Virus record (IMG/VR): IMGVR_UViG_3300033149_002977
Span: 1 to 24,978 of that record
Source of the DNA: a virus
Length of the DNA: 24,978 bases
Reading direction: 5' to 3' (one strand)
Shown: positions 1-24,978 of the stretch, in pieces
How the letters are laid out: each line of letters starts with the position of its first letter
Numbering within the stretch: the first letter of the stretch is position 1
Notes under the pieces: model-generated
Seen by the model: the letters and a program-made list of their open reading frames with translations, nothing else
The model's database searches: none
What the model was told of the DNA's origin: nothing
Program-made: the position numbers and the translations under genes

Positions 1-176
1 AGTTTAGAATTTGTAATTGCAAAATGAAAAAGGGGGATAGTATTGAAGTTGTTGATTATGGCTCTGGGAGTGCTGATTATTCTATAAAATTTAAAAATTT
101 AAGACTCCCAAGATATTATTTTAGTTGTAGTTATTGGTGGTTTAAAAAATGTATGGAAGAAATTGAAGAGATTTAA
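1..176 (+). CDS. 3' end of a hypothetical gene (partial, enters from the left)
   Basis: The frame whose codons begin at base 3 is open from the left edge to TAA at 174-176, giving about 57 residues rich in aromatic and charged residues. An internal ATG at 24-26 could start a 50-residue protein, but no Shine-Dalgarno sequence precedes it, so I read this as the tail of a longer gene beginning outside the window. It ends in an acidic helix-like stretch (MEEIEEI). The next gene follows after 21 bases with its own strong ribosome-binding site, in the dense layout of a phage small-gene block. No family is recognised. Confidence 0.55.
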   Translation, partial: FRICNCKMKKGDSIEVVDYGSGSADYSIKFKNLRLPRYYFSCSYWWFKKCMEEIEEI

Positions 177-197
177 AATTAATGAAAGGAGGTAAAA

Positions 198-389
198 ATG
201 AGTAAAAAAGATTTGGAAAAGGAAGTGTTATTTCTGTATGAAAAATACAGAGATAACTCTCCTTATGTTAACCTCAATATAATAAGGGATTTAATTGCAA
301 AGGAAATTCAATTGAACTGGAATAAAAATAGGTATGAAAAAGCAAGAGAATATGTTGGTGATATTTTATTCAAAAACGGATTAGTTTGA
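198..389 (+). CDS. Small hypothetical phage protein, 63 aa
   Basis: A strong ribosome-binding site (AAAGGAGG at about 184-191, 6 bases before ATG) fixes the start at 198. The product is mostly charged and helical (MSKKDLEKEVLFLYEKY...), with no membrane segment, cysteine motif or catalytic pattern that I can see. The size and predicted helices would fit a small DNA-binding or regulatory protein, but nothing identifies one. It sits between a partial gene and the 10-residue-repeat protein, all on the same strand with short gaps, so co-transcription is likely. The function is unknown. Confidence 0.7.
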   Translation: MSKKDLEKEVLFLYEKYRDNSPYVNLNIIRDLIAKEIQLNWNKNRYEKAREYVGDILFKNGLV

Positions 390-410
390 ACAGTAGAAAG
401 GAGGTTTAAA

Positions 411-1409
411 ATGTGTAAATTTTTCCGTTGTCTAATAACAAAAGATAGGGTTTACTGGAATAGGAATACTGATTCTCACGAGGATATAATTACTATGTAT
501 AGATTAAAGGATAATGAAGTTGATTTGGTAAGAGTAGAGTTGCTTCCGATTGATGGAGATGTCTTTAACTTGAATCGTGAGAATTGGAAGTTAGAAATTG
601 ACCAAGACATTTTACCTGTTTGGTTCGAAAAATCTCTCTATGAGGATGAGGTTTTTAAAGCGTTTAGTAGATGTGTAGAAAATGCTTTTTTAATTGGAAA
701 AGAAAGGAGAGTAATTAACAGTGGAAGATGGTTTATAAAGGATTCAAAAATTTCTTATATTTGCGGGAATGCAAAAGTTGAAATTATTGATGGAAATAGT
801 GAAGTTTTAATGATAGGTGATGATGTAAGGGTAAATACCATAAAAGGAAATACTGAAATTGAAGAAATACAAGGTGATGTTTTTATTCATAATATTCAAG
901 GAAGTTCGATAGTAAATTCTATATCTGGATATGTTTTTGTAGGTTCTATAAAAGAGAATACAAAAGTAAATTTTATTAATGGAAATGCTCGCATTGGGGA
1001 TATATGTGAGAATGCAGAAATTGTGTCTATTAGCCATAATGCGTATATTCATAGGATTTATGGAAATGTTATAATACATACTATTAATGGATATGTTAGA
1101 GTAAAATTTGTTGAAAGGGATGTAAAGATTGATTCTGTTTCTGGAAATGCTTGTGTGGGGATTATAGGTGAGGATGTTTTTTCTGAAAAGGGAGATAAAT
1201 ATGGTGTTGTTATTAATGAAGTTTCTGGAAATAGTTTCGTAGATGCTTTTAGTGGAACTTTTATTGAAAGAGTATTAGGAAATGCAGTAATAAGAGCGTA
1301 TAAAGAATCAGAAGTGAAATCTGTATTTGAAGATGCTGTTGTTATTGATATGCGAAATCATAAAATATCAATGCATTTGTATCCTTATATAGGAGGGAAA
1401 AATGGATAA
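411..1409 (+). CDS. Decapeptide-repeat, probable beta-solenoid protein, 332 aa
   Basis: The start is set by AAAGGAGG ahead of ATG 411. Residues 1-105 form a globular N-terminal domain containing the pattern SHEDII (about 22-27) followed by VRVELLPIDGD. From about residue 118 to 300 the protein is a regular ten-residue repeat in which G-N/D-A/V-x-I/V positions recur (for example GNAKVEIIDG, GNARIGDICE, GNVIIHTING). Alternating hydrophobic residues with Gly/Asn turns at a fixed period are typical of beta-solenoids such as pentapeptide- and hexapeptide-repeat proteins. From memory, proteins with this N-terminal domain and GNA repeats are widespread and uncharacterised in phage metagenomes; I could not check this. 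Roles that fit the fold include DNA mimicry or a binding surface, but neither is shown here. The gene lies in the small-gene block, away from the virion genes. Confidence 0.8.
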   Translation: MCKFFRCLITKDRVYWNRNTDSHEDIITMYRLKDNEVDLVRVELLPIDGDVFNLNRENWKLEIDQDILPVWFEKSLYEDEVFKAFSRCVENAFLIGKERRVINSGRWFIKDSKISYICGNAKVEIIDGNSEVLMIGDDVRVNTIKGNTEIEEIQGDVFIHNIQGSSIVNSISGYVFVGSIKENTKVNFINGNARIGDICENAEIVSISHNAYIHRIYGNVIIHTINGYVRVKFVERDVKIDSVSGNACVGIIGEDVFSEKGDKYGVVINEVSGNSFVDAFSGTFIERVLGNAVIRAYKESEVKSVFEDAVVIDMRNHKISMHLYPYIGGKNG

Positions 1410-1546
1410 AAAACAATATTTGCAGTTAACCCACCTATATGGTTTTTTGCTTATTACAACTAGGGGGAGTATAATAAAAAAGGAAAGAAAATGCTCTTAA
1501 TTATCTTAAAAGAATTAGTGGAATAGTTCAAAGACATTCAGAGTAA
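1402..1546 (+). pseudogene. Small ORF, probably frameshifted (32 aa intact part)
   Basis: AGGAGGG sits 4 bases before ATG 1402, overlapping the last codons of the repeat protein. The intact reading gives 32 residues (MDKKQYLQLTHLYGFLLITT...) and stops at TAA 1498-1500. In the +1 frame, directly after an A-rich run (about 1473-1490), a coherent helical sequence continues (NALNYLKRISGIVQRHSE) to TAA 1544-1546. Joined, the two halves look like one protein of about 50 residues. The shift could be a deletion, a sequencing error in the A-rich run, or programmed frameshifting; the A-rich tract does not separate these. The role is unknown. Confidence 0.4.
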
Positions 1547-1607
1547 TTAGAATATAAAATATTTATTAGAGAATTTATTAATTATCTTAAATGAAAGGAG
1601 GTAAATT

Positions 1608-2096
1608 ATGCGTAGAAAAAATGAAAGAATTTATAACAATTTAAAGAAGGTTTTAGAATCAGAAGATTTAAGTAAATTAAGTAAAGAATCTTATGAGTTT
1701 CTTCATCTTCATTGCGGTTATATTCCTATGTTTCATAAATATGGATTTATTCAAAGTTGGAAAGATGACTTATCTTCTTTTGTTAATGCTTTTATAGAAA
1801 ATTATGAATGGCTTGTAAGACATAATTATATTGATAATCCTAATAGATTTCTTTTTGATAGAAACACTCCTGATTTTCATAAAAATGAACTTATGAAAGA
1901 CTTATATGTATTGTTTATTCAGAATAGAGATAGAATTGAACATAATGAGAATGCGAAGAAACAGAAGGAAGATATACAGGAGATAGTTAACCTAATGGAC
2001 AAACACGGAATTAAGATTATACAGAAAGAGAATGGGAAATATCTTGTTGACAATGCGTGGTATTTTGAAGCAGAAAGAAAGGAGGCATTGAAATGA
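1608..2096 (+). CDS. Hypothetical phage protein, 162 aa
   Basis: AAAGGAGG before ATG 1608 fixes the start. The protein is helical and charged, with a central aromatic/His-rich segment (FLHLHCGYIPMFHKYGFIQSW at about residues 31-51, quoted here only as a landmark) and a basic-acidic helical second half. The C-terminus ends KYLVDNAWYFEAERKEALK. I see no membrane segment, signal peptide or zinc motif. The stop overlaps the next gene's start as ATGA (2093-2096), which implies translational coupling. Phage genomes often carry a protein of this size with a similar HCG-containing segment, but I know no assigned function. Confidence 0.75.
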   Translation: MRRKNERIYNNLKKVLESEDLSKLSKESYEFLHLHCGYIPMFHKYGFIQSWKDDLSSFVNAFIENYEWLVRHNYIDNPNRFLFDRNTPDFHKNELMKDLYVLFIQNRDRIEHNENAKKQKEDIQEIVNLMDKHGIKIIQKENGKYLVDNAWYFEAERKEALK

Positions 2097-2344
2097 AGTA
2101 TAAAATAGCAAGTGAATTTAGTTATTGTAAACCCTTACATATTTCAGGCTTTTTGACTAATGAAAGGATTAGGCTTGGTGGCATAAAGACATTTACATTC
2201 TATACTTGTAAGATAAATGAATTTAGTTTAAATGGGAATTGGTTTGAAGATAATTTGAGTAAATATAGAACATTTGGAGTAATTGTTATTAAAAGATTAG
2301 AAACGGAAATTTATATAGTTATTAATATCTTTAAGAAAATATAA
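2093..2344 (+). CDS. Hypothetical protein, 83 aa
   Basis: Its ATG overlaps the stop of the preceding gene by four bases, and the ribosome-binding site (AAAGGAGG, about 2079-2086) lies inside that gene, so the two are probably translationally coupled. The product is beta-rich and hydrophobic at its C-terminus (GVIVIKRLETEIYIVINIFKKI), with two cysteines that are not spaced as a metal site. No family is recognised. It could be a small single-domain protein of the early block; nothing more can be supported. Confidence 0.6.
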   Translation: MKYKIASEFSYCKPLHISGFLTNERIRLGGIKTFTFYTCKINEFSLNGNWFEDNLSKYRTFGVIVIKRLETEIYIVINIFKKI

Positions 2345-2360
2345 ATAACAGGAGGGAAAA

Positions 2361-2447
2361 ATGAAAGAGAAAATCATAACAATTATAATCTATATCATTA
2401 CATTCATTTTAATCCTTTTAGTAGGTTATATTAGTGGAACTAATTAG
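2361..2447 (+). CDS. Tiny single-span membrane protein, 28 aa
   Basis: CAGGAGGG ends 4 bases before ATG 2361. The 29 codons encode MKEKI followed by about 20 hydrophobic residues rich in Ile, Leu and Val, then a short polar tail ending at TAG 2445-2447. The basic N-terminus and single hydrophobic helix suggest an inner-membrane peptide. It lies in the small-gene block, and the next gene's ribosome-binding site begins right after its stop. Phages often encode such peptides for lysis control or superinfection exclusion; there is no direct evidence for either here. Confidence 0.5.
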   Translation: MKEKIITIIIYIITFILILLVGYISGTN

Positions 2448-2460
2448 AAAGGAGGTAAAA

Positions 2461-2616
2461 ATGATAACAAAGAAAGATTACATTCTTTTCGCAAATGCTG
2501 TTAAAGAATTAAATAATCTTGAAAAAGAGATTGTATTAGAATTTCTGGTTAATTTTTTTAAAAATAATTATTCAAATTTCAACGAAGAAGAGTTTAGAAA
2601 GGAGGTAAAACTATGA
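2461..2616 (+). CDS. Small conserved-type phage protein, 51 aa
   Basis: I chose ATG 2461 because AAAGGAGG lies immediately upstream (about 2448-2455). The frame is open back to a GTG at 2434, but that would overlap the previous gene and has no ribosome-binding site. The layout MxTKKDY...FANAVKEL...EKEIVLEF...NFNEEEFRKEV resembles a small helical family common in phages (N-terminal TKKDY, C-terminal FD/NxExF), recalled from memory and not checked. It has no known function. The stop overlaps the next start as ATGA (2613-2616). Confidence 0.6.
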   Translation: MITKKDYILFANAVKELNNLEKEIVLEFLVNFFKNNYSNFNEEEFRKEVKL

Positions 2617-2855
2617 ATAACATAAGATTTAGAATTTATTATAGGAAACCAAAGCAAGTAAAATACACTCAATTGGAAAATATTGACGAAAACTATACTG
2701 ATTATATTTACAACCAAAATCCAACGGAGACACTAATAGGTTATTTGTCTGATTGGCAATTTGAAGGAACATTGAAACCAGGAGAATATTATGCTGAATA
2801 TGAATATGATAAAGAAAGAATAATATCAAAATCAAGGGTAATAATAATTAAGTGA
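2613..2855 (+). CDS. Hypothetical protein, 80 aa, last gene of the small-gene block
   Basis: ATG 2613 overlaps the preceding stop, and an AAAGGAGG site lies at about 2597-2604. The protein is Tyr- and charge-rich with probable beta-strands (RFRIYYRKP near the start, EYYAEYEYDKERIISKSRVIIIK at the end). No membrane segment or metal motif is visible. It is followed within 17 bases by a strong hairpin with T-runs, so it is the last gene of the transcription unit that enters from the left. The function is unknown. Confidence 0.6.
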   Translation: MNNIRFRIYYRKPKQVKYTQLENIDENYTDYIYNQNPTETLIGYLSDWQFEGTLKPGEYYAEYEYDKERIISKSRVIIIK

Positions 2856-2871
2856 TTTAGTCTTAATTTAT

Positions 2872-2911
2872 AAAAAGGGTTATAGATGAAATACTCTATA
2901 TCCCTTTTTTT
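2872..2911 (+). terminator. Rho-independent terminator, probably bidirectional
   Basis: A 15-base arm at 2872-2886 pairs with 2895-2909 with one mismatch around an 8-base loop. The arms carry A5 on the left and T-run on the right, so it could act from both directions. It closes the small-gene block. Confidence 0.8.
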
Positions 2912-3166
2912 ATCCCCCCATCCTGTCAACTTGTCTCTTTTTTCTTTAACTCCAATAAAAACAAATCATCCGTTTCTAATAATCCTGTCATTATGTCAGT
3001 GTTTTAAACGAGGTTTCAGTTAGGTATAGGTAAGTGGGATAAAATCAAGGGATTATACTATCTTTCACTTTCAAATGTGAATTGTATTGTATTGAAGATT
3101 GTGTTGTGTTTGGCGTGATTGTAAAACTAATAAAAACAATAAATTGTGGTATATGTAAAAAATGGC
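2912..3166. other. Intergenic stretch with one imperfect direct repeat
   Basis: I see no supportable ORF on either strand. A 16-base imperfect direct repeat (ATCCTGTCA, three variable bases, TGTC) occurs at 2920-2935 and 2982-2997, matching at 13 of 16 positions. The stretch leads into the candidate promoter of the following small gene and could hold an operator; nothing else is evident. Confidence 0.4.
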
Positions 3167-3195
3167 TTGATTTTTTCTTTTTTTGTTATTATATT
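3167..3195 (+). promoter_or_regulatory. Candidate sigma70-type promoter
   Basis: TTGATT (3167-3172) and TATATT (3190-3195) are separated by 17 bases, about 50 bases before the next gene. The region is T-rich, so a chance match is possible. The same stretch also nearly matches the Bacteroidetes -7 element (TAnnTTTG). Confidence 0.4.
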
Positions 3196-3251
3196 TTGTC
3201 AGCAATTTTTTAGTTCTTTTAAAACCTTAAAATAGGAAGGGGGTGTATAAT

Positions 3252-3437
3252 ATGAAGGGATATTCTTACAAAATTCAAGGTAATCAATTGATTATTACAG
3301 TTGATTTGAATTCTAATCTTGGTCAATCTCAATCGGGTAAATCTACACTTATTGCAAGTTCATACGGCAAGGATGTGATTGCTCATAAGGGACAGGTTAT
3401 TAATCTCAATATTAATGTTTACAAACCTAACCGTTAA
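3252..3437 (+). CDS. Small conserved-type protein with SGKSTLIAS segment, 61 aa
   Basis: ATG 3252 is preferred over an in-frame GTG at 3243, because the purine-rich site GGAAGGGGG (about 3235-3243) overlaps the GTG and is well spaced for the ATG. The product is a short beta-rich domain: KIQGNQLIITVDL, then QSGKSTLIASSYG, then a C-terminal strand ending NVYKPNR. The GKST string looks like a P-loop, but 61 residues cannot hold an NTPase. I recall a widespread small family with the pattern SxSGKSxxxASTxG and no known function. The gene stands alone with its own candidate promoter and terminator, which suggests independent regulation. Confidence 0.65.
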   Translation: MKGYSYKIQGNQLIITVDLNSNLGQSQSGKSTLIASSYGKDVIAHKGQVINLNINVYKPNR

Positions 3438-3454
3438 TCAAGCAATTCAAAAAC

Positions 3455-3484
3455 AGCCCGGGTCATTTGGCTCGGGCTTTTTTG
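3455..3484 (+). terminator. Rho-independent terminator
   Basis: AGCCCG (3455-3460) pairs with CGGGCT (3473-3478) around a 12-base loop, followed by a run of six T. It ends the 61-residue gene 18 bases after its stop codon. Confidence 0.85.
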
Positions 3485-3571
3485 TTTTCTGGCAGGTAAA
3501 TCGTTTTACTACGCTTGCTGGTGCAATTTTTTAGTGTAAGATATATGAAACTATGGCTTTTTGTTTTCTAT

Positions 3572-3600
3572 GGCTCTCAGGCGTTCCTGGGGGCTTTTTT
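3572..3600 (+). terminator. Hairpin with T-run, terminator-like
   Basis: The arms at 3572-3581 and 3586-3595 form 10 pairs including three G-T pairs around a CGTT tetraloop, followed by T6. No gene lies just upstream, so it may be a second-chance terminator or the end of an untranslated RNA. Confidence 0.65.
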
Positions 3601-3616
3601 ATGCTCGGATAGATTG

Positions 3617-3662
3617 AAAAATGCGTTTTAAGGCGTCTATCAGGCTCGCTGGTGCATTTTTA
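3617..3662. terminator. Inverted repeat AAAAATGC/GCATTTTT, possible bidirectional terminator
   Basis: The perfect 8-base arms at 3617-3624 and 3654-3661 enclose a 29-base loop. Flanking A and T runs would allow termination in either direction. It is weaker than the two hairpins to its left. Confidence 0.4.
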
Positions 3663-3782
3663 GAAGGCTGGTAATGGTTTTATATGGTTTTTGAGACAAA
3701 CGGGCTGTATGAGGCGTTTTTGAGCGTTTTTTGAAGGTTTTGTTGTTTTATGACTGCTCATTACTTATTTATTATATTTGTT

Positions 3783-3963
3783 CCCGCTTTATTTATCATA
3801 TCTATCATTATCATATCTATTATTATCTTATCTATCACTTTATTTATTGCATCTATTATACACTTCACTATTCACATCTTCTATTTTATTATTTTACATT
3901 TATATCCTATTATTTTACATTTATATCATATTGAATTAAAATTGAGAAAACAAAAAAAGCGGG
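3783..3963. repeat. Nearly G-free tract with 15-bp tandem repeats, flanked by an 8-bp inverted repeat
   Basis: CCCGCTTT (3783-3790) and AAAGCGGG (3956-3963) are perfect inverted repeats. Between 3787 and 3932 the + strand has a single G, at 3849. Inside are three tandem 15-base units (3794-3808, 3809-3823, 3824-3838) of consensus TATCATATCTATYAT. There is also a 20-base exact direct repeat at 3887-3906 and 3908-3927 with a 21-base period. The layout recalls an iteron array beside an easily melted region, as at some replication origins, but no initiator gene is visible. Confidence 0.6.
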
Positions 3964-4084
3964 CTGGTATTATAAATTGAATAAAAACAAGCACTTGCAA
4001 AAGGTTGAGGCACATTGACGCCCGCGTGTGAAATCGTAATGGTTTGTTCCAATCCCCAATATAAGTCTAAATTTCACTTTTTGG

Positions 4085-4160
4085 TAGGGTGGTATATAAG
4101 AATATTTCAAAAAAGAATTCTTATTTAAGTTTCAAATAGGGTGGTATGGTAAAATATTTC
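4085..4160 (+). repeat. Paired 24-bp imperfect direct repeats (TAGGGTGGTAT...ATATTTC)
   Basis: Copies at 4085-4108 and 4137-4160 share an exact 11-base left half and the end AATATTTC or AAATATTTC, at a 52-base spacing (about five helical turns). A 10-base palindrome, AAGAATTCTT, lies between them at 4113-4122. This looks like paired protein-binding sites upstream of the membrane-protein/terminase genes. Confidence 0.5.
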
Positions 4161-4287
4161 TGGTGTAAAAGGGGGGAAATGTAAATAGTTGTTATTATTG
4201 AAATTAGGGTAAAGGGGGTAAAAAACAAGGGAACAAAAGGGGGATTTATGTGTTAAAGAGATAGGGATAGTATAAGGAGAAGTGTAA

Positions 4288-4533
4288 ATGTATTTGGGAA
4301 TAGTATTGAATGTGTTGGTATTTTTTTGTTTAGTGTTTATATTTTTTTGTTATCTTATATTGAGGCGGATTTATATGGTTATAGTGAGGGGGTATAGAGC
4401 GGAGAGAGAGAATAGGAAAAGGAATACGGAGATGGCACAGGATATAGAATATTTGAAGAACAATGTGCTTACGGAGGAGGAAAGAATTGCGATTGAGAAA
4501 AGTAAAATATTTGGGGGGTTAGATGATTATTAA
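4288..4533 (+). CDS. Small membrane protein, 81 aa
   Basis: AAGGAG lies about 10 bases before ATG 4288. Residues 3-25 are a strongly hydrophobic segment (Leu, Val, Phe, two Cys). It is followed by RRIYMVIVRGYRAERENRKRN, so the positive-inside rule puts the polar C-terminal helix (acidic, coiled-coil-like, ending FGGLDDY) in the cytoplasm. The size and layout could suit a holin, antiholin or accessory assembly protein, but no sequence mark identifies one. It stands alone between the long non-coding stretch and the repeat array before the terminase genes. Confidence 0.65.
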   Translation: MYLGIVLNVLVFFCLVFIFFCYLILRRIYMVIVRGYRAERENRKRNTEMAQDIEYLKNNVLTEEERIAIEKSKIFGGLDDY

Positions 4534-4546
4534 TATTACATCAAGA

Positions 4547-4658
4547 ATTAAAACTATTACAGAAAATTAAAATCATTACGATTAGAGTTATTATAATTAG
4601 AACTATCATATAGATAATAACGATATAAATAGTAGTAATAAAAGGTTAGAACTGTTAT
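4547..4658 (+). repeat. Five 14-bp degenerate direct repeats upstream of terS
   Basis: Copies start at 4547, 4566, 4581, 4596 and 4645, with consensus RTTARAAYTRTTAY. Three spacings are close to 15 bases (19, 15, 15) and the last copy sits 49 bases on, just before the terminase small subunit gene. In several phages the small terminase binds repeated sites near its own gene (pac or cosB), so this is a candidate packaging site. AT-richness makes chance similarity possible. Confidence 0.5.
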
Positions 4659-4679
4659 AAGATAAATACAGGATAAACT

Positions 4680-5099
4680 ATGGGTAAATTCACAGATGAA
4701 GAGTTAATAGATGTGATAGAACAGAACCCGCTTGCGACTTATGAAGATATAGGGAAAATATTAGGGGTGACGAAGCAAGCAATTGCGTTAAGAGTGAAGC
4801 AATTGGGCGGGAATGGTGAGATAGAAAAGCAGGTGCATTCTTATTGCAAGCGGAATGCTTATAAATACATAAAATATCTGGAACGAGAAGCAGAAAAAGG
4901 TAAAGTAGATGCTATAATAAAACTTCTTGAAATGGGTGGAATATATGTGCCGAGGAGTAAATCTGAACAGAAGGTAGAGTCAAAGGGGTTGATAGATATA
5001 AAAGTTAGTCGTGTGGATATAAAGCGGGCGTTGAAATCCGAAAGAAAAGCGAAAAGGATAAGGAAAGATAAACTGAAAGAAATCCCTGTTGCAAATTAG
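4680..5099 (+). CDS. terS: Putative terminase small subunit (TerS), 139 aa
   Basis: TerS recognises the packaging site on concatemeric phage DNA and hands it to the large subunit. Residues 5-43 form a helix-turn-helix of the expected type (DEELIDVIEQ...ATYEDIGKILGVTKQAIALRVKQLG). Residues 50-90 are helical (probable oligomerisation region), and the C-terminus is very basic (SERKAKRIRKDKLKE). The length is normal for TerS. The assignment rests on the HTH plus position: its stop is 17 bases before the large subunit gene. AGGA about 7 bases before ATG 4680 is the only ribosome-binding site. An HTH regulator is the main alternative. The repeat array directly upstream could be its binding site. 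Confidence 0.7.
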   Translation: MGKFTDEELIDVIEQNPLATYEDIGKILGVTKQAIALRVKQLGGNGEIEKQVHSYCKRNAYKYIKYLEREAEKGKVDAIIKLLEMGGIYVPRSKSEQKVESKGLIDIKVSRVDIKRALKSERKAKRIRKDKLKEIPVAN

Positions 5100-5115
5100 A
5101 TAATTAGATGACGAA

Positions 5116-6507
5116 ATGGATATAAAACTTAACATAAAATTACAGGAAAAACAGTTAAAAGCGTTGAACTGTATTGAGAATGAAGATTGTTATTATGTGG
5201 GATATGGTGGTGCGAAAGGTGGTGGAAAATCTTATCTCGTGCGAGCAAGAGAAATATACCGCAGACTTAAATATGCAGGCACGGTAGGGGTAATAATAAG
5301 GCGAACATTCCCTCAACTCCGTGCTAATCATATACGAAAATTCTTTATGGAATATCCTTTCACGAAGGAATGGTATCGTGCAGAAGAGCGGTCAATTCAT
5401 TATCCCAATGGTTCAATTACAGATTTCCGTCATTTAGATTCCATAGACGATGTTTATGACTATCAGGGAATAGAATACGACGACATAGCGTTAGACCAGG
5501 CAGAACAGCACGAAGAAGAGGTGTTCAAAATCTTAAAAACATCTTTACGGCAAGACCCAAAAATTAAACAAAAATACCCGAACTTTAAACCTAAATTCTT
5601 GCTTACATTCAACCCAGGCGGTATAGGGCACGAATGGGTTAAACGAATATTTATAGACCGAAATTTTACTCCCAGTGAAGAGCCTAAACATTATAGGTTC
5701 ATACAGGCAAAAGTGTGGGATAATCCTATATTTATAGAGTCCAATCCCGAATATATTAAAAACCTTATAGATTTACCAGAGGATTTACGGCGAGGATACC
5801 TTGATGGGGATTTTAATATATTTTACGGGCAGTTCTTTAAGAAACTCCGTGAGGATAAACATCTAATTGACCCGTTTCCAATTCCAAGAGATTGGTTCAA
5901 GTTCCGTTCACTTGACTGGGGATACGACCATAATGCAGTATGCCTGTGGTGGGCAGTATCTCCTGATAAAAAAGTATATATCTATCGGGGGCTTAAAGTA
6001 AACGAAATGGTAGTCACTCGGCTTGCATCTGAAATTTTATCTCTTACTCCCGCATCTGAAAAAGTAATAGATACTTTTGCAAGTAATGACCTGTGGGCGA
6101 GAATTAAAACAGACGAGGCAATGGTGGATACAACAATGGCAGACCTTATGATAGATAGAGGACTATATGTCAGGAAAGCAAACCAAGACCGAATTGTAGG
6201 ATGGCAGGTACTTATGGAATACCTTGAATGGAACGAACAACAACCCGAACCTAAACTTAAAATATTCAAAAACTACCGATGGATATTTGATGACCTTCGT
6301 AAACTTATACACGACGATAAACGCCCCGAAGATGTAAAGAAAATGCGTGGAGATGATACAGGGGACGCTTGCAGATACGGAATTATGCATCTATACGAAG
6401 GCAAAGAGTATGTGCAACCTGTTAAAACTGATATAATTTCTGAAATAATTAAAAAAATAACTATGAGAACAGACGAAAATATCATAATGGGAGACGACGA
6501 TTATTAA
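5116..6507 (+). CDS. terL: Terminase large subunit (TerL), 463 aa
   Basis: This is the ATPase-nuclease that cuts phage DNA and pumps it through the portal. The Walker A loop GGAKGGGKS is at residues 31-39. The Walker B region is IALDQAEQ with Asp127, but Gln128 sits where many TerLs have the catalytic Glu. The coupling motif LLTFNPGG has Asn166-Pro167. The RNase H-like nuclease domain begins at about residue 260, with Asp268 in SLDWGYDHNAV, a second Asp at about 319 (VIDTFASNDLW) and the acidic GDDTGDACRYG near 413-424. The length is normal for the family. It follows terS by 16 bases without a strong ribosome-binding site and precedes the FlbD-like gene by 15 bases, so it belongs to the packaging operon. 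Confidence 0.95.
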   Translation: MDIKLNIKLQEKQLKALNCIENEDCYYVGYGGAKGGGKSYLVRAREIYRRLKYAGTVGVIIRRTFPQLRANHIRKFFMEYPFTKEWYRAEERSIHYPNGSITDFRHLDSIDDVYDYQGIEYDDIALDQAEQHEEEVFKILKTSLRQDPKIKQKYPNFKPKFLLTFNPGGIGHEWVKRIFIDRNFTPSEEPKHYRFIQAKVWDNPIFIESNPEYIKNLIDLPEDLRRGYLDGDFNIFYGQFFKKLREDKHLIDPFPIPRDWFKFRSLDWGYDHNAVCLWWAVSPDKKVYIYRGLKVNEMVVTRLASEILSLTPASEKVIDTFASNDLWARIKTDEAMVDTTMADLMIDRGLYVRKANQDRIVGWQVLMEYLEWNEQQPEPKLKIFKNYRWIFDDLRKLIHDDKRPEDVKKMRGDDTGDACRYGIMHLYEGKEYVQPVKTDIISEIIKKITMRTDENIIMGDDDY

Positions 6508-6522
6508 TTTAAAGAGGTTTTT

Positions 6523-6744
6523 ATGCAAGTATTACATTTAACAGTAATGGAAAAAATAAACCAGAGACATAAAGCACGGAAAATTACCCTTCTTCCAACG
6601 AGTATTGCGTATATTGAACCTGCTAAAAATAACAAAAATGGGAAATCTCAATCATATTCAACATTAATAACCCTTACAAATGGACAGATTCTTAAAGTGA
6701 AAGAAGACTTAAACATAATTTTAGCAAGAGTTTTAACAATTTAA
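6523..6744 (+). CDS. FlbD-like small beta-rich protein, 73 aa
   Basis: AAAGAGG precedes ATG 6523. After a basic N-terminus the sequence follows the small FlbD pattern: KITLLPTSIAYIEP (about residues 20-33), an insertion, then STLITLTNGQILKVKEDL (about 46-63) and a final helix ILARVLTI. In bacteria FlbD lies in flagellar operons; the fold seems to be used more widely in phages for unknown purposes. The match is by pattern only. The position between the large terminase and the portal suggests a packaging or head accessory role, or simply a moron gene. Confidence 0.5.
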   Translation: MQVLHLTVMEKINQRHKARKITLLPTSIAYIEPAKNNKNGKSQSYSTLITLTNGQILKVKEDLNIILARVLTI

Positions 6745-6753
6745 TGCAAATTG

Positions 6754-6972
6754 ATGCAAAAAAAGATGCAAAAATTATTCCAGAATAACGAAGATTATGA
6801 AATAGATTTAAACTATTTTAAATGCCCTTATTGTGAAAATCACGATTGGGACGAATTCAGGCGAACGAAGAGTAAAATTATAGAGGAAAACGGGGAATAT
6901 TTTGAAAAATTAACCCTGTTTTGTCTTGAATGTGGGGCGTTTATTAACTTATATGGCAAAATCAGTGAATAA
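6754..6972 (+). CDS. Zinc-ribbon protein, 72 aa
   Basis: CPYC (near residues 24-27) and CLEC (near 57-60) form two CxxC knuckles about 30 residues apart, the classic zinc-ribbon layout. The stretch between is acidic and basic with a probable beta-hairpin (SKIIEENGEYFEKLTLFC). The start is uncertain: TTG 6751, ATG 6754 and ATG 6766 are all in frame and none has a clear ribosome-binding site; I give the first ATG. Zinc ribbons often bind DNA, RNA or protein partners. It lies between the FlbD-like gene and the portal in the same operon. Confidence 0.6.
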   Translation: MQKKMQKLFQNNEDYEIDLNYFKCPYCENHDWDEFRRTKSKIIEENGEYFEKLTLFCLECGAFINLYGKISE

Positions 6973-7016
6973 GTGTATAACTTATTAACATATTTGTAAT
7001 GAAAAGGTAAACAAAA

Positions 7017-8927
7017 ATGGCAGAACCTATTACAAACGCAATGAATGAGCAAATAACTACTTTATCTGCACCTAATTTGTCTTTATCTGATGAAGAAACC
7101 CGACTTTTAGGTAAACTTAATGAATGGTTTAGTGAGGCAACTAAATATATACAACCCAGACGGGAACGATGGCGTAAAAATGAACAACTTTATCTTAACA
7201 AGGTGGAAGTATTTGGGCGAAAAGGATGGACGGAACTAAAATTTAATCTTGCACTTGCTATAATCCGAACAGAAATGGCTATTATATCTGATTATCTCCC
7301 TACTTTTGACATCATAGGCGAGGAGGAAAACGACCGATTTTTTGCTAATATGCTTCAAAAACGCAAAGCACAAATAGAACGCTCGGCACAACTTGTAGAT
7401 AAAATCCTTGATACTATACACGACGGGCTTAATTATTCTAATGGTCTCTGCGAAATTCAACCTGTTATTCAAACAATCACTAACCCCGATGGAACTTCAT
7501 TTAAAAAACTTACTATCCAAGCAAGATTAGTTGACCCGTTTACCTGGCTACCTGCACCTTATTCCACAGGAATGGATATACGAACTGAATGTCTATACCA
7601 GATGTTTGCAACTCCTGTTCATATTGACATCATAAAACGCACTTATGGAGTTGAAGTTCCCGCAGAAGGATACCTTGATGAAAATCGTGCGTTCCATCTT
7701 GTAGAAGACCCACAGAACCAGCCTTTAAATTCTAAATATGCATTAGTTAAAGAATGTTATTTTATGGACGAAGATTTAGATAAATACCCAAACGGACGAG
7801 CAGTCGTATGGGTTGGAAATAGAATTCTTGAAGATAAACCTATTGGGATTGCTGTGAATGGTATCATAAAACCAGAGGAGTTCTCTCTATTACCTTACTT
7901 TATGATTGGCAACTATAAAACTGCACATTCTATATTCGGTATAGGTGAAGGCGAACTTGTTAAATCCCAAATTAAAGCATTCAATCAAGTTATGTCTTCT
8001 CTTGCGGATAATATCAAAAAACAAGGTAATCCTATCCGTAAAATCCGTAAACATCTCGCAAGACAACTTGAAAGTGCAATACTTGGTGTTGCAGGTGAAG
8101 AGATTGAAGTTATTGAACCTGATGATATAACCTGGGATGTTCCCCCAAATGTTCCTTCACATACTTGGAACTTTCTTGAATGGCTTTTACGCTTAACTGA
8201 TACAATCACAGGTGTTCACGATGTTACGCAAGGACGCCGACCATTAGGTATCACTGCTGGAATTGCAATTGCAGAACTCCAAGAAGCAGCCCAGACAGCA
8301 GTCAGATATAAAATCAAAAAATACATAAACCCATTCATAATCTCAATGGGACGATATATAACATATCTCTTACAAAACCTTGATGAGGAAGTTAAAGAAA
8401 TTCGTGATTATACCGCAACTGAACCTGCTTATACTTTATATGACCCGCTTTCTCGGTATGATAAATATGGCAGACGAGAAGGCGAAGAAGGATTTGACGA
8501 AACCACCGCTAAAACAATCCGTGATGCTAAATTTGAAGTTGAAGTTGTAACAGGTATCCGACTTCCATCTGGCAGGTTTGAAGATGAAGCAAGACGGATT
8601 GAAAAGTTTAAAGCAGGTATATACGGAATTGAAGATGTAACTATATATGAACAAAACCGAGACGAAATTATATCCCGATACTATCAACGAATGGGATTAG
8701 CACAACTTAAAGAACGGCAAGAAGCCCTGAATGAAGCATATAACCAATTTACACAACTTATATCTAAATCATTAAGCACTGAAAAACAATGGATTGGAAG
8801 CCCAGAAGAGGAAACAATGGCAAGACTTCTAAAACAGTTTCCTGAACTTCTTAATACAGAAGATTTCGCTAATTTACCATTGAAATATAAAAATAATCTA
8901 TTAGAAGTGTTCAAAATAGGTGCATAA
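7017..8927 (+). CDS. Portal protein, 636 aa
   Basis: The portal is the dodecameric ring at one head vertex through which DNA enters and leaves. The protein has the layout of P22/T7-type portals. An N-terminal helical part contains WRKNEQLYLNKVEVFGRKGWTELKFN (about 51-76, landmark WRKNEQLY). A central alpha/beta region follows, with the stem/crown signature TQGRRPLGITAGIAIAELQE and AAQTAVRYKIKKYINP near 403-436. The C-terminus is a long charged helical region (about 540-636). The length fits a podovirus portal. AAAAGG about 9 bases before ATG 7017 is the ribosome-binding site. Its place after terL and before the scaffold supports the call. Confidence 0.9.
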   Translation: MAEPITNAMNEQITTLSAPNLSLSDEETRLLGKLNEWFSEATKYIQPRRERWRKNEQLYLNKVEVFGRKGWTELKFNLALAIIRTEMAIISDYLPTFDIIGEEENDRFFANMLQKRKAQIERSAQLVDKILDTIHDGLNYSNGLCEIQPVIQTITNPDGTSFKKLTIQARLVDPFTWLPAPYSTGMDIRTECLYQMFATPVHIDIIKRTYGVEVPAEGYLDENRAFHLVEDPQNQPLNSKYALVKECYFMDEDLDKYPNGRAVVWVGNRILEDKPIGIAVNGIIKPEEFSLLPYFMIGNYKTAHSIFGIGEGELVKSQIKAFNQVMSSLADNIKKQGNPIRKIRKHLARQLESAILGVAGEEIEVIEPDDITWDVPPNVPSHTWNFLEWLLRLTDTITGVHDVTQGRRPLGITAGIAIAELQEAAQTAVRYKIKKYINPFIISMGRYITYLLQNLDEEVKEIRDYTATEPAYTLYDPLSRYDKYGRREGEEGFDETTAKTIRDAKFEVEVVTGIRLPSGRFEDEARRIEKFKAGIYGIEDVTIYEQNRDEIISRYYQRMGLAQLKERQEALNEAYNQFTQLISKSLSTEKQWIGSPEEETMARLLKQFPELLNTEDFANLPLKYKNNLLEVFKIGA

Positions 8928-8939
8928 ATCGTGCCAGAA

Positions 8940-9002
8940 ATACTAAATAGGGAACAAATATTATGCTTTTTAGTATATTATAATAGGGTTCTCTATTTTA
9001 GT
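8940..9002 (+). promoter_or_regulatory. Mutually exclusive hairpins and a TATAAT box before the scaffold gene
   Basis: The segment 8940-8955 can pair in two ways: 8940-8947 with 8969-8976 (8 perfect pairs), or 8942-8955 with 8988-9002 (14 pairs with one bulge and one G-T). The two cannot form together. A perfect TATAAT lies at 8979-8984 but with no good -35 element. This may be a leader controlling scaffold and capsid expression or an RNA-processing site. Confidence 0.4.
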
Positions 9003-9033
9003 GTCTTCATAGACCAACTAAAAGGAGAATTAA

Positions 9034-10047
9034 ATGAATAATAATAATCAAGTTAATCAAAGTCAAACTAATCAGGTTCAACAGGATGGTAATGATACGC
9101 AAGTTGCTCCCGTATCAAAACCTAAACCTGTTGATCCTTATGAATCTATTGAAGTTGATTTAAAGTCACTCCTTATTGAAGAACCCGATAAGGAGCAAGA
9201 CGAGCCAAAGAATACCTCCGATGACCAGACTACAAAGTCTGAACAGGGAGAGCAGAAACAAGACCAAGAGGGGCAACCAGAGAAGCAACAGCAACAAGAA
9301 GGGCAAGAAGAAGGGCAAGAAAAGTTAGAACAAAAAGAACCCGAGACTGAACCTGAACTGCCTAAAATTAAAGTTGCGGATAAAGAGTTAACGGAAGAGG
9401 AAATACTTGAAGCCCTTAAAGATTCTGAAAACAAAAAGAAATGGCAGAAAGAGAACACTCAAAAAGCCCAAGAAGTTGCTGAACTTCGCAAGGTTGCAGA
9501 ACCGTTGGTGGAGTTTGTTAAGTTGGTTAAAAATTCACCTGATTTGATTGAAATTCTTGAAGATACTCTTATTGAAGCGGACGCAGACGAGAAAATCCAA
9601 AAAGCGTTCAAGACTGCATTCACAGTTGATATTGATAAATACCGAAGTCCATATCTGGATGAACTTGAAAAACTGAAAGAAGAGAAAGAACGAATTGAGG
9701 CGGAGAGGGCGTTCAATGAAGATGCACAACAACTTAAACAGAAATACAAACTTAAAGACTCTGATATTGACGAAATAGTCCAGTATGCGGAAAACCGATA
9801 TAAAGAATCAGGTGTAGTTTTAACACTTGAAGAGGCTTATAAGGCTCTGGATTACGACCGAAAAGTTAAAGAACTTGAACGATTGAAAAAAGAACAGCAA
9901 AACCGCACATTACAAACTCCAAAGACGGTTGAAAAGAATGTAGGGGCAACACAAATTAAAACTCCGCCTAAAAAGATTAGAGATTACGAAGAGATTGATT
10001 TAGGGGAGTTTAAAGATAAACTTTTTACTGGTGAAACTACATATTAA
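9034..10047 (+). CDS. Capsid scaffolding protein, 337 aa
   Basis: Scaffold proteins shape the procapsid and are then released or digested. Residues 1-30 are Asn/Gln-rich, 45-110 are a low-complexity Glu/Gln/Lys/Pro stretch, and 110-160 contain a typical core (KIKVADKELTEEEILEAL followed by a lysine-rich helix). Residues 165-300 are long amphipathic coiled-coil-like helices, and the C-terminus is a short helix (DLGEFKDKLFTGETTY) of the kind that contacts the coat protein. There are no cysteines. The position between portal and major capsid gene is exactly right. AAAAGGAG precedes ATG 9034. I see no protease signature here or next door, so release probably does not need cleavage. Confidence 0.85.
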   Translation: MNNNNQVNQSQTNQVQQDGNDTQVAPVSKPKPVDPYESIEVDLKSLLIEEPDKEQDEPKNTSDDQTTKSEQGEQKQDQEGQPEKQQQQEGQEEGQEKLEQKEPETEPELPKIKVADKELTEEEILEALKDSENKKKWQKENTQKAQEVAELRKVAEPLVEFVKLVKNSPDLIEILEDTLIEADADEKIQKAFKTAFTVDIDKYRSPYLDELEKLKEEKERIEAERAFNEDAQQLKQKYKLKDSDIDEIVQYAENRYKESGVVLTLEEAYKALDYDRKVKELERLKKEQQNRTLQTPKTVEKNVGATQIKTPPKKIRDYEEIDLGEFKDKLFTGETTY

Positions 10048-10060
10048 GGAGGTATAACAA

Positions 10061-11107
10061 ATGGCTCTTAATTATAATACTATTCAAGCGTTAATAAACA
10101 AGAAGTATCTTCCTGTTCTGTATGATAACATCTTTACTGCTAATCATTTCCTTCTTGCGAAACTGAAACAAAAAGCAAAAACTTACAACGATAGAACTAT
10201 TGTTGTTCCGCTTGAATACGCAAAAAGCACGACCATAGATTTTCTTGCAAGAGGTGAACCAATCACTCTGGCATCAGAGGAACTCGTAACCGCTGCGGAG
10301 TATTCTCCCAAGATGTTAAGTGCTTCTCTTACCATCTATCTTGAAGATGAACTTGAAAGCAAATCTGATATGGCTATTAAGAATATTCTTGATGTTAAAC
10401 TCCGAAATATCCAGCGCTCTATTGAGGAATATCTTGCATCTTATCTCTGGACAAGGGGTGTATCTAATCCTGATTCTAACGGTTGGAATACTATTGACCA
10501 TCTCATTAACGATGATGATTCTACTGCCGTTGGTGGAATTCCTGCTTCTGGAACACAATATTCTTGGTGGAAATCTAATATGATTGATTTGCAGGATGGT
10601 TCTTTTACTGGTGATGCTACACAGGAAGCGGATTTAAAAGATAGTTCCAAAGATGTATATTTACTTAAACTCTATGCTCGTGGAGTTGCGAAGTCTAAAT
10701 ATCAGACAGGCAAGAACCCTGATTGTATTATAGTTCCGCAGTATATCTGGGATTTGACTGAACAAATCCTGCACGAACAAAAACTCGGAACTACTATGCA
10801 AGTTATGGTTGGTGATATTGGATTTACGGCACTTAATTTCAGGGGTATTCCTATTGTTGCGGATGACGATATGGTTGCAGCGCAGACAGGAGATACTGAT
10901 GGTAGAATATATTTCATTAACACAGAGTTTATGTATATGTTCTTTAATTCAGGTGCAAAGTTCACAGCGTCAGAGTTTGTAAAATCTGCAAACTTGAATG
11001 CAAGAACTTCTTTAATTAATGCTTATGGAAATATTGTAATTTCAAATAGAAGGTCGCAGACCTGTATATATAACATTCTATCACCGAAATCTTATTCTTC
11101 AAATTAA
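10061..11107 (+). CDS. Major capsid protein, 348 aa
   Basis: This is the coat protein of the icosahedral shell, expected to have the HK97 fold. The N-terminal arm begins MALNYNTIQALINKKYLPVL and is followed by a beta-rich stretch (TIVVPLEYAKSTTIDFLARG). The spine helix region lies at about 105-135 (ESKSDMAIKNILDVKLRNIQRSIEEYL). An insertion with WNTIDHLINDDDSTAVGG follows at 142-159, then a C-terminal P-domain strand set including MQVMVGDIGFTALNFRGIP (about 246-264). The N-terminus and length look like capsid proteins of uncharacterised podoviruses. AAGGAGG ahead of ATG 10061 is strong, as expected for the most abundant protein. No signal peptide is present, unlike many tail genes downstream. 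Confidence 0.9.
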   Translation: MALNYNTIQALINKKYLPVLYDNIFTANHFLLAKLKQKAKTYNDRTIVVPLEYAKSTTIDFLARGEPITLASEELVTAAEYSPKMLSASLTIYLEDELESKSDMAIKNILDVKLRNIQRSIEEYLASYLWTRGVSNPDSNGWNTIDHLINDDDSTAVGGIPASGTQYSWWKSNMIDLQDGSFTGDATQEADLKDSSKDVYLLKLYARGVAKSKYQTGKNPDCIIVPQYIWDLTEQILHEQKLGTTMQVMVGDIGFTALNFRGIPIVADDDMVAAQTGDTDGRIYFINTEFMYMFFNSGAKFTASEFVKSANLNARTSLINAYGNIVISNRRSQTCIYNILSPKSYSSN

Positions 11108-11136
11108 TATAAATTTTTTAATAAAGGAGGTTAACA

Positions 11137-11388
11137 ATGGCTTTTGAACAATCAATGGCTGACAAAAGAAGCGTGACGATTGTATCTGGTATAGATGATG
11201 ATGGTTATTACTATTTCCAATTAGGTTCTATCAGGTTCTATGTTGGCGAAGGTTCTCCTAATGGTGTTATTACTGCTCCATCTGGTTCGTTATGCATTGA
11301 TACGGATGCAACCGACAAAACCGACCCTAATCTCTATATGAATGTTGATGGAGGCACCACTTGGGAAAAAGTCGGTAGTCAGTCATAA
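11137..11388 (+). CDS. Capsid accessory or head-fibre protein, 83 aa
   Basis: AAAGGAGG before ATG 11137 is strong, matching the capsid gene. The second half carries the pattern PNGVITAPSGSLCIDTD, then LYMNVDGGTTWEKV. It is close to the small motif common in phage head fibres, decoration proteins and tail fibres (P-x-G-x-x-x-A-P-x-G-S-L followed by LY...GGTTW). Its place directly after the capsid gene and before a terminator points to a capsid surface protein made in large amounts. No enzyme motif is present. The role is inferred from motif and position. Confidence 0.65.
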   Translation: MAFEQSMADKRSVTIVSGIDDDGYYYFQLGSIRFYVGEGSPNGVITAPSGSLCIDTDATDKTDPNLYMNVDGGTTWEKVGSQS

Positions 11389-11400
11389 ACAAGAAATTAG

Positions 11401-11434
11401 AGGGGATAGAAACATTTAGTCTATCCCCTTTTAT
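11401..11434 (+). terminator. Rho-independent terminator ending the capsid unit
   Basis: AGGGGATAGA (11401-11410) and TCTATCCCCT (11420-11429) form a perfect 10-bp stem with a 9-base loop and a T-rich tail. It lies 12 bases after the capsid accessory gene and separates the head genes from the tail genes. Confidence 0.9.
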
Positions 11435-11465
11435 AATACCATTAAAACAGTGAGGTAAAGAACAA

Positions 11466-12281
11466 ATGAAAAAGTTAATAACTATATGGCTTGCTATACT
11501 TATTCTTGTTCCATCTGTTGTTTTCTCTCAAAGTAAATCAGATATTAATCGTGCAGTATGGAAAGTCATTACAGAAGGGATACTTTATCCTGATGCTTTC
11601 AAGTCCGCAGTGTTTTTTGATGATTTTTATAATCTCCCTGATACCACCAACAACTGGGATGTTTATATGACGACCACCACTGGCAAAATTGAAATCTCTA
11701 CTGTTGGGGCTTATAGGTTTTCATCTCCCCTTAAATATGGTGGTGGAATTCTTACATTAGCAAACAATGGTGGAACTCAATCAACAGTGGTAAACATTCA
11801 GAAAAAGGGTATAGTTGCAGTTATTGAAACAGATACTTCTAAAAGGGAAACAAGCGATATTCAGAAAAGTGATAGACAAATTGAGTTTGAAGCAAAAGTA
11901 TTTCTGAATGACACCACAAATATTGGTTTTGTTGCTGGTCTTATTACTGCGGATGATGATTCTGTACGAAACGGGTCTGCGTTTGGTGGAATTTACTTTG
12001 AGAAACCTTATGGAACTAATACATATTATTTCCGAAGCAGGCGTGCAGGAACAACTGTTTCCAGAACTTTAACTAAAATTACAGCAAATTCTGATACATC
12101 TTGGATTACTCTTAAATTTGTAGTTTATGATACAAATAATGTTATTCCCTATGTAAACGGGCTTCAAGATTCAGCAATTACAACTTATATTCCATTTGAT
12201 AGCGTATTAGTTCCTACATTTGAAGTTAGTAATGATACGGTTTCTATTGATTATGTGAAAGTAGTTCAAAAGGATAGATAA
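11466..12281 (+). CDS. Signal-peptide-bearing lectin-like (jelly-roll) virion protein, 271 aa
   Basis: Residues 1-21 are a textbook Sec signal: MKK, then 15 hydrophobic residues, then VVFS with Gln22 at +1. The mature part starts with a helix and then FFDDFYNLPDTTNNWDVYM, followed by many predicted beta-strands (FEAKVFLNDTTNIGFVAGLI, SAFGGIYFEKP, WITLKFVVYDTNNVIPYVNG). That pattern matches concanavalin-like jelly-roll proteins found among phage structural proteins. No catalytic site is visible. GAGGTAAAG precedes ATG 11466. A role in surface binding is inferred; a signal peptide on such a protein is unexpected. It abuts the next gene (12282) with no gap. Confidence 0.65.
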   Translation: MKKLITIWLAILILVPSVVFSQSKSDINRAVWKVITEGILYPDAFKSAVFFDDFYNLPDTTNNWDVYMTTTTGKIEISTVGAYRFSSPLKYGGGILTLANNGGTQSTVVNIQKKGIVAVIETDTSKRETSDIQKSDRQIEFEAKVFLNDTTNIGFVAGLITADDDSVRNGSAFGGIYFEKPYGTNTYYFRSRRAGTTVSRTLTKITANSDTSWITLKFVVYDTNNVIPYVNGLQDSAITTYIPFDSVLVPTFEVSNDTVSIDYVKVVQKDR

Positions 12282-12569
12282 ATGGCGATTTATTATGTTT
12301 TACTTGATGGAACAGATAATACTTATATAACAGGAACATCTGATACCCCCCAGACAATAAAGTTTGAGGATTTAAAAGATATTGAGGGTAATCAGTTACC
12401 AACTGGGGGGTTTTCTTCTATACCGTTTATGATAATAAAACGATTACCTGAAAACCAAAGAGATGCTGTAATTACAAACATTACAAAAACACAGTTTCAG
12501 GTTTATATGATGGATTACGGAGATTTATCTATCACACAGGGTAAATATTTACTTATTATAAAAGATTAA
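12282..12569 (+). CDS. Small beta-domain virion protein, 95 aa, paralogous to the N-terminus of the 15612 protein
   Basis: Its ATG follows the previous stop directly, with AAAGG upstream. No signal peptide is present. Residues 17-95 align without trouble to the first 90 residues of the protein at 15612: TGTSDTPQT versus TGTSDSPQT, GNQLP versus GNSLP, and MDYGDLSITQGKYLLII versus NDYGYIGSGQILCNLLI. So the domain exists here on its own and there fused to an adaptor domain. It is beta-rich and probably a small structural module. The function is unknown; the neighbourhood indicates the tail or neck. Confidence 0.65.
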   Translation: MAIYYVLLDGTDNTYITGTSDTPQTIKFEDLKDIEGNQLPTGGFSSIPFMIIKRLPENQRDAVITNITKTQFQVYMMDYGDLSITQGKYLLIIKD

Positions 12570-12579
12570 AGAGATTATA

Positions 12580-14217
12580 ATGAACAGAAAAACAGTTATA
12601 ATTGCTTTCATATTAGCATTATTTTATTTTCTATTAATTTCCAGTCCACCTTCTCAACCACAGGTAGGTTCTCGTAAAGGATGGCGGATTACTTCTGGGA
12701 CTTTATATGTAGATACAGTTAAAGCGTATAGGGATACAGTCTGGTTTGTTTCCCCTATGCATTTTGATACTGTTGTAGTTACTAAATTGTTTGTTGATAC
12801 GGTTGGGACAGATACACTGGATAGTATGTATGTTACATCTTCTCTATTTGCGAATAAGTTTTATACGAAGCAAGTTATATTTGACGACTCTATATATGCA
12901 TTGAAGTATAATAAGAACACAGGGAGATTTTTTGGAGATTTTATTCTATTTATTCCTGTTGATAGTCTTTTTCCATTTTTTTATGTTGGGAATGATTGGA
13001 ATAATGATTTTTCTAATAGAAGGATGGTGAGATTTATAAATGATGGAATTAATGGTGCAACTTTTCCTGATGGAGCGGATTTTGTTGTTGTGGATATTCA
13101 GGGGAATTTATGGGATATAGGTGCACAAGAAGATTCTATTAAAGGAGATTTTATTGGAACATATAGCAGTGCAAGAACTCAAATAGGTGGATTTGCAAAG
13201 CGAGCAATAGGGTTATATAGTGTTGGTGGCGATAATGGAACAGGTAAAGTTTATATTGGTATAGGAACAAAGACCTATTCAACGGGAGCAGATACAAATA
13301 TAGGATTATGGGCTTATGGGACTGATTATGGAGCAGTATTTGGAACAAATTGGTATAGTGGAGTTGATGGATATGGAAATGTGTGGGTTGAGGATAACTT
13401 ATATTTAGGGGATAATAAAGCAGATATTATAGATACAATAAAGATAGAAATAAATCCGTTAATCTCTGATTCTGTTCAAGATACTAAAACTCAACTTTAT
13501 TCTGCGATTTCTGATTCTGTTCAAAAGGCTAAAAGAGATACAGTTTTTATTGGTAATAATAATTTAACTTCAAAAAGCGATACATTATTATTTAATGGTA
13601 AATATATCTTAACTGCTGATAGCCTTACTCGTATTGAGACAGTTCAACTCCTTCCAGAAATCCCTGGGATTGTTTGGGATACAACAGAGACTACTAATCC
13701 AGATAGCCACAAGATAACCGTGTATGCTTGCTATGATACAGTTAAGTGGTCGGATGCTCGTAATAAGGCAAATGTTTATAAATTGATGTTGAACGAGGAT
13801 GTTCCCCAAGTTCAGTGGCACTATATAAAAGCGCATATCCAATGGTCAATACCAAATGATTTTGTGGCTTGGGCTGATAGTGGCATATCAGTTGGAGTTT
13901 ACTCCACTGATTATCTGTATGGACAAGCGAAAGTTGTAGTTAAAAGGATTAGATACGATGGAGCAAGTATTACTTTTACCGTTGTAGATAGTCTTGATTT
14001 TCAGACTTCTTATAGTATGTATCTTACTTCGTTCCCTTTGTGGAGTTATGCTCATATCCCGAGAATAACTGGTGCGGAGTTAAACTCTGTTGATTGGTAT
14101 CCAGATGACATAGTTATGATAGATGTTGAATTTAAAATGCAAAAGTGGACTGATGACTATGTGTATCCATTAAGATTTGGTGGAGTAAGTTTAAGATATA
14201 TTAAAAGGGAATATTGA
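12580..14217 (+). CDS. Tail fibre/appendage-like protein with N-terminal hydrophobic signal, 545 aa
   Basis: Residues 1-20 are basic then strongly hydrophobic, followed by SSPPSQPQ. This could be a signal peptide cut before Gln26 or an uncleaved anchor; the -3 Pro makes cleavage less certain. Residues 38-110 hold repeated beta units with the pattern (V/F)DTVxV (YVDTVKAYRDTVWF, FDTVVVTKLFVDTVGTDTLDS), typical of fibre shafts. The middle is Gly/Tyr-rich beta. A short helical repeat ISDSVQ (DNA copies at 13462-13479 and 13507-13524, 45 bases apart) suggests a coiled coil. The C-terminal 150 residues form a separate beta domain. AAAGAG precedes ATG 12580. A receptor-binding or appendage role is inferred. 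Confidence 0.6.
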   Translation: MNRKTVIIAFILALFYFLLISSPPSQPQVGSRKGWRITSGTLYVDTVKAYRDTVWFVSPMHFDTVVVTKLFVDTVGTDTLDSMYVTSSLFANKFYTKQVIFDDSIYALKYNKNTGRFFGDFILFIPVDSLFPFFYVGNDWNNDFSNRRMVRFINDGINGATFPDGADFVVVDIQGNLWDIGAQEDSIKGDFIGTYSSARTQIGGFAKRAIGLYSVGGDNGTGKVYIGIGTKTYSTGADTNIGLWAYGTDYGAVFGTNWYSGVDGYGNVWVEDNLYLGDNKADIIDTIKIEINPLISDSVQDTKTQLYSAISDSVQKAKRDTVFIGNNNLTSKSDTLLFNGKYILTADSLTRIETVQLLPEIPGIVWDTTETTNPDSHKITVYACYDTVKWSDARNKANVYKLMLNEDVPQVQWHYIKAHIQWSIPNDFVAWADSGISVGVYSTDYLYGQAKVVVKRIRYDGASITFTVVDSLDFQTSYSMYLTSFPLWSYAHIPRITGAELNSVDWYPDDIVMIDVEFKMQKWTDDYVYPLRFGGVSLRYIKREY

Positions 14218-14228
14218 GGTGAACTAAA

Positions 14229-14414
14229 ATGGCTCGTTTAAAACCAAAAGGCAAACGGGGGCGTGTAGCAGTAAAGAGATTAGGGCGGACTTATAAAACT
14301 GGAAACTTTGAAAAGATAGCAAAGAAAGCAGCCAAAAAATATGGTAGTAAAGAAGCAGGTAAAAGAGTTGCTGCTGCGGTTTACTGGAAAAAAGTTAAAA
14401 AGAGAAAAAAGTAA
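14229..14414 (+). CDS. Very basic small protein, 61 aa
   Basis: About 40% of the residues are Lys or Arg, distributed through the protein (MARLKPKGKRGRVAVKRLGR..., ending KKVKKRKK). The second half has the pattern KIAKKAAKKYGSKEAGKRVA followed by AAVYWKK, a helix of a type I recall in small basic phage proteins. GAGGTG precedes ATG 14229. It probably binds DNA or RNA electrostatically, either as a virion DNA-condensing protein or as a regulator. It sits among tail genes, which favours a virion component. It ends one base before the next gene's ATG. Confidence 0.65.
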   Translation: MARLKPKGKRGRVAVKRLGRTYKTGNFEKIAKKAAKKYGSKEAGKRVAAAVYWKKVKKRKK

Positions 14415-14415
14415 T

Positions 14416-15597
14416 ATGAGATTGTTAAAAATTTTTTTTATATTCTTATTCCCTGTTTCTATATTTGCACAGGAAGTTTTGTATGAGTATAATCCTATAC
14501 AGGTAAAGAGAACAAATAGGGGATATGTATATACTCAAACGATAGCAAGACCGTTTAAAGTTATTAAGCAAGGGGAATGGATACTTAATATAAGCAGGAA
14601 GGATACGATTAAATATAGAATTAAAGGTATTAAGAATTATGTCGGGAAAGGTATAAATGGTATATGGCAGGATAACTTTGAAGTTTCAGATGTAGATAGT
14701 TTCACATACGAAGTTGAAGGGGTTGATATTGAAGCAGATACAGGGAGTTATATTACTAGTCCTATTACAAAGGAAAAAATCAAACTGAAACCGCATTTCA
14801 AGTTCAAGAAAAATGGCAAAGTGATAGCAACTCTTACTGATGTAAAGGCTCTTAATAAGTATAGACTTCCTGTTGAGTTGAAAACGGTGAAGAAAGTTGG
14901 CAAAAAGGCTGTTCATAAGTTTGAATATGATGTTAGATTTGTTGACCCGACTTGGAGTTGGCAACCAGATGCGACGGATGGGAAGGATACTTATGTTATC
15001 TCAAATAATCCTACAACTAACTATGGAACTTCCGAGGATTTATATGTTATGGCAAATAATTATGACGGAACAGTTTTGATTGAGTTTCCTGGTTTAGTTG
15101 ATTCTTTAACGGGAGGACCAGTAGTTGTTGATTCTGCGTATATTAGATTGTATGCTCATATGATTTCTGTAGTAGGAGGTTCTTTTAATGTATTTGCAAC
15201 TCCTTTGATAGAAAGTTGGAATGAGGGAACAGTGACATATAATACGAAACCAGACTCAATAGGAAATACAACTTATAATAGCGATACTCTTTCTTCGAGT
15301 ATAGGAGTGGATGTTTGGTGGAATTTTAATGTTACGAAATCGGTGCAAGCATTTGCGAGTGAGATTCTTTCTTATTATGGATGGGAGATAGCGATGGTTG
15401 AATTGACTGATAATAGACAATTGGCGTGGTATTCGTCTGATTATGCTACCGCAAGCGAAAGACCAAAGATTGAAGTTTATTATACAATTCCAAGTGGTGA
15501 GGGTGAATTAAAAGGAATTATTCCAAAAGTATATAAAGGCACAATAATTCCAAAAGTAGATAAAGGTGTAATTAAACCAAAAGTTAGAGCACCTTAA
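14416..15597 (+). CDS. Secreted-type DNRLRE/CBM96-like appendage protein, 393 aa
   Basis: ATG 14416 is chosen because it begins a clean signal peptide (MRLLKIFFIFLFPVSIFA, Gln19 at +1). The frame is open 25 codons further left, but that would run through the basic gene. Residues 20-180 are a beta-rich N-terminal domain. Residues 183-368 fit the DNRLRE/CBM96 layout: WSWQPDATDGKDTYV, NPTTNYGTSEDLYV, IEFPGL, SAYIRLYAH, IESWNEGTVTYNTKP, and WYSSDYATASERPKIEVYY near the end. The tail has three short repeats of (K)G(x)I-x-PKV. In bacterial secreted proteins this domain binds polysaccharide, so a carbohydrate-binding appendage is likely. The ribosome-binding site is weak. Confidence 0.75.
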   Translation: MRLLKIFFIFLFPVSIFAQEVLYEYNPIQVKRTNRGYVYTQTIARPFKVIKQGEWILNISRKDTIKYRIKGIKNYVGKGINGIWQDNFEVSDVDSFTYEVEGVDIEADTGSYITSPITKEKIKLKPHFKFKKNGKVIATLTDVKALNKYRLPVELKTVKKVGKKAVHKFEYDVRFVDPTWSWQPDATDGKDTYVISNNPTTNYGTSEDLYVMANNYDGTVLIEFPGLVDSLTGGPVVVDSAYIRLYAHMISVVGGSFNVFATPLIESWNEGTVTYNTKPDSIGNTTYNSDTLSSSIGVDVWWNFNVTKSVQAFASEILSYYGWEIAMVELTDNRQLAWYSSDYATASERPKIEVYYTIPSGEGELKGIIPKVYKGTIIPKVDKGVIKPKVRAP

Positions 15598-15611
15598 ATA
15601 AGGAAACAAAT

Positions 15612-16622
15612 ATGAGTTTTATAGAATATTGGATAAAAGATTTAGTTTTAACGGGGACTTCTGATAGTCCACAGACGGTTTATTATTCAAATTTAGTTGA
15701 TAAAGATGGGAACAGTTTGCCGTCTTCTTTTACATCTGCTCCTGTTGTAGTTCCTTTATCAACTAATCAGCAAGTAGGGGCATATTTAACAGAAACCCCG
15801 ACAACGACTTATTTCAAAATAGCAAGAAACGATTATGGATATATAGGTTCAGGTCAAATACTTTGCAATCTTCTTATAGTTGGAACTCCACTCGTAACGG
15901 CAACGGGATTAACTCTTGTTGAAATGCTTGATATACTTGGACGGTATTTGCAAGACCCGACAGAAAAAGAATTTACATCTCAATTTAAAGTGGAATTACT
16001 TAACTGGGCACAGGACGAATTATGCAGACTTTTACAACGACATCTTCTTACTGAACTTGATGTATTGGAAACTTCTTTATCTCTTGATAGCAATGGAGAT
16101 TATGACATTACAAATCTAACATATAATCTGTTTGATGAACCAAATGGCATAGATGCGGTTAGAATTACAGATGGATATTTCTGTTTGAAAATTTCATTTA
16201 AAGAATTCTTAATGTATGAAAGCCTTAATAAAACCTTTAACTCTAATGACCCTGTTTATTATGTTCGTGGTAATAAAATTCATATTGAACCTAATGATGG
16301 AACAGATACAACTATTGATATTTATTACAAAAAGAAACCACAAAGGATGGTTTTAGCGTCTAATCAATCTGAAAATGTTAACTGCGAATTGCGGAGAGAA
16401 TACCAGAAACTTATAATTGGTCTCGCACTTAAAGATTTTATTGACAGAATTCCAGCAGTGAGAAGGATTTATGAGAACACATTATTTGAGATTCAAAATC
16501 TTAATGCAAGTTATTCTCCAACGGATAGTATTAAATTTGGACGAAGTAGATTTTTACCCGAAGATAGATACGAATCTGAAATCCAATCAGATGATACTTT
16601 TATAATTAAAACAAGTTGGTAA
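15612..16622 (+). CDS. Head-tail adaptor fused to a beta-domain, 336 aa
   Basis: There are two parts. Residues 1-92 are a paralog of the stand-alone 95-residue protein at 12282. Residues 98-336 follow the layout of podovirus adaptor proteins (P22 gp4/T7 gp11 type). An N-terminal helix pair (EMLDILGRYLQDPTEKEF, then FKVELLNWAQDELCRLLQRHL) leads to a beta-part (LDVLETSLSLDSNGDYDITNL), a surface strand set (VYYVRGNKIHIEPND, DIYYKKKPQRMV) and a C-terminal helical bundle. A second adaptor-like protein lies at 19689. No signal peptide is present. AAGGAAA precedes ATG 15612. It probably forms a ring below the portal; the extra N-terminal domain may be an outward decoration. Confidence 0.65.
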   Translation: MSFIEYWIKDLVLTGTSDSPQTVYYSNLVDKDGNSLPSSFTSAPVVVPLSTNQQVGAYLTETPTTTYFKIARNDYGYIGSGQILCNLLIVGTPLVTATGLTLVEMLDILGRYLQDPTEKEFTSQFKVELLNWAQDELCRLLQRHLLTELDVLETSLSLDSNGDYDITNLTYNLFDEPNGIDAVRITDGYFCLKISFKEFLMYESLNKTFNSNDPVYYVRGNKIHIEPNDGTDTTIDIYYKKKPQRMVLASNQSENVNCELRREYQKLIIGLALKDFIDRIPAVRRIYENTLFEIQNLNASYSPTDSIKFGRSRFLPEDRYESEIQSDDTFIIKTSW

Positions 16623-16641
16623 ATAAAAGAGAGTGAATAAG

Positions 16642-17172
16642 ATGAAAAAATTTATATTAACAGTTATCTTTTTAAGTATTCCTGTTATAGTTTTAGCACA
16701 GAACAAATACAAAACTTTACCTAATTCTTATTTCTCGGGAACTTTAACTAATACCGCAACCGATAAATACCCTATTGATACTGTTCTCATTGATTTTACC
16801 GCTTACTCTAATTATCTCAATGCGGATACCTGTCTAATATATTTTGAAGTTGATACAGTAGCAGGCAAATACGGTGGGAATGCTTCCGATAGTCTTGGAC
16901 GGAACGCGGTTAGATTACGCTATCAACCAGCAATTAGAATTCCACCTTTGCTTGAATCTTATAAGTCTGCTCTATGGAATGATACACTTCTAAATGTTCC
17001 TGCGGTTTCTCTTACGGATTCTGTGCCTAATATTAATTCTATAAACATCTATAAATTCCAGATTGAATACCCAATGTATCGTTTATATATTGACCATTTT
17101 TACGGGGATACTTCAAAAGTTAATCCACAAGCAAGAAGTTCTTATAAAGGATTTGTAGGATTAAGAAAATAA
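16642..17172 (+). CDS. Secreted-type hypothetical virion protein, 176 aa
   Basis: ATG 16642 is chosen over an in-frame GTG at 16633, because AAAGAGAG sits about 9 bases upstream and the ATG begins a clean signal peptide: MKK, hydrophobic core, VLA, Gln20 at +1. The mature part is beta-rich (NSYFSGTLTNTATDKYPIDTVLIDF, INIYKFQIEYPMYRLYIDHFYG), with many Asp, Thr and Tyr and one cysteine. I recognise no family. It is followed after 6 bases by the nozzle-like gene, suggesting they are made together and may interact in the tail. Confidence 0.6.
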   Translation: MKKFILTVIFLSIPVIVLAQNKYKTLPNSYFSGTLTNTATDKYPIDTVLIDFTAYSNYLNADTCLIYFEVDTVAGKYGGNASDSLGRNAVRLRYQPAIRIPPLLESYKSALWNDTLLNVPAVSLTDSVPNINSINIYKFQIEYPMYRLYIDHFYGDTSKVNPQARSSYKGFVGLRK

Positions 17173-17178
17173 AACAAT

Positions 17179-19692
17179 ATGAATAAAATTATAACAAAAA
17201 TATATCTAATTATTTGTGCTTTTGTATTTTTGTATTCTTGTATTTATTCTCAACCGAGATATATTGATATACGAGATTTCAAGGGTGTATTTACGAATGC
17301 GGATTTAGAGGATATACTGCCTGAATACTTTGTGGTGATGCAAAATCTTCGTCCCGTTTATGGGAAACTTGTTAAGACATTTGGGTTTGGAGATATAGGT
17401 TGGGATAGTAATGTAGGAGTTGATAATTTTGCGGTTTATATTAATTCTCATTTGACCAATCCGAGTGGAGTTAGATATTTCGCTTATACGGTTATGCCTG
17501 TTCCTTATGATACTTTAATTTTAGAATACTGGGATACTTCAACGAATGATTGGGAACAATTATCATTAGACCAAACTTATTATCATAACAACGGAATAAA
17601 CCCTGTTATTCAGGCAGATGGAGTTATTAGATTTCTTGCGGGGAATGTTGGTGAAGTTGATGGTAATGAAGCAAAAGGAGTATGGTATGGATATGTAGAT
17701 AGAAAGTTTTTTGATGAAGGGCTTACTGCACAAGGGTTTATAGTATCGCAAGTTCCCTTAATTCAAAGACCAGAAATAGATGCTTCTGTTTATGCGAAAC
17801 TTGATAGTGGGAGTTTTACTGAAACTAAATATTATAAGTATTCTTGGATTTATGATGGAAACCAAGAATCATTACTTTCAAATGATGGATTGGTAGTTGA
17901 TTATCTTGATGGGCAATATGGTATTCTTAAATTCCCGTTTTCTATATCGGGGCATACTTGGAGGATAACAGGATTAAATATTTATAGAAGCGACAACCAA
18001 GATGGTATATATCATAAAATTCAAACCCTTGATTTTTTACGAACCGCAGAGGATAGTTGTTTAGGTTCACCTGATAACACGGCTTATAATGGTGAATACA
18101 GAATATATGTTCCGCATAGTAATTTCACTTCTTACGCTTTTGATGTTGTTAATAACTCTTATGAGATAGATATAGGTGGAACGCTGATTAAACTTATGCC
18201 TAATATGGGTAGTGGGCAAGAAATTGTTAAAGTTGATTATTCAGAGCGACCTTTACAATACGACATCTGGAACACTTCTTGGACATTATACGCAGATACA
18301 GGTTCGGGGAGTTATGATTATGAAGTGGCAAGTGGTTCTGATAGTGCGTTTGCATCTAAACAAATGGTTATAACAAATATTGATATGGGGAATAGACACC
18401 TTTCTGGGGCTTATATATTTCTTGATAAAAGCACAGTTTATTCTAATACAGTTAGAGAAATTCGCATTGCAGATAAAGTATTCGGAAAAGCTATACATTT
18501 TGTTGATACTCTTACTCTCTCTGATGCAGATAGCACGCTTGCAAAACCCTGGCATTTGTTAGAATCTGGAAACGGGTTATACTGGGTAGATAAAAGAAAT
18601 GATTATGCAAACTATTATTTCCTTGATGCAGGATTGCTTGAAGGTGTAGAACATCCTTATCCTGATGAAGTTTCTCTTAAAGTTAATGGTAAATTTGCTC
18701 AAATTATAGGTAATAGACTGTGGCAGGCTAATATTGTTCTTGACCCTGGTGGAAAGAATGAAGTTCACGAGGATTGGGTTTCTTATTCTGAAATAGGTAA
18801 ATATGATGTTAATCCTGTTTCTAATGTTATTTCATTTGCAAATAGAGGTGCAGGGGAAATAACAGGATTGGCGGAATTATTAGGAAACCCTGTAATACTG
18901 AAAAAGAACAATATCTCAATTATTAATATTCGTTCTAATCCCACTAATCCTGCTTTGTGGAATATTATAGAATCTGTATATAACATTGGAAATATTGCCC
19001 CCTATGGATATATTACTGTTCTTGGGGATTTATATGTATGTTATTATGATGGTATCTATAAATTCAGTCCTAATGACCTTGCGGAAAGTGCAAATACACC
19101 GAGCAAGAAACTAAAAATTACAACACCTATTGAAGATATTTATTTAAACCTTACTCTATCTGAAAAAGAAAACATCAGAAGTGCTTATAATCAAAAGTAT
19201 AATGAAATAATATTCCTATTAGGAGATAATCTCTGGGCTTACAATATAAGTGAAAATTACTGGCGACAGATAAAAATGGCAATATCTTTTAATCCTATAA
19301 TTATGGTTCTGGATGATACTGCTAATGTGATAGTTTATAATAGTTCTGATAATAAGTTCTACTCTTCAAATATCAAAGGGGATACAAGAATAGATTTAAT
19401 AACAAAAACTTTTGCTATATCAGATGAACGGAATGAACCTGTGCAGTATCTCTGGGTGACTCATAAAGAAACTCCAAATCCGTATTCAGACCCGCAGGTT
19501 TATGTGTATATTAACAACGATTCTACTGTTTCTAAAACATTATCTTTGACTTCATCTGATACTTTAAAAACAGAGAAACTTTATATAGGACAAAGGTGTA
19601 AAAAATTTAGATTAAGATTTTACACCATTGACCAAGATAAAAACGATTTTGAATTACATAGAATTAAAATACAATATGAGGGAAACCAATGA
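17179..19692 (+). CDS. Tail nozzle-like protein with a signal peptide, 837 aa
   Basis: Nozzle proteins form the lower tail tube of short-tailed phages; the length is near T7 gp12 (about 790). The mature N-terminus PRYIDIRDFKGVFTNADLED, then LPEYFVVMQNLRPVYGKLVKTFGFGD, is the characteristic start of this family. The rest is a long series of beta-strands with Trp/Tyr (YRSDNQDGIYHKIQTL, NGKFAQIIGNRLW, YVCYYDGIYKFSPND), consistent with propeller-type domains. Ahead of it lies a hydrophobic segment (residues 8-20) and IYS with Gln25 at +1, which is not expected in a cytoplasmically assembled tail. LYSC at 18-21 is a poor lipobox. There is no clear ribosome-binding site. Its stop overlaps the next start as ATGA. 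Confidence 0.75.
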   Translation: MNKIITKIYLIICAFVFLYSCIYSQPRYIDIRDFKGVFTNADLEDILPEYFVVMQNLRPVYGKLVKTFGFGDIGWDSNVGVDNFAVYINSHLTNPSGVRYFAYTVMPVPYDTLILEYWDTSTNDWEQLSLDQTYYHNNGINPVIQADGVIRFLAGNVGEVDGNEAKGVWYGYVDRKFFDEGLTAQGFIVSQVPLIQRPEIDASVYAKLDSGSFTETKYYKYSWIYDGNQESLLSNDGLVVDYLDGQYGILKFPFSISGHTWRITGLNIYRSDNQDGIYHKIQTLDFLRTAEDSCLGSPDNTAYNGEYRIYVPHSNFTSYAFDVVNNSYEIDIGGTLIKLMPNMGSGQEIVKVDYSERPLQYDIWNTSWTLYADTGSGSYDYEVASGSDSAFASKQMVITNIDMGNRHLSGAYIFLDKSTVYSNTVREIRIADKVFGKAIHFVDTLTLSDADSTLAKPWHLLESGNGLYWVDKRNDYANYYFLDAGLLEGVEHPYPDEVSLKVNGKFAQIIGNRLWQANIVLDPGGKNEVHEDWVSYSEIGKYDVNPVSNVISFANRGAGEITGLAELLGNPVILKKNNISIINIRSNPTNPALWNIIESVYNIGNIAPYGYITVLGDLYVCYYDGIYKFSPNDLAESANTPSKKLKITTPIEDIYLNLTLSEKENIRSAYNQKYNEIIFLLGDNLWAYNISENYWRQIKMAISFNPIIMVLDDTANVIVYNSSDNKFYSSNIKGDTRIDLITKTFAISDERNEPVQYLWVTHKETPNPYSDPQVYVYINNDSTVSKTLSLTSSDTLKTEKLYIGQRCKKFRLRFYTIDQDKNDFELHRIKIQYEGNQ

Positions 19693-20306
19693 CAGGTTCG
19701 CAGATGTTAACAGAAGTGAGAAAAATATTAGAAGACCCAGATGGAATGAGGTTTTCTGATGAAGATATTTATAATTCTCTCACTTCGGCGGAACTTAAAC
19801 TTGCAGTATTAATTGATAAAGCATATCTTACAGAATTGAGATATGTAGATACAGATTTAACTTTTACAAATGGAAAATGTCCTGTGTCTTCTTTATCTAA
19901 AACTATTTTAAACGGGCAGGATGGATTGATTACGGTCAAAAGTAGTGCGGGATACTATGCAAGGGTTCTGGATATTAAGAATCTAACAGATTTAAATAAT
20001 ACATACACTCAACCTATTACGGATGTGTTTCCTGCTTGTTATATTCTTAATGATAACATCTACATTCACCCGACAACTATTACACAAGGGGATGTGTTCT
20101 ATTATCGTGTTCCGCTGGGTATTTCTGGGTCTCAAAGTAGTATTCTCAATTCTGTTTTACATCCTTTAATTATTAACTATGCATCTGCGGAACTTTTAGC
20201 AATAGATGAAAAACCAACTAAATCTCAAATACTTGAAGAGAGAACTAATATGTCTATTAAAACTTTAAACACTATTATAGTTGAAAGAAAGTTAGAGAGG
20301 TTATAA
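19689..20306 (+). CDS. Adaptor-like protein, 205 aa
   Basis: ATG 19689 overlaps the nozzle stop by four bases; GAGGGAA upstream is the ribosome-binding site. The layout parallels the C-terminal part of the 15612 protein: a helix pair (TEVRKILEDPDGMRFSDEDI, then LTSAELKLAVLIDKAYL), strands (LRYVDTDLTFTNGKCPV), a hydrophobic strand with ACYILNDNIYIHPTT, FYYRVPLGI, then a C-terminal helical segment with LINYASAELLAIDE. This is the pattern of P22 gp4-like adaptors, so the phage carries two. They may form successive rings, or one may belong to the nozzle. No signal peptide is present. Confidence 0.65.
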   Translation: MTGSQMLTEVRKILEDPDGMRFSDEDIYNSLTSAELKLAVLIDKAYLTELRYVDTDLTFTNGKCPVSSLSKTILNGQDGLITVKSSAGYYARVLDIKNLTDLNNTYTQPITDVFPACYILNDNIYIHPTTITQGDVFYYRVPLGISGSQSSILNSVLHPLIINYASAELLAIDEKPTKSQILEERTNMSIKTLNTIIVERKLERL

Positions 20307-20309
20307 AAA

Positions 20310-21047
20310 ATGGCTTATTGGTGGATGCCGTTTGTATCACCTGTGGTTCAAGCAGGTGGGTCTTTATATGGATATTTAACACGCAAAAAAAGAAGTTTAC
20401 CTGATTTCTCTTCAACTCCCTATGGAAAAATGTTAAGAAAACGAGCAGTTGAAGGGACTTACTCACCTTATGCAAAACAGAGAATTCTTGGTAGTGTGGC
20501 GAAACAATTAGGGCAAGCAGAACAACAACGGAAAGCAGAATTAAGAAGTCAATTATATTCTAAACTCGGGCCGAGTATAGCAACTGAACGAGTAATATCC
20601 GAACCTACACGGGAACGAATGCGAGGGCTTGCAGATATTACCACTCAAATTGAAACCCAGAATGAGTTATCCAAACAACAAGCACGAGAAGAGTTTGCAA
20701 AACGGCAATATGAATATAACATACTCCGAAGACAACAAAAGGAACAAGCATTAGCAGATTTAATTTCTGGGCTTTCAACTGCAACTGCAAATGCATTTAT
20801 GGGATGGCTTAAAAAGAGACAAATAGATATGGAAACTTTTGATGCTTTATCGGAGGCAGACCTTGAAGAATTATTAATTAGAGTTATGAGTGCTAAAACA
20901 CCAGAAGAGAGACAAAAAGCAGTTGAAGATTATATGAAAAAGAAACAAAGAAATATAGGAAAGTTTATTTATAGATATAAGGAGACTAAAAAATCTAAAC
21001 CAGCTTATACACCAGATTTAAGTATTTATAATTATCCATTAGACTAA
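20310..21047 (+). CDS. Internal virion protein-like helical protein, 245 aa
   Basis: The N-terminus MAYWWMPFVSPVVQAGGSLYG is hydrophobic and glycine-rich, followed by RKKR. Residues 40-160 are long, Gln/Arg/Glu-rich amphipathic helices (QLGQAEQQRKAELRSQLYSKLG, then EFAKRQYEYNILRRQQKEQ). A small hydrophobic stretch lies at about 153-168, and the C-terminus is basic and Pro/Tyr-rich. This is the build of podovirus ejection proteins (P22 gp7/T7 gp14 type): a short membrane-active head with long helices. The assignment is by architecture and position after the nozzle genes, not by a recognised family. GAGAGG precedes ATG 20310. Confidence 0.55.
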   Translation: MAYWWMPFVSPVVQAGGSLYGYLTRKKRSLPDFSSTPYGKMLRKRAVEGTYSPYAKQRILGSVAKQLGQAEQQRKAELRSQLYSKLGPSIATERVISEPTRERMRGLADITTQIETQNELSKQQAREEFAKRQYEYNILRRQQKEQALADLISGLSTATANAFMGWLKKRQIDMETFDALSEADLEELLIRVMSAKTPEERQKAVEDYMKKKQRNIGKFIYRYKETKKSKPAYTPDLSIYNYPLD

Positions 21048-21065
21048 ACACGGAGATGTATATAG

Positions 21066-21854
21066 ATGGCACAAGGTATAGCAAGATATTATAAATTAAG
21101 GTTATTGCAAGATATAATAAAACAAGCATTTGGAGAACCCGAACCTAAATCCCCACAGGAGAAGATGGCAGAGGAGAAGTATAAGGCATATGAACAATTT
21201 AAGACAGGAGGAGAACAATCATTAACTCCATATCAAAGATATTTGTTATTCGGTGAAAAACCAACAAAGGAAAAACCAAAAGAATTACCACCAACTCAAC
21301 AATTAACTAAACAGGCAACAGATTGGCTAATTCAAAGTCAAGGAAATGTTGAAAGTTTGCCCAAACACCAACAGGCTATTATATACAAAGTGTTCCCACA
21401 TTTAAGACCACAAGAACCAGAATCTCTATTACCATCTGCACTTGAAGAAGAACGAGTAGAGGAAATAGGAAAAACATATGGTTCGGGGGCAGCATTAGAC
21501 TATATGGCAAAACAACTTGGTTGGACTAAAATATCTGATAGATTAACTCAAATAGATAATCTAATAAGGAGAATATCGCAAGAGGATTTGTCTAAATATG
21601 AAACAACAAGAATGTTGAGATTAGGTGGTGGAGGTTTGGATTTAGATGCTATAAGAAAAATGAGAGAACAGCAACTTAAAGATTTAATGAAAAAAAGAGA
21701 TATATTGAGAAAAGCACAAGAGGAAGGTATTAAGTATGTAGAACAGGTTGAGTATGGAGAAAAATATAAATTGCCTTTTTTAAGAACATCTGAAAGTCCT
21801 AAAAAATCTATACCTGGCTTTAAACCTATTGATGAGATTTTAGGAGGGCAATAA
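21066..21854 (+). CDS. Hypothetical helical virion protein, 262 aa
   Basis: The protein is helical and charged with repeated Pro/Glu/Lys-rich linkers (FGEPEPKSPQEKMAEEKYKA, EKPTKEKPKELPPTQQ) and a glycine cluster LRLGGGGLDLD at about residues 185-195. There is no signal peptide, membrane segment or enzyme motif. GGAG lies about 11 bases before ATG 21066. The stop shares a base with the next start (TAATG at 21852-21856). Because it lies between the ejection-type protein and the giant polyvalent-type gene, an internal virion role is likely. No family is recognised. Confidence 0.55.
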   Translation: MAQGIARYYKLRLLQDIIKQAFGEPEPKSPQEKMAEEKYKAYEQFKTGGEQSLTPYQRYLLFGEKPTKEKPKELPPTQQLTKQATDWLIQSQGNVESLPKHQQAIIYKVFPHLRPQEPESLLPSALEEERVEEIGKTYGSGAALDYMAKQLGWTKISDRLTQIDNLIRRISQEDLSKYETTRMLRLGGGGLDLDAIRKMREQQLKDLMKKRDILRKAQEEGIKYVEQVEYGEKYKLPFLRTSESPKKSIPGFKPIDEILGGQ

Positions 21855-22360
21855 TGAATTATAACCCAAAAGATATTTCCAGTGCTCCTGTTCAAAATCC
21901 TGTATTAGATACTCTAAAAAGTATTTCAGAAGGTAACATTCGTGCTTTACATAGACAACTTTTACTTGATGGGTATTTAATTCCAGAAGATTATGATACA
22001 TTTAAAGAAACACTTGAAGCCGACCCTGTTAATGTAGGGGCGATATATAATGAAATTAGGAATACTTATGATGTAGGTTCATTTGAGCAATTTTATAATT
22101 CTTTATTCCCCCAGGCAGTTCCATCTGTTCAAGCATCAGCATACAGGAAAGTTAGAACTCAATTAATACAAAGTGAACTGGAAGATAGGTTAAAAGAGGA
22201 ACAACAATTGCAAATAGAAGAGGAACGAGGTAAACTTGCTCACGGATTAAAACTTCTTGACCCGCTTAATTATTCTGTCTATGAGAAAATGTATCAAGAG
22301 GGACAACCGCCAGAAGTTATGCAGGCTTATTATCAAGAGAAACAGAGGCAGAAAGAATAA
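21854..22360 (+). CDS. N-terminal part of a giant virion protein, ending at an in-frame TAA, 168 aa
   Basis: Residues 1-168 are helical and polar, with LLLDGYLIPEDYDTFKETLE (about 36-55) and a Gln/Glu-rich helix (LEDRLKEEQQLQIEEERGK) near the end. The frame stops at TAA 22358-22360, and the same frame is then open for 872 codons to the window edge, without any ATG, GTG or TTG for the first 69. It therefore reads as the first part of one protein of more than 1040 residues cut by a single stop. The stop may be a real gene end, a mutation, a sequence error, or a readthrough site. TAA is the usual stop in neighbouring genes, so wholesale recoding is unlikely. Confidence 0.6.
   Translation: MNYNPKDISSAPVQNPVLDTLKSISEGNIRALHRQLLLDGYLIPEDYDTFKETLEADPVNVGAIYNEIRNTYDVGSFEQFYNSLFPQAVPSVQASAYRKVRTQLIQSELEDRLKEEQQLQIEEERGKLAHGLKLLDPLNYSVYEKMYQEGQPPEVMQAYYQEKQRQKE
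22358..22360 (+). other. In-frame TAA splitting a long open frame
   Basis: The TAA is flanked on both sides by coding-like sequence in the same frame (GAA TAA AGA). The frame is open both upstream from 21854 and downstream to 24978, and no usable start codon lies within 207 bases after it. Confidence 0.6.
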
Positions 22361-22567
22361 AGAATTAAAAAACCTTCTGGTGCAGGTGCAAGATATGAGA
22401 TAGAACGACCTTCTGAAAAAGGTATTACTGCGATTACTTCTACCGCACCTAAACCCCCTGAACAATTCAAAGATATAGATGAATTTATTAAGAATGTAAA
22501 AGCGGATTTAGAAACTCCCGAAGGGATTGCTACAAAAATATCTAATTTTATTAATACTCCTATCCCT

Positions 22568-24978
22568 ATGTATATTGATGGTTTCAAAAAACTAATAGAA
22601 AAACAATATGAAAAACCCCTGCCCGAAGATGAAAACAAAACAATAAAAGTGGCAAAAGAAATTCAAAGAGGACTTCAAGAAGCGTGGCAAGAACTTGGAC
22701 TATCAATGCTTACTCCAACTAATTTAGGACTTGCTGTTATCACAGGTCTTACTTCCACACTTGGGACGGCAGGAAAGGCAGTCAGTCGTGTTTTGGGTGC
22801 AATATTTTCAGCAACTATGGCTAATCATATACCTGACCAAGTTGAAGAGGTGATAGATGGAATTGAGAAGGGAGATGCCTATAAGATTACAAAGGGAATT
22901 GCAGGAGCAATAGAACTTGGAACTTTATCTTTTCTTGCAGGAAAACACGCAGTTAAGGGTGAAGTTATTGCAAAAAAGGAAGCAAGGATTAAAAAGAAAG
23001 TTGATAAAATTCTTGATAAACTTCCAGAAGAACAACGAAATCGCATTAAGGCAGTTATAGATGCTATTGACAAAGAAGAATTAAGAAGACAAGAAAAAGA
23101 GAAATTAATGGAAAAAGTTGCAGAGAAGCCAGAGGTAAAGCCATCAGAAAAAGAAATTAAAGTTCCAGAAACAAAAGAGGATATTAAAGCAACATTAGAA
23201 GACGATTTACTTGCTGGAAAAATATCAGAAAAGCAATACAAAAAGATAGGAGATTTATTTGGAATTGAATTACAGTCAAAACGGGATTTGATTGAAGATA
23301 GAATAAGTAGAGGAGTTAGTGAAAATATAAGAAAGATTTTAAAGGAAAAATGGGAAAAAGGTGAAATTACCCAAAAAGATTTCAATAAACTTGCGGATTT
23401 GTATGGAGTAGAAAAACTTAAAGAAAGAATTATTAAAATAAAATATACTCCTGAAAAAGAAACTAAAATTCCTGTTAAAATTGACAAGGGGAAAAAAACA
23501 GTTTCTAAAAAGAAAAAAGTTGAAGGTGTAATTCCAGATGAGGTTGTGGATTTAACTTATGATGAATTTATTAATAAATATAAAGATATTCTTATTGAAA
23601 AAAGTAAAAAATTTCCATCTGATTATGCTGAATATGTTAAATCTAATGTAAATAGATTGTTAGAAAATGCTTACCTTGATAGGGTTTATAATGCCTACAA
23701 AAGTGGTAAGAGAATTCCTGTTAAAATTTTAAGACAGAAAGTCAGAAGATTAGGCGAGGAAACAAAGCAGACGGTGAAACAATACATAAAAGAACGAGAA
23801 AAGGTTGAAGTGGGTGAAAGAAAAAAAGAGAAGATAGCAAAAGTGAAAGAGAAAAAAATTGTTAAAAAGCCTACTAAAAAAGTTCCTGTTATTCCCACCG
23901 AAAAAGAAGCAATTAATCTAAAAGAGATAAAAGATGTAGATAAACTTCGTAAAGTTCTTATTGATATGGGGCACGATAAGAAAACAGTTAATTCCTTGTC
24001 AGATGAGGGGATTAGAGCATTAGCAGAGCAGGAGAGAAAAATATATGAAGTAAGTGAAATAGTTAAAACAGAAAAGATTGAGCCTATTTCTGAAGGAGAA
24101 AATCCATATTTAAGAATGCCTATAGAAAGAGTAAAACGAGATGCTGATCAAGGTGTTGAACTTGCAAAGGAGGCATTAAAAGTTAGAGAGAAAAAGGCTG
24201 TAAAATCTAAAGTAACACAAAGAGAAGAAAAAGAAGCAATAAAAGAAGGACTAAAAATTGAGTCAAGAACAGTAGAAGATTGGAGGGAGTTGTTTAATAA
24301 GGAAAGCAAAGAGATAAAATTAAAAAAACCAGAAAAACCTGTTGTAAGAGTGGATTATGTTGCACCAATGGAAGAAGGAGGACGATGGGGATATATATTA
24401 AAAGATGGCTCTTATTCTAATGGGCACTGGGTTTTGAAGGAAAAGTTTATAAAAGAAGACCTAAAGAAGAAATTTCTGGAACCTGAAAGATTAGAACCTT
24501 CTATTGAAAGTATTATTAAAAAGGGAAATCAAAAAGATGCACAAGAAATTGGACAAAGTGAGTTTGAAGGGAAAAAAGTAATTGTTTATAGAAATATTGA
24601 TGGAAATTTATCTTATTTTGATAAGAAATATATTGATTATTTTAAAAAACATATTAAATATTTTAAACTTAAGACGGGAAAGTCTAATGATCCTGCGGTT
24701 ATTTATTCTGGCGATGAAATCGCTGGTGTTTTAATGCCGATAGCGGATGAAAAACTTTTAAAGAAGTTAGAAGTAAGAGGGAAAGAGAAGGTTAAACAAA
24801 AAGTAGGAGAAATTGTAAAAGAGAGAGAGGTTACGGGAGAACCAAAAGTAGGAGACAAACTTGTAATTAAAGAAACAGGGGAAACTATTAAAATAATTAA
24901 AGATTATGGTGACAAAACCCCCAAAGGTCATAAACCAGACCCATCTGGTTGGATGGAAGTTGAAGATTTAAACACTGG
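22568..24978 (+). CDS. Giant Lys/Glu-rich polyvalent-type virion protein (partial, runs off the right edge)
   Basis: The frame is open from 22361 to the window end, 872 codons. The first ATG is at 22568 and has no ribosome-binding site, so the true start is probably that of the upstream 21854 frame. Order of parts: a hydrophobic Gly/Ala-rich helical region (22700-22960, LGLSMLTPTNLGLAVITGL), suited to a membrane-active ejection protein; long Lys/Glu helices; two tandem helical-hairpin repeats (23201-23269 and 23342-23413, 144 bases apart); a basic linker; then from about 24380 a beta-rich region with GYILKDGSYSNGHW and a later ...PAVIYSGDEIAGVLMPI that recalls sliding-clamp domains. Large podovirus proteins ejected with DNA often have this layout. 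No catalytic motif is visible before the cut. Confidence 0.6.
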   Translation, partial: MYIDGFKKLIEKQYEKPLPEDENKTIKVAKEIQRGLQEAWQELGLSMLTPTNLGLAVITGLTSTLGTAGKAVSRVLGAIFSATMANHIPDQVEEVIDGIEKGDAYKITKGIAGAIELGTLSFLAGKHAVKGEVIAKKEARIKKKVDKILDKLPEEQRNRIKAVIDAIDKEELRRQEKEKLMEKVAEKPEVKPSEKEIKVPETKEDIKATLEDDLLAGKISEKQYKKIGDLFGIELQSKRDLIEDRISRGVSENIRKILKEKWEKGEITQKDFNKLADLYGVEKLKERIIKIKYTPEKETKIPVKIDKGKKTVSKKKKVEGVIPDEVVDLTYDEFINKYKDILIEKSKKFPSDYAEYVKSNVNRLLENAYLDRVYNAYKSGKRIPVKILRQKVRRLGEETKQTVKQYIKEREKVEVGERKKEKIAKVKEKKIVKKPTKKVPVIPTEKEAINLKEIKDVDKLRKVLIDMGHDKKTVNSLSDEGIRALAEQERKIYEVSEIVKTEKIEPISEGENPYLRMPIERVKRDADQGVELAKEALKVREKKAVKSKVTQREEKEAIKEGLKIESRTVEDWRELFNKESKEIKLKKPEKPVVRVDYVAPMEEGGRWGYILKDGSYSNGHWVLKEKFIKEDLKKKFLEPERLEPSIESIIKKGNQKDAQEIGQSEFEGKKVIVYRNIDGNLSYFDKKYIDYFKKHIKYFKLKTGKSNDPAVIYSGDEIAGVLMPIADEKLLKKLEVRGKEKVKQKVGEIVKEREVTGEPKVGDKLVIKETGETIKIIKDYGDKTPKGHKPDPSGWMEVEDLNT

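What the first reader, a model, noticed from the sequence alone, without database searches (positions are those of the whole stretch)
11466..19692. A tail module whose large proteins carry Sec signal peptides with Gln at +1
Four tail or appendage proteins (11466, 14416, 16642, 17179) begin with clear signal peptides, and a fifth (12580) with a possible one. The predicted cuts fall at VFS|Q, IFA|Q, VLA|Q, IYS|Q and PPS|Q. Portal, scaffold, capsid and both adaptors have none. Podovirus tails normally assemble in the cytoplasm, so exporting the tail proteins while keeping the head inside is unexplained. The Gln at +1 matches the Q-rule of Bacteroidetes signal peptidase I. Possible meanings: tail parts anchored to the membrane during assembly, a surface-displayed tail, or signals used after entry. 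I know of no described phage with this arrangement.
Basis: partly seen in the sequence, partly recalled or inferred. Interest (0 to 1): 0.87.

Follow-up and report, generated by a model that had tools for sequence, protein, structure and literature searches.

The report
Phage tail proteins sent outside membrane
A virus of a Bacteroidota-like bacterium appears to ship its tail parts, including the central tail nozzle, through the cell's export gate, where they probably receive sugars, while its head is built inside; this would be an undescribed way to assemble a tailed virus.

Summary
Five proteins between the major capsid protein and the second adaptor have Sec-type N-termini with Gln at the likely cut; terminase, portal, scaffold, capsid and both adaptors have none. 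Relatives keep the signal on the 11466, 12580, 14416 and 16642 families.

The decisive case is 17179. Its model matches tail nozzles (SU10, P22 gp10, phicrAss001 muzzle, T7 gp12). Of 30 homologs with a visible N-terminus only one (L015) has a signal. The 29 others start at or within a few residues of the predicted mature N-terminus. Window and L015 are sisters (100/100): one gain, placed so that cleavage restores the ancestral protein.

A second signal was found. The Bacteroidota periplasmic O-glycosylation sequon D[ST][AILVMT] is about 4.6-fold over expectation in the signal-bearing proteins of window and L003/L015. It is at expectation in 592 signal-less genes and in signal-less nozzles.

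Best reading: head, neck and adaptors form in the cytoplasm. Nozzle and appendages are exported, cut at Gln and probably O-glycosylated, then join heads when the inner membrane opens at lysis. Export is well supported, glycosylation likely, joining inferred. Host and virion proteins are unseen. I found no described precedent; Q-rule proteins in P. gingivalis phages are nearest.

The parts
7017..8927 (+). portal protein (SU10-like), no signal peptide
   Evidence: PF23899 E 1.7e-13; phrog_156
10061..11107 (+). major capsid protein, no signal peptide
   Evidence: phrog_9953 E 7e-29; 61% identity to L002 and L003 homologs
11466..12281 (+). SP-bearing protein with a concanavalin A-like (lectin/GH16) jelly-roll fold, second gene after the capsid gene; cut VFS|Q; 6 sequons
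   Evidence: SP with Gln kept in L002, L003, L083, L013, L009; AF2/Foldseek jelly roll, pLDDT 61; sequons 6 vs 1.7 expected
12282..12569 (+). 95-aa protein without SP, related to the N-terminal domain of adaptor 15612
12580..14217 (+). SP-bearing 545-aa appendage protein; cut PPS|Q uncertain; 18 sequons
   Evidence: homolog L003 13817 with IYA|Q; sequons 18 vs 3.0
14416..15597 (+). SP-bearing CBM96/DNRLRE protein; cut IFA|Q; 5 sequons
   Evidence: PF24517 E 4e-13, NF033679 E 3e-21; homolog L015 2167-3468 with IYG|Q
15612..16622 (+). adaptor 1 (SU10_adaptor) with an extra N-terminal domain, no SP
   Evidence: PF24175 E 4e-10
16642..17172 (+). SP-bearing 176-aa protein; cut VLA|Q; 5 sequons
   Evidence: homolog L003 12419 keeps a hydrophobic N-terminus without Gln; sequons 5 vs 0.6
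17179..17250 (+). signal peptide of the tail nozzle, gained in this sublineage; next codon is the +1 Gln
   Evidence: absent in 29 of 30 homologs with visible N-terminus; present in sister L015, 100/100
17179..19692 (+). tail nozzle/hub protein with signal peptide; 7 sequons
   Evidence: Foldseek to SU10 nozzle E 4.5e-12, also P22 gp10, phicrAss001 muzzle, T7 gp12
19689..20306 (+). adaptor 2 (SU10_adaptor), no SP
   Evidence: PF24175 E 2e-6

Best explanation
This is an SU10-like short-tailed phage of a Q-rule, Bacteroidota-type host whose virion parts are made in two compartments. Capsid, portal and the two adaptors stay in the cytoplasm and make DNA-filled, neck-closed heads. The nozzle and the appendage proteins (jelly-roll lectin-like, CBM96, and two unknowns) leave through Sec. 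Signal peptidase I cuts them before Gln, which the host's glutaminyl cyclase would turn into pyroglutamate, and the host's general O-glycosylation system would modify them at D[ST][AILVMT] sequons. They wait in the periplasm as stable glycoproteins and dock onto the adaptors once the inner membrane is opened at lysis. Shown by sequence: signals, Gln at +1, restriction to the tail side, single gain on the nozzle exactly in front of the ancestral N-terminus, sequon enrichment tied to the signal. Inferred: cleavage, pyroglutamate, actual glycosylation, periplasmic stay, joining at lysis, and that the smaller SP proteins are in the virion.
For: Signals and Gln. Nozzle identity. Nozzle homologs start directly at the counterpart of the predicted mature end (window QPRYIDIRDF, L002 MPKIIDIREF, L015 VYA|QVKIDIRDF). 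One gain, sisters 100/100. No supported internal start: the only start codon near the mature end is a TTG without Shine-Dalgarno in window and L015, whereas L002's TTG start has AAAGGA. Sequons: 41 vs 8.9 in the five window proteins, 46 vs 9.8 in L003/L015; 184 vs 172 in 36 nozzle copies called without a signal and 20 vs 5.9 in the two with it (P about 1e-5). In the 18 SP proteins D[ST]x is 166 vs 74.5, third residue AILVMT 73% vs 39% background (P 2e-18); the published preference is L, I, V, T, A, S, M. No nozzle sequon column is shared by window and L015: numbers rose separately. Control Bacteroidota phages show no SP among detected virion proteins; their SPs sit on small, mostly lysis-type genes.
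Against: No host is known; two genome scans found none. Shine-Dalgarno-like motifs are common here (69%) but rare (0-28%) in phages of Bacteroidia/Flavobacteriia, so the host may be a deeper branch whose O-glycosylation is unproven. Sequon controls are mixed: exported sets are enriched in Bernardetia (1.98) and Rhodothermus (1.96), flat in E. coli (0.84) and pBF9343 (0.73), depleted in outer-membrane-rich Parabacteroides and Persicobacter stretches (0.33, 0.35). No virion proteomics. Joining a periplasmic nozzle to heads has no precedent known to me. The nozzle model is mediocre (pLDDT 68, low TM-scores).
Confidence: 0.62

Rival explanations
1. The small SP proteins are not virion parts but secreted or cell-surface products (for example receptor masking or exclusion of other phages), carried in the tail operon; the nozzle is made in two forms, one without signal from a weak internal start, and only that form enters virions.
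For: In L002, L083, L013, L009 and L011 only accessory proteins carry signals and the nozzle does not. An in-frame TTG lies 7 codons before the +1 Gln in the window and 5 codons before it in L015. Lectin-like and CBM folds suit surface binding.
Against: The TTG codons have no Shine-Dalgarno and sit in T-rich DNA. Nozzle sequons are raised only when the signal is present. Only one nozzle gene is found in the L015 record and none in L003, though records may be incomplete.
Confidence: 0.2
2. Export is real but there is no glycosylation: the D[ST]-hydrophobic enrichment reflects turn-rich beta folds or host secretome style.
For: Host unknown; the sequon is not enriched in every exported Bacteroidota set tested.
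Against: Same-fold nozzle homologs without signal show no enrichment. The reversed motif and N/E/G/K[ST]x are not enriched, and the third residue matches the published preference. P. gingivalis shows a strong bias against glycosylating surface beta-barrels and lipoproteins, consistent with the depleted controls (PMC8729774).
Confidence: 0.25
3. The hydrophobic N-termini stay uncut and anchor tails to the inner membrane during assembly.
For: Hydrophobic segments are long enough to span a membrane; L003 12419 lacks the Gln.
Against: Small residue plus Gln in 20 of 21 cases. For the nozzle, cutting there restores the ancestral N-terminus. Sequons imply the rest faces the periplasm, away from heads.
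Confidence: 0.1
4. The signals act after entry, when virion tail proteins meet the new host's membrane.
For: Tails do reach the envelope during infection.
Against: Signal peptides act co- or post-translationally from the cytoplasm (established knowledge); it would not explain sequons or Gln.
Confidence: 0.02
5. Chance hydrophobic N-termini or wrong start codons.
For: SP calls rest on a home-made scorer, not SignalP.
Against: Clustering, conservation, Gln and sequons agree independently.
Confidence: 0.02

Closest known systems
Kuravirus SU10 tail (PMC9509320)
   Same: Portal and adaptor families, nozzle fold; in SU10 a nozzle hexamer attaches to the adaptor complex
   Different: Nothing in what I read of the SU10 paper suggests export; in this family 29 of 30 nozzles with a visible N-terminus have no signal, the window's and L015's do
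P. gingivalis phages, Nixviridae (PMC10367356)
   Same: Phage genes with signal peptides obeying the Bacteroidetes Q-rule
   Different: There five genes of unknown function, read as possible modifiers of host outer membranes; no exported tail hub and no mention of glycosylation
Bacteroidota general O-glycoproteins (PMC12871550, PMC8729774)
   Same: Exported proteins with D[ST][AILVMT] sequons; most periplasm-facing P. gingivalis proteins are modified
   Different: Cellular proteins; the review's text has no mention of phage
Bacteroidota phages phi14:2, phi38:1, 11b, B124-14
   Same: Tailed phages of Bacteroidota with exported accessory (mostly lysis-type) proteins, three of them sequon-rich
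   Different: No detected SP on annotated capsid or tail genes, including MS-identified virion proteins of phi14:2

Membership tests
SU10/Kuravirus-type short tail | SU10-type portal and adaptor | tested here: met
   PF23899 and two PF24175 matches above cut-off
SU10/Kuravirus-type short tail | nozzle with beta-propeller fold | tested here: met
   Foldseek to 7z4b/7z47 E 1e-10 to 1e-12, model of moderate quality
SU10/Kuravirus-type short tail | prolate head, tail elongation on attachment | not testable with these tools
   needs microscopy
Bacteroidetes Q-rule SPI substrates | Sec signal with Gln at +1 | tested here: met
   20 of 21 tail-module signals in the phage group
Bacteroidetes Q-rule SPI substrates | cleavage and pyroglutamate | not testable with these tools
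   needs N-terminal mass spectrometry
Bacteroidota O-glycoproteins | sequon D[ST][AILVMT] in exported proteins | tested here: met
   about 4.6-fold over expectation in SP proteins of window and L003/L015, none in signal-less homologs
Bacteroidota O-glycoproteins | attached glycan | not testable with these tools
   needs glycoproteomics
Bacteroidota O-glycoproteins | host with the O-glycosylation system | tested here: inconclusive
   no host found
T9SS cargo | C-terminal sorting domain | tested here: not met
   no T9SS CTD family in NCBIfam for the SP proteins
Bacterial lipoproteins (SPII) | lipobox with +1 Cys | tested here: inconclusive
   17179 has LYSC before the Gln, an atypical lipobox; sister L015 has no such Cys

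The most novel reading that the evidence does not exclude
A tailed-phage virion built in two compartments: head and neck in the cytoplasm, nozzle and appendages as Sec-exported, pyroglutamylated, O-glycosylated periplasmic proteins that join the head only at lysis, giving a short-tailed virion with a glycoprotein tail.
Probability: 0.45. Interest if true: 0.93.

Novelty: new variant of a known kind. Interest (0 to 1): 0.82.

Why it matters
Tailed phages are taken to assemble in the cytoplasm. A core tail hub that recently gained an export signal, with its ancestral N-terminus preserved and glycosylation sequons raised along with it, makes the alternative directly testable. It would change ideas of where tails join heads, could explain how some phages coat their tails with the host's own sugars, and offers a bioinformatic mark (signal + Gln + sequons) to find other such phages.

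Tried and rejected
Host search with capsid and nozzle alignments in 84,980 genomes: nothing. Bacteroidota promoter motif: no excess in the window. T9SS sorting domains: none. Annotated phages: no nozzle match, distant capsids and one weak portal match only. PDB sequence search with the nozzle profile: nothing, hence the fold search. More relatives by the 16642 and SP-nozzle alignments: only L003 and L015 again. A broad alignment of the 11466 family was too diverse to scan with. Sequon enrichment as a general export marker: rejected, since it depends on protein class. Foldseek hits of 11466 to toxin receptor-binding domains are read only as the common lectin jelly roll.

Full report
What is there. 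The window is a 24,978-base IMG/VR virus record. It reads: small early genes, terminase, SU10-like portal, scaffold, major capsid protein, then the tail region with two SU10-type adaptors. A simple n/h/c-region scorer picks exactly those five of 29 genes, all within seven consecutive genes. Terminase, portal, scaffold, capsid and both adaptors are negative. SignalP was not available.

Relatives. Scans of viral contigs gave 88 loci. L003 and L015 come from one metagenome, and the free end of L003 runs into the free end of L015 within the same protein sequence, so they are probably parts of one close relative. The 11466 protein follows the capsid gene in L002, L003, L083, L013 and L009, always with a signal and a Gln at the likely cut. 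The 12580 homolog in L003 has IYA|Q. The 16642 homolog in L003 keeps the hydrophobic N-terminus but not the Gln. The 14416 homolog in L015 has IYG|Q. Across the group, 20 of 21 tail-module signals have [AGS]Q in the expected stretch; shuffles give 0.19 and signal-less genes 0.24. This is the Bacteroidetes Q-rule (PMC5837995), which also holds in Ignavibacterium album (77%).

The nozzle. An AlphaFold model of 17179 (pLDDT 68) matches the SU10 tail nozzle best, then cyanophage A4, P22 gp10, the phicrAss001 muzzle and T7 gp12. TM-scores are low, so domain placement is unsure, but the ranking is consistent. Of 30 homologs with a visible N-terminus, only L015 has a signal (MKKYLIYFSVLFFFIFLVVYA|QVKIDIRDF). 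The others begin at the same place as the predicted mature protein or within a few residues of it, for example L002 MPKIIDIREF against window QPRYIDIRDF. Window and L015 form a clade with 100/100 support, so one gain suffices. Cutting before the Gln would restore the ancestral nozzle. A signal-less form by internal start is unlikely: the nearby TTG codons lack a Shine-Dalgarno, unlike L002's TTG start.

Sequons. Bacteroidota O-glycosylate exported proteins in the periplasm at D[ST] followed by L, I, V, T, A, S or M (PMC12871550; PMC8729774). Against composition-preserving shuffles, D[ST][AILVMT] occurs 41 times vs 8.9 in the five window proteins and 46 vs 9.8 in the L003/L015 set; window genes without signal give 10 vs 12.1. 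Over all loci, 592 signal-less genes give 0.93 of expectation. The 36 nozzle copies called without a signal (a few truncated at the N-terminus, some near-duplicates) give 184 vs 172; the two nozzles with a signal give 20 vs 5.9 (P about 1e-5). In 18 signal-bearing proteins D[ST]x occurs 166 times vs 74.5, and the third residue is AILVMT in 73% vs 39% background; N, E, G or K before [ST] shows nothing. No nozzle sequon column is shared by window and L015, so the numbers rose separately. The matched-fold nozzle comparison is the strongest control.

Limits of the sequon argument. In exported sets from other bacteria the ratio varies: Bernardetia 1.98, Rhodothermus 1.96, E. coli 0.84, B. fragilis pBF9343 0.73, Parabacteroides 0.33, Persicobacter 0.35. 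The depleted sets are rich in TonB receptors, SusC/D-type proteins and secreted hydrolases. P. gingivalis shows a strong bias against glycosylating abundant surface barrels and lipoproteins, while most periplasm-facing proteins are glycosylated (PMC8729774). The phage proteins resemble the second class. Glycosylation remains a prediction.

Control phages. phi14:2 (many virion proteins identified by MS), phi38:1, Flavobacterium 11b and Bacteroides B124-14 (parts or all of each genome) show no signal on annotated capsid or tail genes. Their signals sit on small genes, mostly of lysis type, three of which are sequon-rich. So the arrangement is not usual for Bacteroidota phages, within four phages examined.

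Mechanism. The export boundary falls between adaptors (kept) and nozzle (exported), which in SU10 are neighbours (PMC9509320). The simplest scheme is cytoplasmic heads with adaptors, periplasmic nozzle and appendages, and joining when lysis opens the inner membrane. Pyroglutamate and O-glycans would protect the tail proteins while they wait; pyroglutamate is reported to stabilise exported proteins (PMC10653852). The order of recruitment may be stepwise: the lectin-like protein is signalled in diverse relatives, the nozzle only in one clade.

Host. Unknown. Shine-Dalgarno-like motifs precede 69% of window genes, but 0-28% in the four control phages. With the Q-rule this hints at a deeper Bacteroidota-group host such as Ignavibacteria; this is inference only.

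Prior art. Within the open-access library, the nearest report is Q-rule genes of unknown function in P. gingivalis phages (PMC10367356). Searches for exported or glycosylated tail proteins found nothing closer; subscription journals are mostly not held.

Noticed in passing
L003:3901-6369: Terminase large subunit of 822 aa (463 in the window) with an intein-like insertion right after the Walker A stretch GYGGAKGGGK, ending ...VTHNS.
   Followed up: no
L015:496-2070: B12-binding radical SAM protein (HpnJ/BchE-like, below curated cut-offs) with hydrophobic C-terminus, inserted between the homologs of 12580 and 14416; it might modify lipids or glycans.
   Followed up: partly
window 12282-12569 and 15612-15890: The 95-aa protein resembles the extra N-terminal domain of adaptor 15612; both without signal, perhaps an appendage dock on the neck.
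   Followed up: no
window, L003, L002, L083: Shine-Dalgarno-like motifs in 64-71% of genes, unlike phages of Bacteroidia and Flavobacteriia (0-28%).
   Followed up: partly
window 15500-15597: C-terminal short repeats GTIIPKVDKGVIKPKV in the CBM96 protein, kept in L015 as GTIKKLVTDGTIRKLV; role unknown.
   Followed up: no
L100 and L101: D[ST][AILVMT] is depleted about three-fold in outer-membrane-rich stretches of Parabacteroides and Persicobacter, suggesting avoidance of glycosylation in surface proteins.
   Followed up: no
window 411-1409: 332-aa early protein with beta-solenoid-like INGNV/IxGNA repeats, no PHROG match.
   Followed up: no
L075:3247-3729, 6773-7903, 18324-18680: A distant phage contig with three further signal peptides ending in Gln, possibly an independent case.
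   Followed up: no

What the first reader, a model, noticed from the sequence alone, without database searches (positions are those of the whole stretch)
21854..24978. One in-frame TAA interrupts a frame of more than 1040 codons
The 168-residue gene at 21854 ends at TAA 22358-22360. The same frame then continues for 872 codons to the window edge, with no start codon in the first 69 and no ribosome-binding site at the first ATG (22568). A separate downstream gene is hard to start. Alternatives are a recent nonsense mutation, an assembly error, stop-codon readthrough, or a suppressor tRNA encoded elsewhere in the phage.
Basis: seen in the sequence. Interest (0 to 1): 0.62.

Follow-up and report, generated by a model that had tools for sequence, protein, structure and literature searches.

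The report
Giant phage gene interrupted by stop
In this phage fragment one stop codon cuts a very long virion-type gene that is a single unbroken gene in its closest relatives, most likely a recent mutation or a sequence error in this one record rather than a special decoding trick.

Summary
A 168-codon ORF (21854-22360) ends at TAA 22358-22360. The same frame then stays open for 872 codons to the end of the record, with no ATG, GTG or TTG in the first 69. The window is the whole 24,978-bp virus record.

The two halves are one gene. In the nearest relative, L016, a single 1691-aa ORF covers both halves collinearly. The window ORF also starts as several relatives' giant ORFs do, overlapping the upstream stop by one base. 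In 20 of 21 relatives the giant ORF at this place is unbroken as far as it is seen.

The startless stretch codes as strongly as any gene here, so it was translated from upstream until recently. Ochre reassignment or strong suppression is unlikely: most genes here end in TAA, and no tRNA was found.

My reading is a record-specific nonsense change (mutation or consensus error) in a giant virion-type gene. Reads would separate the two.

One lead keeps a bolder reading alive. In four Cellulophaga phages the ORF upstream of the giant gene meets it out of frame at an A9G run, near the same boundary, with 47 startless codons.

The parts
21854..22360 (+). N-terminal part of the giant gene, 168 codons and TAA; strong SD (GGAGGG) before its ATG, which overlaps the upstream stop by one base
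   Evidence: 29% identity to residues 22-142 of L016's 1691-aa protein
21989..22123 (+). part of the N-terminal module (YDxF / YDVGSFEQF repeats), residues 46-90
   Evidence: similar to the N-termini of giant ORFs L013, L018, L005 and L006 and to phi18:3 gp122 / phi19:3 gp128: 0 to 15 of 1000 shuffles reach the score
22358..22360 (+). the interrupting TAA
   Evidence: L016 and L010 have sense codons at the aligned place
22361..22567 (+). 69-codon open stretch without ATG/GTG/TTG; gene-like codon use; no detectable homology to relatives
22568..22570 (+). first in-frame ATG after the stop, no ribosome-binding site visible; a restart here would keep all of the conserved segment
22361..24976 (+). 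continuation of the giant gene, 872 codons, runs off the record
22610..23044 (+). conserved segment of the continuation (residues 84-228 after the stop), aligned to L016 residues 222-366 in one ORF with the N-terminal part
21066..21854 (+). upstream gene (262 aa), at the position of the gene before the giant ORF in relatives; no sequence match found
20310..21047 (+). upstream gene (245 aa), conserved anchor found in 12 of the 14 relatives tested
19689..20306 (+). adaptor-like protein (Pfam SU10_adaptor)

Best explanation
21854-24976 is the 5' part of one giant gene (at least 1,041 codons here; 1,400-2,860 aa seen at the same place in relatives with long reads of it) for a virion-associated, polyvalent-type protein at the end of the structural module of a tailed phage. 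In this record the frame carries a single ochre codon at the end of the N-terminal module. It is most likely a recent nonsense change present in the sampled virus population, or a base error in the consensus; the data cannot say which. If real, the main product is the 168-residue N-terminal fragment and little or none of the long protein is made. Shown: in-frame continuity, coding character, one ORF in the nearest relative, position in the operon. Inferred: that the change is recent, that the long protein is lost, and the virion role (from Cellulophaga phages and from domains of more distant relatives).
For: L016 has one 1691-aa ORF covering both halves (orfA E 1e-5, continuation E 7e-12, same frame and order). 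L010, which matches L016 across the junction (E 1e-6), is also one ORF there. Start overlap with the upstream stop is the same as in L016 and seven other listed relatives. 20 of 21 listed giant ORFs are unbroken as far as seen. Only frame of 320 with a startless run of 60 codons or more. Codon use of the startless run is gene-like. The twin contigs L040/L041 (99.9% identical) show that this gene is found broken in single records: L040 lacks 34 nt and its frame breaks.
Against: No near-identical record was found, so a fixed, functional split cannot be ruled out. The stop falls where a predicted helix ends and disorder begins (poor model), a place where a split could be tolerated. The 69 startless codons have no detectable homology to relatives, so a restart at ATG 22568 would lose nothing known to be conserved. 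The genome search with the continuation scored no match in the L016 record at E 0.001, against tblastn and phmmer, so the L016 link rests on those two. Cellulophaga phages show a break near the same boundary.
Confidence: 0.66

Rival explanations
1. Functional split: the 168-residue N-terminal module is its own protein and the long protein is restarted downstream, at ATG 22568 or at a non-standard start near the stop, by translational coupling.
For: The conserved part of the long protein begins after ATG 22568. In four Cellulophaga phages a short ORF precedes the giant virion protein gene and is annotated separately. The stop sits at a predicted helix/disorder border.
Against: No start for 69 codons, no SD at 22568; 1 of 320 frames. 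The startless run has the strongest coding score of all, unexpected for an untranslated spacer. L016 and L010 are unsplit.
Confidence: 0.15
2. Programmed readthrough (or bypass) of the TAA makes much N-terminal module and a little full-length protein.
For: Same frame on both sides, coding use unbroken. Precedent for in-frame stops under purifying selection in bacteria, with the mobilome class over-represented: PMC7918605 (abstract and the first part of its section 2). The Cellulophaga A9G junction would give a similar short/long pair if real.
Against: TAA followed by A is, from general knowledge, an efficient stop; the same TAA-AGA ends gene 12282-12569 here. RNA folding after the stop is unremarkable (z -1.57). 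No relative keeps a stop there.
Confidence: 0.1
3. Ochre reassignment or an ochre suppressor tRNA in the phage.
For: Only that the rest of the genome is not held.
Against: 17 of 24 other listed genes end in TAA; 0 tRNAs in the window and in 27 relative loci. The reassignments named in the passages I read of PMC11210395 are TAG and TGA.
Confidence: 0.02
4. Two unrelated genes that happen to share a frame.
For: One third of neighbouring genes share a frame by chance; 16633-17172 and 17179-19692 do so here.
Against: That pair has an ATG 2 codons after the stop, this one 69; L016 shows one protein.
Confidence: 0.03

Closest known systems
Polyvalent proteins of phages (Iyer et al. 2017, PMC5512222)
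   Same: Very long protein at the end of the structural module. Giant ORFs at the same place in relatives carry domains of this class: ddrB-ParB and InPase (L005, L013), ddrB-ParB (L015), ART-PolyVal (L018, L025), LPD38 (L025); the paper lists InPase, DdrB-ParB and LPD38 as phage-type.
   Different: Neither the 1,041 codons seen here nor the complete L016 protein has a significant domain of this class, so the window is linked by gene order and the N-terminal module only.
Cellulophaga phages phi18:3, phi19:3, phi46:3 (and phi13:2), Pachyviridae: short ORF plus giant virion protein
   Same: In three of the four the short ORF's N-terminal module resembles orfA (0 of 1000 shuffles for gp122, 2 of 1000 for gp128) and lies directly before a giant protein annotated as virion structural; gp123 of phi18:3 is annotated from MS/MS. 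The long frame is startless near the junction.
   Different: There the two parts are in different frames meeting at an A9G run; here they are in the same frame with a stop. phi13:2 has a different upstream module joined at the same run.
In-frame stop codons inside bacterial genes (Belinky et al. 2021, PMC7918605)
   Same: A single in-frame stop in an otherwise gene-like frame.
   Different: Those were required to be shared by orthologues of two or more species; this one is seen in a single record.

Membership tests
Phage polyvalent proteins | several characteristic domains (ddrB-ParB, InPase, ART, MPTase, LPD types) in one polypeptide | tested here: not met
   No significant domain in the visible part or in L016; met in L005, L013 and L025. 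The visible part is incomplete.
Phage polyvalent proteins | long gene at the end of the structural module, same gene order as relatives with such domains | tested here: met
Nonsense-interrupted gene | homologues uninterrupted at the same place | tested here: met
   L016 and L010; other relatives show only position and an N-terminal match
Nonsense-interrupted gene | stop confirmed in reads | not testable with these tools
   no reads held
Programmed readthrough | stop conserved among orthologues | tested here: not met
   no relative with a stop there; no near-identical record
Stop-codon reassignment | the codon is depleted as a terminator | tested here: not met
   TAA is the commonest terminator
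Independently started downstream gene | start codon with initiation signal near the stop | tested here: not met

The most novel reading that the evidence does not exclude
The boundary between the N-terminal module and the body of these giant virion proteins is a recurrent programmed translational break: a stop in this phage, an A9G slippery run (direction -1, the A AAA AAG type known from dnaX, recalled) in four Cellulophaga phages, so that a free N-terminal module and a little full-length protein are made from one message. In phi13:2 a different module has been exchanged right up to the run and still needs the same shift.
Probability: 0.1. Interest if true: 0.7.

Novelty: new member of a known kind. 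Interest (0 to 1): 0.33.

Why it matters
It warns that automatic calls in phage metagenomes will list a 168-aa protein and a truncated neighbour where there is one giant virion-type protein. It links an uncharacterised N-terminal module to giant, polyvalent-type phage proteins. If the bolder reading were right, phages would tune the dose of a giant virion protein by a break after its first module, which cultured Cellulophaga phages would make directly testable.

Tried and rejected
Close relatives of the continuation, of orfA or of 21066-21854 by single-protein scans of viral contigs: none. The continuation, and protein 17179-19689, against 50,697 phage records: none. Portal protein in genome contigs, single and as alignment: none. 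A second profile scan brought back only L016. Rfam: none. RNA structure after the stop: not significant. AlphaFold2 of the N-terminal 398 residues (3-row alignment): mean pLDDT 43, used only as a hint of where order ends. Recalled resemblance of the L016 C-terminus to LPD38: not supported. phi46:3's giant gene shows a second break farther on, which raises the chance that indel errors explain the A9G junction too; the paper of those genomes is not held, so their sequencing method is unknown to me.

Dropped before counts: for the 20 of 21 tally I took the loci with an ORF of at least 400 aa following the anchor genes in the same order, plus L040. L006, L017, L020 and L034 (giant ORF seen for under 300 aa, all open at the locus end) and distant loci with another gene order (e.g. 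L014, L049-L052, L057, L058, L061, L063, L072, L076) were left out; the choice was made by eye.

Full report
Setting. The window is an entire virus record of 24,978 bases, linear, probably a fragment. It carries a large terminase (Terminase_3), portal and major head protein matches, tail-like genes, an SU10-type adaptor, and then the reported frame, which runs off the end. G+C is 33%. No tRNA and no Rfam family was found.

Observation. The frame is as described. Codon-usage log-odds stay positive in this frame on both sides of the TAA and through to the end, and are mostly strongly negative in the other two plus frames. For 22361-22567, the part without a start codon, the score is 28.3; 71 in-gene windows of the same length (left out of their own training) all score lower, and windows in larger gaps between genes score at most 1.1. 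In 83 sources with 1.02 Mb, 320 stop-opened frames of 300 codons or more exist; only this one has 60 or more startless codons at its 5' end. Inside genes such runs are common (592 of 4082). So the stretch behaves as the inside of a gene.

Relatives. Single-protein scans found few relatives. A profile of the 837-aa protein (17179) gave 80 loci. L016 is nearest: 48% identity in that protein and the same order downstream. There one ORF of 1691 aa follows. tblastn places orfA residues 46-168 at L016 8944-9306 (E 1e-5) and continuation residues 101-200 at 9586-9876 (E 7e-12), same frame and order; phmmer aligns the joined protein as one domain, residues 46-778 to 22-720. Shuffling supports both sides (0 of 1000 each) but not the 69 startless codons, against L016, L010, L013, L005, L018 or L006 (70 to 941 of 1000 shuffles as good). 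L010 matches L016 across the junction (E 1e-6) and is one ORF. A different search of the L016 record with the continuation alone reported nothing at E 0.001; I give more weight to the two independent programs that agree, but the link is distant.

Position. The giant ORF follows the small genes in the same order in many relatives. Of 21 that I listed, 20 are unbroken as far as seen (424 to 2858 aa); eight (L015, L016, L023, L032, L033, L036, L040, L041) begin with the one-base overlap seen at 21854. The exception, L040, is 99.9% identical to L041 but lacks 34 nt, which breaks its frame. So this gene is found broken in single records, by error or by mutation.

What the protein is. Giant ORFs at this place in L005, L013, L015, L018 and L025 carry ddrB-ParB, InPase, ART-PolyVal or LPD38 domains, the set described for phage polyvalent proteins (PMC5512222, passages). 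The window part and L016 carry none. The N-terminal module is PHROG 24532 in L013 and L018, though orfA itself does not reach that profile. The same module is a short ORF directly before the giant virion protein in Cellulophaga phages phi18:3, phi19:3 and phi46:3; the phi18:3 giant protein is annotated from MS/MS.

The parallel. In these phages the long frame is open for 47 startless codons before its annotated TTG, back to a run of nine A and a G where the short ORF is one frame away. phi13:2 has an unrelated upstream module joined at the same run. In the fetched stretches of phi18:3, phi19:3, phi46:3 and phi13:2 it is the longest homopolymer. This is what a -1 shift at an A AAA AAG site, polymerase slippage, or a miscounted homopolymer would give. 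A second break in phi46:3 favours error somewhat. I found no paper on it in two library searches, whose listings only I saw, and those searches were not built to find it.

Verdict. One gene, one record-specific stop. I put 0.66 on a nonsense change (true allele or consensus error), 0.15 on a functional split, 0.1 on programmed readthrough, the rest on less likely readings. Ochre recoding is contradicted by the use of TAA as terminator in 17 of 24 other listed genes.

Literature seen: PMC5512222 (passages), PMC7918605 (abstract and the first part of its section 2), PMC11210395 (passages); others only as listings. That UAA followed by A terminates well, and the dnaX site, are recalled.

Noticed in passing
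L085 9168-9309 (phi18:3), L084, L087 7168-7309, L088 6250-6391: In four Cellulophaga phages the frame of the giant virion protein is open but startless for 47 codons back to an A9G run where the upstream short ORF lies one frame away; phi13:2 has a different upstream module joined at the same run.
   Followed up: partly
L087 11594-11948 (phi46:3): The giant virion gene is broken a second time, with 118 startless codons before the annotated gp121.
   Followed up: partly
L040 16452 / L041 14605-14640: Near-identical phage contigs differ by 34 nt in a linker of the giant gene; L040's frame is broken.
   Followed up: partly
window 11466, 12580, 14416, 16642, 17179; L016 4462; L003 11421; L004 11463: Several genes of the virion module begin with Sec signal-peptide-like N-termini. 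A simple rule flags 11466 and 16642 in the window and the 17179 homologue in L016; the others are by eye. Homologues of 17179 in L002 and L003 lack it.
   Followed up: partly
window 2856-4679: About 1.8 kb between called genes with low coding scores in all plus-strand frames; minus strand not scored.
   Followed up: no
whole window: Of 16 main genes 13 end in TAA, 3 in TGA and none in TAG.
   Followed up: no
window 14341-15597: Protein with a CBM96 carbohydrate-binding module (E 4e-13), perhaps a fibre.
   Followed up: no
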